Shown here in pieces: positions 1-64,000 of a DNA stretch of 64,000 nucleotides; positions within the stretch are counted from its first letter, which is position 1; every line of letters begins with the position of its first letter. The stretch is from Thermoflexus hugenholtzii (lineage in GTDB: Bacteria; Chloroflexota; Anaerolineae; Thermoflexales; Thermoflexaceae). The translations under genes were made by a program, and so were the position numbers. The stretch lies in the NCBI RefSeq assembly GCF_018771565.1, contig NZ_CP076326.1, positions 1,736,001-1,800,000 of the forward strand, written 5' to 3'. The notes beneath the pieces are model-generated. The model did not search any database. It was given only the letters and a program-made list of their open reading frames with translations, and was not told where the DNA came from.

Positions 1-524
1 GGAACGGCGTCGGCCTGGGCCCGGGCCACCTTGAAGCCGGTCGCCTCATCGTTGATGTATTCGCAGGAGTCCGCGTGGATGGAGAGCAAGGCCGCCGCCC
101 GATAGCCGTTCAGCCGCTCGTCGAACTCCTCCAGGATGTCCACCGAATACCCCAGGTCCTCCAGGCGGCGGGCCACCTCCCGGGCAATGGCAGTGTTGAC
201 CTCGACCTCGGTGAGCCCGTCGGCGCAGACCGCCCCGCTGTCATGCCCCAGATGTCCGGCCACCAGACCCACCCGGGGGGTTCGGGCGGAGGAGGCGGGC
301 TGGGGCGCCAGGTAGGGTTCGGGGCCGAAGGGGACGATCCGCAGGCCCCGGACGATCCCCAGGCCGCTTAGGAGAGCGCCCAGGATCAGCAGGGCGATCC
401 ATCCGAGGCCGGGCAGGGCCCTCCTCGACCGCCCAGCGGAGCGCTCCGGGCGAGGAAGGGCCATCGGCGGTCGGGCGCGCCGATGGGGGCCTTTCGGAGC
501 CGAGCGGATCTCCCGTGTTTTCAT
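1..524 (-). CDS. N-acetylmuramoyl-L-alanine amidase (Amidase_3 type), 3' end outside window
   Basis: Zn-dependent peptidoglycan amidase that would cleave the MurNAc-L-Ala bond outside the membrane. Reading from the ATG at 524 gives a basic N-terminus, one membrane segment (WIALLILGALLSGLGIV) and then the catalytic domain. The three metal ligands of the family are visible: His in VAGHLGHDSG, Glu in GLTEVEVNTA and His in LLSIHADS. The protein is cut at base 1, so the C-terminal part is missing. It starts 9 bp after the potC stop and is probably cotranscribed with the polyamine transporter. The longer reading from 537 in another frame is a shadow. Family assignment is secure; the exact substrate is not known. 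Confidence 0.85.
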   Translation of the reverse strand, partial: MKTREIRSAPKGPHRRARPPMALPRPERSAGRSRRALPGLGWIALLILGALLSGLGIVRGLRIVPFGPEPYLAPQPASSARTPRVGLVAGHLGHDSGAVCADGLTEVEVNTAIAREVARRLEDLGYSVDILEEFDERLNGYRAAALLSIHADSCEYINDEATGFKVARAQADAV

Positions 525-533
525 TTTCCGCCG

Positions 534-1742
534 TCACGAGCGACGCTGAGCGATCAGGGAGAGCACCACAAAAGTCAAGGAGGCGCCGAAGAGCAGAGAG
601 GAGACCGCGTTGAGCTCCGGGGTGATCCCGAGCCGCACCTTGGAATAGAGCAACACCGGCAGAGTGGTCGAACCGGGCCCGGTGACGAAGAAAGTGATGA
701 CGAAATCATCGATGGAGAGGGTGAAGGCCATCAGCGCCCCGCCCAGGATCCCCGGCATCAGCAGAGGCAGGGTGATCCGGCGGAAAGTCTCCCACTCGTT
801 CGCCCCCAGATCCTGAGCCGCCTCCTCCAGCGTGCGATCATAAGTGGCCAGCCGGGCGCGGACGATCACATACACGAAGGGGATGCAGAAGGCCACGTGG
901 GCGATGAGGATGGTCCAGAGACCGAGAGGCGTGCGGGTCAGGACGAAGAAGAGCAGCAGTCCCACCCCCATCACGATCTCGGGGATGATGATGGGAAGAT
1001 AGAGCAGGCCCTCGAGGAAGGCCTTTCCGAAGAAGCGATGGCGATCCAGCCCCAGGGCCAGCATCGTGCCCAGGATGGTGGAGATCAACGTGGCAAGGAA
1101 GGCGATGAGGAGGCTGCGCCCGGCCGCCCCTCGCACCAGCTCATCCTGGAGCACCCGCTGATACCAGACCGTGGAAAAACCCTGCCAGACCGTGGAGATC
1201 GGCGAGGCGTTGAAGGAAAAGAGGACAAGGATGAAGATCGGCACATACAGAAACAAGAAGGTCAGCCCGATCATCCCTGCCCGCCATTCAGCGGCGAAAC
1301 GGAAGACAGGGACCGGCCAGGGCTCCACCCGCAGGAAGCGGCGCAGCACATGCTCGCGGTTGATATCCAGCAGGACCAGGAACAGGAAGACCAGGGTGAG
1401 AGAGCCCCAGGTCAACAGATGCCGCAGGATCCGCCCCATCCGGCCGGGGCGACGCCACAGGTAGCCGCACAGCAACAGCAGGCCATAGAGGGCCAGCCAG
1501 CCGCTGGCCAGCGAAACCCATCCGGGACCCTCCGGGCCCGTCCACATCCGGGCCAGACGGAGCAGGTCGCCCAGCACCCCCAGACCGGTCAGCCAGGGGA
1601 TGAGGGTCCCGAGGGCGCTCCCCAGATGCAGCAGCACCAGGCCCACGGCCGTCCACTCCAGCCCTTCCACCAGATACAGCACCAGGGGCGGCCACACGCG
1701 CGCCGCCGCGCGCTCCGGCCGGGTGACCGCAGGGACGCTCAT
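534..1742 (-). CDS. potC: Spermidine/putrescine ABC transporter permease PotC, with extra N-terminal membrane domain
   Basis: Inner-membrane permease of a polyamine importer. The C-terminal ~260 residues match the usual PotC fold, with the ATPase-docking EAA loop (EEAAQDLGANEWETFRRI). The start at 1742 makes an ATGA overlap with the potB stop, which fixes the start and indicates translational coupling. The protein is 402 aa, against about 260-270 for classical PotC. The additional ~140 N-terminal residues contain three or four hydrophobic segments (for example LVLYLVEGLEWTAVGLVLL and LLTWGSLTLVFLFLVLL). PotB next door carries a similar extension. No periplasmic binding protein (potD) follows; the next gene is an amidase. 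Substrate is inferred from family and from the agmatinase neighbour. Confidence 0.88.
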   Translation of the reverse strand: MSVPAVTRPERAAARVWPPLVLYLVEGLEWTAVGLVLLHLGSALGTLIPWLTGLGVLGDLLRLARMWTGPEGPGWVSLASGWLALYGLLLLCGYLWRRPGRMGRILRHLLTWGSLTLVFLFLVLLDINREHVLRRFLRVEPWPVPVFRFAAEWRAGMIGLTFLFLYVPIFILVLFSFNASPISTVWQGFSTVWYQRVLQDELVRGAAGRSLLIAFLATLISTILGTMLALGLDRHRFFGKAFLEGLLYLPIIIPEIVMGVGLLLFFVLTRTPLGLWTILIAHVAFCIPFVYVIVRARLATYDRTLEEAAQDLGANEWETFRRITLPLLMPGILGGALMAFTLSIDDFVITFFVTGPGSTTLPVLLYSKVRLGITPELNAVSSLLFGASLTFVVLSLIAQRRS

Positions 1743-2896
1743 AGCACACGCTCCCTTCCGCCGACGCGCAGGTAGATCATCGTCGCCGCCAGGACCATGG
1801 CCATCAAGATCAAAGAGAGGGCAGACCCGAAGGGCCAGTGGCGCACCGTGAGGAACTGATACTGAATGACGTTGCCGATCATGATCGTTTTGGCCCCGCC
1901 CAGGAGATCCGGGGTGATGAAGGCCCCCACGGAGGGGATGAAGACCAGAGTGGAGCCGGCCAGGACCCCCGGGAGGGTGAGGGGCCAGATCACCCGCCGG
2001 AAGGCATGCCATTCGTTCGCCCCCAGGTCCTGGGCCGCCTCCACCAGGGAGAAATCGAACCGCTCCAGGGTGGCATAGAGGGGAAGGATCATAAAGGGCA
2101 GCTCCCCGTATACCAGGCCCAGGATCACCGCGTTTTGCGTGAACAGGAGAGGAAGAGGCTCCGGGATCAGGCCCATGGCCATCAGCAGACCGTTGATCGG
2201 ACCATCCGAGCGCAGCACGAACATCAGGGCCAGGGTGCGCACCAGGAAGTTGGTCCAGAAGGGGATCATCGTCAGGACCAGCAGGGTGTTGCGCCAGCGG
2301 GCCGGCGCCCGGGCCATGGCGTAGGCGACGGGATAGCCGATGAGCAGACAGAGGACCGTGGTGACGAGAGCGATCCAGAGGGAGGTCAGAACGATCTGGA
2401 TGTAGAGGGGATCCAGGGCCCGCTGGTAGTTCTCCAGGGTGAAAATCCAGCGGATCCCCCCATAAGGCCCCCGTTTCATGAAGCTGATGACGGCGATGAT
2501 GCCGACGGCGAAAGAGAAGAAGACCAGCAGGTAAAAGGTCCCGGGGAGGATGAGGAGCATGGGAAGCCGGGCCCGGGGGAGCGCGGCGATGAGAAGGACC
2601 ATGCTAAGGAGAGCGATCACCAGACCTCGCTCCAGGCCCAGGGCGAACATCGCCCCAAGCCCTCCGACGAGCCCCGCCCCGGCGCGGGCGAGGATCAGGG
2701 AGGAGACCCCCGGAAGACCCAGGATCCAGACGGCCGCCAGGACCCCGTCCACCAGCCCCAGCCCGCCCAGGATCATCCGCCCAGGAGGCTCCGTGTTCTG
2801 GGCCAGGAGAAGGAGCGCCACCCCGCTCCCCACCAGGACCCCGAACACGCCGAGCGCGGTCCCTGTTCGACCTCCGAAACGCAACACGCCTGCCAT
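1739..2896 (-). CDS. potB: Spermidine/putrescine ABC transporter permease PotB, with extra N-terminal membrane domain
   Basis: Second permease of the polyamine importer. The conserved permease part begins near LPMLLILPGTFYLLVFFSF and includes the EAA loop VEAAQDLGANEWHAFRRVIW that contacts PotA. At 385 aa it is about 110 residues longer than E. coli PotB; the extra N-terminus is almost entirely hydrophobic and predicts about four additional membrane spans. The stop overlaps the potC start by 4 bases. It lies 69 bp downstream of potA. Both permeases of this pair share the same kind of extension, so it is a system property rather than a mis-called start. Function of the extension is unknown. 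Confidence 0.9.
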   Translation of the reverse strand: MAGVLRFGGRTGTALGVFGVLVGSGVALLLLAQNTEPPGRMILGGLGLVDGVLAAVWILGLPGVSSLILARAGAGLVGGLGAMFALGLERGLVIALLSMVLLIAALPRARLPMLLILPGTFYLLVFFSFAVGIIAVISFMKRGPYGGIRWIFTLENYQRALDPLYIQIVLTSLWIALVTTVLCLLIGYPVAYAMARAPARWRNTLLVLTMIPFWTNFLVRTLALMFVLRSDGPINGLLMAMGLIPEPLPLLFTQNAVILGLVYGELPFMILPLYATLERFDFSLVEAAQDLGANEWHAFRRVIWPLTLPGVLAGSTLVFIPSVGAFITPDLLGGAKTIMIGNVIQYQFLTVRHWPFGSALSLILMAMVLAATMIYLRVGGRERVL

Positions 2897-2965
2897 GCGA
2901 CGACCTCCGGCCCTCGTCCGACGGTGTCCGGGCGCGCGATGGCTCCGCCTGCCGGCGCCCCCGCC

Positions 2966-4051
2966 TCACTCCCGCAACACCCGGGCGCTCTCCGGGATCC
3001 AGGCGACCCAGATCGCGGACCCCGGCGCATAGCCGGCCAGGGGCGCGATGCCCTCCCGGTTCTGCATGCGCGCCCGCAGGGCGAGGCGCTCGTTCAAGCG
3101 GATCCGAAAGAGGGTGTCCGTCCCGATGTAAATCATCTCCTCGATCCGGCCGGGATAGCGATTGGGGAACGCGAGGGGCTCCTCCAGGCTCACATGGATC
3201 CGCTCGGGGCGGATGGCGACCGTGACCGACTGGCCCGGGGAGATCCCATCCGGCCGCGCGGCGAGGAGGGGGAATCCTTCCACCTCCACCCGGGCGTATC
3301 CTTCCTCAAAGGCGACCAGCCGACCCTCCAGGAAATTGGTCTCCCCGATGAAATCGGCCACGAAGCGGGTGGCGGGGCGCTCGTAGATCTCCACCGGCGT
3401 GCCCACCTGGAGCACCCGCCCCTGATTCATCACGGCGATGCGGTCGGACATGGTCATGGCCTCTTCCTGATCATGGGTGACATAGATGAACGTGATGCCG
3501 ACCTGGTGCTGGAGGTTCTTCAATTCCAGCTGCATTTCCTTGCGCAGCTTGAGGTCCAGGGCGCCCAGGGGCTCGTCGAGGAGCAGGACCGCCGGGCGGT
3601 TGACCAGGGCGCGGGCCAGGGCCACCCGCTGCTGCTGGCCGCCGGAAAGCTGGCGAGGATAGCGGTTCTCCAGCCCGGTCAGGCGCACCAGACGCAGGGC
3701 CTCCGCCACCCGACGACGGATCTCCTCCCGGGGGAGACGTTTCATCTCCAGGCCGAAGGCGACGTTCTCGAAGACCGTCATATGGGGGAAGAGGGCGTAG
3801 TGCTGGAAGACGGTGTTCACCGGGCGGTGGAACGGAGGAACCTCATTCATACGCTGGCCGCGGATCAGGATCTCGCCGGCATCCGGCCGCTCGAAGCCGG
3901 CGATCATGCGCAGGGTGGTGGTTTTCCCGCACCCTGAAGGGCCGAGCAGCGAGAAGAACTCCCCTTCCCGGATCTGCAGGGAGACCTGATGGACGGCCTC
4001 CACCTCTCCAAAGCGCTTGCTCACCTCCCGCAGCTCTACTGCGTAAACCAT
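2966..4051 (-). CDS. potA: Spermidine/putrescine ABC transporter ATP-binding protein PotA
   Basis: Cytoplasmic ATPase driving polyamine import. From the ATG at 4051 the protein is 361 aa, the normal PotA length. Walker A GPSGCGKT is at about residues 37-44, the Q-loop Gln near 83, signature LSGGQ at 135-139, Walker B LLLDEP at 156-161 and the switch His in VTHDQEE near 193. A TOBE-type regulatory domain fills the C-terminal ~120 residues. Longer readings to 4222 only add an unconserved leader. It sits 40 bp downstream of speB and upstream of potBC, in an order typical of pot operons. All catalytic motifs are intact. Confidence 0.93.
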
Positions 4052-4091
4052 CCCGGAAGCCCCTCCTTCCAAGATGGATCCGATCCCGGCC

Positions 4092-5081
4092 TCACATGCC
4101 CTCCGGCCGGGCGCCGAGCAACGCGACGGCGGGAAGGCCATCCCGCCGGCGGGCGGCCAGCAACGCCAGGCCTTCGTAGACGACGTTGGCCGCCAGGAGG
4201 GCTGTGATCCCTGCCGGATCATAGGCCGGCAGCACCTCCACCACGTCCATCCCCACCAGCGGCAGGCCGATGAGACCCCGCAGGAGGGTCAAACCCTCCC
4301 ACGAAGCGAAGCCGCCCACCTCCGGCGTGCCGGTGCCCGGCGCATAAGCCGGATCGAAGAAATCGATGTCCACGGAAAGGAACGCGGGATGATCTCCTAC
4401 CCGCTGGAGGATGCGGCGGGCGGTGCCCTCCAGGCCCAAAGCGCGCGCCTCCCCGGCGGTCACGATCTCCAGGCCCAGGGCCCGGGCCGCCTCCCAGTCC
4501 TCCGGGCTGTAGATCGGCCCGCGCAGTCCCACCTGGATGGACCGCTGGGGGAGGATCAGCCCCTCTTCGATGGCCCGTCGCACCACCGTGCCGTGGGTAT
4601 ACCGATGCCCGAAATAAGCGTCCCAGGTATCGGGATGGCTGTCGAGCTGAACCAGGGCCACCGGCCCGTAAGCCGCGGCCACTGCCCGCAGCTCCCCCAG
4701 AAGAACCGAGTGATCCCCGCCCAGCCCGATGAGGATCACGCCGGCGGCGGCCCACGGCGTCAGGAACTCCGCGATGCGCCGCAGGGAATCCTCAATGAAG
4801 CCGGGGGCCACCGGAGCGTCCCCGGCGTCGACCACGGAGAGGTGTTCGAAGAGGTTCACCCGGAGAAACGGATGATAGGGACGCAGGAGGACCGAGGCGC
4901 TGCGGATGGCCTCCGGGCCGAAGCGAGCGCCCACCCGGAACGTCGCCCCGGTGTCGAACGGGAGCCCCAGGATGGCCACATCCACCCCCTCAGGGTTCTG
5001 AACGTGGGGCAGGCGCATGAAGGTGCGGATCCCCGCAAACCGCGGGAAAGCCAGCGCGTCCGGTGGCTGATATCGCCCCAT
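4092..5081 (-). CDS. speB: Agmatinase / arginase-family ureohydrolase
   Basis: Binuclear Mn enzyme; agmatinase converts agmatine to putrescine and urea. The metal-binding motifs are visible: GGDHS (about 121-125), DSHPDTWD (147-154; the family usually has DAHxD) and SVDIDFFDPAYAPGTGTPE (from about 236). Length 329 aa is typical. The adjacent polyamine transporter and a spermidine synthase gene at 27.6 kb support agmatinase over arginase, guanidinobutyrase or formimidoylglutamase, which share these motifs. The gene starts 36 bp after the zinc-ribbon gene and is followed by potA. Confidence 0.85.
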   Translation of the reverse strand: MGRYQPPDALAFPRFAGIRTFMRLPHVQNPEGVDVAILGLPFDTGATFRVGARFGPEAIRSASVLLRPYHPFLRVNLFEHLSVVDAGDAPVAPGFIEDSLRRIAEFLTPWAAAGVILIGLGGDHSVLLGELRAVAAAYGPVALVQLDSHPDTWDAYFGHRYTHGTVVRRAIEEGLILPQRSIQVGLRGPIYSPEDWEAARALGLEIVTAGEARALGLEGTARRILQRVGDHPAFLSVDIDFFDPAYAPGTGTPEVGGFASWEGLTLLRGLIGLPLVGMDVVEVLPAYDPAGITALLAANVVYEGLALLAARRRDGLPAVALLGARPEGM

Positions 5082-5117
5082 CCCCTCTTCTCCTCCGGAA
5101 ACGATCGACGATCCGGT

Positions 5118-5600
5118 TCACTCCGGGCCGGCGGAGCCTCCTCGGGCGGGGGCGGCGAGAGCCGGGGAGGGCGCGGCCCCGCTCACGCTGACCCCACAGT
5201 AGGGACAGAGCGTCCACTCCAGGCGGAGCGGCCGCTGGCACCGCGGGCAGCGCTGCTTCAGACGAGTGTGGCAGTAGGGGCAAACGATGAACTCAGCCTT
5301 CACCCGGCGGCCGCACGCCGGGCACTGTTCGATCTCCTCCAGGGTCTGGAGGATCAGCTCCTCCTCCAGGGCCCGCTCATAGGCCTCCGCCAGCGTCTCC
5401 CGAGGGCGCAGGATCAGGTAAATCAACAGGCCCGGGACGTTCAGCACCGCCACCAGCAGGGTGGCCAGAAACTGGGTCGGCAGATCCCGGGTGCGCGACC
5501 GGATGTCCCGGAAGGTCCAGATCACCATGCTCAGCCAGAAGGCGGCGACGGTCGCGCCCAGGAAGGCGATGGGCAACAGGATCAGATCGGTGAGATCCAT
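5118..5600 (-). CDS. Two-TM membrane protein with tandem zinc ribbons
   Basis: Unknown function, 160 aa from the ATG at 5600. Two hydrophobic segments (about residues 5-30 and 43-65) are followed by a short helical acidic stretch and then four CxxC knuckles (CPAC, CPYC, CPRC, CPYC near 93, 107, 118 and 132) forming two zinc ribbons, with an Ala/Pro-rich tail. The layout suggests a membrane-anchored protein with a cytoplasmic zinc-ribbon domain. Upstream-extended readings run into the glycosyltransferase gene and lack conservation. A TATAAT box lies 39 bp upstream. Likely cotranscribed with speB and the pot genes, but no functional link is evident. Confidence 0.75.
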   Translation of the reverse strand: MDLTDLILLPIAFLGATVAAFWLSMVIWTFRDIRSRTRDLPTQFLATLLVAVLNVPGLLIYLILRPRETLAEAYERALEEELILQTLEEIEQCPACGRRVKAEFIVCPYCHTRLKQRCPRCQRPLRLEWTLCPYCGVSVSGAAPSPALAAPARGGSAGPE

Positions 5601-5639
5601 AGGCTTCGGATCCTCTCCCAGGATGTCCGGTTGCCCCAA

Positions 5640-5645
5640 ATTATA
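5640..5645 (-). promoter_or_regulatory. Candidate -10 box upstream of the zinc-ribbon/speB/pot operon
   Basis: TATAAT on the minus strand followed at once by TTGGGG. No convincing -35 at the standard distance. The G-rich stretch directly after the -10 recurs at other promoters of this window. Confidence 0.5.
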
Positions 5646-5683
5646 GCCGAATCCCCGATCTCCCACACCACGCTCCTGCGGGC

Positions 5684-7888
5684 TTAGGGGAGGACCCGAA
5701 TCTCCCCCAGCTCCACCGCCCGATGGGGCGGGCGTTCGCCGTCCGGCATGATGACCTCCGCGCGCTCGCCGCCCGGCTGATAAAGGCCGGCGCGCAGGCC
5801 GTAGAGACCCGGCGGCAGATCCATTGGGATCGGGAGGGGATGCGGGTCGGCGAAGCGATCGCCGGGCTCCCACCACGTGGAGGGCAGCTCCCCCCGGGCC
5901 GGAGGGCCATCGTGCTGAGCCCGGGGCGGCTGATCGGGATCCCCCAAATGGAGGAAGACCCGCCATTCCGTTGAAGGGACCGCCTCGACCTGCCAGTAGA
6001 GGGTCACCGTCACCACCTCCCCGCGTCGGACCTCCGCCGGCCGGTCCACGCCGATCAGGCGGGCGGGCCCGACCCGCACATTCAGGGGCGCCGCGGGGGA
6101 CAACACGGAGGTCCCCTGCAGCTTCCCCGCCTCCAGGATCACATGCTCGACAGGCCGTCCCCGGCCGTCCCGCGCCGGGGCGATCCAGCCGGTGTCCGCC
6201 TCATAGAGCCCCACATGCAGGCGGATCACCGCCGGCGGGGTGTTGCCGGTTCCGATGGGCACCCAGTATGGATCGGCGAAGCGGAAGCCGGGGCGGCAAT
6301 CGGTGGTGGAGAACAGGCCGCGGCCGGGATGGCGATCCACCTGCCGGACATCCTGAACCAGAGGGGTTCGAACCGGATGCAGGAAGACGCTCCACGGCCG
6401 GGCGGTGGACTCCAGGCATTCCCAGAACAACGTCAAGCGGAGCGCGCGGCCGGGCGTTGCTGCGCCGGGGAGGTAGCCCAGCAGGCGCAAGCGATCGCCG
6501 AAGACGGCCTCCACCCGTCGGGCCTGCGGAGGGAGCTCGCGGATCGGTGTGGGGCCCGCATAGGTCGGCGCGATGTAGCGGATCGGCGCGATCCAGGCCA
6601 CCGCCATCCAGATCACCGCCGGGGCCCATCGCCCGACGGTCCGCCCCCAGGGAATCCCGCGCTCCACGATGGACTCCCAGCCGACCCAGAGCATCCAGGA
6701 GATAGGGCCGATGGCCGGGAACATCAACCGACCCTGGGAGGCGGAGGTCATGGAGGTCCATCGCACCAGCCCGGCGAAGATCAGGCCGGTATAGCCCAGG
6801 GCGCCCGCCCAGAGGGCCCGGGCCTCCGGATCCAGCCTCTGCCATGCCTGGTGTATGGCGAAGGCCGCTCCGATCCCGGACAGCAGCAGCCAGGTTTCCA
6901 GGAAGAGATACACCGGCGGGTCCGCCAGGATGTTGAACCAGCCCCAGACCGCCCAGAAGGACCAGACGAGGCCCCGGGCCTCGGCGAGCAGCTGCGCCGG
7001 CGTGACCGAACGGCGCCCGAAGATCTCCAGCATCGCGTTCAGCCCGGTGGGATCCCCATACAGCATCCAGTTCCGCAGGAACCACCACCCGGAGAGGAGA
7101 CCGGCGATCGCATAGATCAGGATTCCGTGGAAGAGCAGCGAACGGGCACGGAGGCGCCTTTCCCGGACGAGGGCGAAGAGCACGCCGGCGGTGAAGAGCC
7201 AGAGGGCCAGGCCGCTGAGTTTGCTCAGGGCGGCCAACCCCAGCAGGAGCCCGAGGAGGATCGCGCGAGGCCACGTCATCCCGTATCGCCACAGGCGGGC
7301 CAGCGCCCACAGGGCGAGGGCGGACATGGCGTTGATCAGCGTGTCGTTGTTGACCGCGCTCATCACAAAGGGGAACATCGGATTCCATGCGGTCAGCGCA
7401 GCCGCCCCCAGGGCCCAGCCCGGGCGGCCGGGAGCCACCGTCCGGACCGCGGCGTAGATCGCTTCCACGGTGATCAGCCCAAGGAGCAAGGAGAGAAAGC
7501 GCCACCGATGCAGGGTGCCCACCGCCCCCCGCCAGGGGAACCGCTCCCAGGAGCCGTGCAGGGCCATGTTCTTGTTGTCCGGCAGTTCCGCGTTCCCCGG
7601 GGACGGATGCCGGTTCTCTATGCGCACGGCCTCCAGGTCCTCCAGGGGCCAGCGGAGAAGGCGGGAGAAAGCCGCCAGCATCGCGTAATAGAGCGGCGGC
7701 TGGCTGCCCTCCTGTCGCCAGGGCGTCTCCTCGCCGGGCCGCTGCACCGGCAATCCCCCGCCTCGCGCCAGGTGGGCCGCCATCCCCACATGCCACAGCT
7801 CATCGGGCGTCTCAAACAGCGGCGTCGCAAGCTGAAAGAGCCCCCCGATGAGGGCAAAGGAAAGCAGGAGCAGATGGATCGGCCGCAT
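5684..7888 (-). CDS. Polytopic membrane glycosyltransferase (ArnT/PMT, GT39/GT83-like) with C-terminal extracytoplasmic domain
   Basis: 734-aa membrane protein. The N-terminal ~460 residues carry about ten hydrophobic helices; the first extracytoplasmic loop has the acidic motif FETPDELWH expected of lipid-phosphate-sugar-dependent glycosyltransferases of the ArnT/PMT superfamily. The C-terminal ~270 residues are soluble and contain two related beta-rich repeats (LRLTLFWECLE and VTVTLYWQVEA each begin one), of the type often found in Chloroflexota surface glycosylation proteins. The start at 7888 (MRPIHLLLLSF) begins directly in the first helix. Donor and acceptor cannot be told from sequence. 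It is divergent from the plus-strand gene at 8001 and 83 bp upstream of the zinc-ribbon gene. Confidence 0.75.
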   Translation of the reverse strand: MRPIHLLLLSFALIGGLFQLATPLFETPDELWHVGMAAHLARGGGLPVQRPGEETPWRQEGSQPPLYYAMLAAFSRLLRWPLEDLEAVRIENRHPSPGNAELPDNKNMALHGSWERFPWRGAVGTLHRWRFLSLLLGLITVEAIYAAVRTVAPGRPGWALGAAALTAWNPMFPFVMSAVNNDTLINAMSALALWALARLWRYGMTWPRAILLGLLLGLAALSKLSGLALWLFTAGVLFALVRERRLRARSLLFHGILIYAIAGLLSGWWFLRNWMLYGDPTGLNAMLEIFGRRSVTPAQLLAEARGLVWSFWAVWGWFNILADPPVYLFLETWLLLSGIGAAFAIHQAWQRLDPEARALWAGALGYTGLIFAGLVRWTSMTSASQGRLMFPAIGPISWMLWVGWESIVERGIPWGRTVGRWAPAVIWMAVAWIAPIRYIAPTYAGPTPIRELPPQARRVEAVFGDRLRLLGYLPGAATPGRALRLTLFWECLESTARPWSVFLHPVRTPLVQDVRQVDRHPGRGLFSTTDCRPGFRFADPYWVPIGTGNTPPAVIRLHVGLYEADTGWIAPARDGRGRPVEHVILEAGKLQGTSVLSPAAPLNVRVGPARLIGVDRPAEVRRGEVVTVTLYWQVEAVPSTEWRVFLHLGDPDQPPRAQHDGPPARGELPSTWWEPGDRFADPHPLPIPMDLPPGLYGLRAGLYQPGGERAEVIMPDGERPPHRAVELGEIRVLP

Positions 7889-8000
7889 CGCCCTCTCCGC
7901 TCGGGATCGACGTCATCCCCGACCTCGGGACGGTGCTGGACACCCGCTCACGGTCCCGCTAAGATGAAGGCTCGGAGATCCTGAGGACCCCGGAGGTTCC

Positions 8001-8402
8001 ATGATGCCATGGCAACGGACGCGATGGCCGCTGGCCCTGGCCCTGGCGGCCGCCGGTCTCGGTCTGATCGGCGGGCTGGCCTGGGCGCTGCGGCCACGGG
8101 CGGAGGCGGAGACCGCTGCGCTGGCCCGTCGGTCGCTGCGGGAGGCGACCCACCAGCTGGACCTGTTCCTGCAGACGTATCCGACCGCCCCCGGCGAGGC
8201 TCGGGGAGCGCTGCAACGGGCCCGCTCCGCTTTCGATCAGGCGGCCGGGCACCTGTCCCTCACCCGCCCGGCGGAGGTGCAACAGGGGCGAGCGGATTTC
8301 GAACAGCTCCAGGCGCTGACGGCCGCTGAAGCGCCGCCGGAAGCGGTGCTCCCGCTGGCCCGCAGGCTGCGAGAGCGGATCCAGGCGCTGCAAGAGGAAT
8401 GA
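8001..8402 (+). CDS. Small membrane-anchored protein of unknown function
   Basis: 133 aa with one N-terminal membrane span (LALALAAAGLGLIGGLAWAL) and a helical, Ala/Arg/Glu-rich remainder likely to be coiled coil. GGAGG lies just before tandem ATGs at 8001 and 8004; the second has the better spacing. No enzyme motif. It lies 51 bp before the phosphoglycerate mutase gene and may be cotranscribed with it. Upstream, TAAGAT at 7960 could be a -10. Confidence 0.6.
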   Translation: MMPWQRTRWPLALALAAAGLGLIGGLAWALRPRAEAETAALARRSLREATHQLDLFLQTYPTAPGEARGALQRARSAFDQAAGHLSLTRPAEVQQGRADFEQLQALTAAEAPPEAVLPLARRLRERIQALQEE

Positions 8403-8453
8403 GCGGTGCCCCTATTCCCGGAATCGTTACCCTGAAGCACGGAGGAAGTTCCC

Positions 8454-9665
8454 ATGGCGGATCTCTCTCTCATCGCGGAGCTGGCGACCGAGGGGACGAC
8501 GAAGATCGTCCTGCTGGTGATGGATGGGTTGGGCGGGATGCCGGTGGAACCGGGCGGGCCTACGGAGCTGGAGGCCGCCCGCACGCCGAACATGGACCGC
8601 CTCGCCGCGGAAGGGACGCTGGGGCTGCACATCCCGGTGCGGCCGGGGCTGGCCCCGGGGAGCGGCTACGCCCATCTCGCCCTCTTCGGCTACGATCCGC
8701 TGCGCTACCCCGTGGGCCGGGGCGTGCTGGAGGCCCTCGGGATCGGCTTCCCCCTGGAACCTCACGACATCGCCGCGCGGGGCAACTTCGTCACCGTCGA
8801 TGCGGAGGGCCGCATCGTCGACCGGCGGGCCGGCCGGATCCCCACCGAGGTGAACGCCCGCCTCGTAGAGCGGCTGCGGACCATCCGGCTGGAGGGCGTG
8901 GAGGTGCGCATCGAGCCGGTCAAGGAGCACCGCTTCGTCCTGGTCCTGCGTGGGGAAGGGCTCTCCCCGGCCCTCACGGAGACGGACCCCGGCAAAACCG
9001 GTGTGCCGCCCCTTCCGGTCCGCCCCCTCCAGCCCGAGGCGGAGCGCACCGCCGCCCTGGTCAACCGGTGGATCGAGCAGGCGCGGGCGCTGCTGGCCGA
9101 CGCCCACCCGGCCAACATGGTCACCCTCCGGGGGTTCGACCGTCCCCCGCATCTTCCTCCCTTTTCGGAGGTGTATAAGCTCCGGGCCGCCGCCATCGCC
9201 GCCTATCCGATGTATCGCGGGGTCGCCCGTCTGGTGGGGATGGAGGTCCTGGAGGTTCACGGGGAGAGCCCCGAGGCGCTCTTTCAAGAAGCGGCGGCCC
9301 ACTGGGAGCACTTCGACTTCTTCTTCATCCACATCAAGCCCACGGACAGCCGGGGGGAAGACGGCGATTTCGCCGCCAAGGTCCGGGTCATCGAAGCGGT
9401 GGACGCCGCGCTTCCCATCCTGCTGGAGCGCGGCCCGGATGTCCTGGTGATCACAGGGGATCACTCCACCCCGGCGGCCCTGCGCACCCACACCTGGCAT
9501 CCGGTGCCGGTGCTGCTGTGGGCGCCGCGGACGGCGCGGCCGGATGGAGCCCCCGGCTTCGGAGAGCGCGCGTGCCGGACCGGCGGGCTGGGGATCTTCA
9601 TGGCCACGGATCTGATGCCGCTGATCCTCGCCCACGCCGGACGCCTGAGCCGCCTGGGCGCGTGA
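8454..9665 (+). CDS. apgM: 2,3-bisphosphoglycerate-independent phosphoglycerate mutase, archaeal type
   Basis: Interconverts 3- and 2-phosphoglycerate in glycolysis and gluconeogenesis. The 403-aa length and motifs fit the archaeal-type iPGM of the alkaline phosphatase superfamily: metal-binding Asp in VLLVMDGLGG, the phosphorylated Ser region in APGSGYAHLALFGYDP, and the C-terminal metal site ITGDHSTPAALRTHTWHP. GGAGG sits 8 bases before the ATG. Bacterial iPGM proper is about 510 aa and has different spacing, so the archaeal-type label is preferred. Followed 9 bp later by a peptidase gene. Confidence 0.9.
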   Translation: MADLSLIAELATEGTTKIVLLVMDGLGGMPVEPGGPTELEAARTPNMDRLAAEGTLGLHIPVRPGLAPGSGYAHLALFGYDPLRYPVGRGVLEALGIGFPLEPHDIAARGNFVTVDAEGRIVDRRAGRIPTEVNARLVERLRTIRLEGVEVRIEPVKEHRFVLVLRGEGLSPALTETDPGKTGVPPLPVRPLQPEAERTAALVNRWIEQARALLADAHPANMVTLRGFDRPPHLPPFSEVYKLRAAAIAAYPMYRGVARLVGMEVLEVHGESPEALFQEAAAHWEHFDFFFIHIKPTDSRGEDGDFAAKVRVIEAVDAALPILLERGPDVLVITGDHSTPAALRTHTWHPVPVLLWAPRTARPDGAPGFGERACRTGGLGIFMATDLMPLILAHAGRLSRLGA

Positions 9666-9674
9666 GGGAAGAAG

Positions 9675-10565
9675 ATGCTTCGGGGATCATCGCCCCGGCT
9701 CGGGCTGCTGATCCTGCTTCTGATCGGGGCCTGCCGTCCTTCCGCCCCGGCCGGGGGGCGGACTTTCGACGGCCGGGAGGCCTTCCGCCACGTGCAGGCC
9801 CAGCTGGCCCTGGGTCCCCGCTATCCCGGAAGCCCGGGATGGGAAGCGGTGCAGCGTTACATTGAGGAACACGTAACCCGCGAGGGCTGGGCCTTCGAGG
9901 TTCAGCCTTTCGCCGCCGCGGGGCTCCCCGGCCGCAACCTGATCGCCCGGGCCGGTCGAGGGCCGGTCCTCGTGATCGGGGCCCACTACGACACCCGACG
10001 CCGGGCGGATCGGGATCCCGAGCGTCCCGATGATCCGGTGCCGGGGGCCAACGATGGGGCCAGCGGGGTGGCCGTGCTCCTGGAGCTGGCCCGGGTCCTG
10101 GACCGTCCCCGTCTGCGCCAGGAGGTGTGGCTGGTCTTCTTCGACGCCGAGGATCAGGGAGGCCTGGAGGGCCGGCCCTGGATCCTCGGCTCCACCCACT
10201 TCGCCGCCACCCTGGCGGTGACCCCCACGGCGATGATCCTGGTGGACATGGTCGGGGATGCCGATCCCCAGTTCTACTACGAACAGCACTCGGATCCCGC
10301 CCTGCGGGAGCAGCTGTGGCGGATCGCGGCCGAGCTGGGCTATAGGTCCTGGTTCATCCCCGAGCCCCGCTGGGCGCTGATCGATGATCATCTCCCCTTC
10401 CTGCAGCGAGGCATCCCCGCCGTGGACATCATCGACTTCGACTACCCGGCCTGGCACACCACCGCGGACACCCTGGATCGGATCTCCCCGGCCACCCTGG
10501 AAGCGGTCGGCCGCGTGATCGAGCGGTTCGTCGAACGCGAACCGGATGAGCTTGAGGCCCCCTGA
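9675..10565 (+). CDS. M28-family metallopeptidase lipoprotein
   Basis: Secreted, lipid-anchored zinc peptidase, or glutaminyl-cyclase-like enzyme of the same fold. The N-terminus is a lipoprotein signal ending in a lipobox (LLIGAC). M28 motifs follow in order: VIGAHYDTR (Zn His), PGANDGASGVAVLLELARVL (bridging Asp), FFDAEDQGG (Glu/Asp pair), DMVGDADP and the final His in AWHTTADTLD. Length 296 aa is usual. The W-H-T-T-x-D ending is shared with both aminopeptidases and QPCT-like cyclases, so substrate is undecided. Starts 9 bp after apgM. Confidence 0.85.
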   Translation: MLRGSSPRLGLLILLLIGACRPSAPAGGRTFDGREAFRHVQAQLALGPRYPGSPGWEAVQRYIEEHVTREGWAFEVQPFAAAGLPGRNLIARAGRGPVLVIGAHYDTRRRADRDPERPDDPVPGANDGASGVAVLLELARVLDRPRLRQEVWLVFFDAEDQGGLEGRPWILGSTHFAATLAVTPTAMILVDMVGDADPQFYYEQHSDPALREQLWRIAAELGYRSWFIPEPRWALIDDHLPFLQRGIPAVDIIDFDYPAWHTTADTLDRISPATLEAVGRVIERFVEREPDELEAP

Positions 10566-10600
10566 AACCTCCGCGCCTGCTTTCCGGGAGCCTTGAAAAC

Positions 10601-10629
10601 TTGACCCTCGGGAAAGCGAACGATAATCT
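10601..10629 (+). promoter_or_regulatory. Candidate sigma-70 promoter for the HTH regulator
   Basis: TTGACC (10601-10606), 17-base spacer, TAATCT (10624-10629). An AGGAGG ribosome-binding site follows at 10648-10653. Nine bases after it, in the frame of the downstream protein, the codon is ATA (10663); the first conventional in-frame start is GTG at 10747. Confidence 0.55.
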
Positions 10630-10746
10630 TAGGCCGTCCAAAGAATTAGGAGGGCTCAACAGATAGATGGGATCGGCCTGTGGGCACCCTCGCTACTCCG
10701 CGCAGCGCTCCGGACTCTCTTTCCCACCCTGCGTCCGCTCTGCACC

Positions 10747-11370
10747 GTGGAGGAGCTGGACGCCTGCTCCGACGCCTTTCCCCTGCTGCTGGCCGGCGAG
10801 GGGATCTTCCCCTCCGGGTGGCTCCTTGCCACCTTCTTGCGAGAACGAAACCCATATCGGCCCATAGCCCTGTTGGAGAGCCGATGCGCCCCTCTGTCCA
10901 TTTGGATCGCTTGGGAGATCAGCCTGAACGGCATCTTGGATCTCACCCGAACCCCGGAAGAATGGGCGGAGACCCTTTCCCATCTGGCCCGCGGCCAAGC
11001 GGCTTGGTCCTCAGACCTGGTGGATCAAGCGATCGCTTTCGACCGCGCCTGGGGCCGGCGGCTGCGTCGCCTCTCCGCCCGGGACTGGCGGCGCTGGCGG
11101 GATCTGGCCGCCGGGCTTCCCCTCAAGGCCCTGGCGGCCCGCTGGGGTCTCTCCCTTGCTGGCGTGAGCCGTTATCTCCACCGCCTCGCAGCGCGGCTGG
11201 GGGCACCAAGCCTGATGGATTTACGCTCCTGGGGCTTCGTCCTCGGGATCTGGGTGGGCCCTCCCGGTGCCCCCCGTCTGGCCCCTCCCCTCCAGGCCTG
11301 GCGCCTCCTCCGCGCCGCCGGAGACCCGCCCGTTGTCAAAAATCGAAACACCCGCATGTCAAAAACATGA
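10747..11370 (+). CDS. HTH regulator (LuxR/sigma-region-4-like C-terminal helix-turn-helix)
   Basis: 207 aa from GTG 10747. The central-to-C-terminal part has a helix-turn-helix pattern of LuxR/sigma-4 type (LPLKALAARWGLSLAGVSRYL). The N-terminal half is hydrophobic-helical with no recognised ligand domain. The coding frame stays open upstream to a stop just before 10633 and the extra residues look coding-like. The only well-placed ribosome site (10648-10653) points to ATA at 10663, so the true N-terminus may be 28 residues longer. A 23-bp direct repeat and a good promoter lie at the end of the gene, just before the secreted-protein pair it probably controls. Confidence 0.6.
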   Translation: MEELDACSDAFPLLLAGEGIFPSGWLLATFLRERNPYRPIALLESRCAPLSIWIAWEISLNGILDLTRTPEEWAETLSHLARGQAAWSSDLVDQAIAFDRAWGRRLRRLSARDWRRWRDLAAGLPLKALAARWGLSLAGVSRYLHRLAARLGAPSLMDLRSWGFVLGIWVGPPGAPRLAPPLQAWRLLRAAGDPPVVKNRNTRMSKT

Positions 11371-11410
11371 ACACTCCGAGCTGGACACAGCCCCCCAAAC
11401 TCTCTATGAT
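11334..11410 (+). promoter_or_regulatory. 23-bp tandem operator repeat plus promoter for the secreted-protein pair
   Basis: Two direct copies beginning TGTCAAAAA at 11334 and 11357 share the later block AACACYC; the period is 23 bp, about two helix turns. Immediately downstream is TGGACA (11382-11387), a 17-base spacer and TATGAT (11405-11410). Repeats abutting the -35 are in the position used by activators. The repeat overlaps the 3' end of the HTH gene, which is the obvious candidate to bind it. Confidence 0.55.
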
Positions 11411-11459
11411 TGGACTCAGAAAGCCCCTCCTCAAACCCGCTATCCGGAGGAAACAATAT

Positions 11460-13034
11460 ATGAACAACCGGAAACGCGGGGTGCTCCGATGGCTCCTGCT
11501 CGGCGCGCTGGGCAGCCTGGCCCTGACCCAGGCCCTGGCCCAGGCCCAGACCTCAGAACCCCCCCTCACCTGGCAAACCTGTAGCGCATGCCCGGAGCCG
11601 CCCGAAATCGCCTTCTCAGGCGCCCCCCTCTGGCGAGGGACCGCCGTAACCAATATCCTGCACCTGGGACACCCTCAGGTTCCAGAAAGGGCCAGCCAGA
11701 ACACCAGCATCCACGGAGCCTCCCTCCCCCTGCCCCCCGCCTGGGGCTATCGGGTGGCGTTCACCTTCACCCTCGCCACCTGGGATTCTTATAACGCCCC
11801 GGGGACCCCCAACCCCCCTTACAACGGTGGAACCGGTTATTGGGATTCGTTCTCCGTGAGCCTCTCCAACGCCCCTTACTGGGCCCTCCCACTCTCCGAT
11901 CCCCTGGGAGACAACGACCCCCTGCGCCTGGGCTTCCTGTGGGGCGGCACCTCCTACGGAGACGGCTTCCTGGAAACCCGGATGGGAAGCGAGCGAGTGT
12001 TCCTGGAGGCCAGGCCCTGGGCTCCCAACTTCCTCAATGTGGTGCTGGACACCGCCACCCTGCCCGCGGCCAATCACAACTATCCCTCCTGGGGCACCGT
12101 TCGCCTTCAGTGGATCGATCCCCTCACCACCCTCTCCCGCTATGTGGCGCGAAAAGATCAGCTCTCCCTCGAAACCTTCCGGGCCTGGGGCTGCGCCCGA
12201 GGAGAATCCCTCCCCCCGTGGGGCTGGGGCACCGTCATCCTGGACTTCGGATATCCCCGGATGCAGAATGGAGAATATGGAGCAGCAACCCTCGTTGATT
12301 TCACTTTTGTTTCCACTACGACCATCGTCACTCTGACCCGAAGCTTTCTGGATGGCTTTGCGGAGTGTAATGGAACCGCCCGGCTTTATCTGGCTTTGGG
12401 CGTTAACAATGCCAGCGAGGCCGTGACCCGGGCGCACGGGCGAGCATGGGCGCAGATGATCAACCGGCTTAACCAGGACGTCTGGGATAACCCCCACTGG
12501 CTGGGGCGCTTCTGGGTCCTGGGCGCCATCGATGCGGAGCCGGGCTGGAATTCTTCCCAGGCCACCCGGGAGTGGGTGGAGGGCTATACCGAGGTCGCCG
12601 ACCTCCTCGACCTCGGCTCCTACCTGCTCAACTTCGGCTCCTGCGATGGCTGCCCGTTCCGGGGATGCCCTTCCTGTCAGCCTTCCAATGGGTGGACCCT
12701 GGAGGATCTCTGGTATATCTCCTGGGGCGCAGAGGCAGCGGAGCCGTTCCCTGAAATTTACCTCACAAATGGAGTGAACGCAGAACAATGGTTCCACGTC
12801 GCCCGCTACGGCCTGGAAACCCATCAACGCGTGATGATCTTCACCGGTGTGCTGACCACCAGGACCGCCTGTCAGGAGACAAGGGATGAACAATGTCAAA
12901 CCACGGAAAGGCGGGCGGGCATCGATAACCAGCCCATGGAAGGTTACCTGCAGATGCATCGGATCCTGTCATCTCATCCTATCCTATCGCAAGCCTACCC
13001 TCGCTTTTCATCAGACATCTCGTGGGAGAGGTGA
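11460..13034 (+). CDS. Secreted protein of unknown function (signal peptide, ~524 aa)
   Basis: GGAGG lies 8 bases before ATG 11460. The N-terminus is a classical signal peptide (RWLLLGALGSLALTQALAQA). The first ~270 residues are beta-rich and aromatic, like a jelly-roll or lectin-like domain. The second half (from about VTLTRSFLDGFAEC) has alternating hydrophobic strands and helices and includes a Cys-rich insertion (CDGCPFRGCPSC). The pattern VLGAIDAEPGWN and VNAEQWFHVARYGLETHQRVMIFTG resembles TIM-barrel glycoside hydrolases, but no catalytic pair can be assigned, so no enzyme name is given. The preceding long open frame back to 10680 is not coding; it runs through the regulator gene in another frame. 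The next gene starts 3 bp later. Confidence 0.7.
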   Translation: MNNRKRGVLRWLLLGALGSLALTQALAQAQTSEPPLTWQTCSACPEPPEIAFSGAPLWRGTAVTNILHLGHPQVPERASQNTSIHGASLPLPPAWGYRVAFTFTLATWDSYNAPGTPNPPYNGGTGYWDSFSVSLSNAPYWALPLSDPLGDNDPLRLGFLWGGTSYGDGFLETRMGSERVFLEARPWAPNFLNVVLDTATLPAANHNYPSWGTVRLQWIDPLTTLSRYVARKDQLSLETFRAWGCARGESLPPWGWGTVILDFGYPRMQNGEYGAATLVDFTFVSTTTIVTLTRSFLDGFAECNGTARLYLALGVNNASEAVTRAHGRAWAQMINRLNQDVWDNPHWLGRFWVLGAIDAEPGWNSSQATREWVEGYTEVADLLDLGSYLLNFGSCDGCPFRGCPSCQPSNGWTLEDLWYISWGAEAAEPFPEIYLTNGVNAEQWFHVARYGLETHQRVMIFTGVLTTRTACQETRDEQCQTTERRAGIDNQPMEGYLQMHRILSSHPILSQAYPRFSSDISWER

Positions 13035-13037
13035 GCG

Positions 13038-14939
13038 ATGGCGCGTTCTCCCTTCCCCAAACGGCGATGGCTTCTTCCCCTCCTCCAGGGAGGCTTGCTC
13101 CTCATGCTGGGGATCGGACTGTGGGCGCTCCTGACCCAGCCCCCTCACCTCAGGCGCACCGGCCCTGCCCAGAGCGTCCAGGAACCCACCCTCCATCCAG
13201 CGGACGCCACCAAGGTCTTCCCCCTCACCCGCCTAGCTGCTACCAAAACCGCTATTCCATTCTGGCTCTATCCCTCCCCCACCCCTGTCTGGCGGCCCAC
13301 CCCCGGCCCCAGCCCCACGCCCGCTTATTCTTTCCGTGTCTTCGGCACCCCTCTGGGCAAGGGCTTCCTCAACCTCACCGGCCTCCCCATCGCCATGCTC
13401 GCCGGCGGCTGGCCCGAGAATGAATGGATCACCGTCTCCCCCGATGGCCGCCGCCAAACCATCGTCTTCGCCGGATCCGAAATGGAACGGGATCCTCTTA
13501 CAACCACTCGTCTCCCCTCCCCCCAGGGCCAGCTCCACCTCGTGGTCACCGTCTACGACCCCTCCCAACCTGAGAGCGTCTATGGCGGGACCCTCGTGGA
13601 GGCGGTCACTTACCCCACCCCCCGGGCGGTGGGGCCCGTCTTCATCGTCGATGTGGAAAACTCCATCCTCATCCTCCAGCCCATCACCACCCCCAACCCC
13701 TACACCGACCCTGGCCATCCGGTGGAGGATCGCTTCTACTTCGACCTCGCCACCCGCCGCTTCCTCGACTGCCTCCCCCGCGACGACTTCAACCGCCCCG
13801 ACGGCCCTCTCGGCCCCCACTGGTCCGGCCTCACCCACCCCACCCACCTGGCCCTCGAACACGGCACCCTCACCGCCCGCCAGGGCGGCTGGGCCTTCTG
13901 GAACCCCCACGGCACCGCCGACCCCCTCCCCGCCAACCAGGAAGCCTGCCTCACCCTCGCCCGCCTCGACCCCGGCGCCTCCGTCCACCTCCTCCTCAAA
14001 TCCCAAAGCCCCCACTGGACCGGCGCCGGCACCCTCGCCCTCCACCTGAACCCCCAATCCGGCCGCCTGCACGTGCAATCCTTCCACCCCCAAACCGGAT
14101 GGGTCGAACACGCCGCTTGGCCCCTCTCCCCCCAACCCGGCGATCGCCTCCGCGCCCGCGCCTGGGCCGACGGCTCCCTCGAAGTCTTCTACAACGACCA
14201 GCGCCTCGGCCGCGTTCCCACCACCCCCTTCTTCATCGGCCGCGGCGGCTGGATCGGCCTCGAGCTCGCCAACGCCGCCATCGACAACTTCGGCGGCGGC
14301 TGGGGCAACCACCCCCTCCTCCGGGAAGCCCTCCAATGGTCCTGCGAAGACCCGGAGAACATGTTCGCCTTCTGCCAGACCGATGATTTTGAGGGAGAAG
14401 CCGGAACCTTCGTCGGATCCGCCTGGACGGAGCGGATGGGCGACTGGGGCCGCCAGAACGGCGCCCTCCTCCCCCAGACCGCCAGCGGAGAACACCTCCT
14501 CACCTTCAATGGCTGGCGTTTCCGGGACGGTCGGGCAGCAGCCCGCCTCCGCCTGGAAGGATCCACCGGCATCCTGGGCCTGGGCATCCGCCTCGGCGGC
14601 TACGGGGAAGAGGGCCGGCCCACCCGCGGCTACCTGGCCGAGGTCAGCCCCGAGGGCGCCGTCCAGCTGTGGCGGGTGAGCGATTGGACCCTCCTGGGCC
14701 AGACGGCCCTGCCCGGCTTCACCCCCGGCGCCTGGCTCACCCTGGGGGTGGAGGCCGTGGGAACCACCATGACGGTGACCGTGGGCGGGCAGCCCGTGCT
14801 CCAGGCCCAGGATGACACCTTCGCAGAAGGGGAGGTGGGAATCTGGTCCTACGCACCCCCCGCCCCCACCGCCCACCCCGTGGATGCCTTCTCCTTCTTC
14901 CCACGCCAGGTCGCGGTCGAATTCCCCCTCACACCCTGA
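13038..14939 (+). CDS. Large exported protein with two LamG/DUF1080-like beta-sandwich domains
   Basis: 633 aa; one N-terminal membrane span (LLPLLQGGLLLMLGIGLWALL) acts as signal anchor, then a Pro/Thr-rich linker (about residues 80-95), a domain of unknown type, and two repeats resembling laminin-G/3-keto-disaccharide-hydrolase-like sandwiches. Each repeat starts with an acidic-aromatic strand (DDFNRPDGPLGPHWSG, DDFEGEAGTFVGSAW) and ends with an AIDNF or VDAFSF strand. The unusually C-rich coding strand gives strong codon bias and many false antisense frames. The start is 3 bp after the stop of the preceding secreted protein, so the two are probably translated together. Likely a carbohydrate-binding or cell-surface protein. 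Confidence 0.7.
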   Translation: MARSPFPKRRWLLPLLQGGLLLMLGIGLWALLTQPPHLRRTGPAQSVQEPTLHPADATKVFPLTRLAATKTAIPFWLYPSPTPVWRPTPGPSPTPAYSFRVFGTPLGKGFLNLTGLPIAMLAGGWPENEWITVSPDGRRQTIVFAGSEMERDPLTTTRLPSPQGQLHLVVTVYDPSQPESVYGGTLVEAVTYPTPRAVGPVFIVDVENSILILQPITTPNPYTDPGHPVEDRFYFDLATRRFLDCLPRDDFNRPDGPLGPHWSGLTHPTHLALEHGTLTARQGGWAFWNPHGTADPLPANQEACLTLARLDPGASVHLLLKSQSPHWTGAGTLALHLNPQSGRLHVQSFHPQTGWVEHAAWPLSPQPGDRLRARAWADGSLEVFYNDQRLGRVPTTPFFIGRGGWIGLELANAAIDNFGGGWGNHPLLREALQWSCEDPENMFAFCQTDDFEGEAGTFVGSAWTERMGDWGRQNGALLPQTASGEHLLTFNGWRFRDGRAAARLRLEGSTGILGLGIRLGGYGEEGRPTRGYLAEVSPEGAVQLWRVSDWTLLGQTALPGFTPGAWLTLGVEAVGTTMTVTVGGQPVLQAQDDTFAEGEVGIWSYAPPAPTAHPVDAFSFFPRQVAVEFPLTP

Positions 14940-15167
14940 GGCCCGGCTTCTCTTCGACTATGGATGCCTTAGGGAAATTCTTCGCTTGAGTGGTGCCATC
15001 CATGGCCTCGCCCGGCCGGGGGTGAATCGGCCCATGCGCCACCCATCGCGCCCGGCCTTGCCGACCCGGAGCGCGATCCATCTCTCTGCCCTCCCCTCCC
15101 TCCGTTCGAACCCTGAAACCCATATGGGGAGCGATGGCCCATCCCGGCAAACGCCCGGCCTTCCGGT

Positions 15168-15173
15168 TAAAAT
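15168..15173 (+). promoter_or_regulatory. Candidate -10 box before the LLM oxidoreductase gene
   Basis: TAAAAT followed directly by GGGGG, 29 bases before the ATG at 15203. Only a weak -35 (about 3 of 6 matches at 15145). No other feature is seen in the 14940-15202 gap. Confidence 0.45.
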
Positions 15174-15202
15174 GGGGGAAAACACCTCGCACGGAGGCGC
15201 CC

Positions 15203-16198
15203 ATGCCGGAGCGCGTCGCCCTTTACCTTCAGGACGCCCACGATCTGCGGGAGGCCATGCGCTACGTGCAATACGCCGAACAGCGCGGCTTCGAGGCCGT
15301 CTGGCAGGCCGAATCCCGGCTGGTCCGCGACGCCATCGTCCCCATGGCCGCCTACGCCGCCGTCACCGAACGGATCAAAGTGGCCTCCGGCGTGATCAAC
15401 AACTGGACCCGCAACCCGGCCCTGATCGCCGCCACCTTCCTCACCCTGGATGACCTCGCCCCCAACCGCATCATCCTCGGCATCGGCGCCTGGTGGGATC
15501 CCCTGGCCTCCAAGGTCGGCATCAAGCGGGAGAAGCCCCTTAAGGCCATGCGCGAGGTGGTCACCGTGGTGCGCGACCTCCTGGCCATGAAGCGGGTGAC
15601 CTTCCACGGCGAGTTCGTCCATCTGACCGACGTGGAGCTGGATGTGGTGTATGGACGCCGGGAGCCTCGCAACGTCCCCATCTACATCGGGGCCACCGGC
15701 ATGCAGATGATGGAGCTGGCCGGTGAGATCGCCGACGGCGTGTTGCTCAACTATCTGGTCTCCCCGAAATACAACGAACTGGCCCTCCATCACCTGGAGA
15801 TCGGGGCGAAGCGGGCCGGCCGCCGCATCGAGGACATCGACCGCCCGCAGCTGGTGGTGTGCTCCGTCGACCACGACCGCAAGAAAGCGCTGGACAGCGC
15901 CCGCAAGCTGGTGACCCAGTATCTGGGCCAGCAGCCTCACATCATGAAGGCCAGCGGGGTGCCCCAGGAGCTGCTGGACGAGATCGGGCGCGTCCTCACA
16001 TGGCCGGCCACCCCCGAGCAGATCGAGCGGGCCATGGAGCTGGTCCCCGACGATATCGTCCAGCTGATCACCGCCAGCGGGTCGCCTGAGGAGGTCCGCC
16101 GCAAGGTGGACGAATATCGCGCCGCCGGGTGCACCTGCCCGGTCCTCTACCCGCTGGGGGATGTGAAGCTGATGATCGACATCTTCGCCCAGGCGTAA
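15203..16198 (+). CDS. LLM-class flavin/F420-dependent oxidoreductase
   Basis: 331-aa TIM-barrel oxidoreductase of the bacterial luciferase-like superfamily, close in layout to 5,10-methylene-H4MPT reductase (Mer)-like and F420-dependent members. Recognisable stretches are [17 protein letters not shown], the non-prolyl cis-peptide region after [29 protein letters not shown] and [30 protein letters not shown] precedes the ATG at 15203. Cofactor (F420 or FMN) and substrate cannot be read from sequence alone. The thioesterase gene begins 9 bp later, suggesting an operon with it and the CoxM-like protein. Confidence 0.8.
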
Positions 16199-16207
16199 GG
16201 GGCGCCG

Positions 16208-16684
16208 ATGCGCGCATCTCTCCAGCCGAACTCCCGGATGTGTTTCGTCTGCGGGATGCAGAACCCGGTCGGCCTGAAGGTGCGCTTCTACGAGGAAGGG
16301 GCCGAGGGGGTGCGGGCGGAGGTGGTGATCCCCGAGGTCTATCAGGGCTATCCGGGTGTGGCCCACGGTGGCATCGTGGCCGCCCTGCTGGACGAGGCGG
16401 CCGGTCGGGCGTTGATGATCGGGGATCCCATGCGCTTCATGGTGACCGCCCAGCTCCGGGTGCGCTACCATCGTCCGGCCCCCACGGGGCAGCCTCTGGT
16501 CCTCACCGCCCGCCCCCTCCGCATCGGATCCCGCGTCGCCCGGGCGCAGGCGTCGCTGCGTCGGCAAGATGGCACCCTGTGCGCGGAGGCCGAGGCGATC
16601 CTGGTTCAGGTTCCGGCGGAAATCCAGGCGACCTTCGAGGCCGAACGGCCCTTCTGGCGCGTGTATCCGGAGGAGACGGGATGA
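16208..16684 (+). CDS. PaaI-family hot-dog thioesterase
   Basis: 158-aa single hot-dog domain. The active-site helix motif HGGIVAALLDEAAG is intact, with His-Gly-Gly followed by the Asp/Glu of the PaaI/acyl-CoA thioesterase family. An N-terminal CFVCGMQNPVGL segment with two Cys is typical of this subfamily. Probably hydrolyses an acyl-CoA. The stop overlaps the next gene by an ATGA, indicating coupling with the flavoprotein that follows. Confidence 0.82.
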   Translation: MRASLQPNSRMCFVCGMQNPVGLKVRFYEEGAEGVRAEVVIPEVYQGYPGVAHGGIVAALLDEAAGRALMIGDPMRFMVTAQLRVRYHRPAPTGQPLVLTARPLRIGSRVARAQASLRRQDGTLCAEAEAILVQVPAEIQATFEAERPFWRVYPEETG

Positions 16685-17589
16685 GGACCCTGGCGAAGGA
16701 GGCGCGGACGATGCGGCTGAACCTGCGGGAATACCATCGCCCGAAGACCCTGGCGGAGGCCCTGGCGTTGCTGCGACGCCCCGGCATCCGCACGGTGCCC
16801 ATCGGCGGGGGCACCCAGGTCCTGGCGGAGGGATCCCGGGAGGTGGAGGCCGTGGTGGATCTCCAGGATCTGGGCCTGTCCTTCGTTCGACAGGAAGGGA
16901 TGTGGCTGCGCATCGGGGCGACCACCCCGCTGCAAGCGCTGGTGGAGACGCCTGAGACGGCATCCCTCGGCGGGGGCATCCTCGCCCTCGCCGCCCGGGA
17001 GACCGCGCCCCTCCCGTTACGGAACCAGCGCACCGTCGGCGGGGCGGTGGTCGGCGCCTCCCCGGAGCAACCTCTGGCAACGGTGTTGCTGGCCCTGGAC
17101 GCCGAGCTGGTGGTGTTCACGGAGCCGGAGGCCCCGCGGGCGCTGCGCCTGGAGGCCTTTTATGACTACCGGGAGGCCCTCCGGCGCGAGGGGATGATCG
17201 TCGCGGAGGTCCGGATCCCCCTTTCCGCTGCCCCTATGGGCACTGCTTTCCACAAGGTCGCCCGCACGCCTGCCGATGCCCCCATCGTAGGGGTCGCTGT
17301 CCGGTTGTTCCGGGGGGTGGATGGCGCCTGCTATGGGGTGCGGATCGCCGCCGGAGGAGCCGCGCCGCGGCCGGTGCGCCTGATCGAGGCCGAGCAGGTC
17401 CTGGAGGGGCGGCCGCCGGATCCGGAGCGCTTCGCCACGGCCGCAGAGAAAGCCCGGGCCCGGGTGAACCCGCCCGGGGACTTCCGGGGCTCTCCCGAAT
17501 ATCGGCGGGAGATGGTGGCGGTGCTGCTCCGCCGCGCCCTGACCGAGGCCGCCGCTCAGGCGGGTTGGCAGGAGCTCCCATCCTCGTGA
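16681..17589 (+). CDS. FAD-binding (CoxM/xanthine dehydrogenase medium-subunit) family protein
   Basis: Medium subunit type of molybdenum hydroxylases: binds FAD through PIGGGTQVL and RNQRTVGGAVVG, with the C-terminal CO_deh_flav_C-like domain (AFHKVARTPADAPIVGVAVRL). 302 aa from 16681; a second start at 16711 also has a good AAGGAGG and matches where family members begin. Normally encoded with a molybdopterin large subunit and a 2Fe-2S small subunit, neither of which is adjacent here. Either the partners are elsewhere or the protein works alone. Last gene before a repeat-rich gap. Confidence 0.82.
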   Translation: MRTLAKEARTMRLNLREYHRPKTLAEALALLRRPGIRTVPIGGGTQVLAEGSREVEAVVDLQDLGLSFVRQEGMWLRIGATTPLQALVETPETASLGGGILALAARETAPLPLRNQRTVGGAVVGASPEQPLATVLLALDAELVVFTEPEAPRALRLEAFYDYREALRREGMIVAEVRIPLSAAPMGTAFHKVARTPADAPIVGVAVRLFRGVDGACYGVRIAAGGAAPRPVRLIEAEQVLEGRPPDPERFATAAEKARARVNPPGDFRGSPEYRREMVAVLLRRALTEAAAQAGWQELPSS

Positions 17590-17620
17590 AAAACAGATCC
17601 GCCTTGATCCGCCTTCCCCA

Positions 17621-17854
17621 GGAGCGGTTCCGCCGCGACCGAGCGCCCTGGTAGTTCGGGGCTGAAGCCCCCTATGTAGGCCGAAATTCATTTCGGCATC
17701 CATTGCGTCATCGAAGAGAGGGTGTCGGGGCTAAAGTCCCTCCTACAAAACCGTTTTTTCGTAGGAGCGGCTTTAGCCGCGACCCTTTGCGTCATCGAGA
17801 ACCAGCGGTTCGGGATTTTCGGAGCGACTTTCGCCGCAACCGTTGCGCCATCGA
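17621..17854. repeat. Cluster of REP-like short palindromes
   Basis: The gap between 17590 and 18074 has no gene. It contains palindromic units such as GGAGCGGTTCCGCCGCGACC (17621), TAGGAGCGGCTTTAGCCGCG (17762), GGAGCGACTTTCGCCGCAAC (17821), the GGGGCTNAAGNCCC hairpins near 17658 and 17727, and three copies of TTGCGYCATCGA (17703, 17787, 17843). The shared stem/loop pattern with variable spacing is that of REP-type extragenic repeats. Confidence 0.6.
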
Positions 17855-17920
17855 AGGCCGAGGTTCGGGATGGAAGCCCCCCTGCCAGAAGCGACCGGCG
17901 ACGTCACAAAGGGTAACGGA

Positions 17921-18000
17921 GGGTGTGTCCCGATTTTGTCGGGCCTGGCCGCTTTGTAGGACAACTGCGAGCAGTTGTCCTACGATTTTGGGACACACCC
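17921..18000. repeat. 80-bp palindromic element, copy 1, with 8-bp flanking duplication
   Basis: Perfect 11-bp terminal inverted repeats GGGTGTGTCCC and GGGACACACCC enclose two inner hairpins: CCGA-TTTTG-TCGG (17930-17942) and a 12-bp stem with loop CGAG (17956-17983). It is flanked by GTAACGGA on both sides (17913-17920 and 18001-18008), as expected for a target-site duplication. A second 80-bp copy is at 56507-56586, without flanking duplication. Non-autonomous MITE-like element or conserved structured repeat. Confidence 0.75.
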
Positions 18001-18038
18001 GTAACGGAGCCCCGTGGGTTCCCTTGCCGGATCCGTGC

Positions 18039-18044
18039 TAAAAT
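18039..18044 (+). promoter_or_regulatory. Candidate -10 box before relA/spoT
   Basis: TAAAAT followed by TGGGG, 30 bases upstream of ATG 18075. No clear -35. It starts 38 bases after copy 1 of the 80-bp element, whose insertion therefore lies in the relA promoter region. Confidence 0.45.
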
Positions 18045-18074
18045 TGGGGAAAGGGACGGAAAGGCGGTGGCGGC

Positions 18075-20279
<2,205 letters not shown>

Positions 20280-20318
20280 GGGAGAACACCTTCCCGGAGA
20301 GGTGGTCCAAAATCGTGG

Positions 20319-20324
20319 TATAAT
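20319..20324 (+). promoter_or_regulatory. Extended -10 promoter of tRNA-Glu
   Basis: TGGTATAAT (extended -10 TGn plus TATAAT) followed by TGG, 14 bases before the tRNA 5' end. No -35 at the usual distance. Confidence 0.6.
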
Positions 20325-20338
20325 TGGTTGCGGAACGC

Positions 20339-20412
20339 GCCCCCGTCGTCTAGTGGCCTAGGACGCCGCCCTTTCAAGGCGGAGGTCAGGGGTTCGAATC
20401 CCCTCGGGGGCA
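20339..20412 (+). tRNA. tRNA-Glu (UUC)
   Basis: 74 nt. The acceptor stem GCCCCCG pairs with CGGGGGC, the anticodon loop reads CTTTCAA with anticodon TTC, and the T-arm is GGTTCGAATCC. The discriminator is A; CCA is not encoded. D-loop GGCCTAGGAC is normal for tRNA-Glu. Confidence 0.96.
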
Positions 20413-20417
20413 CCTGG

Positions 20418-20452
20418 CCCCGCATTCCCTCACCGGGGATGCGGGGATTTAT
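20418..20452 (+). terminator. Hairpin terminator after tRNA-Glu
   Basis: CCCCGCAT (20418-20425) pairs perfectly with ATGCGGGG (20439-20446) and is followed by ATTTAT. The T-tract is short, so efficiency is uncertain. Confidence 0.55.
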
Positions 20453-20511
20453 GTCCCGGCGGAACGGCTTGATCCCGGATCCCCGAGGCAGAGCCCGGAG
20501 CACTGATTCCG

Positions 20512-21531
20512 ATGTTCCCGAAACGGATCCGCTCCATGCGCCGGCGGCGCCCGCGGCCTCCGATCGCCGGGATCGCCCTCCCGGGCGGGCTGATCGTGCT
20601 CATCCTCCTAAGCGTCCAGCAGACCCTGGCCCTGCCCTCCTGGGGAAGGCCCCTTCAGACCTCTCCAACCCCCACCGGGACCCCGACCCCGGAGCGCGTC
20701 CCCTCCTCGACGCCGACCCTCCCTCCGCCGACTGCAACGCCCCTTCCCACCCGGATTCCAACCCCGACCGGGACGCCGACGCCGACCCCCTATCCGTTTT
20801 TCCAGGAGCCGCTGCCGCCTTCCGACGGGACCCCGCGCGCCCTTCGGGTTCCCATCCTGATGTATCACTACATCTCCGACCCGCCTCCGGAGGCGGACCG
20901 CCTGCGCATGGATCTCTCCGTTCGGCCTTCTCAATTCGAAGCGCATCTGCAATATCTGCGTCAGGCCGGTTACGAGACAGTTTCCCTGAGCGACCTCATC
21001 TTCCATCTGACCCAGGGGAAGCCCCTGCCGCCGCGCCCCGTCGTGCTGACCTTCGATGACGGCTACCGGGATGCCTATGAGGAAGCCTTCCCTTTGCTGC
21101 AACGCTACGGCTTCCGAGGCACCTTCTTCGTGCTCACAGGGCGCGCCGATGAAGGGGATCCGCGCTATCTCTCCTGGGAGCAGATCCGCCGGATGAGCGA
21201 GGCCGGGATGGAGATCCAGCTCCATGGCCGGGAGCACATCCCGCTCAACGGGCGGGATGAGGCCTTCCTGTTCTATCACATCATCGGCGGCAAGCAATCC
21301 ATCGAAGCCCACACTGGCCGGCCGGTGCGCTTCTTCGCCTATCCGTCCTCCGTTTACGATGAGACGTTGATCCGGTTCCTGGAGGGCTATCGGTTCTGGG
21401 GAGCGGTGACCACCGCCTACGGGGCCGACGAGCGTCTGGAGAACCGCTTCCTGTGGCCGCGGATCCGCATACGGGGCACCGACGATGTGCAACGGCTGGC
21501 CGAGAAGCTCCGCCAAATCCCCCGCCCATGA
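20512..21531 (+). CDS. Exported polysaccharide deacetylase (NodB domain)
   Basis: 339 aa. N-terminal basic region and membrane span (GGLIVLILLSVQQTLAL), then a long Pro/Thr-rich linker (about residues 50-95), then a carbohydrate esterase family 4 NodB domain. The catalytic motif TFDDGYRDAY is intact and the second metal motif appears as LHGREHIPL (His-x4-His rather than the common H[ST]xxH). Likely removes acetyl groups from surface polysaccharide or peptidoglycan outside the membrane. Linker and anchor style match the C39 peptidase at 26 kb. The pseudouridine synthase starts 11 bp later. Confidence 0.83.
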   Translation: MFPKRIRSMRRRRPRPPIAGIALPGGLIVLILLSVQQTLALPSWGRPLQTSPTPTGTPTPERVPSSTPTLPPPTATPLPTRIPTPTGTPTPTPYPFFQEPLPPSDGTPRALRVPILMYHYISDPPPEADRLRMDLSVRPSQFEAHLQYLRQAGYETVSLSDLIFHLTQGKPLPPRPVVLTFDDGYRDAYEEAFPLLQRYGFRGTFFVLTGRADEGDPRYLSWEQIRRMSEAGMEIQLHGREHIPLNGRDEAFLFYHIIGGKQSIEAHTGRPVRFFAYPSSVYDETLIRFLEGYRFWGAVTTAYGADERLENRFLWPRIRIRGTDDVQRLAEKLRQIPRP

Positions 21532-21542
21532 GGGGGGCCTCG

Positions 21543-22316
21543 ATGGCCTTAGAGCGCCTGCAGAAGATCCTGGCGCGGGCCGGCCTGGGCTCCCGCAGGG
21601 AATGCGAGGAGATGATCCGACAGGGACGGGTGACCGTGAACGGGGTCCCCGCCCACCTGGGGATGCGCGCCGATCCGGAACGGGATGACATCCGGGTGGA
21701 CGGACGGCCGGTGAAGATCCCGCCTCTGATGGGATTCGTCCTCTACAAGCCGCGAGGGGTGCTCTCGGATCCCATGCCGGGCTCCTCTTCACCCACCGTC
21801 TATGATCTGGTTCCCCCGGTGAGGCCCCTTTATGTGGTGGGGCGGCTGGACGCGCGCAGCGAAGGGCTTATCCTCCTGATCAACGATGGGGAGCTTGCCC
21901 ATCGCCTGACGCACCCGCGCAATGAGCATCCCAAGGTTTACCACGTGCTCGTGGAAGGACGACCGGAGGCGGAAACCCTGGAGCGCTGGCGGCGCGGGAT
22001 CTTCCTGGACGGCCGACGGACCCGGCCGGCGAAGGTGCGGGTGATCCGTTATGAGGGGGCGCACACCTGGCTGGAGGTGGAGATGCGGGAGGGGAAGAAA
22101 CGCCAGATCCGGCGCATCGCCGCCCGCCTGGGCCATCCGGTGCGCCGCCTCATCCGCATCCGCATCGGGCCGGTGACCCTGGGGCGGCTGAAGCCCGGCC
22201 AGTGGCGTCCGCTCACCGAACAGGAGCTCCGACAGCTCCGATCTCTGAAGGCCGAGAAATCCCCTCGTTCCCGCCCGCGCCGGGCAGGGCAGCGGTCTGC
22301 GGCCCAAAAGGGATAA
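21543..22316 (+). CDS. Pseudouridine synthase, RsuA/RluB family
   Basis: 257 aa from ATG 21543. An N-terminal S4 RNA-binding domain (LQKILARAGLGSRRECEEMI) precedes the catalytic domain with the nucleophile Asp in VGRLDARSEGLILL and the C-terminal KKRQIRRIAARLGHPV motif. The size and motif GRLDxxSxG fit RluB/RsuA enzymes acting on 23S or 16S rRNA; which site is modified cannot be decided. A basic C-terminal tail (RSRPRRAGQRSAAQKG) follows. Confidence 0.9.
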   Translation: MALERLQKILARAGLGSRRECEEMIRQGRVTVNGVPAHLGMRADPERDDIRVDGRPVKIPPLMGFVLYKPRGVLSDPMPGSSSPTVYDLVPPVRPLYVVGRLDARSEGLILLINDGELAHRLTHPRNEHPKVYHVLVEGRPEAETLERWRRGIFLDGRRTRPAKVRVIRYEGAHTWLEVEMREGKKRQIRRIAARLGHPVRRLIRIRIGPVTLGRLKPGQWRPLTEQELRQLRSLKAEKSPRSRPRRAGQRSAAQKG

Positions 22317-22334
22317 GCCCCTGCATCGAAGAGC

Positions 22335-22619
22335 TCAGGCCCGCTTCCTCCCTCGGGAGGCCAGCCACCGGGCCAGGGACGCCGGGCTTTCGGCGGAGGG
22401 CTTTCCCAGAAGCAAGCCCTCTACGCTCACATCCTCATCCAGATCCGGCCAGTGGATGCCATAGCCGGCCCCAGCGATCTCAAACCTCTGCCGCTCCTCC
22501 GGCGTCCCATGAACCAGGCGTGGATACCTGCTCAGAGGCACCATGAGGGTGCGGCCGTCCTCCAGATCCACAATTAGGAGCTCATCCGTGACCCGGAGAT
22601 CGAGAACCTTCGGCTTCAT
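22335..22619 (-). CDS. DUF2442 domain protein
   Basis: 94 aa from ATG 22619 (a GTG at 22631 would add four residues). The sequence pattern KVLDLRVTDELLIVDLEDGRTLMVPLSRYPRL matches DUF2442, a small beta-rich family often encoded beside a DUF4160 partner and suspected to belong to toxin-antitoxin-like pairs. No DUF4160 gene is seen here. Neither start has a Shine-Dalgarno sequence. A 10-bp-stem hairpin separates it from rpsL. Confidence 0.65.
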   Translation of the reverse strand: MKPKVLDLRVTDELLIVDLEDGRTLMVPLSRYPRLVHGTPEERQRFEIAGAGYGIHWPDLDEDVSVEGLLLGKPSAESPASLARWLASRGRKRA

Positions 22620-22660
22620 AGAGGGGATCACCAGGGGGCATCACACAGGCGGGAATTCGA

Positions 22661-22691
22661 GGCTGGGGACATCTCAGGCCGCGTCCCCAGC
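22661..22691 (-). terminator. Hairpin downstream of rpsL
   Basis: GGCTGGGGAC (22661-22670) pairs with GTCCCCAGCC (22682-22691). No T-run follows, so it may be an attenuating or RNA-protecting hairpin rather than a full terminator. Confidence 0.4.
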
Positions 22692-22763
22692 CTCAGGATT
22701 TCCCCGACAGGCGAGAGAAGTAGTCACGAAGCGGTCCGGTATAGGGTCGTTCCGCTCCTCTCT

Positions 22764-23201
22764 TCACTTCTTCTGGGCCTTCTGCTCCTTCGGACGCTTG
22801 GCGCCGTATTTGGATCGGCCCTGGCGCCGCTTCTCCACTCCCGCTGCGTCCAGGGCGCCGCGGATGATGTGGTAGCGCACCCCGGGCAGGTCCTTCACAC
22901 GGCCGCCTCGCACCAGGACCACCGAGTGCTCCTGCAGGTTGTGGCCCTCGCCCGGGATATACGCCGTGACCTCCACGCCGCTGGTCAGGCGCACCCGGGC
23001 GATCTTCCGCAGGGCCGAGTTGGGCTTCTTGGGGGTCATGGTGCGCACCACCACGCACACCCCCCGCCGCTGGGGCGCCCCTTTGGGGTCCCAGTAGCGC
23101 TCCCCGGTGAGGGAGTTATACACCCAGTGGAGCGCCGGCGACTTGCTTTTCCGAACCTTAGGCTTTCGCCCCTTGCGCACCAGCTGATTGAATGTCGGCA
23201 T
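22764..23201 (-). CDS. rpsL: 30S ribosomal protein S12
   Basis: 145 aa; conserved S12 core [20 protein letters not shown] and [33 protein letters not shown], including the decoding-centre loop. An insertion of about 20 residues ([16 protein letters not shown]) lies between the N-terminal arm and the RRGVC segment, making it longer than E. coli S12 (124 aa). It is not followed by rpsG or fusA as in the usual str operon; the downstream gene is a DUF2442 protein. It has its own near-consensus promoter. Confidence 0.97.
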
Positions 23202-23257
23202 GCTCCCGGATCCCCCTTGTGTTTCCGATCGGATCTCGAGCCGAACAGACGCAGGTT

Positions 23258-23286
23258 ATTTTACACAGCCGATAGCGGGCTGTCAA
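23258..23286 (-). promoter_or_regulatory. Strong sigma-70 promoter of rpsL
   Basis: Minus strand TTGACA (23286-23281), 17-base spacer, TAAAAT (23263-23258). The -35 overlaps the last codon and stop of the MFS gene, which ends at 23283. Confidence 0.8.
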
Positions 23287-24554
23287 TGCGAACGGGTTCG
23301 AACCGCCCCGGCCGGGGGGCGAGCCAGGAGCAGGCTTCCCAGGAAGAGCAGGCCGGCGAGGCCGTAGACCACATCATAGCCCATCAGCCCTCCGGTGCTC
23401 CGGTTGATGGCGTCGATGGCCGGGCCGCTCAAGCGGGCGATGGCGCTGCCGAGGGCAGTGGCCATGTTCCCCAGCCCGAGGTAGCGCGCGGATTCCTCGG
23501 GGGGAACGATGCGGGTGATCCAGGTCCAGCTGGCGGCCACGAACAGCGCGACCCCGATCCCGATCACCAGGGAGGCCGCCACCAGGGCGGGCAGCTCCGG
23601 CCGCCCGACCAGTCGGGAGACCGCCAGGAACCCAAAGGTGCCCAGGCCTGCCAGGACCCCTGCCCCGCGCAACAGCGGCCGCGTCCCCCAGCGGTCCGCC
23701 AGGGCCCCCGCCGGCACCATCAGGAGCAGGATCATCGCCCCCAGGATGGCCGAGAGGGTCCCGTTCAGGGATTGGGCCTGCTCCATCGTTAGACCCATGG
23801 TGTCGCGGAGGAAAAAGATCAGGAAGGTGCGCAGCGTCAGCAGCGCCCACCAGAAGACCAGGCGATGGGCCAGCCAGAAGGCGAAAGTGGGCGCCCGGCT
23901 CCAGTCCACCTGATAGATCCAGGTGGGGCGACGGGAGGGCGGCTCCGCCAGGGCCTGGGAGGGCACCGCGGCGGCCGTGATCAGGCCCACCGCCAGATAA
24001 ACCCCCAGCAGCACCGGATACGGCCCCCAGATCTGGCCGCGCCCCAGGAAATATCCGGCGACCAGGGGGCCGATCACCACCGCTGGGATCTCCATGAACC
24101 CCTTGATCCCGGAGGCCCGCCCTCGCCGATCCTCGGGCACGTGATCGGGGATCAACCCCTGATAGGCCGCCTGCACCATGTTCGAGAACGTCTGCACCAG
24201 CAGCAGGGCCAGGATCAGCATGGGCACCGAGGGGGCGGCCACCAGGAGGGCGAGGGCCAGGGCAAGGAGCAGGCTTCCCAGCCAGAGGAAAGGCTTCCGG
24301 CGGCCCCAGGGGCTCCGGAGCTGATCGCTCCAGGCACCGAAGATCGGCTGGACCAGCGCGGCCCACACCAGGCCGATGAAGGCGACGCTCCCCAGCAACG
24401 TGTTCTGCCAGCCCGGGCCGGCCAGCTGGCTGGCCTTCTGGCTCAGCCACGGCGGGTCCACGATGTTCGAAGTCATGGTCAGGGCGAGCCCATAGAGGCT
24501 CAGGGCGATCCACTGTGGCCACGTCGTCGCGGCGCCGCGCGGGGTGGCAATCAT
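23283..24554 (-). CDS. MFS transporter (GPH/SLC45-like)
   Basis: 423 aa from ATG 24554, which has GGAGG six bases upstream; longer readings lack conservation. Twelve hydrophobic segments. Loop 2-3 motif GAWSDQLRSPWGRRKPFLWLG resembles the glycoside-pentoside-hexuronide/SLC45 branch (sucrose- and maltose-type carriers), so a sugar or glycoside is the likeliest substrate, but this is only family inference. Its stop overlaps the rpsL promoter. Confidence 0.78.
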   Translation of the reverse strand: MIATPRGAATTWPQWIALSLYGLALTMTSNIVDPPWLSQKASQLAGPGWQNTLLGSVAFIGLVWAALVQPIFGAWSDQLRSPWGRRKPFLWLGSLLLALALALLVAAPSVPMLILALLLVQTFSNMVQAAYQGLIPDHVPEDRRGRASGIKGFMEIPAVVIGPLVAGYFLGRGQIWGPYPVLLGVYLAVGLITAAAVPSQALAEPPSRRPTWIYQVDWSRAPTFAFWLAHRLVFWWALLTLRTFLIFFLRDTMGLTMEQAQSLNGTLSAILGAMILLLMVPAGALADRWGTRPLLRGAGVLAGLGTFGFLAVSRLVGRPELPALVAASLVIGIGVALFVAASWTWITRIVPPEESARYLGLGNMATALGSAIARLSGPAIDAINRSTGGLMGYDVVYGLAGLLFLGSLLLARPPAGAVRTRSH

Positions 24555-24599
24555 CGAGGCCTCCAGAGATCCCGAAGGTGTTGCTCCGACCGCCACACA

Positions 24600-24640
24600 G
24601 GGCGGGAAGCTGCGCACCTCCATTTTACGGCTTCCCGCCC
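24600..24640. promoter_or_regulatory. Inverted repeat with embedded -10 box upstream of the MFS gene
   Basis: GGGCGGGAAGC (24600-24610) pairs with GCTTCCCGCCC (24630-24640). The loop contains TAAAAT followed by GGAGG on the minus strand (24627-24622), a possible promoter of the MFS gene. The 11-bp arms could be an operator or an mRNA leader structure. Confidence 0.4.
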
Positions 24641-24773
24641 CAGGCGGAGATATGCCCACGAGCGGATCGCCGGGAGGAGCGCGGCTCATCCATCGCCGGG
24701 GGACCCGTCTTATCATGAGCGCGGCAGGCCGGGATCACGGCTGTGAGACCAATCGAGGAACGGAACCGCATCC

Positions 24774-25901
24774 ATGAAGGACCTCACCCTGGTGATGATG
24801 GTGGGCCCTTTGGGAGCTCATCCCCTCGAGCGCACCATGGGGTTCCTCCTGCGGATGGCTGCGCGGGAGACCCTCAGCCGGATCATGGGCACCGGTCGGG
24901 TGACCCGGGCCGTCCTGGCGGCCCCGGATCTGGAGGGACTGGAGTCCCTGGGCCACGCGCCCTTCCCCCTCGAGATCGATCTGGATCCCGCCTCGCAACC
25001 CTTTGATTTCGGCTCCCGCCTGGCGGATCTGATCGCGCGTTACCGGATCTCGCGCCTTCTGTATGTCGGCGCAGGCGCTTCCCCGCTCATGACATCCGAA
25101 GACTGGGACGCGGCCCTGGAGGCTTTCCAGGAGATGGAGGAGGGGCTGCTGACCAACAACCTGCACTCCAGCGACTGGATCGCCCTGGCCCCGGCGGAGG
25201 CCGTTCGGGCACGTCCCCACCGGCTCCCCACCGACAACGCCATGGCCTGGGTCCTTCACCGGGAAGGGGGGCTCCCGGCGCGCGCCTGGCCGCGCTCCAC
25301 CGCCTCCCTCCTGGACCTGGATACGCCGGTGGATGCGTTGATCGTCGCCCGTCATCCTCTGGCCCCGCCTGCCCTGCGCGCGGCGGTGGTGGAAACCGGA
25401 TGGGACGACCGCCGGGTCGCGCGGATAGAGGCCCTGCTGCGGACGCCGGGGAGCCGCCTGATCCTGGCCGGCCGGGTTCCCTCCTGGGCCTGGGCGGCCC
25501 TGGAACGCCATGCCCAGGTCTGGACGCGGGTGTTCAGCGAGGAGCGCGGCATGCAGGCCAGCGCCCGGATGCAGCGCGGGGAGGTCCGCTCCCTGGTGTA
25601 TGCCTACCTGCAGGCCGTCGGGCCCCGCGCGTTCTTCCAGACCTTAGGGGAGCTGGCGGATGGAGCCCTCCTGGACATCCGGGTCTGGATGGCCGCGGCC
25701 GGGCGCTGGCCGGAACCCGTCGATCGCTATGCGGCCGATCTGTTCGCGTGGGAAACCATCCGCGATCCGCTCCTGCGGGAGTGGGTGGAGGCAGCCGCTG
25801 GGGCGCCCCTCCCGGTGTTGCTGGGCGGCCACACCCTGGTCTCCGCCGGCCTGGTGGCGCTGCTGGAAAGCGCCCTGGGGATCCCCCGCCTTCCCTTGTA
25901 A
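24774..25901 (+). CDS. Unknown protein with nucleotidyltransferase-like N-terminal half
   Basis: 375 aa. The N-terminal ~190 residues have the alternating strand pattern of MobA/CofC-like nucleotidyltransferases: LTLVMMVGPLGAHPLERTMGF, then LLYVGAGASPLMTSEDWDAAL (compare the GxDxPLLT motif), TNNLHSSDWIAL and STASLLDLDTPVDAL (compare the DIDTPEDL motif). The usual GG signature for nucleotide binding is not evident. The C-terminal half shows no motif. I cannot name a substrate; the resemblance is a pattern reading only. No operon partner. Confidence 0.6.
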   Translation: MKDLTLVMMVGPLGAHPLERTMGFLLRMAARETLSRIMGTGRVTRAVLAAPDLEGLESLGHAPFPLEIDLDPASQPFDFGSRLADLIARYRISRLLYVGAGASPLMTSEDWDAALEAFQEMEEGLLTNNLHSSDWIALAPAEAVRARPHRLPTDNAMAWVLHREGGLPARAWPRSTASLLDLDTPVDALIVARHPLAPPALRAAVVETGWDDRRVARIEALLRTPGSRLILAGRVPSWAWAALERHAQVWTRVFSEERGMQASARMQRGEVRSLVYAYLQAVGPRAFFQTLGELADGALLDIRVWMAAAGRWPEPVDRYAADLFAWETIRDPLLREWVEAAAGAPLPVLLGGHTLVSAGLVALLESALGIPRLPL

Positions 25902-25944
25902 TCGGGTGTCGTGTCGCTGTGCTCCCCGGTGGGCTGATCCGAAG

Positions 25945-25950
25945 TAAAAT
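25945..25950 (+). promoter_or_regulatory. Candidate -10 box before the C39 peptidase gene
   Basis: TAAAAT followed directly by GGGGGG, 30 bases upstream of the ATG at 25981. No -35 seen. Confidence 0.4.
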
Positions 25951-25980
25951 GGGGGGCGACCTGTGGAGCCGGAGGGGGCG

Positions 25981-27303
25981 ATGGGCCGCTGGGGCTGGCG
26001 GATGGGGGGAGCGCTGATCCTCCTTATGGGACTGGGAGCGTTGTGGGAAGGGCTCCACCTGCTTCCCCCGCGGTATGTCGCCCGCCTGGTCCCGGAGCCC
26101 CTTCAGGCCTGGATCTGGCCCGCCCATCCCGCCGCCGTCCCCACTCCCTCGACGCCGGTGCCCCCGGAGCGACTGGCCGTTCTCCTGACGCCCCTCACGC
26201 CTGCGCTGCGACCCTCCCCAGGCCCCACCCCTTCCCGGACCCCGGTCCCCTCTCCTTCTCCTCGTCCATCGCCCTCGCCCACTCCTCGCCCCTTGCCGAC
26301 GCCGACGGTGACCCCGCCGGTTTTCCCCGGGCCCACCCAGGCCGCGCGCAACACCCCGGCAGCCCTGAACGAGGCCGACGTCCTGCTGTATGGCGTGCGC
26401 CACACGTTCCAGACCTGGAACAATTGCGGCCCGGCCACCTTGGCCATGGCGTTGAGTTTCTACGGCTGGCGGGGCACTCAGAAAGAGGCCGCTGCCGTCC
26501 TCAAGCCGGACCCCGAGGACAAGAACGTTTCCCCCGAGGAGATGGCGGCCTTCGTCCGGAGCCTGGGGCTGGGGGCCCGGGTGCGGGTGAACGGAACCCT
26601 CCCCCTCTTGCAGCAGCTGCTCCGAAACGGGTTCCCGGTGATCATCGAGACCGGCTTCGAGCCGGACCCCCGGCAGGGGTGGATGGGGCACTACCGCCTG
26701 CTCATCGGGTTCAGCGAGCGGCGGGGCCAGTTCATCGTGATGGATTCTTACATGGGGCCGAACCAGGGGATCCCTTACGCCGAGGTGGACCGCTACTGGC
26801 GCCACTTCCAGCGCGCTTATATCGTGATCTATCGTCCGGAGGATGAGGAGCGGGTGCGGGCGCTGATCGGGCCGGTCTGGGACGACGATGGACGGATGTG
26901 GGCGGAAGCCCTCGCCCGGGCCCAGGAGGAGCTCGTCGCCGATCCCCGGGACGCCTTCGCCTGGTTCAACGCCGGCGCGGCGTTCCTCCATCTGGGGCGG
27001 GCGGAGGAGGCGGCGACGGCCTTCGATCAGGCCCGGACCCTGGGGCTGCCCTGGCGGATCCTCTGGTATCGCTTTGAGCCCTTTGAGGCCTACCTGGCCG
27101 TCGGCCGCTACGCCGACGTGATCGCCCTGGCCGACGCCAACCTCCGGGTCACGCCCTATGTGGAAGAGTGGTATGACTACAAAGGGCAGGCTCTGCTGGC
27201 CTTGGGGGATCGGGAAGGCGCCCGCGCCATGTTCCAACGGGCACTACAGTTCAACCCGAACTTCCAGGCCGCTCGGGAGCATCTAACGGCCCTCACCCCA
27301 TGA
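25981..27303 (+). CDS. Exported C39-like cysteine peptidase with C-terminal TPR region
   Basis: 440 aa from ATG 25981, chosen because GGAGGGGG precedes it; an in-frame GTG lies at 25963. Domains in order: signal anchor (GGALILLMGLGALWEGL), Pro/Ser/Thr-rich linker (about residues 55-120), a Peptidase_C39_2-type domain and two or three TPR-like helical repeats. Catalytic residues are visible: Cys in NNCGPATLAMAL, His in MGHYRLLIGF and Asp in FIVMDSYMG. The TPR part (DAFAWFNAGAAFLHLGRAEEAATAF and GQALLALGDREGARAMFQRALQFNP) probably binds a partner. No ABC exporter or bacteriocin precursor is nearby, so it is not an obvious leader peptidase. Confidence 0.8.
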   Translation: MGRWGWRMGGALILLMGLGALWEGLHLLPPRYVARLVPEPLQAWIWPAHPAAVPTPSTPVPPERLAVLLTPLTPALRPSPGPTPSRTPVPSPSPRPSPSPTPRPLPTPTVTPPVFPGPTQAARNTPAALNEADVLLYGVRHTFQTWNNCGPATLAMALSFYGWRGTQKEAAAVLKPDPEDKNVSPEEMAAFVRSLGLGARVRVNGTLPLLQQLLRNGFPVIIETGFEPDPRQGWMGHYRLLIGFSERRGQFIVMDSYMGPNQGIPYAEVDRYWRHFQRAYIVIYRPEDEERVRALIGPVWDDDGRMWAEALARAQEELVADPRDAFAWFNAGAAFLHLGRAEEAATAFDQARTLGLPWRILWYRFEPFEAYLAVGRYADVIALADANLRVTPYVEEWYDYKGQALLALGDREGARAMFQRALQFNPNFQAAREHLTALTP

Positions 27304-27314
27304 GCCTTCCTCAT

Positions 27315-27500
27315 TCACCGGAGCGGCGAAGCCTCGCCCCGCAGCCACCGCCCCAGCCCGATCAGCCATCCTCCCACCCGGAACGCAAGCCCCTCATCCG
27401 GATTCCCCTGCTCCGCCAGCCGGCACAACCGCTCCCGCTCCCCCGCCACCCGATGCTCCTGCCCATACCAGTGCACCCAGTCCTGGGCATCCAGAAACAT
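27315..27500 (-). CDS. Small hypothetical protein (61 aa)
   Basis: MFLDAQDWVHWYGQEHRVAG at the start, then a helical region ending in the amphipathic segment GGWLIGLGRWLRGEA. No known motif. Its own upstream region has a consensus -35 and a 6-6 palindrome within the promoter spacer, which argues that the frame is real. A purine run (GGGGGGAAC) precedes the ATG. Convergent with the C39 peptidase gene, whose stop is 11 bp away. Confidence 0.45.
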   Translation of the reverse strand: MFLDAQDWVHWYGQEHRVAGERERLCRLAEQGNPDEGLAFRVGGWLIGLGRWLRGEASPLR

Positions 27501-27562
27501 CCGTTGTTCCCCCCGTTATCCGACATTTTGCACGAAAATTCGTTTAAAGCTTCAGCAATTTA

Positions 27563-27591
27563 ATCATCTCACAAATTTTATTTGTTGTCAA
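27563..27591 (-). promoter_or_regulatory. Promoter with palindromic operator for the 61-aa ORF
   Basis: Minus strand TTGACA (27591-27586), then the perfect inverted repeat ACAAAT-AAA-ATTTGT filling the spacer, then GATGAT/TGATTA as weak -10. A palindrome between -35 and -10 is a typical repressor site. The region is much more AT-rich than its surroundings. Confidence 0.5.
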
Positions 27592-27623
27592 AAAGGGAGG
27601 GCCTGCTTCCTTCAGGCCCTCCC
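27590..27623 (-). terminator. Rho-independent terminator of speE
   Basis: Perfect 11-bp stem GGGAGGGCCTG / CAGGCCCTCCC with a 7-base loop, followed on the minus strand by TTTTT. It lies 20 bp after the speE stop and directly abuts the promoter of the next small gene. Confidence 0.85.
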
Positions 27624-27643
27624 TTCCGGGCGGGGGCGGCTGG

Positions 27644-28528
27644 CTAAAACGTTCCCTTTAGCGTCTCCAGGCGCTCGATGAAGGCGGCTGGGGCGAAGAG
27701 CCAGGCGTGGTAAGCGGGGTCGTAGTAGCGCCCCCGGAAGGGATGCGGGTTGCGGACCACCCGGGGGTCCAGCCCCTTTGAGCAGACGATGAAGCTCCAC
27801 CAGTTGCAGGGGTAGGTGGAATAGGGCATGGGGATGGTCTCTACGTATCGGAACAGCCGGCTCAGCGCGCCCCGCACCGTCGGCGCCTCGTAGCCCAGGT
27901 AGCCTTCCCGGAACAGGGATTCCGAAAGATGGAGGGCCAGCATCCCTTCATCGGTGAGGTGTTCCGCGCACAGCCGGAAGAAGACGGGATCGAAGAGACT
28001 GCGGGCCAGCTCCGCCAGAGGATCGTTGGAGTCCAGAAGGATGACATCATAGGATCCGGCCTGCTCCTCGAGGAACGAGCGGCCGTTGCCGATGATCAAG
28101 CGGACCCGGGGATCGTCGAAAGAGGAGGCGAACTCGGGCATATGCTGCCGGCACAGCTCCACCACCCGGCCGTCGACCTCCACCACCGTCACCTCCTCCA
28201 CCGTCGGATAGCGCAGGGCCTCCCGGGCCACCCCGCCGTCCCCGCCCCCGATGACCAGCACGCGGCGGGGGTTGGGATGGGCCATCATCGCCGGGTGGAC
28301 CAGGGACTCGTGGTAGAAAAACTCGTCCCGCTGGGTGAACTGGATCACGCCGTCCAGGACCAGGGCCTTGCCCCAGTTCTCCAGCTCCAGGATGGCGATC
28401 TCCTGCAGCGGGCTGCGCTCGTGGGCCAGGACCCGGCGGACCTGGTAGACGGCGGTGATGGTGCTCTCCTCGGCGAAGGTCAAGGTCATGCCCTCGAAGG
28501 GCTCCTCTGCCAGCGCTCCCTGAGCCAT
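27644..28528 (-). CDS. speE: Spermidine synthase
   Basis: Aminopropyltransferase: transfers the aminopropyl group of decarboxylated SAM to putrescine. 294 aa from ATG 28528, preceded by AGAGGAGG. Motifs: the N-terminal beta domain (LELENWGKALVLDGVIQFTQRDEF), HPAMMAHPNPRRVLVIGGGDGG for dcSAM binding, VTVVEVDGRVVEL and the catalytic Asp in ILLDSNDP (family usually DSTDP). Links functionally to speB at 4.1 kb and the polyamine transporter. Thermophiles often use such enzymes for long or branched polyamines, so specificity may be broader than spermidine. Confidence 0.9.
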   Translation of the reverse strand: MAQGALAEEPFEGMTLTFAEESTITAVYQVRRVLAHERSPLQEIAILELENWGKALVLDGVIQFTQRDEFFYHESLVHPAMMAHPNPRRVLVIGGGDGGVAREALRYPTVEEVTVVEVDGRVVELCRQHMPEFASSFDDPRVRLIIGNGRSFLEEQAGSYDVILLDSNDPLAELARSLFDPVFFRLCAEHLTDEGMLALHLSESLFREGYLGYEAPTVRGALSRLFRYVETIPMPYSTYPCNWWSFIVCSKGLDPRVVRNPHPFRGRYYDPAYHAWLFAPAAFIERLETLKGTF

Positions 28529-28574
28529 CGGTCCTCCTCTGGATGAAAGGGATAAGCGGTTACGGCCCGCTCGA

Positions 28575-28618
28575 AAAAGCGAAAAGCCTTCCGCGATGGG
28601 GACATCGCAGAAGGCTTT
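28575..28618 (-). terminator. Terminator of tRNA-Lys
   Basis: AAAGCCTTC...GCGATG (28583-28596) pairs with CATCGC...GAAGGCTTT (28603-28618) with one mismatch, followed on the minus strand by TTCGCTTTTT. It separates tRNA-Lys from speE. Confidence 0.75.
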
Positions 28619-28629
28619 CGGGCAGGCAG

Positions 28630-28702
28630 TGAGGCGGGTGGGACTCGAACCCACAACCGTCGGCTTAAAAGGCCGCTGCTCTGCCGGTTGAGCTACCGCC
28701 CC
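28630..28702 (-). tRNA. tRNA-Lys (UUU)
   Basis: 73 nt on the minus strand. Acceptor stem GGGGCGG pairs with CCGCCTC (one G-U), anticodon loop CTTTTAA, T-loop GGTTCGAGTCC. Discriminator A; CCA not encoded. The 3' side of the RHS locus ends a few hundred bases away. Confidence 0.95.
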
Positions 28703-28713
28703 ATCCATGCCCA

Positions 28714-28742
28714 ATTCTAACCTTCTTCAGAGGGCCTGTCAA
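28714..28742 (-). promoter_or_regulatory. Promoter of tRNA-Lys
   Basis: Minus strand TTGACA (28742-28737), 17-base spacer, TAGAAT (28719-28714), then TGGG. Predicted start about 5 bases before the tRNA. Confidence 0.8.
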
Positions 28743-29022
28743 ACCCGGCAACCCGCATCCGGCGCTGACCGTTCCGGGGTCCGTCGGTGGGTGAACCCGG
28801 AAGGGACTCCCGGGGCCATGATACGCGGCGAGGGTGCTGACTTCCGGAGGGCTCCCTTGCAGATGATCTGAATCCCGCTTCCGGTTTCGAAGTGTCACAC
28901 TCCCGGCTACCCGGAGCGACGATAGGGGAAGGCCCGCTTCCAGGTTGCGCTATTTGCGCTCCACAACATCTCATCAGACAGGTAAAGGCATCGGCATGCC
29001 AGCTACACACCCACTGATCTCT

Positions 29023-29229
29023 ATGCTTCGGCACCAGCGAATCCGGCTGCAGGAAGCGGCCCAGGGTGGGATCATAAAAGCGCGCCCGGTAGTCATACAG
29101 CCCGAGGGATGCCTTCCACCGCTGGCCAGTGAAGCGATGGTCGGTGGGGAAGCGCCCGGTCTCCAGCCGGATGGCGCCATACGGGAGATACCGGGTCACG
29201 CCCGCCGGGCTTCCGCCCTGCGCCAGCAT
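29023..29229 (-). pseudogene. RHS core remnant, last module of the array (module 8)
   Basis: 69 codons of RHS core (from VLAQGGSPAGVTRYLPYGAI to DPTLGRFLQPDSLVP) follow the immunity candidate 7 stop by 11 bp. After VPKH the reading continues open to 28717 but loses all similarity to the pattern PEPGNPQALNRYAYVYNN and has no recognisable tip. It is a decayed 3' cassette marking the end of the array. The stretch 28740-29022 otherwise shows nothing I can name. Confidence 0.6.
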
Positions 29230-29240
29230 TGTGACATCAC

Positions 29241-29525
29241 CTACTTCTTCCCAGTTGCCTTGCTTTGATTTCCCTCTTCCGGGATCACCTTTAAATCCGC
29301 AATTATAAGCCCTCCGTGATGAGGACTAAATATCCGAATGCTTGCTTCTCCACAAAATTTTAACTTAAAATAGACTCCGGCAGGAAGCCTGAATCGGCGC
29401 CCATCTTCACTGATAAAAAGAACCGAAAAAAGCCCAGACCATGCCCTCCATAAAGGCTCTGGAATATATCCTTTGATGATCTCAAAGTCCTCGAAAGGCT
29501 CGCTCACAACAAATTCAATGCGCAT
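29241..29525 (-). CDS. Immunity candidate 7 (paralogue of immunity 6)
   Basis: 94 aa, starting 4 bp after the module-7 toxin tip stop. FVVSEPFEDFEIIKGYIPEP followed by FISEDGRRFRLPAG parallels IIFEPFESEEEIIGDLTNFF and KSEDGRVFRISPRG of immunity candidate 6. Small, acidic at its N-terminal half, no signal peptide, AT-rich relative to the core segments. Role inferred from position directly behind a toxin tip and from pairing of paralogues with paralogous tips. Confidence 0.6.
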   Translation of the reverse strand: MRIEFVVSEPFEDFEIIKGYIPEPLWRAWSGLFSVLFISEDGRRFRLPAGVYFKLKFCGEASIRIFSPHHGGLIIADLKVIPEEGNQSKATGKK

Positions 29526-29529
29526 ATCT

Positions 29530-29946
29530 TTACTCCATTCGATAGTAACTTAAAATTCGGACTTGAACGGAGTCACGGGTCCAGTATTGAATTCCCCAAC
29601 CCCATCGGAATGGCTTTAAAGAGGGAGCTACGCGCTCAGGACCAACAATAGAAGGTTGATTAATGATCTCAAACTCCACGCGGTATTCAGGCCTGTGCTT
29701 AAGAGCTAATCTTTGCGTAGCGGAATTCTTTGACAAATAGCGATCAATAGTGAAGTAAGTTTCTCCGGGCCTTCCGCCCCGCAGGAGGCCGGTTTGCTCA
29801 ATGGCCGCAATCTCCTCTTTTCCGACATGCCGTGTATAATAGCTCGATAGCTCGGAGAAGTGAGCTGCAATCACCCTACGATTTACTATCCTATACAATC
29901 TGCTCTTAATTATAAGCGTTTTATTGTTCCTAAATATATAGAACAT
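29530..29946 (-). CDS. Coreless orphan toxin tip (module 7; paralogue of tip 6)
   Basis: 138 aa with no RHS core. From residue ~45 it matches tip 6: AAIEQTGLLRGGRPGETYFT against RAIQETGLLRGGRTDNPTYF, and later EYRVEFEIINQPSIVGPERV against AYRIEFEILNQPCIQGPARV. The pattern of a GLLRGG..TYFTTD strand, RLAL helix, Y-R-[IV]-E-F-E strand and GWGI[EQ]Y.TRD ending is reminiscent of ADP-ribosyltransferase-like toxin folds, but I cannot confirm that. Start codon overlaps the end of immunity candidate 6 by 37 bases and may be wrong. Confidence 0.55.
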   Translation of the reverse strand: MFYIFRNNKTLIIKSRLYRIVNRRVIAAHFSELSSYYTRHVGKEEIAAIEQTGLLRGGRPGETYFTIDRYLSKNSATQRLALKHRPEYRVEFEIINQPSIVGPERVAPSLKPFRWGWGIQYWTRDSVQVRILSYYRME

Positions 29947-30137
29947 TTATCCCACAAGATGATAACGATTTCCTTTCCCTTTAAAAAAGGGATAAATTCA
30001 AACAGACTACCACGTGGAGATATCCTAAACACGCGTCCATCTTCAGATTTAAACCAGAAGAAATTTGTTAAATCGCCAATAATTTCTTCTTCGGACTCAA
30101 ATGGCTCAAAAATAATCAATTTTGCTCGCCATTTCAT
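29910..30137 (-). CDS. Immunity candidate 6
   Basis: 75 aa from ATG 30137, which overlaps the stop of tip 6 by an ATGA, a tight coupling typical of toxin/immunity pairs. KWRAKLIIFEPFESEEEIIG then FWFKSEDGRVFRISPRGSLF; acidic/aromatic, no membrane span. AT-rich. Longer readings to 30239 run back through the tip gene. Confidence 0.6.
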   Translation of the reverse strand: MKWRAKLIIFEPFESEEEIIGDLTNFFWFKSEDGRVFRISPRGSLFEFIPFLKGKEIVIILWDKCSIYLGTIKRL

Positions 30138-31082
30138 GGTAGTCTCTCCCATCGCAATAGACGAACTTGCACCGGATCCCGGGTGTAATATTCGATCCCC
30201 CAGCCGGCCCGGAATCCAGGATCTCGGGGGCGGAACCACGGCCGCACGCGTGCAGGACCTTGGATACAGGGCTGATTCAAAATCTCAAACTCGATTCGAT
30301 ACGCAGGAGTCCGAAGAAGAGCCAAACGACTTACAGCCTCTTGACTTGTTTGGAAAATATCGGTCGTGAAATAAGTCGGATTGTCCGTTCGTCCTCCACG
30401 CAGCAGCCCGGTTTCCTGGATGGCCCGGAGTTCTCCCTTCCGAGATATACACATAGGTTCCCCGAAATGCCGCTCGCATCACCATCCGATCCACACCGTG
30501 GAAGATCCCGCCGCTGAGCCCACCGATGATCGCATCCCGCCCCAGTTCAACCGGATCGCCTAACCCTTCCCCGATAGCCTTCCCGGTCAGCACGTTCTCG
30601 GTGGCCCGAGCCGCTTGCCCAGAGACTGCGCCACTGAACGCCCCTGCGCCCACCATCCCCCATAAGCCTGTCCCCAACACCGCGCTGGCTCCATAGAAGG
30701 TGGCTCCACCGACCGCCCCGGCGACGGCGCTGGCCCCGACAGCAGCCCAATTGACGTTCGTAAAGGCCTGCACCTGAAGGCCGTTCTGGCTGATGTTGGC
30801 CGCCACCTGCACCCCGTAGTTGATCAGCGCTCCGGTGGCTGCGCCAATCCCCATCATCACCAGGATGACCGGAACGTGGCCACTGGGGTCGGTGTACCTC
30901 AGCGGGTTGTTGTAAACGTAGGCGTAGCGGTTGAGCGCCTGCGGGTTCCCCGGCTCGGGCACGATGGGATCCGGCTGCAGGAAGCGGCCCAGCGTGGGGT
31001 CATAAAAGCGCGCCCGGTAGTCATACAGGCCCAGGCCTTGCTCCCACCGCTGCCCGGTGAAGCGGTGGTCTATGGCCTGCAA
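30134..31082 (-). pseudogene. RHS core fragment with tip 6, split by a frameshift (module 6)
   Basis: Begins at the core (HRFTGQRWEQGLGLYDYRAR to LRYTDPSGH), continues through a Gly/Ala-rich pre-toxin region (GAATGALINYGVQVAANISQ... GGLSGGIFHG) and then should enter the tip. The frame changes near 30436-30450: the first part reads FRGTYVYIS, the continuation ISRKGELRAIQETGLLRGG lies in another frame ending at 30134. Comparison with tip 7 shows that both halves belong together. Either a disabling mutation or an assembly indel. Core starts 38 bp after the immunity 5 stop. Confidence 0.6.
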
Positions 31083-31120
31083 CAGCGCGCTTGAGTTGTG
31101 AAGGTGCCAGGATCTATGAA

Positions 31121-31720
31121 TCAGAGATGCCCTTCCGGGATAGGCTGATCGTCAAACCGGTAGATGAGGCCGCTCGGTCCTTGAATGATTTCCCATCCCA
31201 TTGCTTCCGGACGTTGATCTCGAGGATCGCGGTCGAGAAAGCCCAGAATCAACTGTCGGAGGCGCTCGTCTTCCACATGCTGCACACCGGCTTCAAAAAT
31301 ATGACGGGGATCTCCTACTATCTGGGCGCTGTGGTATAGAGGAGCGAGATTCATGAGGATTTCCCTCTGGTCAACATAGGGAGTTGTCCAGCCAATCGTC
31401 AATGCAACAATGCCATATATCAACCAGCTTTCTTGCCTTTTCCTTACCCCTAACATTGCCATACGTGTTGAGTATACGCTTAATACAAAATACCCATTCT
31501 GTGTTATCATCTTTTTGAAAGCTATGCGTTCCCTTGAGGAGAGTTGTTGATAAAAGGCACAGATTTGCGTGATTTTCTCGTCCTCGGCACAAGGTAAGGG
31601 AGCAGCCCAATATTCAGCGTCCGAAAGCTGATTGATAAAGAACGCTGCTTCTTGCACCCCTATCCCCCTCATGTCACGATCTTGCTCAGGACTTGAAATC
31701 GAATCATCTATGTTCATCAT
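31121..31720 (-). CDS. Immunity candidate 5
   Basis: 199 aa from ATG 31720 (ATG 31729 is also possible but lies too close to the GAGGG ribosome site). Begins MMNIDDSISSPEQDRDMRGI; helical, no catalytic motif, one moderately hydrophobic stretch (WLIYGIVALTIGWTTPY). It starts within 14 bp of the tip 5 stop. AT-rich compared with the RHS core. Immunity function inferred from position only. Confidence 0.5.
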   Translation of the reverse strand: MMNIDDSISSPEQDRDMRGIGVQEAAFFINQLSDAEYWAAPLPCAEDEKITQICAFYQQLSSRERIAFKKMITQNGYFVLSVYSTRMAMLGVRKRQESWLIYGIVALTIGWTTPYVDQREILMNLAPLYHSAQIVGDPRHIFEAGVQHVEDERLRQLILGFLDRDPRDQRPEAMGWEIIQGPSGLIYRFDDQPIPEGHL

Positions 31721-31733
31721 TTGGATCATTCCC

Positions 31734-32918
31734 TCAGTTCGGTGGAATCAAGTAATCCCCTACACGACGGTAACCTGCCTGCAAGAGCATGTAAAGTTCA
31801 CGCATATAGACGGAAACACCGCCCCACTTGGCTTCTCCTGTCAAGGTAGCTTCGGTTACAGGAGAGGCCAGGTAGAACACATCCCCATTTTCAATTGCCT
31901 CTTTCAGCCATTCGAAGTTGCGCTCGATCGTCCAGTTGGGATCATCCAGCACCCGAAAGCCGCCCAGCTCTTTTGCCGCCTCGATATCCCACGTCCGCCC
32001 CAGGGTTGTTATCCGCCGCCCTCGGAAGGCTTCCGGGATGTCACCCATCGGTCGGATCGCATCGCCGAACGCCTCCAGGACATGGGGGATGCTTTCCCGT
32101 CCAATACTGCGGAACCGCTCCAGGCTAATCCCCGCCTGGGATAGGCGTTCGGCTGCTCGCAGCGCCTCGGCGGCCTCATCGGCGTGGCGAGCCGCCTGGG
32201 TCAATGCCTGGGCCGCCTCTGTGGCCTCATCCGCGTGGCGGGCGAGTAGAGCAAGCTTCCCCAGGTGGCGCAGCTTGGCAACCGTGCTTCCCACTCCCAG
32301 GGTGGTGACATTCACCGCCGCGTTGACCGCCAGGGAGTGGACCAGGCGAAACTCAGTGCCGGTGGCCCGGGCGATGAGGTAGTCTATGCCGACATCCACG
32401 GCCGTCTGGAGGAGCGTTTTGGCGATGACCACGCACCAGGGGCAATGCCCGCTGGGATCGGTGTATTTCAGCGGGTTGTTGTAAACGTAAGCATACCGGT
32501 TCAGCGCCTGCGGGTTCCCGGGCTCGGGCACGATGGGATCCGGCTGCAGGAAGCGGCCCAGGATGGGGTCATAGAAGCGCGCCCGGTAGTCATACAAGCC
32601 CAGGCCTTGCTCCCACCGCTGGCCGGTGAAACGCCGGTCTGTGGACCAGAGGCCGCTCTCCCAACGGATGGCGCCATACGGGAGATACCGGGTCACGCCC
32701 GTCGGGCTCCCGCCCTGCGCCAGCACGGTGACGCTGCCCAGATGGTCCCCCACGGCCGCATCGACCGCATCCCCCTCCCGCACCGCCACCACATCCCCAC
32801 CCAACCGATACTCCTTCCGCGCCACCCCGCCCCGGACCTCATCGCCCTCGTCCACGACCCCCGTGCGGAGGCCCCCCACCTCCCGCACGGCCCAATTCCC
32901 TTCGGCATCATACCTCAA
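31734..32918 (-). CDS. RHS core fragment with toxin tip 5 (module 5)
   Basis: 394 aa. Core similarity begins at RYDAEGNWAVREVGG, only a TTG being available as start, and runs to LKYTDPSGH. Pre-toxin region contains Ala-rich helices (LARHADEATEAAQALTQAAR and a second copy of ARHADEA). The tip is about the last 95 residues: TTLGRTWDIEAAKELGGFRV, WTIERNFEWLKEAIENGDVF, YLASPVTEATLTG and VSVYMRELYMLLQAGYRRVG. This looks like a compact globular domain of a recurrent polymorphic-toxin type, but I do not recognise its activity. Confidence 0.6.
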   Translation of the reverse strand: MRYDAEGNWAVREVGGLRTGVVDEGDEVRGGVARKEYRLGGDVVAVREGDAVDAAVGDHLGSVTVLAQGGSPTGVTRYLPYGAIRWESGLWSTDRRFTGQRWEQGLGLYDYRARFYDPILGRFLQPDPIVPEPGNPQALNRYAYVYNNPLKYTDPSGHCPWCVVIAKTLLQTAVDVGIDYLIARATGTEFRLVHSLAVNAAVNVTTLGVGSTVAKLRHLGKLALLARHADEATEAAQALTQAARHADEAAEALRAAERLSQAGISLERFRSIGRESIPHVLEAFGDAIRPMGDIPEAFRGRRITTLGRTWDIEAAKELGGFRVLDDPNWTIERNFEWLKEAIENGDVFYLASPVTEATLTGEAKWGGVSVYMRELYMLLQAGYRRVGDYLIPPN

Positions 32919-32981
32919 AGGCGGTGACTTGCTCCATATCCTACCCCACCGTTATTCTATACATTAACCAATCCGTGAAAA

Positions 32982-33263
32982 TCAATGTCCATATTGAACA
33001 ATAATTTCATTGACAAACTCAAGCAGCTTGTTGCCTAACGAACTTTCGGAGAAGGAATAACTATCGGTCACCACGCGACCCAGAGCCCCCGCTCCCCGAA
33101 CAATCGATTCCCAATCTGGATTCTCGCTTTCAAGCCTGCTTTGAAGCATCTCCAAGATCCTGATCACATCAGGGAGAAGCCCATATGCTTCAGGGCTCTT
33201 CGCAGCCTCTCGAGCCTCATGAAGGAGTTCGTTGATCCTCTTCTTCGTTGTTTCAATGTCCAT
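32982..33263 (-). CDS. Immunity candidate 4 (paralogue of immunity 3)
   Basis: 93 aa from ATG 33263, preceded by GGGAGGAAC; the ORF could start at 33293 but would then overlap the toxin gene. GALGRVVTDSYSFSESSLGNKLLEFVNEII parallels GLGRGITDDYEFSSGPLGTRLLEIASEII of immunity 3 (first 20 residues of each compared only by pattern). Acidic helical protein. It sits 13 bp behind tip 4. Confidence 0.6.
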   Translation of the reverse strand: MDIETTKKRINELLHEAREAAKSPEAYGLLPDVIRILEMLQSRLESENPDWESIVRGAGALGRVVTDSYSFSESSLGNKLLEFVNEIIVQYGH

Positions 33264-33276
33264 TCCTCGTTCCTCC

Positions 33277-35532
33277 CTACTGGTTGTTGACATCCAGCGG
33301 GCCGATTAGGATGGCTTTGCTCGGATCTGGCAGGTAGATTTGCTCTCCACCCCCAACGGCATAGGGTCCGAAATATTCGACTTGAGGAGCAACCTTACCA
33401 TGGATGATAATCGTGCCTGCGGGGATCTTAAAAACTGAAATCCGCTCTGCGGTATTTCCAGGTGGCAATGCCAGATAGCGCCGTGCGTTCCCTGGTCGAA
33501 TGTAAGGCTTAGGAGAAAACCAGGGAGAACCCTCTTCCTGTGCACCTCCTCCCCAATGCCGATAGACGATCAGGTCTTCCTGGAGAGTGATGACCTGGGG
33601 GGTGCCCTGGAAGGCTCGGGCTACGGTCTCCCGGTACTTCGGGGGGACCAGCTCAAGCCATGCCGGGGGCGGACCCGAGGGCTCTTCCCTTGCTTTCCCC
33701 GTTGCCATTGCCAGCCCAACCAGCCATAGGGGATCCAGCCCCAGCCCTCCAGTGGCTCCTTCCCCACTTGCTTCTTCCAGCTCGGTCCTCACCCGGGAAA
33801 GGGATGGGGCGATGGCCCATCCGGCACCATCAGGGAGGGCATCCATGGAACGGGGATTCCCGGAGAGCAGGGCATTGGCGAGGGCCACCTCCACCCAGTT
33901 GACGAAGACCGAGCCGCCCCGCACGATGTGCAGGGTGCCTCCCGGGGTGAACCGAACACAGAGTCCGCTTGCGTTCTCCTCCAGCAATGCGCAGTGCCCG
34001 CTGGGATCGGTGTAGCGCAGCGGGTTGTTGTAGACATAGGCATACCGATGGAGCGCTTGCGGGTTCCCCGGCTCGGGCACGATGGGATCCGGCTGCAGGA
34101 AGCGGCCCAGGGCCGGGTCATAGAAGCGGGCCTTGTAGTCATACAAGCCAAGAGAAGCCTCCCACCGCTGGCCGGTGAACCTCTTGTCGGTGACCCAAAC
34201 CCCGCTCTCTACCCGAATCGCCCCATATGGAAGATACCGCGTGACCCCCGCCGGGCTTCCGCCCTGCGCCAGCACCGTGACGCTGCCCAGATGGTCCCCC
34301 ACGGCCGCATCGACTGTGCTCCCCTCCCGCACCGCCACCGTCTCGCCGCCCAGCCGATAGACCTTCCGCACCACCCCGCCCCGGACCTCATTGCCCTCAT
34401 CCACGACCACCGTGCGGACTCCCCCCACCTCCCGCACGACCCGGTTCCCTTCGGGGTCATACCGGAAGGAAGCCACCCGCTCGGCGCCCCGCCACACTTC
34501 CTTCAGCCGGTTCTCGGGGTCGTAGACGTAGCGCCATTCCACCCCGCCCACGGCGCGGGTCACCACGTTCCCGTTCCCATCATACCCCAGAGAGGTCCCA
34601 TCGCTCACTGCAACCAGCCGCCAGGAGCGGCCCCGGTCTCCCCCACCCCAGGCCGCGTGCCAGGCTTCACCCAGGCAGCGCACGCCGGAACCCCGCAACA
34701 CCAGGGGCAGATAGGCCCGATGCGGCCCCGGCGGGGAAGCAGGAGGAACAGGATCCCCGTAGTCATAGACCCAGTGGTCTTCCCCTTCCGTCCGCTGAAG
34801 CCACCGCCCCCCTTCGTCCAGGGTCCAGGTCCCGCTCACCGGCCCGCTCATCCCAATCAGGCGGTCCAGCTCATCGTAGTCAAAGGCCCAGACCTCCGAC
34901 CGCACCGTGTCCGTGATCCGCCAAACGTTGCCGGCCGGGTCGTAGGCGTAGCCCAGGTCCAGCCCCGGCCCCTGGATCCGGACCACCCGCAGGGTGCGGG
35001 GGTCGTAGGCGCGCTGGAGGAGGCCGCCCCCGAACAGGGTGAGGGTCGTGAGCTGGCCCGCCGCGTTGTAAGCCGCGTTCCCGGCATAGGCACCCCACCC
35101 GGTGAGGGCCGTGGGCCAGCCGTGCGGACCATAGGCCACCGTGAGGACCTCGCCGTCGGGGTCCACCCGCTGCGCCAGGCGGTCCATTGCGTCGTAGGCG
35201 AAGCGCTGGAGGTAGGTCTGGCCGTCCACGGTGAGGGTGGCGGTGAGGACGCGGCCCCGGGCGTCGTAGGCCCAGGTCCGCTGGATCCCCTCGGCGGTCC
35301 AGGCCCGGGTCTTGCGCCCGAGGGAGGCCCCATACCCGGGCTCATCGTAAGCGAAGCCCACGGCATACCCCGAAGGCCCCGGGTCCGGCGGGGGAACGTA
35401 AGCGGCGCCATCCGGGACGTTCGGGGTGTAGGTTTTCCCTTTCAGCCGGTTGAGGGGGTCGTAGTAGGCGTTCACCGCCCAGCCCCGGGCATCCACCTGG
35501 GCGATGAGGTTGCCGGCCGGGTCGCAATTCAA
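33277..35532 (-). CDS. Long RHS core fragment with toxin tip 4 (module 4)
   Basis: 751 aa, the longest displaced module. The core begins abruptly at CDPAGNLIAQVDARGWAVNA (only a TTG start), nine bases after the immunity 3 stop, and contains about 500 residues of YD repeats plus the hyperconserved end (RFYDPALGRFLQPDPIVPEP, LRYTDPSGH). Tip 4 (last ~150 residues) has LIVYRHWGGGAQEEGSPWFS, YLALPPGNTAERISVFKIPA and AVGGGEQIYLPDP. This arrangement (YR...WFSPKPY...LALPPGNTA) hints at an ADP-ribosyltransferase-type fold but is unproven. Tip 3 is a close paralogue. Parts of the core are near-identical to modules 1 and 2. Confidence 0.7.
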   Translation of the reverse strand: MNCDPAGNLIAQVDARGWAVNAYYDPLNRLKGKTYTPNVPDGAAYVPPPDPGPSGYAVGFAYDEPGYGASLGRKTRAWTAEGIQRTWAYDARGRVLTATLTVDGQTYLQRFAYDAMDRLAQRVDPDGEVLTVAYGPHGWPTALTGWGAYAGNAAYNAAGQLTTLTLFGGGLLQRAYDPRTLRVVRIQGPGLDLGYAYDPAGNVWRITDTVRSEVWAFDYDELDRLIGMSGPVSGTWTLDEGGRWLQRTEGEDHWVYDYGDPVPPASPPGPHRAYLPLVLRGSGVRCLGEAWHAAWGGGDRGRSWRLVAVSDGTSLGYDGNGNVVTRAVGGVEWRYVYDPENRLKEVWRGAERVASFRYDPEGNRVVREVGGVRTVVVDEGNEVRGGVVRKVYRLGGETVAVREGSTVDAAVGDHLGSVTVLAQGGSPAGVTRYLPYGAIRVESGVWVTDKRFTGQRWEASLGLYDYKARFYDPALGRFLQPDPIVPEPGNPQALHRYAYVYNNPLRYTDPSGHCALLEENASGLCVRFTPGGTLHIVRGGSVFVNWVEVALANALLSGNPRSMDALPDGAGWAIAPSLSRVRTELEEASGEGATGGLGLDPLWLVGLAMATGKAREEPSGPPPAWLELVPPKYRETVARAFQGTPQVITLQEDLIVYRHWGGGAQEEGSPWFSPKPYIRPGNARRYLALPPGNTAERISVFKIPAGTIIIHGKVAPQVEYFGPYAVGGGEQIYLPDPSKAILIGPLDVNNQ
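33721..34045. repeat. Near-identical block shared by modules 4 and 3
   Basis: Matches 36289-36613 (offset 2568) with only scattered differences, covering the start of the tip 3/4 pre-toxin and the core end. Flanking toxin 3' ends are more diverged. Confidence 0.75.
34126..34558. repeat. Near-identical block shared by modules 4 and 2
   Basis: Matches 38041-38473 (offset 3915) with a few substitutions across RHS core sequence; the match stops at the module 2 core boundary. Confidence 0.8.
35104..35519. repeat. Near-identical block shared by modules 4 and 1
   Basis: Matches 42361-42776 (offset 7257) with only a few substitutions, including a small cluster near 35443; ends exactly where the module 4 core begins. 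Confidence 0.8.
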
Positions 35533-35541
35533 TTTCGAGCG

Positions 35542-35832
35542 CTAACCTCGAAATCGAGGATCATAAGCCCGAATAATTTCCGAAGCAATTTCAAGCAATC
35601 GGGTTCCTAATGGTCCTGATGAAAACTCATAATCATCTGTGATCCCCCGCCCTAACCCACTGGCTAATCCAAGCAACCTTTGAGGATCGGGAATAGGTTT
35701 CTCAAGCTCGTCTAATATTTCTTCCAGCCAATTTCGCATATATTTCAAGAATTTAGGCGTCCTCGATTCGACACTCAACCTATCAATTTCGCGAATCGCA
35801 TTTTCTATCTTTAGTTTGATTTCTTCCTTCAT
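35542..35832 (-). CDS. Immunity candidate 3 (paralogue of immunity 4)
   Basis: 96 aa, start at 35832 with AAGGAGG upstream, 9 bp behind the tip 3 stop. Helical and charged (KEEIKLKIENAIREIDRLSV), ending GLGRGITDDYEFSSGPLGTR. Related to immunity candidate 4, as the tips they follow are related, which supports a cognate toxin/immunity assignment. Confidence 0.65.
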   Translation of the reverse strand: MKEEIKLKIENAIREIDRLSVESRTPKFLKYMRNWLEEILDELEKPIPDPQRLLGLASGLGRGITDDYEFSSGPLGTRLLEIASEIIRAYDPRFRG

Positions 35833-35841
35833 GGCGCCTCC

Positions 35842-36648
35842 TTAGCGTTTAGTTTTATCCAGAGGTCCAATTAATATGGCTGCTTCAGGTTGAGGAAGAT
35901 AAACCTGAATGCCACCTCCAATTGCATAAGATCCGTAACTTTCAACCTGTGAAGCTACTCTTCCAATGATAACTGTAGTGCCAGCTGGGATCCGGAACAC
36001 AGAGATCTTCTCCGCCGTATTCCATGGTGGGAGAGCCAGATAGCGTCGAGCGTTCCCCGGTCGAATGTAAGGCTTAGGAGAAAACCAAGGGGATCCTTTC
36101 TCACGCGCCTCACCTCCCCAATGTCGATAAACAATTAAATCTTCCTGCAAAGTCACGACTTGAGGTGTGCCTTCAAAGGCCCGCGCCACGACTTCCCGGT
36201 ATTTCGGGGGGACCAGCTCCAACCACGCCGGGGGCGGACCGGAGGGCTCCTCCCCCGCTTTCCCAATCGCCGCCATCGCCAGCCCAACCAGCCATAGGGG
36301 ATCCAGCCCCAGCCCTCCAGTGGATCCTTCCCCACTTGCTTCTTCCAGCTCGGTCCTCACCCGGGAAAGGGATGGGGCGATGGCCCATCCGGCACCATCA
36401 GGGAGGGCATCCATGTAACGGGGATTCCCGGAGAGCAGGGCATTGGCGAGGGCCACCTCCACCCAGTTGACGAAGACCGAGCCGCCCCGCACGATGTGCA
36501 GGGTGCCTCCCGGGGTGAACCGAACACAGAGTCCGCTTGCGTTCTCCTCCAGCAATGCGCAGTGCCCGCTGGGATCGGTGTAGCGCAGCGGGTTGTTGTA
36601 GACATACGCATACCGGTTCAGCGCCTGGGGATTCCCCGGCTCGGGCAC
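35842..36648 (-). CDS. RHS core fragment with toxin tip 3 (module 3)
   Basis: 268 aa from GTG 36648. Core similarity extends upstream of this start to about 36774 (GLFPTDRRFTGQRWEAGLGL) where an in-frame TAG stops it, so the core piece is short and has no start of its own. After TDPSGHCALLEENASGLCVR the pre-toxin is almost identical to module 4; the tip (LIVYRHWGGEAREKGSPWFS, IRPGNARRYLALPPWNTAEK, YAIGGGIQVYLPQPEAAILI) is the same family but more diverged. Probably silent unless recombined onto a full RHS gene. Confidence 0.65.
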   Translation of the reverse strand: MPEPGNPQALNRYAYVYNNPLRYTDPSGHCALLEENASGLCVRFTPGGTLHIVRGGSVFVNWVEVALANALLSGNPRYMDALPDGAGWAIAPSLSRVRTELEEASGEGSTGGLGLDPLWLVGLAMAAIGKAGEEPSGPPPAWLELVPPKYREVVARAFEGTPQVVTLQEDLIVYRHWGGEAREKGSPWFSPKPYIRPGNARRYLALPPWNTAEKISVFRIPAGTTVIIGRVASQVESYGSYAIGGGIQVYLPQPEAAILIGPLDKTKR

Positions 36649-36811
36649 CAGCGGGTCGGGCTGGAGGAAGCGACCCAGGGCCGGATCGTAGAACCGAGCC
36701 CGGTAATCATACAGGCCCAGCCCCGCCTCCCACCGCTGGCCGGTGAAGCGGCGGTCGGTGGGGAAGAGGCCGGTCTACCTGGCAAGCTTCTATGGAAGAG
36801 ACATGAGGATT

Positions 36812-37237
36812 TCATCCCATGTCTGTAATAGGAAGCGAATGAGGGGTATCCTCTAATATTTCTCCTCCTTCCAGATACAAATGTTTTGCCCATATCGCAA
36901 GGGCTGTCTCAATAGATGATTCAAACGGTTGAATAGGGATCTTTCGAAAGCGGCCGCGCTTTTTTAGATAATCTCCTAAATCTGCATGAAACCCTCCATG
37001 TAGCTTATCTTTTGGTAATCCATTAATTACTTTAACGATTGTTATTCCCACATAGTTATCCCGAATATCCAGATATATCTCAATGGCTACATGCTTTCCA
37101 AGATACACCACCTTGCAAAATGTGCTTGAGCTGATTTCATATTGATGAGCACGCTTAAACCCGTAATCTGCCAGGAAAGCGAAGTATTTCTGGACAAGCC
37201 TTGCGAATTCCTGGCACTCGCTGGAAGATATGCTCAT
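36812..37237 (-). CDS. Immunity candidate 2
   Basis: 141 aa starting 11 bp behind the tip 2 stop. MSISSSECQEFARLVQKYFA, then beta-rich segments (TFCKVVYLGKHVAIEIYLDI, YVGITIVKVING) and a helical end. Soluble, no known motif; AT-rich. Function inferred from position. The next module's core begins 37 bp beyond its stop. Confidence 0.55.
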   Translation of the reverse strand: MSISSSECQEFARLVQKYFAFLADYGFKRAHQYEISSSTFCKVVYLGKHVAIEIYLDIRDNYVGITIVKVINGLPKDKLHGGFHADLGDYLKKRGRFRKIPIQPFESSIETALAIWAKHLYLEGGEILEDTPHSLPITDMG

Positions 37238-37248
37238 AATCTCCCTCC

Positions 37249-38475
37249 TTAATAATCTAGCCCTGGAACGCCACCACCATATTTCCAGAAACGCTCGTAT
37301 ACACGTCGGTAATTTGGATAGCCTGATAGTTGACGACGCTCTCGCCCGTAGACTATACTCGGAGGCCGTCCCAAAGGATCCGTAGGATCCAGTCGATACC
37401 TTAAGCGACGATTGAAATCAGGGCCAATGTCTACTACCTCCCGTCCCTCTCTCTTGACTGTATTTATAAATTCATCGTTGAGTTCCGGAGTCCACTTGCG
37501 TCCACCCAACCAGTCATCGATGGTCTCTCCTCCGATCTTCTGGGCATACCTTCGCACGCGCTCCATATTCTCTCCGATGACGATGGGCGGCTTCCGGATG
37601 GCTGCAGACGCGACTTCCTCCACAGCCTGTCGTGTGGCTTGTTCTCCGATCTCCCGGCCTGCCTTCAAGATCCCTTTCCGGGCCAGATCATCGAGGGGCA
37701 GGGTGACCGGGAGCAGGTCATCGGGCTCGGCGGCCTCGGTGACGGCGATGAGGGCCAGGTTGGCGGCGGCTTCGGCCCTGGCCGCCTCCGGGGCGTTGGG
37801 ATCGTTCAGCACCCGCAGGCTCTGGTAGGCATCCCATGCCGTCCAGCCGTAGTCGATGATCTTGAGGGCGATGATTGCCCCGGCCACCAGGAGGGGAACG
37901 ACCGGGAGATGCCCACCCCCATCGACGTAGCGCAAAGGGTTGTTGTAAACATAGGCATACCGATGGAGCGCTTGCGGGTTCCCCGGCTCGGGCACCAGCG
38001 GATCCGGCTGCAGGAAGCGGCCCAGGGCGGGGTCGTAGAAGCGGGCCTTGTAGTCATACAAGCCAAGAGAAGCCTCCCACCGCTGGCCGGTGAACCTCTT
38101 GTCGGTGACCCAAACCCCGCTCTCTACCCGAATCGCCCCATATGGAAGATACCGCGTGACCCCCGCCGGGCTTCCGCCCTGCGCCAGCACCGTGACGCTG
38201 CCCAGATGGTCCCCCACGGCCGCATCGACTGTGCTCCCCTCCCGCACCGCCACCGTCTCGCCGCCCAGCCGATAGACCTTCCGCACCACCCCGCCCCGGA
38301 CCTCATTGCCCTCATCCACGACCACCGTGCGGACTCCCCCCACCTCCCGCACGACCCGGTTCCCCTCAGGGTCATACCGGAAGGAAGCCACCCGCTCGGC
38401 GCCCCGCCACGCTTCCTTCAGCCGGTTCTCGGGGTCGTAGACGTAGCCCCATTCCACCCCGCCCACGGCGCGGGG
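37249..38475 (-). CDS. RHS core fragment with toxin tip 2 (module 2), 5' end cut by IS insertion
   Basis: Core from GVEWGYVYDPENRLKEAW to LRYVDGGGHLPVVP, then a pre-toxin segment shared with the main RHS gene (IIDYGWTAWDAYQS, LPVTLPLDDLARKG) and an unrelated tip: PPIVIGENMERVRRYAQKIG, GGETIDDWLGG, REGREVVDIGPDFNRRL, GRERRQLSGYPNYRRVYERF and GGVPGLDY. The GENM...DIGPDF...ER..GY..YRR..E pattern looks like a conserved toxin family, activity unknown to me. The minus-strand frame stays open through the IS element to 39240, but that extension is not RHS. In the pre-insertion sequence the core would have begun about 15 bp after the immunity 1 stop. Confidence 0.65.
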   Translation of the reverse strand, partial: PRAVGGVEWGYVYDPENRLKEAWRGAERVASFRYDPEGNRVVREVGGVRTVVVDEGNEVRGGVVRKVYRLGGETVAVREGSTVDAAVGDHLGSVTVLAQGGSPAGVTRYLPYGAIRVESGVWVTDKRFTGQRWEASLGLYDYKARFYDPALGRFLQPDPLVPEPGNPQALHRYAYVYNNPLRYVDGGGHLPVVPLLVAGAIIALKIIDYGWTAWDAYQSLRVLNDPNAPEAARAEAAANLALIAVTEAAEPDDLLPVTLPLDDLARKGILKAGREIGEQATRQAVEEVASAAIRKPPIVIGENMERVRRYAQKIGGETIDDWLGGRKWTPELNDEFINTVKREGREVVDIGPDFNRRLRYRLDPTDPLGRPPSIVYGRERRQLSGYPNYRRVYERFWKYGGGVPGLDY

Positions 38476-38506
38476 GGTAATCACCCCCCTGAGTAGTGCT
38501 CGGTGG

Positions 38507-38512
38507 TATAAT
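38507..38512 (+). promoter_or_regulatory. Transposase -10 box
   Basis: TGGTATAAT (extended -10) followed by CGGGG, just inside the left end of the IS; ATG 38543 follows with GGAGGTG at 38530. Confidence 0.55.
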
Positions 38513-38542
38513 CGGGGCCAGATTCCGACGGAGGTGGGCCCG

Positions 38543-39596
38543 ATGAATCGAAAGCCCAATTCCCAGAACCCCCCCTGCCCTCGCTGTGGGGCCACCCATG
38601 TGGTAAAGAACGGCAGTAAGGGTGGGCGGCCCCGTTGGGTCTGTCGGAACTGCGGGCGCTCGTTTGGGCCTACCCTGGGCACGGCGATGTATCGCTTGCG
38701 TGTGACCCCTGCGGAAGTGGCGCGCACCCTGCTGGTGGTGATGCGTCGGGGGAGCCTGAGCGCCGCTGAGGAGATCACCGGCCACAAATATGAAACCATT
38801 GGCCGATGGCTCCGGATGGCCGCCCAACACGCTGAGGCCCTCACCGAGGTCCTGGTCCACGACCTGCATTTGAGCGAGGTCGAGGTGGATGCTTTCTGGT
38901 CGTTTGTCAAAAAAAGTGTCCAGAGGCTGGAGATCCAGACGCCTCGGCGGGCGGGGTGGGCCCGCGTTGGGGATGTTTGAGCCAGGACCGGGCGACTCGT
39001 TTTGTGGTGGCGTGGGGCTTTGGGTCTTCGGAGGATGAGGTCGCGCCGAAGGTGGTGGCGCAGACCCGCCAGCGCACATCTGGCAGGAGGGGCGTGATCT
39101 GGATCAGCGATGGACGGCCGGTCTACCGACGGGCGGTTCGTCAGGTCTATCGGGACGCGCAACCGACGGGAAAGCGGGGGCGTCCGCCCCTGGTGCTCAC
39201 GCCTGGGGTGGGGTTGACGCAAGCGGTCAAGCGTCGTCATCAGGGCCGGATGGTGCGCGTGGAGGTGCGTCAGGTTCTGGGGAGGCGGTGGATTGCCCCT
39301 ATCCGGTGCATGAGGAACGGTTGAATGGCATGTTGCGCGATCGGTTGAATGCGCTGACGCGTAAGACCCATGCCTTTGCGAAGACGACAGGGACCTGGGA
39401 TGCGCTGGTGATCCTCTGTTTGTTTGAGCACAACTGGCTGCGGCCCCATCGGGCCTTGCGGGAAGCGGGGGAGGGCCTGCCGGAGGGGCGGCGGTATCGG
39501 CCGCGGACGCCGGCGATGGCCATCGGGTTGACCGATCATATCTGGACCTGGGAAGAGTTCTTGACCTTCAAGCATTATCAATACCAAAAGGAGTGA
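38543..39596 (+). pseudogene. IS1-family transposase in three frames
   Basis: N-terminal part (38543-38978): zinc ribbon CPRCGATHVV...CRNCGRSF, HTH, then VEVDAFWSFVKK with the first catalytic Asp. The protein continues in the -1 frame after seven A residues (38909-38915), reading KKCPEAGDPDAS then LSQDRATRFVVAWGFGSSED and the second Asp in VIWISDG. A second -1 change at the G-run near 39281-39284 is needed to join the third part (AVDCPYPVHEERLNGMLRDR) with the catalytic Glu. The first shift looks like programmed frameshifting of IS1 insAB type; the second suggests an inactive copy or an assembly indel. Confidence 0.75.
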
Positions 39597-39622
39597 CTAC
39601 CGGCGCGGGGAAGGATTTCCCT

Positions 39623-40552
39623 TTATTCACTTGTCAAGGTGCTCGATCCCACCAGATACACCGGACGAGCCGACCAGCCTTTGATCCCCTGTTCTTTCAG
39701 CCATCGATACACCCGCTGGGAAATGATGACCAGAGGATGGGAAGCCGAAAGCACCCCAAATCGCTCCGAGGTGATGTTGAAATCGGTGGCTTGCTCCAGA
39801 ACCTCGCGGGCATAGTAGATGTCGGTTTCCTCATAATACTGGATCCGCCCCCAGAAGTGGGTGTGCTTGAGGAACCTGGACTCTGTCCCGCACACCTCGC
39901 AGCGCTGCTCCTGTTCAAACTCGGTGGGTGGCGAGGCCATCGGAGGCAAGACGTTCGTGACCACCAGCTGGTAGAGTTTGGGCTCCCCCTGGTAGGGCTT
40001 GCGGTAATCCCAGACGGGGCGGAGGGCGAAGCCGGTGAAGCCGGCTTCCTGGAGCATCCGGGCAAGGCGGGCGGAGAGGATGATCTCAAAGCTATACGTG
40101 AGCGAAAGGTCCCGCTGGCCCATCAAGCGAGTGTCCACCCAGATGTCCCGCACCTGCTCCAGATGGGCTCGACAACTCGGGCAATCCCGGGCATAAGGGG
40201 CGATTCCTTTGGCTTGGCCTTCCTTAAAGTGCAGCGTGTAGTAATCATCCTCGATGGCCTGGTTGGTCAGTCGCCATTCCAGGAGGGGAGCCGCCTGGAG
40301 CTCTTCAGATGAATATACTCGCTCTATACGGATCAGACGAACGAGATCCGATTCCTGGGCTGCCTTAATGAGTATTTCAAAGGCCCTGGAACGAACGTCC
40401 ACATCCACAGGATACCAATGCTTTTCAGGGTTATACAGCTTCTCTCGGCCTATTTCTCGAAGCAAAGTTGCAACCTGGGCTTTTTCCTGAGCTTGCTTGT
40501 CCGGAGGACCAGCTAAACTCCATCCCAGGCTGAACACCGCGACTCGTTTCAT
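39623..40552 (-). CDS. Immunity candidate 1, double-CxxC protein paired with the main RHS tip
   Basis: 309 aa; ATG 40552 overlaps the RHS stop by an ATGA. Two Cys pairs are visible (RDCPSCRAH and RCEVCGTES), with repeated LRPVW/ARPVY motifs. This matches my recollection of the myxobacterial double-CXXCG paralogue family, members of which lie next to secreted proteins with an HH-type nuclease motif; that link is remembered family knowledge, not a search result. Soluble and mixed alpha/beta. Proposed to neutralise the HNH-like tip encoded immediately upstream. Confidence 0.6.
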   Translation of the reverse strand: MKRVAVFSLGWSLAGPPDKQAQEKAQVATLLREIGREKLYNPEKHWYPVDVDVRSRAFEILIKAAQESDLVRLIRIERVYSSEELQAAPLLEWRLTNQAIEDDYYTLHFKEGQAKGIAPYARDCPSCRAHLEQVRDIWVDTRLMGQRDLSLTYSFEIILSARLARMLQEAGFTGFALRPVWDYRKPYQGEPKLYQLVVTNVLPPMASPPTEFEQEQRCEVCGTESRFLKHTHFWGRIQYYEETDIYYAREVLEQATDFNITSERFGVLSASHPLVIISQRVYRWLKEQGIKGWSARPVYLVGSSTLTSE

Positions 40553-43500
40553 CGCTTCACCCCTAATCGCTCAAAATAGGACCAGATGGCCTCCAGCCAT
40601 TCCGGTCGATTCAATCCTCCAGGGCCGGAACCATATACCCTCTTATAGGCTTCCCATATTTGCTGAGCGTTGTAGGAGCGTCCGGTCGGTAGCTCCCTGA
40701 ACAATCGTGCGGTGACCTCTTGCTGGTGGAAGGTCCGATCCAGCACCACGGCGGGGACATCGTCTGGATCGAGACCAAACACGCGCTCGGCGAACCGTCT
40801 TTCGATAAGGTGGTGGACCTCCAGGCCCGCTTCTTTGCGCACCCCCTGCAAGATCGCTTCCCATTCCCCCGCGCTCCGGATGCCCCCGAACACCCCCAGG
40901 TCATACATCCGCCGGATCACCTGGGGAGCGGCCTCGCCCACCGCCTCCCGCAAGAAGGCCACTCCCGCCCGCAGCCCACCCTGCTGCATCCGTTCCCGCA
41001 GCCCCGCCACCAGGGCACGTCGCCCCAGATCATCCAGCGGCAACGAGACCGGGAGCCAGTCCTCCGGCTCCGCCGCCTCCAGCCCCACGGCCAGGGCCAG
41101 GTTGACTCCCGCAACCAGCTTCTCCTCATCCGTTGCCAGCGGGTTGGCCAGCGTCCGCCCCGATTGATACACATCCCAGGCGGTCCATCCATAATCGATG
41201 GCCTTCAGCAACACGATCGCCCCGGCTACTAAAAGCGGCGCCACTGGGAGATGCCCGCTTCCATCCACATAGCGCAAGGGATTGTTGTAAACATACGCAT
41301 ACCGGTTGAGCGCCTGCGGGTTCCCGGGCTCCGGCACGATGGGGTCCGGCTGCAGGAAACGGCCCAACGTGGGATCATAAAAGCGCGCCCAGTAGTCATA
41401 CAGCCCGAGGGACGCCTCCCACCGCTGGCCGGTGAAGCGGCGGTCGGTGGGCCAGAGGCCGCTCTCCCACCGGATGGCGCCATACGGGAGATAGCGCGTG
41501 GCCCCTGCGACGCTCCCGCCCTGCGCCAGCACAGTGACGCTGCCCAGATGGTCCCCCACAGCCGCATCGACTGTGCTCCCCTCCCGCACCGCCACCGTCT
41601 CGCCGCCCAACCAGTAGACCTTCCGCACTACCCCGCCCCGGACCTCGTAGCCGTCGTCCACCACCACCGTGCGGAGGCCCCCCACCTCCCGCACGACCCG
41701 GTTCCCTTCGGGGTCATACCGGAAGGAAGCCACCCGCTCGGCGCCCCGCCAGACCTCCTTCAAGCGGTTCTCGGGGTCGTAGACGTAGCGCCATTCCACC
41801 CCGCCCACGGTGCGGGTCACCACGTTCCCGTTCCCATCATACCCCAGCGTCGTCCCATCGCTCACCGAGACCAGCTTCCACGAACGCCCGCGGTCGCTTC
41901 CGGCCCAGGCCGCATGCCAGGCCTCGTCCAGGCAGCGGACGGTGCGGCTTTTCGCCACCAGGGGGAGGTAGACCCGGTAAGGCCCCGGCGGGACAGTCGG
42001 CGGGGCGGGATCCCCATAGTCGTAAACCCAGGCCTGGGCCCCCTCCGTCCGCCGCAACCACCGCCCCCCTTCATCCAGGGTCCAGGTCCCGCTCACCGGC
42101 CCGCTCATCCCGGTGAGGCGGTCCAGCTCATCATAGGCAAAGGCCCAAACCTCCGACCACACCGTGTCCGTGATCCGCCAAACGTTGCCGGCCGGGTCGT
42201 AGGCGTAGCCCAGGTCCAGCCCCGGCCCCTGGATCCAGACCACCCGCAAGGTGCGGGGGTCGTAGGCGCGCTGGAGGAGGCCGCCCCCGAACAGGGTGAG
42301 GTTCGTGAGCTGGCCCGCGGCATTGTAGGCGGCGTTCCCGGCATAGAGGCTCCATCCAGTGAGGGCCGTGGGCCAGCCGTGCGGACCATAGGCCACCGTG
42401 AGGACCTCGCCGTCGGGGTCCACCCGCTGCGCCAGGCGGTCCATTGCGTCGTAGGCGAAGCGCTGGAGGTAGGTCTGGCCGTCCACGGTGAGGGTGGCGG
42501 TGAGGACGCGGCCCCGGGCGTCGTAGGCCCAGGTCCGCTGGATCCCCTCGGCGGTCCAGGCCCGGGTCTTGCGCCCGAGGGAGGCCCCATACCCGGGCTC
42601 ATCGTAAGCGAAGCCCACGGCATACCCCGAAGGCCCCGGGTCCGGCGGGGGAACGTAAGCGGCGCCATCCGGGACGTTCGGGGTGTAGGTTTTCCCTTTC
42701 AGCCGACCGAGGGGGTCGTAGTAGGCGTTCACCGCCCAGCCCCGGGCATCCACCTGGGCGATGAGGTTGCCGGCCGCATCGTAGCGGTAGAACCAGGTGC
42801 CCATGGCGGGGTCGTCCATCCGCACCTTGCGGCCCAACGGGTCGTAGGCGATGCGGATCCGGTTGCCCAGGGGATCCCGGACATCGGTGAGGCGGTCCAG
42901 GGCATTGTAGCGATAGCGGGCCACCGCCAGGGGCTCCGCCGAAAAGGTGGGGGAGGAGAAGGTTCCTTTGAAGGCGTAGACTTCGGCCAGGCGGCCCAGG
43001 CCGTCGGCGCACCGCAGGGCCTGATGGCCGTTGGGATCCAGGGCCAGCACCCCGCCATCGGCGTAGGCGTAGCGGGTGACCGCGCCGTCGGGGGCGGTGA
43101 CCGTGAGGGGACGGCCCAACGCGTCATACGTGGTGCGCACCCGGGGGGCGTTGGGGTCTGGATCCCGATAAGGGGTGACCACTTTCCCGTCCGGGGTGGT
43201 GGCGTAAGTATACTGGGGCACGAAATACGGCAGGCTCTCCTCGGCGGCCCGGCCCAGGGCGTCGTAGCGGGTATACTGGACGATCTCCTGGCCCCCTCCC
43301 GAGCAGGTCCATCCCGGACCAGGGGTCTGGCGTTCCACCCGCCGGCCCAGGCCGTCGTAATAGAGCCGCTCCCAGAAGGCCAGCCCCCCAGAACACCAGG
43401 CCAGCCCTGGCGTTCCCCGGACCAGGCGCACGACCATCAGGGGCCCGCGGTCGGTGAAGGGGAAGTCCACCCCGTCGTAGTAGCGCCATTCCTCGGTAGG

Positions 43501-46387
43501 GGAATCCCAGGTGTCCCCCGGCCGCACCACCGTCCGCAGCCGCCCGAAGGGGTCGTAGGTGTAAGCCGTGGCCGCTCCGTTGGGGTCGACGATCCGCTTC
43601 AAAGCCCCCACCGGCCCCCGCCCGGCGCCCGGGTCGCTCTCGTTCACCCCGTAGTGTTCATAGCGGGTGATGTGCCCCAGGGGGTTGCGCTCCCACACCC
43701 GGTAGACGCCGCTCGGATCATAGCCGAACGTCGTGGTAAAGCCCCGGGCGTCGGTGAGGACGGTGGGGTTGCCATAGACGTCGTAGGCGGCCTGCTCTCT
43801 CACCCAGCCCCAGCCTTCCTTGCCCCGATCCACCCGGGTGAGGAGGCCTTTCGTGGGTGGGGTGGTGAAGGAGGCGGCGCCGTCGTAGAAGAAGCGGGTT
43901 TCGGTCTGCAGGGCCGCCCCGCCGGTATCCTCGGAGATCCCCTCGTAGACCCGCTCCCAGGCGACTTTGTCCAGGATCCAGGCCGAGGTGTTGTAGGCAT
44001 ATCCCCGGTGCGTGGTGCGCTCGTCCCCGGCCACATCCAGGAAGCCGTGCTCGAAGACCGCCGTGACGTTCCCGTAGCCGTCGTAGCGCCATTCGGTGCG
44101 TGTAGTGCGGCCATCGGTCGTGGCGTCCTGGCGCTGGAGGAAGACGAAATGCGCCCCGCCCAGGGTGGGGGAAATACCGTAAGTGGAGGCAATGGCCTGA
44201 AGGACCTGCCCATTGGGGCTTCGGATCTGATGCTCCCGCGGTCGCCCCCGAACCGGCCAGGGGTCGTTCGTGGGGCCTTCAGGGAGCGCGAAGCGGGTCC
44301 ACTCCACCCGCTGGGGATTCCCATTCCGGTCCTGAAAGGTCACGGTCACTTCCCGGTAGCCCAGGAAGGGGCCGCCGGTGGGAGCCGGTGAAGCCATCCG
44401 GCCAGGTGCAGCCGGTCTGGTCCTCGCCCCAGAAGAGATAGCACCGCCCCCGGCTGTCGCCGCTGTAGGCGTAGGCCTCCTGCCAGCCCCCGCCCAGGCC
44501 GTCGGTGACCTGCCGCCACGCCACCCGGTAGTTCTTGGCCTGCCAGTGGCCCCCATCCGGCGTCTCGTAGCCCACCTCGATAACGCCCCCGTAGCCGTTG
44601 TCGATCCGGGTCAGACGGGGGTAGAAAAAGCGGGCCTGGTCCCACTCGCTGCAGGGCTGGGCGAAGACGTTGCACCAGTCCTTATTGGGATACCCGGTGT
44701 AGCCGAAGGTGAAGGGCGGCAGGGCTTTCCAGGCATTGCCCTCGGGGGCCCATTCCTGGATCGCCGTCAGGATCCGCAGGCGCTTGTTCGTCTCATCCTC
44801 GGGGATGAAGGTCCCGTAGGTGAAGCGGATCTCCCGCACCACAGCCCACGTCCCATCCCCCCGCCGCCGCTCCAGCACGACCTTCTGCACGGCGTCCGTC
44901 TGCCAGAAAATGGCCGCCATCCCCGCCGCGGCGAAGTCCCATCGGTAGGCCGGGGCCCCGAAGCCGTCGTGGGGTCCGTTGCCATTCCAGCGCCGGTCCC
45001 AGAGGACCCGCACCCGGGTTCCCGGATATTCCATCTGGGTGAAATAGCTCGCCCGCTCGGAGTTCGGGTCGTCCCCGTGGCAGCCTTCGTTCGGGCCGAG
45101 GAAGCCCGCCGCCCGGAAGAGGTCGCACTGCTGGGCCAGGGTCTGCTCGGCGTAGGAGAAGGTCACCGTGACCCCGGTAGGATGCACGATCTCCTTCACC
45201 CGCCAGCGGACGGTGGCCGCCCCCGTCGTCCAGCCGCTGCCGGTCCACGGCCCGATGGACCCCCGCAGGGTCTGGCGGCTGTCAGGGGTGGTCCCCAGGC
45301 GGTAGCGGGTGCCATCCTTGAGGGTGATTTCCCAGGAGCCGTTCTCCGGCCCCGGCTGCCATTCGATCCGCCAGAACCGCTCGTCCTCGGTGCGGAAGCG
45401 ATAGGTCGCGCTCCCCGGCCCGAGATACTGGACGCGATCGGGCAGCGGGGCCTCCGGCACCAGCTTCACCGCCTCCCCGTTCATCACCAGCAGCGGCACG
45501 GCGTCCCAGCACAGGTAGAAGTTCGCGCCGTCGAAGCACCGCCGCACGTTGCGCCACAGCACCTCGGCCACCTCCAGGCTCCAGCCCCAGCCCACCCCGT
45601 CCGACTGCGCCCAGGTCAGCACCCCGTCCAGCCGGCGGCTGTTATAGGCAAGGCGCAGATCCGGCCGGATGCCCCCCGGGCCCGGCGGGAGGTCGAGGGG
45701 ATATGCCCACACCAGGGCCCCCGAGAAGCGATCCACCCGGGTGTCGTGGAAATTCAGCACCCAGCCGCTCTCCTTCACCCCCTGGGTGCCGGCCCCGAAC
45801 ACCGACAGGTGGTCGGTGGGGAAGGCCACCACCCCCGCCGCCTCGTCCAGGAGGGTGGGGGTGAGGGTCTGCCACCCCTGCCGCTTCTCGTCCCAGTGCC
45901 CCACCCAGGGCCGCAGCCAATCCGGGCGGGCGGCCCAGTTCACCAGGTCCCCCAGCCGCAGGGTCACCGTGAGGGGGGCGGCGAAGCGGGCAAGGGGCGC
46001 CCCCCGGGCATCCACGGCGGTCAGATCGAAGGCCAGGGCCAGGCCGGCCTGGCCGGCCCCCAGGCGGCGCTGCTCCCGCACGGCCAGACGCAGGCGGGCG
46101 AGGGGGACCCGGTCGGGGACCTCCACGGTGATCCGGCCGTTGAGGAAGGCCACCGGGGCGCCAGGGACGACGGGCCGTTCCTCCGGTGGAGGCAGGGGCA
46201 GAGGCGGGGGCGCGGACGGCGGAGTGGGGGAAGGCGGAGGCAGCGGGCTCTGGAAGGATGGCGAGGCCGGAGGCCAGGATGCGATCCGCCCCGGGGCGGA
46301 GGCGGAGGATCTCGGGGGGAACGCCAGGGGCTGCCCCACCAGGCTCATCACCCCGATCACCGTCACCAGGGAGCGCCACCGCACCAT
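40549..46387 (-). pseudogene. Main full-length RHS polymorphic toxin gene, split by one frameshift (module 1)
   Basis: Reads from ATG 46387 (GAGGTG upstream): signal peptide (RWRSLVTVIGVMSLVGQPLA), Pro-rich linker, an N-terminal SpvB-like region (VGWGWSLEVAEVLW), then in a second frame many YD repeats, the hyperconserved core end (RFYDPTLGRFLQPDPIVPEP, YVDGSGH), a pre-toxin region and the tip. The frame must change at the GGG run 44380-44382: before it PDGFTGS, after it TGGPFLGYREVTVTFQDRN; one extra base explains it. Total ~1945 codons. The tip shows LEVHHLIERRFAERVFGLDP followed by VVLDRTFHQQEVT, an HNH/HH-type nuclease pattern. If the indel is an assembly error the gene is intact. Confidence 0.8.
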
Positions 46388-46420
46388 TGCCCACCTCACG
46401 AAACAGGGTGTGGCCATTTC

Positions 46421-46450
46421 ATTGTGGATGACTCCCAAATGGGTTGTCAA
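46421..46450 (-). promoter_or_regulatory. Candidate promoter of the main RHS gene
   Basis: Minus strand TTGACA (46450-46445), 18-base spacer containing the near-palindrome CCCATTTGGG, CACAAT (46426-46421). Lies 34 bases before ATG 46387. The rest of 46451-46599 shows no feature beyond a short TCCGGC/GCCGGA hairpin. Confidence 0.5.
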
Positions 46451-46599
46451 ACCTGTTCAAGGCGATCGAACCGTTCCCACCGGCGAGCGGGTAGGTTCAA
46501 GCAGACTTCTCCTAAGCCAGGCTTCAAGAGGATCTCCAGCGCCGATGGTCCGCAAAGGCGCAGTGTCCGGCCGTATGCCGGAGACGAGCAGGTCTCCCT

Positions 46600-47919
46600 T
46601 TAGAGAACATTCGCGTTCTGCCCAAACTTCTCCCCACCCTCAGAAAGCCGGATGCGGACGGAGGCCGCGTGGCCATGGAGCCCCTCCACCTCCGCCAGGA
46701 TGGTGATCACCGGGGCCAGGCGGCGCAGCCCTTCCTCCGTGAGGGCCTCCACCTCGATCCGCCGGATGAAGGTGTCCACCGAAACCGAGGAGGCCGCCCG
46801 GGCCCAGCCCCCCGTCGGCAGGGTGTTGTTGGTCCCGGTGGCGTAATCCCCCGCCGCCACCGCCGACCACGGCCCCAGGAAGACCGACCCGGCGTGGCGG
46901 ATGCGGGGGAGGACGGCCCAGGGATCGCGGGTGTAGATCGCGAGATGCTCCGGCGCGTAGGCGTTGCACACCGCGATGGCCGTCTCCAGGTCCGCGGTGA
47001 CGATCAGCCCGCCGTAGGTCTCCAGGGCCTGGCGGGCGATGGGCCAGCGGGGCAGCGCCGGGCCCTGACGCTCGATCTCCCGACGCACCGCCCGGGCCAG
47101 CTCCTCGACAGGGGTGACCAGGAGACACGAGGTCTGGGGATCGTGCTCCGCCTGAGCCAGGAGCTCCGCCGCCACCCAATCCGGGCGGGCGGTCTCATCG
47201 GCCAGCACCACCACCTCCGTCGGGCCCGCCAGCATGTCGATGGCCGTCTCCCCCATCACCAGCATCTTGGCCGCCAGAACGTAAATGTTGCCGGGGCCGA
47301 CGATCTTATCCACCCGCGGGATGGTCTCGGTGCCGTAGGCCATCGCCGCGATGGCGGCCACCCCACCCACCAGGAAGAAATCCGTGACCCCGGCCGCGTC
47401 CGCAGCCGCCAGCACGGCCGGATGACGCCCGGCCGGCGGGGTGCAGGCCACGATGCGGGGGACGCCCGCGACGGCGGCGGGGATCCCCAGGGCGTGGACG
47501 ATGGTGGGATACACGGCGCGACCGCCCGGGATGTAAAGCCCGGCGGAATCGAGGGGCCGGATGATCTGACCGGCCAGCACCCCGGGGGCCATCTCCATCA
47601 GCCAGATCGGCCGCTCCCGCTGCGCCTCATGAAAGCGACGGACGGCCTCGGCCTCCCGGCGCAGCGCCTCCCGAACCTCCGGGGAGAGCTCCTCCCAGGC
47701 CGCGGCCATGGCCTCCCGGCTCACCCGCCACTGCGACGGCGGCCGATCCACCCCATCGAAGCGACGCATGTAGTCCTGCACCGCCGCGTCGCCCCGTCGG
47801 CGCACGTCCTCCAGGATGGCCTTCACTTCGGGGAGCACTTCCGTGAGATCCGCCCGGGCCCGCAGCAACAGGCGCCGACGCGTCTGTGGATCCAGCGCCT
47901 CCCACCGGTAGATCTCCAT
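46600..47919 (-). CDS. hisD: Histidinol dehydrogenase
   Basis: Last two steps of histidine synthesis: histidinol to histidine with two NAD+. 439 aa, normal length. Motifs: PLDSAGLYIPGGRAVYPTIV, DKIVGPGNIYVLAAKMLVMG, the Zn-site region AEHDPQTSCLLVT, and APEHLAIYTRDP with HAGSVFLGPWSAVAAGDYATG. All conserved Glu/His of the active site appear present. Last gene of the his operon, 20 bp after hisIE. Confidence 0.96.
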   Translation of the reverse strand: MEIYRWEALDPQTRRRLLLRARADLTEVLPEVKAILEDVRRRGDAAVQDYMRRFDGVDRPPSQWRVSREAMAAAWEELSPEVREALRREAEAVRRFHEAQRERPIWLMEMAPGVLAGQIIRPLDSAGLYIPGGRAVYPTIVHALGIPAAVAGVPRIVACTPPAGRHPAVLAAADAAGVTDFFLVGGVAAIAAMAYGTETIPRVDKIVGPGNIYVLAAKMLVMGETAIDMLAGPTEVVVLADETARPDWVAAELLAQAEHDPQTSCLLVTPVEELARAVRREIERQGPALPRWPIARQALETYGGLIVTADLETAIAVCNAYAPEHLAIYTRDPWAVLPRIRHAGSVFLGPWSAVAAGDYATGTNNTLPTGGWARAASSVSVDTFIRRIEVEALTEEGLRRLAPVITILAEVEGLHGHAASVRIRLSEGGEKFGQNANVL

Positions 47920-47939
47920 CGCCTTCTCCTCCCTGAGGA

Positions 47940-48578
47940 TCAGCGAAGCCCTCGACGCTCCGCCAGGACCTGGAGCACCGCATCCCAGCTTAAGCCGCGC
48001 AGGCTCAGGCCCACCGTCAACATGTAAAGAAGATCCGCCGCCTCCTCCAGGACCCGGCGGTCGGACTGATGCCGGAGGGCCAGGAGCACCTCGACGGCCT
48101 CCTCCCCGATCTTCTTGGCGATCTCATCGGGGCCGGCGGCGAACAGCTGCGCAGTGTAGGACCCCGCCTCCGGATGATCCCGCCGGGATCCCACCACCTG
48201 CTCCAGGCGGTGGAGGATGGAGCCGGACGGCGGCGGGGTCTCGGATCCCTCCAGCGCGCGGTGGAAGCAGCTGGGCCGGCCGGTGTGACAGGTCGGGCCG
48301 GCCGGGAGGGCCTGCACCAGGACCGCGTCCGCGTCGCAATCCAGCCGGATCTCCACCACCCGGAGGACGTTCCCGGAGGTCTCGCCTTTCCGCCAGAGGC
48401 GGCCCCGGGATCGGCTCCAGAAGTGCACCTCCCCCGTCTCCCGGGTGCGCCGGAGGGCTTCCTCGTTCATCCAGCCCAGCATCAGCACCCGGCCGGTGAC
48501 CGCGTCCTGCACCACCGCCGGGCGCAGCGCCTCCTCAGATCCCGAGCTCCAGCCGGAAGGGGTTGAAATCGGTGTCAT
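47940..48578 (-). CDS. hisI: Bifunctional phosphoribosyl-AMP cyclohydrolase / phosphoribosyl-ATP pyrophosphatase
   Basis: Fusion HisIE, steps 2 and 3 of histidine synthesis. The HisI half has [39 protein letters not shown], the Mg-binding [11 protein letters not shown] and Zn Cys in [12 protein letters not shown]. The HisE half has [20 protein letters not shown] and [11 protein letters not shown]. 212 aa from ATG 48578. This start lies inside the 3' end of the YhhQ gene, so the two coding regions overlap by 44 bases in different frames. Confidence 0.93.
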
Positions 48579-49257
48579 AGTCGTAATAATCCTCCTGTTC
48601 CAGCTGCTTGAGGGCACCCACGACCAGATACGTCACCGGGGTCATCACCGCCTCGACGCCGACCTTGAACAGATAGTTGGTGAGCACCAGGGTCGTGAAG
48701 AGGCTCCAGGGAAACACCCCGAACAGGGAGGCCACGGTGACGAAGACCCCGGTGTCCACCAGCTCTCCAACCAGCGTGCTGCCGATGGTGCGGGACCACA
48801 GGTAGCGCCCGCGGGTGAGGATCTTCATTTGAGCCAGGGTGAAGGAGTTGGCGAACTCGCCCGACCAGTAGCCCAGGAGGCTGGCCAGGACGATGCCGCC
48901 GGTGCTCATTCCTCCCAGGATCGCCTCATACGCGCGCTGGCCGGCGTATCGCTCCCACTCGGGATCCCCCGGGAGGATCCGCACCAGCCACAGGATAAAG
49001 GCGCTCAACGCGAGACACGCGAAACCGGTCCAGATCACCCGGCGGGAGCGGCGGTAGCCGTAAACCTCAGTGAGGATGTCCCCGAAGATGTAGCTCACCG
49101 GGAAGAGGATCGTGCCGGCGTCGAAGGCCAGGCGCACGCCGAAGAGGCTCACCCCCCAATCGACGATCTTGGCCGAGGAGGCGATGTTGCTCACGATGAG
49201 CACGGTGACGAAAAGGGCCATCACCAGATCGAAGAAGCGATACGGGCGAGTGGGCAT
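48535..49257 (-). CDS. yhhQ: YhhQ-family queuosine precursor transporter
   Basis: 240-aa membrane protein of the VUT family importing queuosine precursors (preQ0/preQ1). Six hydrophobic segments; conserved stretches [49 protein letters not shown] and [17 protein letters not shown]. Embedded between hisF and hisIE although it has no role in histidine synthesis; its acidic C-terminal tail ([12 protein letters not shown]) overlaps hisIE. Start 45 bp after hisF. Confidence 0.85.
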
Positions 49258-49302
49258 GCGGATTCCCTCCTCGAGAACGGGATGGCGATCCGCTTCACCC
49301 GG

Positions 49303-50067
49303 TCAGACCAGGCGGACAGGGATCCCGCGCTCCGCGAGATAGCGCTTGAGATCGGCGATGCGGAGCTCGCGGAAATGGAAGAGGGAGGCGGCCAGGGCCG
49401 CGTCGGCTTTCCCCTCGGTGAAAACCCGGTAGAAATGCTCCGGCGCCCCCGCCCCCCCGGAGGCGATGACGGGGATCCCCACCGCCTCGGCCACCGCGCG
49501 GGTGAGGGCCAGATCATAACCCTCCCGGGTGCCGTCCGCGTCGATGCTGGTGAGCAGGATCTCCCCGGCCCCCCGGCGCTCGGCCTCCCGGGCCCACGCC
49601 ACCGCGTCGAGCCCGGTGGGCGTGCGCCCGCCGTGGATGTAAACCTCCCACCGGTCCGGGCCGACCCGTTTGGCGTCGATGGCCACCACCACGCACTGGG
49701 AGCCGAAGCGCCGCGCTGCCTCCGTGATCCGCTCGGGGTGTTGCACCGCCGCCGTGTTGATGCTCACCTTGTCCGCCCCGGCCCGCAGCAGGGCCCGGAA
49801 ATCCTCCACATCCCGGACCCCCCCGCCGACGGTGAAGGGGATGGAGAGGACCTCCGCCACGCGACGCACCACCTCCAGCAGGATCCCGCGGTCCTCGACG
49901 GAGGCGGTGATATCCAGGAAGACCAGCTCGTCGGCCCCTTCCTCCTCATAAAAGCGGGCGTGCGCCACCGGGTCCCCGGCGTCGCGCAGGTCAACGAACC
50001 GCACCCCCTTGACCACCCGCCCGGCCCGGATATCCAGACACGGGATGATGCGCCTGGCCAGCGCCAT
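49303..50067 (-). CDS. hisF: Imidazole glycerol phosphate synthase, cyclase subunit
   Basis: With HisH forms the glutamine-dependent synthase making IGP and AICAR. (beta/alpha)8 protein of 254 aa. Catalytic Asp in [19 protein letters not shown] and the second in [14 protein letters not shown]; phosphate loops FTVGGGVRD and [16 protein letters not shown] 50067 has GAGGTG close upstream; a GTG at 50073 overlaps the hepT stop. Follows the toxin-antitoxin pair with no gap. Confidence 0.95.
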
Positions 50068-50069
50068 CT

Positions 50070-50537
50070 TCACCTCGCCTCGCCTTCGCTTCGGATCCCC
50101 CGCGAAAGATCCCCTTCCGCTCGCAGCCAGTCCCGAACCCGCGCCACGAGCTCCCAGAGCACCCCCGCCTCTTCCCGGGCCATCCGGTAGACCGGCTCGG
50201 GGGTCACCTCCCGGTATTCATGGCTCATTTCGTTCTGAAAGCGCGCGATCCGCCGCAACCGCTGTCGGAAGGGATCCTCCCACCCCAGGCGCGCGGCCAG
50301 CTCGTCCAGGCACAGGACAAATCCTCCCGGGGCTCGGCGGAACTTGCGCGCCATGACATGGTTGCAGAGGGCGGCGGCTCCCTCCACCGCCTCCACGAGG
50401 AGCATTTTGGCCGACAGGACGTTGCGCTCATCCTCCAGGAAGGCCGGGAGGTCGAGGGTGGTGTAAACCGCGAGCCACTCCACCCGCTCCAGGATCTCCG
50501 CGCTGAGCCGAGCGACGCGCTCCGGATCGACCCTCAC
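50070..50537 (-). CDS. hepT: HepT-type HEPN ribonuclease toxin
   Basis: 155 aa from GTG 50537, which overlaps the mntA stop as GTGA. An all-helical HEPN (DUF86) protein. The catalytic/AMPylated motif appears as [10 protein letters not shown], that is Arg, six residues, His-x-Tyr. In characterised HepT-MntA systems HepT is an RNase and is silenced by AMP addition to the Tyr of this motif. Here it lies between hisA/mntA and hisF in the histidine operon. Confidence 0.8.
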
Positions 50538-50947
50538 GGCAGCAGCTCCCTCAGGAACTGACGGACATAAGGCTCCCAGTGCATCCACTCCCAGCCCGTC
50601 CGCTCCAGGAGATCCACGAAGCGCTCCATATCGCGGATGAGCAGGGGATGGCCGTTCAGGATCTGAACCTGCAATCCCAGCGGCGCGCGGGCGAAGACCA
50701 CCACATCCACAGGATAACCCAGGGCGACAGTCCAGTTAGCGGCGCGATCGAGCTCGTAGCGCTCGGGGTCCGCCCCCGGGGCCAGCCCCAGGCCGACGTC
50801 GATGTCCGCGAAGGGCAGCTCGGGATCCAGGAAGGAGCCGAAGACGGTGGCGAACTCGACCTCCGCCTCCCTCTCCACCTGCGCCCGCAGCCGGTCCAGC
50901 AGGCGCTCCCGCTCCGCCATCGGGAGAAAGAACCGCGGCCGCATCAT
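50534..50947 (-). CDS. mntA: MntA-type nucleotidyltransferase antitoxin
   Basis: 137 aa from ATG 50947, overlapping the hisA stop as ATGA. Minimal nucleotidyltransferase domain with GSF then DxD: VFGSFLDPELPFADIDVGLG; a third Asp occurs in PVDVVVFARAP. In studied pairs this enzyme transfers AMP from ATP to HepT. The adjacent HEPN gene and GTGA coupling make the pairing clear. Longer readings to 51229 are hisA shadow. Confidence 0.82.
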   Translation of the reverse strand: MMRPRFFLPMAERERLLDRLRAQVEREAEVEFATVFGSFLDPELPFADIDVGLGLAPGADPERYELDRAANWTVALGYPVDVVVFARAPLGLQVQILNGHPLLIRDMERFVDLLERTGWEWMHWEPYVRQFLRELLP

Positions 50948-51696
50948 CCAGGGCCTCCGGGTTCGGCCGGGCGCAGGCGCGCCATCGCCTCGCGCAGGGT
51001 GAACCGCCCCTCGTGCAGGGCCCGGCCGAGGATCAGCGCCTCCAGGCCGTGGGCCGCTGCCCGGGCCACCGCCTCCACGTGTTCGAGGGTCCCCACCCCC
51101 CCGGAGAGCAACACCCGCACGCCGCTGGCCCAGGCGATCCGGAGGGCCCCTTCCACGTCCGGCCCGGCGAGGGTCCCATCCCGCAAGGTGTCCGTATAAA
51201 GGATCCGACACACCCCCCGCGCGGCCCACGCCCGGGCGAAGGCCTCAGGGTCCCCCGCCGCCTCCTGCCAGCCCGCCCAGGTCAGCTGCCCTCCCCGGAC
51301 CTCCACCGCCAGCACCAGACGTTCCGGGCCGAAGCGGGCCAGGGCCGCCTCCAACGATGCGGGATCCCGAATGGCCATCGTGCCCACCACCGCGCGCGCA
51401 ACCCCCCAGGAGAACGCCCGCTCCAGGTCCGCCAGGGTGCGCAAGCCGCCGCCCAGCTGGACCTGAAGCGGGGCCTCCCGGACCAGGCGGGCGATCACCG
51501 CCGCGCTGGCCCCCGAGGCCCCGAAGGCGCCGTCCAGGTGGACGACGTGCAGCCAGCGGGCGCCCTCTTCCGCCCAGCGCGCCGCCTGCTCCAGGGGGTC
51601 CACCGGATACACGATCCGACGACGGGGGTCCCCCTGGATCAGGCGGACGACCTGGCCTTCGAGCAGGTCCAGGGAGGGGATCAATTCCAGCGCCAT
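50944..51696 (-). CDS. hisA: ProFAR isomerase
   Basis: Fourth step of histidine synthesis, (beta/alpha)8 fold, 250 aa. Motifs LIPSLDLLEGQVVRLIQGDP (catalytic Asp), WLHVVHLDGAFGASGASAAV, VQLGGGLRTLADLERAF, TDTLRDGTLAGPD (second Asp) and LLSGGVGTLEHV. Starts 10 bp after hisH; its stop is shared with the mntA start. Confidence 0.95.
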   Translation of the reverse strand: MALELIPSLDLLEGQVVRLIQGDPRRRIVYPVDPLEQAARWAEEGARWLHVVHLDGAFGASGASAAVIARLVREAPLQVQLGGGLRTLADLERAFSWGVARAVVGTMAIRDPASLEAALARFGPERLVLAVEVRGGQLTWAGWQEAAGDPEAFARAWAARGVCRILYTDTLRDGTLAGPDVEGALRIAWASGVRVLLSGGVGTLEHVEAVARAAAHGLEALILGRALHEGRFTLREAMARLRPAEPGGPG

Positions 51697-51706
51697 TCCC
51701 GAGCCC

Positions 51707-52315
51707 TCACAGGCGCAGGAAGTTCTCCAGGATCCGCTGGCCCACGCGGTGGCTTTTTTCGGGGTGGAACTGGACCCCCATCACCGGCCCGCGGGCCACG
51801 GCCGAGGCGTAGCGGATCCCGTAAACTGTGGTGGCGATGACCACCGCCGGATCCTCCGGTTCGCAATAATACCCATGCACGAAATAGGCATAGGCGCCGT
51901 CCGGGACCCCCTGCAGCAGGGGATGGTCGCCCCGGCGCTCCAGCTGGTTCCATCCGATCTGCGGGATCTTCCCGGCCTCAGGCGGGAAACGGCGGACGCG
52001 GCCCCGCAGCAACCCGAGGCCGACATAGCGACCCATCTCCTCGCTCTCCTCGAAGAGGAGCTGCATCCCGAGACAGATGCCCAGGAGAGGCTTGCCGGCG
52101 GCGACGGCGGCCCGCAAGGGCGCCACCCAGCCTCGGGCCTGCAGGCCGGCCATGCCGTCCCCGAAGGCTCCCACGCCGGGCAGGATCAGGCGGTCCGCCC
52201 ACTCCAGGTCCGCCGGATCCTCGCTCAGCCGCACCTCGGCGCCCAGGCGCTGGAGCGCCCGCACCACGTTCCCCAGGTTGCCGATCCCGTAATCGATCAC
52301 CAGAACCCGCGTCAT
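51707..52315 (-). CDS. hisH: Imidazole glycerol phosphate synthase, glutaminase subunit
   Basis: Class I glutaminase supplying ammonia to HisF. 202 aa from ATG 52315. Catalytic Cys in LLGICLGMQLLFEESEE, His/Glu in GVQFHPEKSHRVG; N-terminal VLVIDYGIGNLGNVVRALQR. First gene of the operon; hisG, hisB and hisC are not in the window. Confidence 0.95.
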   Translation of the reverse strand: MTRVLVIDYGIGNLGNVVRALQRLGAEVRLSEDPADLEWADRLILPGVGAFGDGMAGLQARGWVAPLRAAVAAGKPLLGICLGMQLLFEESEEMGRYVGLGLLRGRVRRFPPEAGKIPQIGWNQLERRGDHPLLQGVPDGAYAYFVHGYYCEPEDPAVVIATTVYGIRYASAVARGPVMGVQFHPEKSHRVGQRILENFLRL

Positions 52316-52363
52316 GCGTGCCCCCACCGGGCAGCCATCCTACCCGGTCTTCGGATGTTCTCC

Positions 52364-52369
52364 ATTCTA
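52364..52369 (-). promoter_or_regulatory. Candidate -10 box of the his operon
   Basis: Minus strand TAGAAT followed by GGAG, 49 bases upstream of hisH. No clear -35. Confidence 0.4.
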
Positions 52370-52409
52370 TCGCACGCCGGAAGGCTCGCGGATCGCGGAT
52401 GGCAAGGCA

Positions 52410-52446
52410 TAAACGAATGGGGCTGGGCCCTGATGGACCCAGCCCC
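52410..52446 (-). terminator. Terminator of nrfHA
   Basis: GGGGCTGGG (52419-52427) pairs with CCCAGCCCC (52438-52446); on the minus strand the stem is followed by ATTCGTTTATG. Located 28 bp after the nrfA stop. Confidence 0.65.
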
Positions 52447-52473
52447 GCGAAGGATCGGGCGGCCGCGACGAGG

Positions 52474-53808
52474 TTACGGGGTGACGGCCTGGACCTGCGG
52501 CCGCTGGAGGGCCTGCACGGCTTTCAGCTGGGCCTGGCGGGCGTAGTTGATGGATTCCGCCAGCAACCGCATGGCCTCCTGGGGGTTGTGGAAGCCGAGG
52601 GAGTTCTCCACGGCCACGAAATCCCAACGCATGTGGGCCTTGCGGAACAGCGTCCGGGCTTCCTCCGCCAGCTTGGGATCCGCGTTGGGGTTGTCCTTGA
52701 TCGCCTTCAGGGCCTCGATGGCCTCCACCAGGGCCATCTCCGCCGCGTCCTGAAGGGCCTTAGTGGTCGTCTGGATGATCTCCACCCGTTTGCGGATGAA
52801 GGGGATGTCCAGATGGCACGTGCCGCAGGCCTGCTCCATGCGATGCCAGGGGCTGGCCGCCTGATGGGAAGTGTATTTGATCCCGCCCTCGATCACGAAG
52901 GGCATATGGCAATCGGCACAGGCGACCCCGGCCAGGTAGTGAGTGGAGTTAGCGGCGTATAGCTCATACTCCGGGTGCTGGAACTTCACCAGCGGCACGC
53001 CGGTGGAAGGATGGGTCCAGTCAGCGAATTTCCGCTCGTTGTAGTAGGCCTCGATGTCCTCGAAGCGGATCCCCTTCTCCCACGGGAACACCAGGTAATC
53101 CTTGGGCTCCTTGGCGAAGTAATACTCCACGTGACACTGGGCGCAGGTCAGGGAGCGCAGCTCCTGGCGGGTGAGCTGATTGATGTCCTTGCCCAGCTTC
53201 TGGAGGGCCTCCTTCAGGGCCACCTGCTTGATCGTAGGCGCCATGGTCTTGGGGTCGTGGCAGTTGGCGCAGGAGACCGGATGCTTCACTTTCCCTTCCT
53301 CATAGAGCTTTTCGAAGGAAGCCGCGTAGAAGTTCGCCGGGCCCATCTCCTCCATTAGGCGGGGGGCATCGGCCGACTTGCAGCTCCAGCAGGTCCCCGG
53401 GGTCACCCCGCCGCGCCGCTGGGCCAGGGCCTGGCGCCGCTTGCTCTTGAGCGTGTCCTCCACCGAGTAAGCATGCCCGCGGTCCTCGCCCCATTCGACG
53501 GCGAAGAGGTGGCCCTCCCACAAGACCTTCAGACGGGGATCTTCCTCGAGCTTGTCGAAGGGGACCGAGCCCGCGTAGAGGGTCTTGCGGCCCTCCTTGG
53601 TGCGGAGCCAGCTCTCATACTCCCGGGGGAAGGCCAGGCCCCATACCGCGGGGTTCGTCTCGCCCTCGGGAATGGCCACCGGCCGCACCACCTCCAGGCG
53701 CGGCCCGCGCAGCTGGACGATCACCAGCGCCAGGGCCAGGCCCAGCACGATCACCAACACCACCAGACCCGCAATCCGCAACCAGAGCGGCGGCATCCGC
53801 TGGAACAT
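52474..53808 (-). CDS. nrfA: Ammonia-forming cytochrome c nitrite reductase NrfA
   Basis: Pentahaem enzyme reducing nitrite to ammonium outside the cytoplasm. 444 aa from ATG 53808, which has a near-perfect AAGGAGGTGA. N-terminal membrane anchor/signal (IAGLVVLVIVLGLALALVIV). Haem 1 uses the characteristic CWSCK motif (about 140-144); four CxxCH motifs follow (CANCH, CAQCH, CADCH, CGTCH). The catalytic Gln/Lys/Tyr region KPKDY-like stretch and HxxH-type distal ligands are present. 2 bp after nrfH. Confidence 0.95.
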   Translation of the reverse strand: MFQRMPPLWLRIAGLVVLVIVLGLALALVIVQLRGPRLEVVRPVAIPEGETNPAVWGLAFPREYESWLRTKEGRKTLYAGSVPFDKLEEDPRLKVLWEGHLFAVEWGEDRGHAYSVEDTLKSKRRQALAQRRGGVTPGTCWSCKSADAPRLMEEMGPANFYAASFEKLYEEGKVKHPVSCANCHDPKTMAPTIKQVALKEALQKLGKDINQLTRQELRSLTCAQCHVEYYFAKEPKDYLVFPWEKGIRFEDIEAYYNERKFADWTHPSTGVPLVKFQHPEYELYAANSTHYLAGVACADCHMPFVIEGGIKYTSHQAASPWHRMEQACGTCHLDIPFIRKRVEIIQTTTKALQDAAEMALVEAIEALKAIKDNPNADPKLAEEARTLFRKAHMRWDFVAVENSLGFHNPQEAMRLLAESINYARQAQLKAVQALQRPQVQAVTP

Positions 53809-53810
53809 CC

Positions 53811-54296
53811 TCACCTCCTTTCTAAGAGGGTGCCGAAGGCGATGGAACGCCGTTCCCCATGGGCCACCGTGCGATGGCAATCGAAGCAGAAGCGCTCACC
53901 CTGAAGCAACCCGCTCTGACCGGAGACCGTATTGAAATGGCAGCGCACGCAGTTCGCCTGAACGATCTGTCGGGTCAACGGGTCCGCGCGGATCTGGGCC
54001 GGGATCTGATAGGTAGTGTAGAAGTAAACGTGCTGCATCCCCTTCGTGACCTTCGTCGCCCATTTGAGGGGGAACTCGTGGGGGGTATGGCAATCGTTGC
54101 ACACCGCGACCCGGCGATGGGCAGCGTGGAACCAGCCTTCATAGGAGGCGTTCATCACGTGGCAGTTGTTGCAGGCTTCCGGGTTATCGGACAGATAGGC
54201 GCCGAGGCCCTGAGGGGCGAGGAACAGCGCGCCCAGCCCGGCGACGATGAGCACACCGATCACCCCTCCGATCGCCCAGTAGACGGTCGTCCGCAT
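53811..54296 (-). CDS. nrfH: NrfH-type tetrahaem quinol dehydrogenase (NapC/NirT family)
   Basis: Membrane-anchored cytochrome passing electrons from menaquinol to NrfA. 161 aa; ATG 54296 is preferred because GGGGAGG is six bases upstream, whereas ATG 54302 is too close. One N-terminal membrane helix (AIGGVIGVLIVAGLGALFLA) and four CxxCH sites (CNNCH, CNDCH, CVRCH, CFDCH). Forms a tight operon with nrfA. Confidence 0.93.
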   Translation of the reverse strand: MRTTVYWAIGGVIGVLIVAGLGALFLAPQGLGAYLSDNPEACNNCHVMNASYEGWFHAAHRRVAVCNDCHTPHEFPLKWATKVTKGMQHVYFYTTYQIPAQIRADPLTRQIVQANCVRCHFNTVSGQSGLLQGERFCFDCHRTVAHGERRSIAFGTLLERR

Positions 54297-54341
54297 CCGC
54301 ATCCTCCCCGAGGGGTGTCCTCCTGGGCGGCGAAGCCCCAA

Positions 54342-54368
54342 GTGTTATTTCAACTTGATAACTAACAC
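54342..54368. promoter_or_regulatory. Nested inverted repeat upstream of nrfHA
   Basis: GTGTTA at one end and TAACAC at the other, with GTTAT/ATAAC nested inside, in a short AT-rich island 46 bases before nrfH. Candidate operator; it does not fit the FNR consensus well. The remaining 54303-54492 gap shows nothing else. Confidence 0.4.
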
Positions 54369-54492
54369 AAGACGGACGCCAAGACCAGTGAGCCTCTTCA
54401 TACTCCGAGGATGACCCAAAACATGACTGGTCCGTCGATTTTAAGCGCGAGCTTTCGGCCCGGGGGATCCGCGCCGGTAGACACACCGCTTC

Positions 54493-56217
54493 TCACGGGA
54501 GCGGAGGCCGGTCATCGGAAGGCGCGTCCCCGTGGTCCTGAGGACGCCATCGGACGCTTCGGTAGAGAAGCCCTCCGATCAGCCCGGCCAGCCATCCCAG
54601 GCTGAGGGCCGGCGAGATGGCCTCCCCCTCCCGCCCCACCCGGATGCGGGCCAGAACCACGGTCCCTGCTTCCACGGTGACCTCTGCCGCATGCAGGCCC
54701 ACCCCGCTCGGAAGCTCCACCGCCCAGCTTCCTGCCGGCAAACGGAACGCCCGAGGCGGCCCGCCATCGAGCTCCACCCGAAGGCGCGCGTCCCCCTCGC
54801 TGGTCCCTTCCAGGCGCAGCCGTCCGCCGTAGAAGGTCCACGTCACCCGGGCCCCCGGAGAGCCCCGACGGGCGCCCTCCCCCGCCTCCGCCCACGGGCC
54901 CTCCCAACGCAGCGCCCAGTGGGCCGCCGTGTGGACCCCGGGGTCCATCCGGGGAGGCTGGCGCAGATAGGCCTGGAGCGCCTCGTAGGCGGGCAGCGGC
55001 GTGAAGTCGGGCTCCACAATGGCGAAGTAATAGAACGATTGATCCCGCTCCCGATCCGAAGCCCGCTTGAAGAACCACACGCTGGCCACCGCCACCCATG
55101 GCCACTCCCGCCGGATGCGCTCGAAAGCCTCCACCAGATAGCGGGCCTTCTGTTCCTCGGTCACCTGGCCGAAGCGCTTGTCCCCCACCCAGTCCGGCAC
55201 CGCGTTCCAGCCCATCTCCGCGATGTAGATGGGCTTGTGCGCATCCCCATGGCGCACCATGACATCCCGGATGTAAAGGGCGCGGTTGATGTTGATGACA
55301 TAAGGCCGCAGGCGGCGGTCCGTGGGCCCGGACCACAGGCCGTAGCCCTGGACGGAGAGGGCGTCGAAGCAGGACCCTGCCCCGGCCCGATACATCCGCT
55401 CCAGGAAGACGACATCGTTGATCCCGTTGGGCGGATAGGGGTTGAGGGAGAGGGTGGGGGCCAGGGCCCCGGCGATGACCACGATGCGGGGATCCACGGC
55501 CTTCAGCCGGCGATAAGCCCGACACAACAGGTCCGTATACGCCTCCGGGTCCACGGCGCAGGTCGGACACGAGCCCCACTCCGGGGCGATGTTGGGCTCG
55601 TTCCAGATCTGATAGTGGAAAACCCGTCCCCGATAGCGACGGGCCACGGCCTCGGCGAAATCGGCGAAATCCTCCGGATTGTCCGGCGGGGCGAAGGCGC
55701 CCCGGGCCTCCCCGTCATGGCGCGACCAGGCCGGCGGGCTGGTCAGCCGCACGATCAGACGCAGGCCGTAGCGCTCCGCCAGCGCGACAATGTGGTCGTA
55801 TTTCTCCCATGCCGAGCGATGCGGGAGATGCCGGCGGTCCTCGAAATCCCCCTTGCCGTGGATCTCGATGTCAGCCCAGGGGAACTCCTGCCGGATCCAG
55901 CGGAAGCCCGCCTCGGCGATCATGCGCACGGTCCGTTCCCGCTTCTCTGGCTCGACTTCCTGCTCGAGGAAGGTGTTGATGCCGAAGGGGGGATCCTCCG
56001 TGCGGGCCACCGGTATGTCGGGGGCCAGCAGGGGAGCCGGGCGCAAGGGGTTGGTGAGATAATGCAGGACACCCCGCAGGCGGGCGAGGGGGTTCTCCTC
56101 CCCGGTCACCGTGTAAGCCCAATCCATGAGGGCCGGCCCGGCCCTCCACAGGCTCAGAAGCCCCAGCCCGACCAGGGCCAGCGCGATCGCTGTCCCCCAT
56201 CCCCTTCCGTCACGCAT
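54493..56217 (-). CDS. Membrane-anchored clan GH-A glycoside hydrolase (GH39/GH5-like)
   Basis: 574 aa. N-terminal signal anchor (IALALVGLGLLSLWRAG), a TIM-barrel hydrolase, a C-terminal beta domain and a final membrane segment (LSLGWLAGLIGGLLY). Catalytic acid/base Glu in FHYQIWNEPNIAPEWG and nucleophile Glu in PIYIAEMGWNAVPDW, the clan GH-A spacing. FAEAVARRYRGRV is typical of GH39-like proteins. The polysaccharide acted on is not evident. Weak ribosome site. Stands alone between nrfHA and the 80-bp element. Confidence 0.78.
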   Translation of the reverse strand: MRDGRGWGTAIALALVGLGLLSLWRAGPALMDWAYTVTGEENPLARLRGVLHYLTNPLRPAPLLAPDIPVARTEDPPFGINTFLEQEVEPEKRERTVRMIAEAGFRWIRQEFPWADIEIHGKGDFEDRRHLPHRSAWEKYDHIVALAERYGLRLIVRLTSPPAWSRHDGEARGAFAPPDNPEDFADFAEAVARRYRGRVFHYQIWNEPNIAPEWGSCPTCAVDPEAYTDLLCRAYRRLKAVDPRIVVIAGALAPTLSLNPYPPNGINDVVFLERMYRAGAGSCFDALSVQGYGLWSGPTDRRLRPYVININRALYIRDVMVRHGDAHKPIYIAEMGWNAVPDWVGDKRFGQVTEEQKARYLVEAFERIRREWPWVAVASVWFFKRASDRERDQSFYYFAIVEPDFTPLPAYEALQAYLRQPPRMDPGVHTAAHWALRWEGPWAEAGEGARRGSPGARVTWTFYGGRLRLEGTSEGDARLRVELDGGPPRAFRLPAGSWAVELPSGVGLHAAEVTVEAGTVVLARIRVGREGEAISPALSLGWLAGLIGGLLYRSVRWRPQDHGDAPSDDRPPLP

Positions 56218-56506
56218 CGGAATCGCCCCATCTCCGTTATAGAGATGCTCCTTTCATCCCTGCGGATCGCCGGGCGTCCGCAGAAGCCATCCCGGGATCC
56301 GTGGAGCTTGATCCCCGGCTTTCTTCCCGCTTCCAGCGATCGAAGCTCGTAAGCAGGGGTTTCAGTCATGATTGTAGGCCGATTCGCAGGCTTAGGCCCC
56401 GGTCGGCTCGGGCGCTGAGGGCCTGGAAGAAACCTACCCACGACTCCCGGATCCCCAGCCGGCTGGCCCAGGATCCCCCGCCCTGGGATCCCGCGCCTCG
56501 ATCCCC

Positions 56507-56586
56507 GGGTGTGTCCCGGTTTTGCCGGGCCTGGCCGCCTTGCAGGACAACTGCTCACAGTTGTCCTGCGATTTTGGGACACACCC
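56507..56586. repeat. 80-bp palindromic element, copy 2
   Basis: Same length and same 11-bp ends as the copy at 17921-18000. Differs at eight positions; four of them form two compensated base pairs (G-C for A-T in CCGG-TTTTG-CCGG at 56516-56528, and C-G for T-A in the 12-bp stem 56542-56569) and three are in the loop. No flanking target duplication here. The stretch 56218-56506 before it shows no gene. Confidence 0.75.
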
Positions 56587-56601
56587 AGGCACCCGGCCGC
56601 G

Positions 56602-56631
56602 TTGACGCCTCCGCCTCGACGGCGTTATAAT
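56602..56631 (+). promoter_or_regulatory. Promoter P1 of the structured RNA/tRNA-Met unit
   Basis: TTGACG (56602-56607), 18-base spacer, TATAAT (56626-56631). Ten bases upstream of a second promoter. Confidence 0.7.
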
Positions 56632-56640
56632 GTTACGCAG

Positions 56641-56670
56641 TTGACAGGGTGCCCCCCTTGACGCTATCAT
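56641..56670 (+). promoter_or_regulatory. Promoter P2 of the structured RNA/tRNA-Met unit
   Basis: TTGACA (56641-56646), 18-base spacer, TATCAT (56665-56670). Tandem strong promoters indicate a highly expressed stable RNA. Confidence 0.7.
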
Positions 56671-56675
56671 GAGAG

Positions 56676-56865
56676 CGGGCATGCCGGTAAGCGGCAGATG
56701 GCCAAGAGGCATGCCTTCATCCGAGAAACTCCTCGGAGGCTTCGGCCTCCGGGGCAGGGGTCGGTGGGCGACCCCCGTGGCCGGTCCTCTGGCCTCGGAT
56801 GAAAAGTCCGTGGCTACGACCGGAATACGCAGGCAACTGCGTAGGCCCTAAATAATTTACGGACT
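56676..56865 (+). ncRNA. Candidate structured RNA immediately 5' of tRNA-Met, unknown family
   Basis: About 190 nt with at least six perfect helices: GGCATGCC pairing with its own second copy (56678-56685 / 56708-56715); TTCATCCGAG with CTCGGATGAA (56716-56725 / 56794-56803) enclosing GGAGGC-TTCG-GCCTCC (56735-56750) and GGGGTCG/CGACCCC (56757-56775); AGTCCGT with ACGGACT (56805-56811 / 56859-56865) enclosing TACGCAG-GCAA-CTGCGTA (56826-56843). UUCG and GNRA tetraloops are present. The last helix ends exactly at the tRNA 5' end, so RNase P cleavage of the tRNA would create its 3' end. I could not match it to RNase P RNA, tmRNA, 6S, SRP or a riboswitch. Confidence 0.5.
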
Positions 56866-56938
56866 GGCGAGGTAGCTCAAGTGGCAGAGCAGCCGGCTCA
56901 TAATCGGCGGGTTGTGGGTTCGAGTCCCACCCTCGCCA
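56866..56938 (+). tRNA. tRNA-Met (CAU), elongator-like
   Basis: 73 nt; acceptor GGCGAGG pairs with CCTCGCC, anticodon loop CTCATAA, T-loop GGTTCGAGTCC. Discriminator A; no encoded CCA. Acceptor G1-C72 excludes a bacterial initiator. A lysidine-modified tRNA-Ile(CAU) cannot be formally excluded. Confidence 0.92.
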
Positions 56939-56953
56939 CTCTCGGAACCCCAA

Positions 56954-56984
56954 ACGCCCCGGGGGGTCTACCCGGGGCGTTTTT
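56954..56984 (+). terminator. Terminator after tRNA-Met
   Basis: ACGCCCCGGG (56954-56963) pairs with CCCGGGGCGT (56971-56980) followed by TTTT. Confidence 0.88.
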
Positions 56985-57011
56985 CACGATTCCCCGGATC
57001 CCACCCCTCCT

Positions 57012-57049
57012 TGTGATCTTTTTCACCACATAACGTGAAATTCTTCACT
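57012..57049. promoter_or_regulatory. Two CRP/FNR-type palindromes upstream of the hdr-mvh operon
   Basis: Site 1 TGTGA-N6-TCACC (57012-57027) and site 2 CGTGA-N6-TCACT (57034-57049). Their centres are 22 bp apart, two helix turns, so two dimers would sit on the same face. Site 1 matches the CRP consensus TGTGA-N6-TCACA at nine of ten positions. No strong -35/-10 is seen between here and the first gene, consistent with activator dependence. Confidence 0.6.
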
Positions 57050-57187
57050 TTTTGCCTCCCGGGGGTCTGCTGAAATAGGAGCTGGGGATGGTATCTCGGA
57101 CCTCCTCCCGATTGAGGTGGGGACGGGAGGAGCGTGACGCATGCGGACGGACCGGACCCCAGCGCCGTTAGAGAAAGGAGCCGGCGC

Positions 57188-57760
57188 ATGGCCGCCCTGG
57201 AGCGCCGCATTCGCTACGAAGCGGAACTGGACCCCTCGTTCGCCCGGGAGATCATCGCGCTGAGCGGCTCCCCTTCCCTGATGGAATGCATCCAGTGTGG
57301 GACCTGCAGCAGCGCCTGTCCCCTCAGCCTGTATATGGATTACACCCCGCGCCGCATCATCGCCATGGTCCGCGAGGGGTTCAAACAGGAGGTCCTGCGC
57401 AGCCTGACGATCTGGTTATGCGCCTCGTGCTACGCGTGCACGGTCGAGTGCCCGAAGGGGATCCGCATCACAGACGTCATGTATGCCCTCAAGCGCTACG
57501 CCATCCGGGAGGGAATCCATCCCCGGCGCTTCCCCATCCCCCTCCTGGCCCGCCTGTTCTATGAGACCGTCCGTCGCAACGGGCGCCTCACCGAGAGCTG
57601 GACGGTCCTGAAGCTCTACCTGCAGGCGTATCCCCTCCGCATCCCGGCGATGGCGCCGATGGGATGGAAGCTTCTGCGCCGGGGACGTTTCCCGCTCCGC
57701 CCGGAGCGCATCCGGGATCGCCCGGGGCTGCAGCAGGTGCTTCGGATCGCCGAAGAATAA
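57188..57760 (+). CDS. hdrC: Heterodisulfide reductase-like subunit HdrC
   Basis: 190-aa ferredoxin-like subunit relaying electrons between HdrA and HdrB. Two [4Fe-4S] motifs: CIQCGTCSSACP and CASCYACTVECP. AAAGGAG precedes ATG 57188; a GTG at 57134 with its own purine-rich site would add 18 residues. First gene of the operon, 12 bp before hdrB. Confidence 0.9.
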   Translation: MAALERRIRYEAELDPSFAREIIALSGSPSLMECIQCGTCSSACPLSLYMDYTPRRIIAMVREGFKQEVLRSLTIWLCASCYACTVECPKGIRITDVMYALKRYAIREGIHPRRFPIPLLARLFYETVRRNGRLTESWTVLKLYLQAYPLRIPAMAPMGWKLLRRGRFPLRPERIRDRPGLQQVLRIAEE

Positions 57761-57772
57761 GGAGGGCTCGCG

Positions 57773-58681
57773 ATGGCCTATCTCTACTTCCCCGGGTGTT
57801 CGCTGAAAGGGACCGGCCGGGCTTACGAGGAATCCCTGCGGGCGGTGTTCGAAGCCCTGGGAGCTCCCCTCATGGAGCTCGAGGACTGGAACTGCTGTGG
57901 AGCCACCGCGTATATGTCCATTGACGAGCGCCAGGCCTTCGCCCTGGCGGCTCGCAACCTCGCCCTGGCGGAAGCGCAGAACCCCTCCCCCGCCGACGGG
58001 GTGGAGCTCATCGCCCCGTGCAGCGCGTGCTACCTGGTCCTCCTGAAAACGCAGCAGTGTCTGGCCACGGACGCCTCCCTCTGCCAGCGCATCTCCACCG
58101 CTTTGAAGGAAGAAGGGCTCTGCTACCGCGGCCGCGTCCGCATCCGCCACCCGCTGGACGTGCTGGTCCACGACATCGGCCTGCAGGAGCTCTCCCGCCG
58201 CGTGCAGCATCCCCTTCGGGGAATGCGGGTGGCGTGCTACTACGGCTGTCAGATCGTGCGGCCCTACGCCCTCTTTGACGACCCGCATCGCCCCACCACC
58301 CTGGACGATCTGGTCCGCGCCCTGGGCGCAGAGCCGGTGGACTGGGCGCTTCGCACGCACTGTTGCGGGGGAAGCCTGACCGGGACCCTGCCGGAGGTGG
58401 GTCTGCGCCTGAACTACCTGCTCCTCCGCGAGGCTCAGCGCCGGGGAGCTGACTGCATCATCACCGTCTGTCCGCTCTGCCAGTTCAACCTGGAGGCCTA
58501 TCAGGATCAGATCCGGCGGCGCTATCCGGATCTGAACGCCATGCCGGTTCTCTACTTCACCCAGCTCATCGGGCTGGCGATGGGTCTCCCGCCGCAGGCC
58601 CTCGGGATGCAGCGCCTGATGGTCCCCCTGATCCAGCCCGTGGGGGCTGCCGCGAAGGGAGGAGTCCATGGGCGGGCATGA
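57773..58681 (+). CDS. hdrB: Heterodisulfide reductase-like subunit HdrB
   Basis: 302 aa with both CCG domains that carry the non-cubane iron-sulfur clusters of HdrB: first set DWNCCGATAYM and APCSACY, second set ACYYGCQIV, THCCGGSL and CPLCQFNLE. In methanogens this site reduces CoM-S-S-CoB; a bacterium lacking those cofactors must use another disulfide or acceptor. The 3' end overlaps hdrA by 14 bp. Confidence 0.9.
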   Translation: MAYLYFPGCSLKGTGRAYEESLRAVFEALGAPLMELEDWNCCGATAYMSIDERQAFALAARNLALAEAQNPSPADGVELIAPCSACYLVLLKTQQCLATDASLCQRISTALKEEGLCYRGRVRIRHPLDVLVHDIGLQELSRRVQHPLRGMRVACYYGCQIVRPYALFDDPHRPTTLDDLVRALGAEPVDWALRTHCCGGSLTGTLPEVGLRLNYLLLREAQRRGADCIITVCPLCQFNLEAYQDQIRRRYPDLNAMPVLYFTQLIGLAMGLPPQALGMQRLMVPLIQPVGAAAKGGVHGRA

Positions 58682-60671
58682 GGTCTATCCGGACGGGGCG
58701 CCTCGCATCGGCGTTTACGTGTGCCATTGCGGCCTGAACATCGCCGGGAAGGTGGATGTTCACGAAGTGGTGGCGTTCGCGCGGACGCTGCCTTTTGTGG
58801 TCGTGGCCCGTGAATACAAGTTCATGTGCTCGGATCCCGGCCAGGAGCTGATCCGGGAGGACATCCGCGAGCTGAACCTGAACCGGGTGGTGGTGGCCTC
58901 CTGCTCTCCGCTCCTCCATGAGGCGACCTTCCGCCGTGTGCTGGAGCAGGCCGGCCAGAACCCCTTCTTCTTCCAGATGGTCAACATCCGCGAGCACGTC
59001 AGCTGGGTCACCGAGGATCCCCGCGAGGCGACGGAGAAGGCGAAGGCCCTGGTGGCGGCCGCCGTCCGGCGGGTGATCTTCCACGAGCCCCTGCAGCGCC
59101 GGCGGGTGCCGGTGAAGGATCGAGTCCTGGTGGTCGGCGGCGGCATCGCCGGGATCCATGCCGCCCTCACCCTGGCCGATGCCGGGAAGCACGTTTACCT
59201 GGTGGAGCGGGAGCCGACCATCGGCGGCCACATGGCCCTGTTCGACAAGACCTTCCCCACCCTCGACTGCGCCGCCTGCATCCTGACCCCCAAGATGTCC
59301 GCCGTGGCCTCCCATCCCAACATCACCCTCTGGACCTACTCCGAGGTCATCGGGGTCGAGGGATTCGTGGGCAACTTCCGGGTCCGGGTGCGGCGGAAAC
59401 CCCGCTATGTGATCGAGGAGCTCTGCGTCGGCTGCCTGCAATGTATCGACGCCTGCGTCTATAAAGACGCCCGTTTCCCGGACGAGTTCAACCTGGGCCT
59501 GGGCAAACGCAAGCCCATCTACATCCCCTTCCCCCAGGCCACCCCGCGGGTGGTCCTGATCGACCCCGAGACATGCATCTGGTTTAAGACCGGCAAGTGC
59601 AAGCGGACGTGCCTGGAGGCCTGCGAGCGGAAGGCCATCGATTTCGAACAGCAGGAGCGGATCGAGGAGATCGAGGTGGGGGCCATCATCCTGGCCACCG
59701 GCTTCAAGACCTTCGATCCGCGCCGCATCCCCGAATACGGCTACGGGAAATACCCCAACGTCTACACCGCCCTGGAGGTGGAACGCCTGGTCAACGCCGC
59801 CGGCCCGACGGGCGGGGAGGTGCGGCTGCGGGACGGGCGCATCCCTCAGCGGGTCGGGATCATCCATTGTGTGGGATCCCGGGACGAGCGCTTCAACCGT
59901 TACTGCTCCCGGGTCTGCTGCATGTATTCCCTCAAGCTGGCCCATCTCATCAAGGAGCGGACCGGCGCCGAGGTCTATAACTTCTACATCGACATGCGGA
60001 CCCCCGGGAAGGGCTACGAGGAGTTCTACGATCGTCTCCTCCAGGAGGGAGTGCACTTCATCCGGGGGCGCGTGGCGGAGGTCACCGACTGGGCCGTCAC
60101 CCCCGAGGAAGAGGGCAAGCTGATCATCCGGGTGGAGGACACCCTGATCGGGGTGGTGCGTCGGATCCCGGTGGACATGGTGGTCCTCGCCGTGGGCCTG
60201 GAGCCGCAGCCAGATGCCGATGCCGTGCGACGGATGTTCAACATCTCCTGCAGCAAGGAGGGCTTCTTCCTGGAACGCCATCCCAAGCTGGCCCCCGTCT
60301 CCACCTTCACGGACGGCATCTTCCTGGCCGGCGCGTGTCAGGGCCCCAAGGACATCCCGGACAGCGTGGCCCAGGCAGGGGCGGCGGCGGCGGAAGCCAT
60401 GGCCCTGATCGATAAGGGCTACGTGGAGCTGGAGCCCAACACCGCTTACATCGTCGAAGAGCTGTGCTCCGGCTGCAAGACCTGCATCGGCCTCTGCCCC
60501 TACAACGCCATCTCCTTCGATGAGGCCCGAGGGGTGGCCGTCATCAACGAGGCCCTCTGCAAGGGGTGCGGCACCTGCGTCGCCGCATGCCCGTCCGGCG
60601 CAGCTCGTCAGCATCTGTTCGAAGACGCCCAGATCCTCCAGGAGATCGAAGGAGTGCTGGCCTATGTCTGA
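58668..60671 (+). CDS. hdrA: Heterodisulfide reductase-like subunit HdrA (flavin-bifurcating)
   Basis: 667-aa flavoprotein, the bifurcating subunit in Hdr-Mvh complexes. N-terminal CHCGLNIAG cluster region, FAD-binding LVVGGGIAGIHAALTLADAG in a thioredoxin-reductase-like fold, an inserted ferredoxin (CVGCLQCIDACVY), AIILATGFKTFDP, and a C-terminal double ferredoxin (CSGCKTCIGLCP and CKGCGTCVAACP). Length is that of methanogen HdrA. Starts inside the end of hdrB and overlaps mvhD by 8 bp. Confidence 0.93.
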   Translation: MGGHEVYPDGAPRIGVYVCHCGLNIAGKVDVHEVVAFARTLPFVVVAREYKFMCSDPGQELIREDIRELNLNRVVVASCSPLLHEATFRRVLEQAGQNPFFFQMVNIREHVSWVTEDPREATEKAKALVAAAVRRVIFHEPLQRRRVPVKDRVLVVGGGIAGIHAALTLADAGKHVYLVEREPTIGGHMALFDKTFPTLDCAACILTPKMSAVASHPNITLWTYSEVIGVEGFVGNFRVRVRRKPRYVIEELCVGCLQCIDACVYKDARFPDEFNLGLGKRKPIYIPFPQATPRVVLIDPETCIWFKTGKCKRTCLEACERKAIDFEQQERIEEIEVGAIILATGFKTFDPRRIPEYGYGKYPNVYTALEVERLVNAAGPTGGEVRLRDGRIPQRVGIIHCVGSRDERFNRYCSRVCCMYSLKLAHLIKERTGAEVYNFYIDMRTPGKGYEEFYDRLLQEGVHFIRGRVAEVTDWAVTPEEEGKLIIRVEDTLIGVVRRIPVDMVVLAVGLEPQPDADAVRRMFNISCSKEGFFLERHPKLAPVSTFTDGIFLAGACQGPKDIPDSVAQAGAAAAEAMALIDKGYVELEPNTAYIVEELCSGCKTCIGLCPYNAISFDEARGVAVINEALCKGCGTCVAACPSGAARQHLFEDAQILQEIEGVLAYV

Positions 60672-61173
60672 GCGACCGGCAGGGAACGGCGATTCCTTCG
60701 AGCCGCGCATCGTCGCTTTCTTCTGCAACTGGTGCACCTACACGGCGGCCGATCTGGCAGGGACCGCCCGCATGACCTATGCGCCCAACATCCGGATCAT
60801 CCGTCTGATGTGCTCCGGGCGGATGGATCCTCAGTTCGTCCTGGCCGCCTTCCGCCAGGGCGCCGACGGCGTCCTCATCGGCGGATGTCACCCGGGCGAT
60901 TGCCATTACCAGGAGGGCAACTACAAAGCCCTGCGCCGTTACCTGTTGCTGAAACGCCTGCTGCGGGACCTGGGCATCGAAGAGGAGCGCCTGCGGCTGG
61001 TCTGGATCTCCGCCTCCGAAGGAGACCGCGTCCAGAAGGTGGCGAACGAGTTCACGGAGACCATCCGCCGGCTGGGGCCCCTGCGCCTGGCTCCGCGGCC
61101 CGGGCGGATCCACCTCCCGGCGCCCGCCCAGCCCGAGCCCCAGCCCGCCGTCCGGGAAGGAGCGCAGCCATGA
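60664..61173 (+). CDS. mvhD: MvhD-like [2Fe-2S] subunit
   Basis: 169 aa; connects the hydrogenase to HdrA. MvhD/FrhD Cys pattern FFCNWCTYTAAD, LMCSGRMDP and IGGCHPGDCHYQEGN. ATG 60664 lies within the hdrA end; the stop overlaps mvhG as ATGA. C-terminal ~30 residues are Pro-rich. Confidence 0.9.
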   Translation: MSERPAGNGDSFEPRIVAFFCNWCTYTAADLAGTARMTYAPNIRIIRLMCSGRMDPQFVLAAFRQGADGVLIGGCHPGDCHYQEGNYKALRRYLLLKRLLRDLGIEEERLRLVWISASEGDRVQKVANEFTETIRRLGPLRLAPRPGRIHLPAPAQPEPQPAVREGAQP

Positions 61174-62165
61174 GCAAGCCGAAGGTGGCTTTCTACTGGT
61201 GCGCCTCCTGCGGGGGCTGCGAGGAGGCCATCGTCGACCTGGCCGAGGAGATCCTCCAGGTCGTGGAGGCGGTGGAGATCGCCTTCTGGCCGGTGGCCCT
61301 GGACTTCAAGCGGGAGGACGTGGAACGGCTGGCGGACGGGGAGCTGGCCGCCGCCTTCATCAACGGCGCCATTCGGACATCGGAGCAGGCTGAGATGGCG
61401 CATCTCCTGCGCGCCAAGGCCCGCCTCCTCATCGCCTTCGGCAGCTGCTCCCATATGGGCGGCGTCCCCGGGCTGGCCAACCTCTTCGACCGGGAGGAGA
61501 TCCTCCGTTACGTCTATGAAGAAGCGCCCACGGTCCACAACCCCCAGCGGGTGCGCCCGGAGACGCGCATCGAGGTGGACGAGGGCCTGCTCACCTTGCC
61601 CGCCTTCGACGAAGCCGTTCGCACCCTGGACCAGACCGTAGAGGTCGATTACTACCTGCCGGGCTGTCCCCCGCCGGTGGGGCTGATCCGAAGCGCCCTC
61701 CAGGCGCTCCTGGAGGGGCGGCTGCCGCCCAGGGGCTCCGTGCTGGCCCCGGACGTGGCCCTGTGTGCCGAGTGCCCCCGCAAGCCCACCAAGCCGGAGC
61801 GGCTGGCGCTGAAGGACCTGAAGCGTCCCCATCAGGTCCTCATCGACCCGCAGACCTGCCTGCTGGCCCAGGGGATCATCTGCCTGGGCCCGGCGACCCG
61901 CAGCGGCTGCGGGGCCGCCTGCATCCAGGGGAACATGCCCTGCACCGGCTGTCTGGGGCCCACCAGCCGCGTCCTGGACGGCGGCGCGAAGGCCCTCTCC
62001 GCCCTGGCCTCGCTGCTGGACGCCACCGAGGAGGCGGAGATCGAGCGCATCCTGGAAGGCATCCCTGACCCAGTCGGCCTGTTTTATCGCTACAGCCTCC
62101 CGGCCTCGCTGCTCCACCGGCGGGCCGGGAACGGCCGGCGCGTCCAGGAAGGGAGGACCCGATGA
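61170..62165 (+). CDS. mvhG: [NiFe]-hydrogenase small subunit, group 3c (MvhG-like)
   Basis: 331 aa. Proximal-cluster Cys in YWCASCGGCEEA, GSCSHMGGVPG and LPGCPPPVGL, then two more clusters in the C-terminal part (LCAECPRKP, CLGPATRSGCGAACI, MPCTGCLGP). No Tat signal, so cytoplasmic, as expected for group 3. Overlaps mvhD and mvhA by 4 bases each. Confidence 0.92.
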   Translation: MSKPKVAFYWCASCGGCEEAIVDLAEEILQVVEAVEIAFWPVALDFKREDVERLADGELAAAFINGAIRTSEQAEMAHLLRAKARLLIAFGSCSHMGGVPGLANLFDREEILRYVYEEAPTVHNPQRVRPETRIEVDEGLLTLPAFDEAVRTLDQTVEVDYYLPGCPPPVGLIRSALQALLEGRLPPRGSVLAPDVALCAECPRKPTKPERLALKDLKRPHQVLIDPQTCLLAQGIICLGPATRSGCGAACIQGNMPCTGCLGPTSRVLDGGAKALSALASLLDATEEAEIERILEGIPDPVGLFYRYSLPASLLHRRAGNGRRVQEGRTR

Positions 62166-63628
62166 GCCGTCGTGAGATCGTGATCGACCCGATCACCCGC
62201 CTGGAAGGGCACGGCAAGATCCACATCTTCCTGAACGAAAAAGGGGATGTGGAACGGGCTTACTTCCAGGTCCCGGAGCTGCGGGGCTTCGAGAAGTTCG
62301 TGGTCGGCCGTCCCGCCGAGGAGATGCCCCAGATCACCTCCCGGATCTGCGGGGTCTGCCCCACCGCCCATCACATGGCGGCCACCAAAGCCCTGGATGA
62401 CCTGTATCAGGTGGAGCCCCCGCCGGCGGCGAAGAAGATCCGCGAGCTGATCTACTGCACCTTCATGGTCGAAGACCATGCCCTGCACTTCTACTTCCTG
62501 GGCGGGCCCGATTTCGTCGTCGGCCCGACAGCGCCCCGCGCCGAACGGAACATCCTGGGGGTCCTGGCCCGCGTCGGCCTGGAGATCGGGCGGGAGGTGA
62601 TCGGGCTGCGCAAACAGCTGCGCGATCTCATCACCCGGGTGGGCGGCAAGGTCATCCATCCGGTCTTCGGGCTCCCCGGCGGCATCGCCAAAGCCCTTAC
62701 CCCGGAGGACCGCGAGGCCTTCCTGGCCGGAGCCGATCGGGCCGTCGAGTTCGCCCTCTTCAGCCTGAAGCTGTTTGAGGACATCGTCCTCAAGAACCCG
62801 CAGTATGTGGAATGGATCCGCTCGGAGGCCTACACCCACCGCACCTACTACATGGGCCTGGTGGACGAACGAAACCGGGTGAACTTCTACGACGGATGGC
62901 TCCGGGTGGTGGACCCCCAGGGGCGGGAGTTCCTGAAGTTCCCGGCCCGCGACTACCTCCGGCATATCGCCGAGCATGTGGAGCCGTGGAGCTACATCAA
63001 GTTCTGTTACCTCCGGGATGTCGGATGGAAAGGCTTCACCGACGGGCCGGAAAGCGGGATTTACAGCGTGGCCCCGCTGGCGCGCCTGAACGCCGCGGAG
63101 GGCATGGCCACCCCGCGGGCTCAGGAGGCGTATGAGCAGTTCTACGCCACCCTGGGCGGCAAGCCGGTCCACCACACCCTGGCCAACCACTGGGCTCGCC
63201 TCATCGAGCTGCTCTACGCCGCCGAGCGGATGCAGGAGCTGGCGCGCGATCCCGAGATCCTGGACCCGCACGTGCGGAACCTGCCTGCGGCTACCCCCCG
63301 CGAAGGGATCGGGGTGGTGGAAGCGCCCCGCGGCACGCTGATCCACCATTACGAGACCGACGAGCGGGGGATCATCACCCGGGCCAATCTCATCGTCGCC
63401 ACCCAGAACAACGCCGCCCGCATCGCGATGTCTGTCGACAAGGCCGCCCGCTCCGTAATCCGGGGAGGGGTGGTCGACGATGGCCTCCTGAACCTGGTGG
63501 AGATGGCCTTCCGGGCCTATGACCCGTGCCACGGCTGCGCCACCCACGCCCTCCCCGGCCAGATGCCTCTCCTCATCCGGATCTATAACCCGCGCGGAGA
63601 GCTCGTCCGCGAGCTCCGCCGGGATTAA
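62162..63628 (+). CDS. mvhA: [NiFe]-hydrogenase large subunit, group 3c (MvhA-like)
   Basis: 488 aa, carries the Ni-Fe site. L1 motif SRICGVCPTAHH and L2 motif DPCHGCATHALPG are both complete, with IDPITRLEGHG at the N-terminus. The residues after the L2 His (about 26) form the tail removed by the maturation protease encoded next. H2 oxidation is coupled here to Hdr. Confidence 0.94.
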   Translation: MSRREIVIDPITRLEGHGKIHIFLNEKGDVERAYFQVPELRGFEKFVVGRPAEEMPQITSRICGVCPTAHHMAATKALDDLYQVEPPPAAKKIRELIYCTFMVEDHALHFYFLGGPDFVVGPTAPRAERNILGVLARVGLEIGREVIGLRKQLRDLITRVGGKVIHPVFGLPGGIAKALTPEDREAFLAGADRAVEFALFSLKLFEDIVLKNPQYVEWIRSEAYTHRTYYMGLVDERNRVNFYDGWLRVVDPQGREFLKFPARDYLRHIAEHVEPWSYIKFCYLRDVGWKGFTDGPESGIYSVAPLARLNAAEGMATPRAQEAYEQFYATLGGKPVHHTLANHWARLIELLYAAERMQELARDPEILDPHVRNLPAATPREGIGVVEAPRGTLIHHYETDERGIITRANLIVATQNNAARIAMSVDKAARSVIRGGVVDDGLLNLVEMAFRAYDPCHGCATHALPGQMPLLIRIYNPRGELVRELRRD

Positions 63629-63657
63629 ACGGGAGGGCGTCCGATTGGGGATGCAAC

Positions 63658-64000
63658 ATGGCGATCCTGATCCTGGGGCTCGGGAACGATCTCCTCGGCG
63701 ATGACCGGATTGGGTTGCTCGCCGCCCGGGCCCTGCGCGACCTCCTGCAGGGCCAGGAAGGGATCGAGATTGTGGAAAGCGAGGGCTCCGGCCTGGCCCT
63801 GCTGGATCTCATGGCCGGCTACGAGCGGGCCATCGTGATCGACGCGATCCAGACCGGACAGGTTCCCCCCGGGACGATCCTGGAATGGACGGTGAGGGAG
63901 CCTCTCCCGGTCCGGGCTCCCTCCCCCCACGCCACAGGCCTCCCCGAGCTTTTGGCTGTTGCCCGGGCGCTTCGGATCCCCTTCCCCGAGGAGATTCGAA
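63658..64000 (+). CDS. Hydrogenase maturation protease, 3' end outside window
   Basis: Endopeptidase (HycI/HyaD family) that removes the C-terminal tail of the large subunit after Ni insertion. ATG 63658 reads AILILGLGNDLLGDDRIGLL with the family GxGNxLxxDD motif, a Ni-sensing Asp in AIVIDAIQTGQ and His in SPHATGLPELL. Translation is open to the window end. 29 bp after mvhA. Confidence 0.9.
   Translation, partial: MAILILGLGNDLLGDDRIGLLAARALRDLLQGQEGIEIVESEGSGLALLDLMAGYERAIVIDAIQTGQVPPGTILEWTVREPLPVRAPSPHATGLPELLAVARALRIPFPEEIR

Follow-up and report, generated by a model that had tools for sequence, protein, structure and literature searches.

A Candidate Local Activator with Operator-Like Repeats in the End of Its Own Gene, Upstream of Exchangeable Genes for Predicted Exported Proteins in Thermoflexus hugenholtzii

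The window analysed here is a 64,000-nucleotide stretch of the Thermoflexus hugenholtzii genome (a single 3.32-Mb contig, G000), and comparisons were made within a set of nine same-genus genomes (G000–G008, the window genome included), some of which are drafts. Between two enzyme genes lie a regulator gene, a pair of repeats at its end, a promoter, and two long open reading frames, which we call A and B (Table 1). A sequence-only reading had described this arrangement as a self-contained unit, in which a helix–turn–helix (HTH) protein with its own promoter is followed by a tandem 23-bp repeat at an activator position and by a good promoter that drives two large exported proteins, and had proposed that the whole may be a surface system.

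Table 1. Features of the regulator/A-B locus (positions are those of the window)
Feature	Positions	Strand	Basis
M28 peptidase, left flank of the site	9675..10565	+	Sequence match, neighbour gene
Weak promoter-like TTGACC-N15-GATAAT, upstream of regulator	10601..10627	+	Read directly, absent from scan list
AGGAGGG, ribosome-binding-like	10648..10654	+	Sequence
Regulator, NarL/FixJ-type, putative degenerate receiver and LuxR-type HTH, 235 codons, start uncertain	10663..11370	+	Profile search
Putative operator unit 1, TGTCAAAAATCGAAACAC, within last codons of regulator	11334..11351	+	Repeat found; operator role predicted
Putative operator unit 2, TGTCAAAAACATGAACAC, includes regulator stop codon (11368-11370)	11357..11374	+	Repeat found; operator role predicted
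Promoter TGGACA-N17-TATGAT (TGGACA 11382, TATGAT 11405)	11382..11410	+	Promoter scan
Protein A, 524 aa, predicted exported: signal-like N-terminus, unmodelled ~30-216, conserved C-terminal domain	11460..13034	+	ORF, relatives, model
A residues 217-524: TIM-barrel domain; D358, E360 invariant	12108..13031	+	AlphaFold model, 29-sequence alignment
Protein B, 633 aa, predicted exported: hydrophobic N-terminus	13038..14939	+	ORF; weak 3-keto-disaccharide-hydrolase-type match at 461-596
Luciferase-like monooxygenase, right flank of the site	15203..16198	+	Sequence match, neighbour gene

A five-sequence profile of the regulator (profile A1) was compared with PDB sequences and matched ChrA (7e-14), NarL (5.3e-13), and FixJ (4.2e-11) as well as RcsB, and these matches cover the C-terminal LuxR/GerE HTH. 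The window regulator alone scores 16.2 bits against Pfam GerE, below the cut-off of 23.5, and its paralogue L054 clears that cut-off with 48.4 bits. The profile aligns with ChrA from position 6 onward, and Pfam Response_reg gives no match for the window protein and a sub-threshold match for the paralogue. In alignments read by eye, the phospho-acceptor stretch, LLLAGEGIFPSG, has no Asp (Ala or Glu stands there, depending on the alignment), GLWAPSLL replaces the acidic pair of the receiver, and GILDL replaces its Lys. On these profiles and alignments, the regulator is a NarL/FixJ-type protein with a putative degenerate receiver, and the canonical phosphorylation residues are missing. Because these residues have been lost, the regulator probably needs no partner kinase; a check for one among the genes adjoining the unit met the M28 peptidase and the luciferase-like enzyme. 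The predicted HTH is thus recovered by profile as a LuxR-type domain, but the promoter assigned to the gene is weak and went unlisted by our scan, and the start is non-standard: the position that reads GTG in G001 reads ATA in the window (10663) and ATC in G004, and the first in-frame standard start in the window is GTG 10747. Upstream of the G001 regulator we read TTGACC-N17-TAAAAT.

The tandem repeat proved real. Two TGTCAAAAA units, at 11334 and 11357, are spaced 23 bp apart within 18-nt units that are identical at 14 of 18 positions, and the window has a single such pair (gap 8–20); 100 shuffles gave none. The repeats do come directly at the end of the regulator, as had been described, but they overlap the gene instead of lying between genes: the regulator frame runs to 11370, its final codons make up unit 1 and most of unit 2, and its stop codon falls within unit 2. 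The repeat is not explained by protein coding, since the residues read from one unit differ from those of the other (VKN and MSK). Positions at which the units agree are unchanged in G001 in 28 of 28 cases, compared with 12 of 20 for the other positions (Fisher p 0.0003), although this conserved stretch is in part also coding.

A search for the repeat elsewhere in the genome found copies, but no second pair. TGTCAAAAA occurs 18 times in G000 (reversed control, 1), and these comprise 10 that belong to copies of a single transposon-like sequence (one of them diverged), which we take from reading its sequence to be IS1-like, 6 unrelated singles, and the 2 of the window, the only ones to form a pair. 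With one mismatch allowed, the full operator 18-mer has 6 copies in the nine genomes, making three pairs, in G000, G004, and G001, each directly below one of the three closest regulator orthologues (3 of 9 genomes); none was found elsewhere in the nine genomes. Two-mismatch copies (10 of 16 matches) were excluded from this count because the reversed control also gave 10. With the 18-mer present only at three regulator-linked pairs and two-mismatch copies at control level, the window operator appears to be local. We therefore do not take the copies around the genome to indicate a regulon, since 10 of the 18 are transposon-like and the 18-mer was found only at the three pairs. As a separate observation, an IS1-like transposase (by reading) lies at 38534–39596 of the window, with overlapping frames and a slippery-looking stretch, TTTTGTCAAAAAAA; sequence around it recurs in the genome as 9 near-identical copies and one diverged copy, and the element lies against an RHS-repeat-like reverse-strand frame (37249–39240).

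The promoter below the repeats is as good as had been claimed, matching the consensus at 10 of 12 positions and being the sole sigma-70-like site listed in 10540–11480 (shuffle mean 0.1), and it is followed by the two large open reading frames. Assuming a +1 near 11417, we estimate the unit centres at about −74.5 and −51.5. An activator position is plausible for the repeat, but the centre of the second site lies between the classical class I and class II activator positions.

The same site was then compared across the nine genomes, where it holds the regulator with A and B in two (G000 and G004), the regulator with other cargo in one (G001), a relic in one (G006), and nothing at all in two (G003 and G005), where the M28 and luciferase-like genes adjoin; three genomes fall outside these classes, with contig ends in G002 and one flank not found in G007 and G008. 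The complete unit of G004 is 94.7% identical to the window and has the same promoter sequence, and its regulator protein is 86% identical over residues 47–235; the regulator and A of G004 contain frame breaks, which reflect either decay or assembly error. G001 retains the regulator (76% identical), the repeats, the −35 box, and the −10 position (TGGACA-N17-TACCAT) and lacks A and B. Its cargo comprises several genes, among them those for DCC-like proteins (so labelled from a Pfam match below threshold, E 0.099) and for a matrixin-type metalloprotease, and the same luciferase-like gene follows. The G006 relic (L109:1094–1396) is scrambled between the flanks, with the regulator promoter first, then the tail of B, and then the regulator tail with a decayed operator. 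Similarity of the window DNA to G001 and to this relic stops in both cases at 11387, just past the repeats. Because the operator genomes belong to one genus and the window and G004 are 94.7% identical, these comparisons amount to about two independent observations.

These comparisons bear on the proposed unit in several ways. Its self-contained character held up, in that the repeat pair is found in both other genomes with close regulator orthologues (G004 and G001), and the repeat is kept upstream of the orthologous secreted genes in G004, the one other genome that has orthologues of A and B. Conservation of all four parts was seen in G004, but only the regulator and operator are constant, G001 lacking A and B. 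A fixed four-part surface system was not sustained: the G001 cargo differs, the window repeat is absent from the loci with A-B paralogues (G000 at 2568 kb, and C148 of G002), and a surface location is predicted from the N-termini only. Two further features of this site were observed. Synonymous divergence between the window and G004 (L053) is 0.25 for the regulator, about twice that of the flanking genes (0.13–0.14), and 0.06 for A and 0.09 for B, which makes for an uneven history of the locus, perhaps through gene conversion. A metalloprotease and lipoprotein-like pair behind the window-type regulator of G001 (L106:4362–5998) is 91–92% identical to a pair at L145:3116–4745, a DCC-type locus of the window genome, so the placement of cargo differs between species.

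Paralogues of the regulator were searched for in the nine genomes, giving 24 matches, and 14 of these loci were inspected by reading. Downstream sequence is present for 12 and contains a DCC-like gene in 8 (at least 3 with broken frames), genes with signal-like N-termini in 3, and a presumably transposase-like frame in 1. Group IV regulators (G000 2402 kb and G001 C13) have a dyad, TTCCTCCAAAAATGAGGAA, over the stop codon and a second copy 33 bp on. The dyad TTCCTC-N7-GAGGAA (at most two mismatches) occurs at 14 sites in 4 of the 9 genomes, with a reversed control of 0. Eight of these sites form four pairs 33 bp apart, and all 14 lie upstream of a same-strand DCC-like match, 13 at 47–97 bp and one at 325 bp. 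The sites make up 10 loci, of which 2 have an intact regulator directly upstream, 6 have traces, and 2 have the dyad alone. The traces are regulator-like or tail remains (tblastn E 7e-21 to 0.013), with L231 weakly similar and the shortest, of 14–22 residues, including operator-encoded residues. Of the 10 loci, 6 have an exact TA[AG][AG]AT box 21 bp after the site, 2 have one that differs by a letter (with the distance in L222 taken from a second, imperfect dyad copy), and 2 have none. On the same +1 estimate, the group IV sites centre at about −43. Being an independent group, group IV gives the best support for the window repeats as the putative cognate sites of their regulator.

Groups II and III have GGGGAC-type dyads at the corresponding place, the regulator 3′ end. 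We set these aside as operator proof, as their number across the genome does not clearly exceed the control (7 versus 6 in G000); one is retained at the regulator–DCC junction in G000, G004, and G006. The DCC-like family is itself expanded, with 10 matches in the window genome and 18 in G001. At DCC-like loci L145–L148 (window genome) and L149–L153, many genes are truncated or broken and clustered with other genes, and the proteins vary at the C-terminus and have, by reading, a Tat-like RR motif in mid-protein.

Proteins A and B have N-termini that are hydrophobic by reading, from which export, including a possible surface location, is predicted. Relatives of the C-terminal half of A occur in 43 loci, most of which carry the label Chloroflexota, and in an alignment of A with 28 of these (29 sequences in all) D358 and E360 are invariant in 29 of 29, forming an acidic pair at a barrel-strand end. 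In the AlphaFold model, residues 217–524 form a TIM barrel, a (beta/alpha)8 fold, with high confidence (27 of 31 ten-residue blocks have pLDDT ≥90 over 221–524), and the part for residues ~30–216 is unusable. The top VIA row for the barrel is the beta-1,4-endoglucanase 8zlg_A (Z 12.5, rmsd 4.0 over 239 residues). Many barrels of other kinds than glycosidases come within 1 Z of this score, however, and the first Foldseek row is an adenosine-deaminase-like protein; with scores tied in this way, the order of the fold matches is not evidence. A thus shares the fold and the acidic pair with TIM-barrel glycoside hydrolases but differs from them in sequence: it has no PDB sequence relatives at E 1, and none of the 29 A-family members matches a Pfam glycosidase at E 0.01. 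Golvesin_C is matched by 8 of the 29, and A of the window matches no Pfam family. A may have a carbohydrate-related role. B weakly matches the 3-keto-disaccharide-hydrolase family at residues 461–596 (E 1.5e-4, 22.3 bits, below the 26.8 cut-off); its single-sequence model is unusable (pLDDT 39), and its matches to PDB sequences are at chance level only. At a second locus of G000 (2567.9–2569.5 kb), a group II regulator and an M23 peptidase precede an A-like and a B-like gene, and such genes also stand together in G002; the second-locus B-like gene is linked to B via the G002 copy (48% and 29%). A defence or phage origin of the unit was rejected, as no PADLOC or PHROG match was found at E 0.1.

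We consider it reasonably probable that the regulator is a local activator, likely phosphorylation-independent, with a cognate operator and an exchangeable exported cargo. The regulator would bind the two tandem dyad-like sites, TGTCAAAAAnnnGAACAC, spaced 23 bp apart at the 3′ end of its own coding sequence. As the sites lie directly against the promoter of the operon that follows, the bound regulator would recruit RNA polymerase in a class I/II-like manner and so activate, rather than repress, transcription of the predicted exported proteins A and B. The regulator and operator would be the constant half of the unit, and the exported genes would be cargo that is swapped at a variable site flanked by the M28 and luciferase-like genes.

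Repression or feedback is another possible use for sites that overlap their own gene. The same module might thus contain a repressor, or an autorepressor acting by roadblock, with the repeats blocking RNA polymerase at the A-B promoter until a signal arrives, and a promoter this near to consensus may need no activator, while unit 2 stops just 7 bp short of the −35 box. We regard this as unlikely because both repeats lie entirely upstream of the −35 box and leave the core promoter clear, and because the group IV sites, which are nearer the −10 box and have no recognisable −35 (by reading), show the usual activator layout. Somewhat less likely again is that the regulator is a decaying relic, that A and B are constitutive, and that the repeats are inherited leftovers. 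Decay would fit the ATA and ATC that replace GTG, the frame breaks in G004, and the relic in G006, but the regulator of the window has an unbroken frame of 235 codons, the operator bases are intact, and dN/dS for the regulator is 0.29 versus G001 and 0.33 versus G004 (last 190 codons), values that include constraint predating any loss. It is highly improbable that the repeat serves recombination or integration, marking where cargo is exchanged, instead of being an operator. The shared end of similarity at 11387 with different cargo beyond it would suit such a site, but no recombinase was noticed on reading the genes of the unit, the −10 position is retained in G001, group IV similarity continues past the operator (L224 versus L230, 113 nt at 94.7%), and the sites stand in fixed register to the −10 box.

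The local activator that we favour has several known counterparts. Aspartate-less or pseudo-receiver response regulators (ALR, atypical RR) combine an Asp-lacking receiver-like domain with a DNA-binding output (PMC4395418, PMC12632262). By the definition in the latter source, the window regulator resembles an ALR in having a receiver-like domain without a phosphorylatable Asp and a DNA-binding output, provided that its N-terminal half is a receiver; the passages on ALRs in these sources do not describe cognate sites in the regulators' own 3′ ends or exchangeable exported cargo. Compared with the NarL/FixJ family (NarL, ChrA, RcsB, VraR), the window regulator shares the C-terminal LuxR-type HTH and overall length but is below the Pfam GerE cut-off and is without the phosphorylation residues. 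In pathway-specific local activators, the regulator gene stands beside a single operator and operon. The window regulator likewise adjoins a single operator and operon, but, unlike the case in these activators, the same regulator and operator precede unrelated cargo at the same locus in a sister species. A published description of such a unit was not found among open-licence PMC titles and abstract openings, which is not proof of absence.

More tentatively, we suggest that regulators of this family in the genus may carry their cognate operator inside the 3′ end of their genes and that their regulons may grow when truncated tails, consisting of operator and promoter, come to lie before new exported-protein genes. 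Since the operator is inside the regulator tail, recombination that copies the tail would also copy a working operator. Group IV looks like a regulon that has spread in this way, with 8 of its 10 operator loci preceded by a regulator or tail traces, and, if regulons do grow so, the window might be the single-target case and the G006 relic might show the same process, a possibility that we put forward with some reserve. The locus would thus offer a testable case of bacterial regulon growth in which a binding site moves as part of its regulator's coding tail. It yields candidate regulator/operator pairs, and it points to a family of predicted exported TIM-barrel proteins, mostly from Chloroflexota, whose member in the window has no Pfam family.

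Follow-up and report, generated by a model that had tools for sequence, protein, structure and literature searches.

What sort of element is a palindromic 80-bp sequence that is found twice within a single stretch of a Thermoflexus genome, and why does one of its copies lie directly before a gene of (p)ppGpp metabolism? The stretch under analysis, here the window, is 64,000 bp in length, i.e., bases 1736001-1800000 of a complete, single-contig genome of 3.32 Mb (Thermoflexus, Chloroflexota). An earlier note on this DNA had described two copies of equal length with the same 11-bp ends, had counted eight differences between them (two compensated pairs and three loop positions among these), and had pointed to duplicates of GTAACGGA around copy 1 as well as to the placement of that copy right before relA. 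These descriptions are confirmed, that is, upon re-reading of the sequence, from the columns in which the copies differ, as 8 bp on each side of copy 1, and by Pfam in the case of relA (Table 1). The note had then read mobility and covariation together, as implying a structured, mobilisable element, perhaps a MITE which acts as an RNA or as a protein-binding hairpin. Here the two are considered separately.

The two copies in the window

The terminal 11-bp ends are identical in both window copies and are perfectly complementary. Differences between copies are located at element columns 13, 19, 33, 37, 49-51, and 62. As seen when the window copies are compared, columns 13 and 19 together represent a change from A-T to G-C, columns 37 and 62 a change from T-A to C-G, and columns 49-51 fall within the loop. 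A target duplication is absent at copy 2, and is absent as well at the copy 2 ortholog in G004, which along with G006 is a congeneric genome.

Table 1. Element copies, their parts, and adjoining features, in window coordinates.
Feature	Position	Strand	Remarks
Target-site duplication GTAACGGA, left	17913..17920	.	Same 8 bp flank copy 1 on both sides
MITE copy 1, 80 bp	17921..18000	+	Sequence identical to copy at genome position 1557217
Copy 1 left terminal inverted repeat GGGTGTGTCCC	17921..17931	+	Imperfect homology with opposite end out to ~22 bp
Copy 1 small left hairpin CCCGA-TTTTG-TCGGG	17929..17943	+	Would be an alternative to the terminal stem; from sequence, pair counts
Copy 1 core hairpin GTAGGACAACTGC-GA-GCAGTTGTCCTAC	17956..17983	.	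Present without terminal repeats in other Chloroflexota
Copy 1 right terminal inverted repeat GGGTGTGTCCC	17990..18000	-	
Target-site duplication GTAACGGA, right	18001..18008	.	Flanks copy 1
Putative relA promoter	18015..18044	+	Weak -35 position TGGGTT, extended -10 TGC-TAAAAT (18036-18044)
relA/spoT-type (p)ppGpp synthetase/hydrolase, 734 aa	18075..20279	+	Pfam HD_4, RelA_SpoT, TGS, ACT_4
MITE copy 2, 80 bp	56507..56586	+	Insertion common to relative G004; without target duplication
Copy 2 core hairpin	56542..56569	.	T-A to C-G change plus inverted loop
Promoter TTGACG-18-TATAAT beside copy 2	56602..56631	+	-35 start exactly 15 bp outside copy 2

Copy 1 is closely preceded by a second kind of repeat, GTAGGAGCGGCTTTAGCCGCGACC at 17761-17784 (region 17761-17880), which we take to resemble the GTAGGAGCGGC-type palindromes of proteobacteria. 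Relatives of the portion at 17821-17880 are found at many places in G004 and G006, at ~75-90% identity.

A family of mobile elements

Genome-wide searching with a covariance model, i.e., checks which the earlier note had proposed, recovers approximately 65 copies from the element's own genome, along with further copies in G004 and G006, the model having been built from 30 copies. Exact GGGTGTGTCCC sites number 44 forward and 43 reverse genome-wide, versus zero for a control pattern consisting of the same letters read backwards. At 80 bp the element has no coding capacity, and its ends are matched perfectly over 11 bp and imperfectly over ~22 bp. Target duplications, defined as at least k-1 matches over 7-9 bp, are seen with 44 of 56 near-full-length copies, as compared with a mean of 1.15 when flanks are randomly re-paired. 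Where duplications are exact, their length is 8 bp (25 copies), 9 bp (4 copies), or 7 bp (1 copy).

Empty sites were sought by joining the flanks of nine copies and then searching for the joined sequences in congeners. Uninterrupted sites are found in G004 for the copies at 1612019, 1557217, 2038641, and 2091774, and in G006 for the copy at 2038641, with each of these sites lacking the element along with one copy of the duplication. Other insertions are held in common, i.e., window copy 2 with G004 and the copies at 1334407 and 1174435 with G006. Near-identical elements are present as well in public contigs named Thermoflexus sp., while the plasmids searched provided no match. From several copies the core is missing, with junctions that differ among those copies, so the palindrome can be lost. 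With its many copies, its target duplications, and the relatives' empty sites, the family is a MITE, that is, a non-autonomous miniature transposon, as the earlier note had supposed. In the literature searched, no description of this family was found.

The same 11-mers are found at similar spacing in Labedaea, Streptomyces, and other distant genomes, though with unrelated interiors, and these were set aside. Among these are GGGTGTGTCCC/GGGACACACCC repeats (L035-L064, Labedaea and Streptomyces) which enclose sequences like CACACTCG, occur many times in Labedaea rhizosphaerae, and are unrelated to the MITE family.

A fixed distance to promoters

A search for sigma-A-like promoters covered the two outward flanks of 60 copies and gave a score to each distance from the element, with promoter weights that were hand-set rather than trained on this genome, and with a threshold of 9. 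The scoring was devised after a few flanks had been viewed and after reading PMC3942029, and the controls consisted of shifted flanks and of independent genomes. Mean promoter score displays a sharp peak at 14-16 bp outside of the element end, the peak offset being 15. Flanks with a -35 box that begins 13-17 bp outside of the element number 32 of 120, whereas with shifted flanks the mean count is 1.4 and the highest is 5. Of the 32 flanks, 19 adjoin a right end and 13 a left end. Expressed per copy, 30 of 60 possess a promoter at 13-17 bp, and by this simple scoring the other half have no promoter at the expected distance. The same peak is seen in other Thermoflexus genomes, with a promoter at that distance from 23 of 62 ends, and 9 of 30 ends have such a promoter in other genera, where the terminal repeat is shared and the interior mostly is not. 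Copies are placed, in short, upstream of sigma-A promoters with a spacing that is fixed. These promoters predate the insertions, since -10 motifs are already present in empty sites, i.e., those corresponding to 399060 (G004 and G006) and to 1557217 (G004). The promoter beside copy 2, moreover, is found beside the G004 ortholog as well.

Gaps holding copies are co-directional, divergent, and convergent alike, as based on crude gene calls. A role in termination was rejected, as scanning found no terminator-like site and, by that same crude calling, there is no preference for convergent gaps.

At relA, a candidate promoter with the extended -10 TGCTAAAAT has its -35 position starting 14 bp beyond the end of copy 1. 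The -35 is weak, and a strict promoter scan called none at copy 1. The stretch at 18020-18041 is largely kept in both G004 and G006. In G006 an element occupies the matching place, its duplications having diverged, and in G004 the region upstream has been replaced. The position of copy 1 before relA would follow from insertion ~15 bp upstream of a promoter, and copy 1, judging from where that promoter is located, should lie outside of the relA transcript.

The hairpin and its compensated changes

The element folds with z = -7.3 to -8.2, the GTAG of the core being paired with CTAC. The earlier suggestion that covariation implies an RNA or a protein-binding hairpin does not carry over from two copies to the family, for which covariation is near chance, i.e., no higher than in shuffles (one doubly changed pair, with 137 of 500 shuffles as high). 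Rfam yielded no match at the element. Among column pairs, just two have more double changes than expected, namely 37-62, with 3 versus 0.67 (p = 0.017), and 38-61, with 1 versus 0.04.

Loops, by contrast of orientation, come in pairs of inverses: CGAG in 54 rows versus CTCG in 22, and CAAG in 6 versus CTTG in 2. Indeed, the sole difference between the copy at 1334407 and its G006 ortholog (L077) is an inverted loop. Copy 2 has C37-G62, an inverted loop, and one further change, versus T37.G62 and an uninverted loop in its G004 ortholog. Copying of a changed right arm through the loop and onto the left arm would yield both T37C and the inversion, and would do so as one event. Arm homogenisation together with spacer inversion is the product that is described for template switching (PMC8604942), and compensated change in combination with loop inversion is considered to be the strongest possible support for template switching, though it is extremely rare in rRNA (PMC8794818). 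The compensated pairs thus probably derive from template switching between hairpin arms, with selection on an RNA not needed as an explanation, because arm homogenisation, loop inversion, and a half-changed intermediate in an ortholog together are the signature of that process. The core arms diverge by 1.4%, versus 3.2% for the rest of the element (p = 0.002), a low divergence which fits correction by template switching, and to which selection on the hairpin could also give rise.

The core, as GTAGGACAACTGC-NN-GCAGTTGTCCTAC, exists without terminal repeats in G001, G002, G005, and G025, and other genomes contain the paired core variants AGGGC/GCCCT and AGCAC/GTGCT. This stand-alone core is a dispersed repeat (loci L068-L090, in those same four genomes), with at least 20 scored places in some of them. 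Relatives with the same ends as the MITE, in turn, carry other or additional hairpins (L185, L190). In one further locus, L183 (G006:C221), the same end, GGGTGTGTCCCGATTTTGTCCGG, is accompanied by another hairpin and lies beside a long direct-repeat array which, as noticed from ORF translations, resembles a CRISPR array.

A candidate parent transposase

Across the class, for which 396 genomes were searched, the terminal repeat GGGTGTGTCCCAAnnTYGTMGG is present in 20. In one of these, G002, a decayed ISKra4-type transposase starts 61 bp inside the end GGGTGTGTCCCAAGTTTGTCGGGG, with its 3' end on the side that faces the terminal repeat, and that repeat in its turn has a promoter 16 bp away. Of the transposase, whose group has as a signature a conserved Asp between domains N1 and N2, just the C-terminal part survives, a 147-aa fragment which matches positions 262-416 of profile NF033572 (transpos_ISKra4) with an E of 4e-11 and 42.8 bits, the family cut-off being 205. 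The earlier note had suggested looking for a parent transposon with the same ends. Larger relatives with those ends do exist, but none of the searched genomes yielded an intact transposase between such ends. ORFs within the larger relatives include no recognisable transposase. In G006, two contigs break off inside of an element that opens with the same repeat, GGGTGTGTCCCAAAATCGTCGGAGAATTTAAGCGG, as would be expected if a longer, multicopy element had stayed unassembled.

Several other candidates were rejected. Ends other than those of the MITE, AGGTGCATTTCAGT, are present on two ISKra4 elements, which were read in G005 and G125. IS1595 was rejected as a parent, PF12762 being absent from 5 genomes, and so too was IS256, since PF00872 has no match in the element's own genome, a near-intact copy in G004 has GGGCAGCATGGTAGCC-type ends, and the copy in G002 has no matching end. 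The inverted pair GCGTGTGTCCC at 553849/556781 is a chance occurrence in coding DNA. Among viral contigs, the longer terminal-repeat patterns had no match, and the short pattern had matches of which the one looked into was in coding sequence. A longer relative at genome positions 3010979-3012662 (L150/L154) has ends ~500 bp apart, is interrupted by other repeats, and adjoins an IS1-like transposase that is apparently frameshifted (InsA-type zinc ribbon, weak). That transposase was dismissed as well, as it has its own, different ends by eye, with a scripted inverted-repeat search finding none.

Transposases of the ISKra4 group duplicate 8-9 bp of their target, which is a property of the family, and that length agrees with the exact duplications seen here, of which 25 are of 8 bp and 4 are of 9 bp. 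An ISKra4-group transposase most likely moved the family, as indicated by one decayed fragment, by duplication length, and by choice of target.

Proposed mechanism and its alternatives

The reading which we favor, and consider to be probable, is that of a promoter-targeted MITE which is moved by an ISKra4-group transposase and whose hairpin has been shaped by template switching. An ISKra4-group, Mutator-like DDE transposase (p-MULT 4), acting in trans, would recognise GGGTGTGTCCCAAnnTYGTCGG-type ends and would insert the element with an 8-9-bp target duplication, in either orientation, and preferably ~15 bp upstream of a sigma-A -35 box. Both gene and promoter would stay intact upon such insertion, because of which copies should be tolerated. 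The internal palindrome GTAGGACAACTGC/GCAGTTGTCCTAC would be cargo, one which serves also as a stand-alone repeat in related genomes. Following insertion, template switching during replication would homogenise arms and invert loops, giving rise to compensated pairs in the absence of selection on an RNA. Here we infer the transposase family, recruitment by the promoter or by RNA polymerase, and the template-switching route. A more far-reaching version, which is doubtful, is that of a promoter-docking cassette, with an ISKra4-type transposase guided by promoter-bound RNA polymerase, with a strong hairpin thereby delivered time and again to a set place ~15 bp upstream of -35 boxes, with that hairpin insulating or replacing upstream control elements (those of relA included), and with different hairpins swapped between the same ends as modular cargo.

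Some other transposase family with 8-bp duplications (ISL3, IS6, or an unlisted IS) could instead be moving the element, with the ISKra4 fragment in G002 there by coincidence. This would be in keeping with the failure to find an intact parent, with there being but a single ISKra4 fragment adjoining such an end, and with the differing ends of the two ISKra4 elements whose ends were read. It is rather unlikely, however, as IS1595 is absent, the ends of the G004 copy of IS256 are no match, elements of p-MULT 3 and 4, and not IS256, are reported to target promoters at 13-17 bp (PMC3942029), and 61 bp from end to transposase represents normal IS anatomy. Alternatively, insertion may be untargeted, with promoter-near copies having been kept as regulators of genes, i.e., as upstream elements, or with other sites having been purged. 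Half of the copies indeed lack a recognisable promoter at the expected distance, and core arms are relatively conserved. Purging, though, should result in a broad distribution, whereas the peak is sharp (offsets 14-16) and is found at the distance published for this transposase group. The same peak accompanies the same ends with different interiors in other genera, and the promoter -10 was already there in two empty sites. Untargeted insertion therefore seems unlikely.

Selection of the hairpin as an RNA or as a protein-binding DNA structure, with compensated changes as the record of that selection, has going for it a very stable fold (z ~ -7 to -8), less-diverged core arms, compensated changes in 3 copies at column pair 37-62 and in 1 copy at 38-61, and stand-alone cores elsewhere that vary while pairing is kept (AGGAC/GTCCT, AGGGC/GCCCT, AGCAC/GTGCT). 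Nonetheless we view this as very unlikely. Structure-wide covariation is no higher than that of shuffles, loops are inverted freely, as would not be expected of a binding loop under selection, and several copies have lost the core, at differing junctions. The hairpin, because it is upstream of the promoter, is not in the downstream transcript, and copies occupy gaps of all three orientations alike (crude gene calls). Homogenised arms and inverted loops, moreover, are both predicted by template switching. Barely credible, lastly, is spread by a REP-associated tyrosine transposase (RAYT), which would make the element one of REP type. The core does begin with GTAG and does stand alone in other genomes, and GTAG repeats are reported from Chloroflexi (PMC3733652), but 8-9-bp target duplications along with terminal inverted repeats are characteristic of DDE transposases, and the GTAG that here is paired usually is unpaired in GTAG REPs (PMC3733652).

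What, then, might a promoter-targeted MITE contribute? Promoter-targeted transposition in bacteria is known for few elements, i.e., TnGBS, ISLre2, and some ISKra4-group IS. Dozens of short, non-coding copies at promoters would imply that the ends suffice given a supplied transposase. Such a family could make targeting easy to assay and could mark promoters in the genomes of poorly studied thermophiles. It may serve as well as a natural replicate experiment on template switching, consisting of one hairpin in many copies, with inverted loops and half-changed intermediates.

Comparison with known systems

TnGBS, ISLre2, and ISKra4-group elements insert ~15-17 bp upstream of -35 boxes, and those whose ends are nearly perfect complements of one another do so on both sides (PMC3942029). 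With the ISKra4-group IS (p-MULT 4, prokaryotic Mutator-like; Guerillot et al. 2014, PMC3942029) the present family has in common a placement ~13-17 bp upstream of a sigma-A -35 box, on either side, and an ISKra4-type transposase fragment lies 61 bp inside of the same end in a congener. The published ones, however, are IS or transposons with a transposase gene, whereas here the element is 80 bp, is non-coding, and bears a hairpin. With TnGBS and ISLre2 (p-MULT 3) there is the same fixed placement, at 15-17 bp upstream of sigma-A promoters, but these are a large conjugative element or an IS and insert in one orientation, while in the present family both ends face promoters. Prokaryotic MITEs such as MITEAba12, QMITE, and Chunjie (PMC10969869) similarly are short, non-coding, mostly intergenic, and present in many copies, with terminal inverted repeats and target duplications; the literature searched, however, yielded no description of a MITE that inserts at a fixed position relative to promoters. 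GTAG-tagged REPs (PMC3733652), finally, are likewise short, high-copy, intergenic palindromes that start with GTAG, but in the Thermoflexus element the GTAG is paired, and the palindrome lies inside of a unit that possesses terminal repeats and target duplications.
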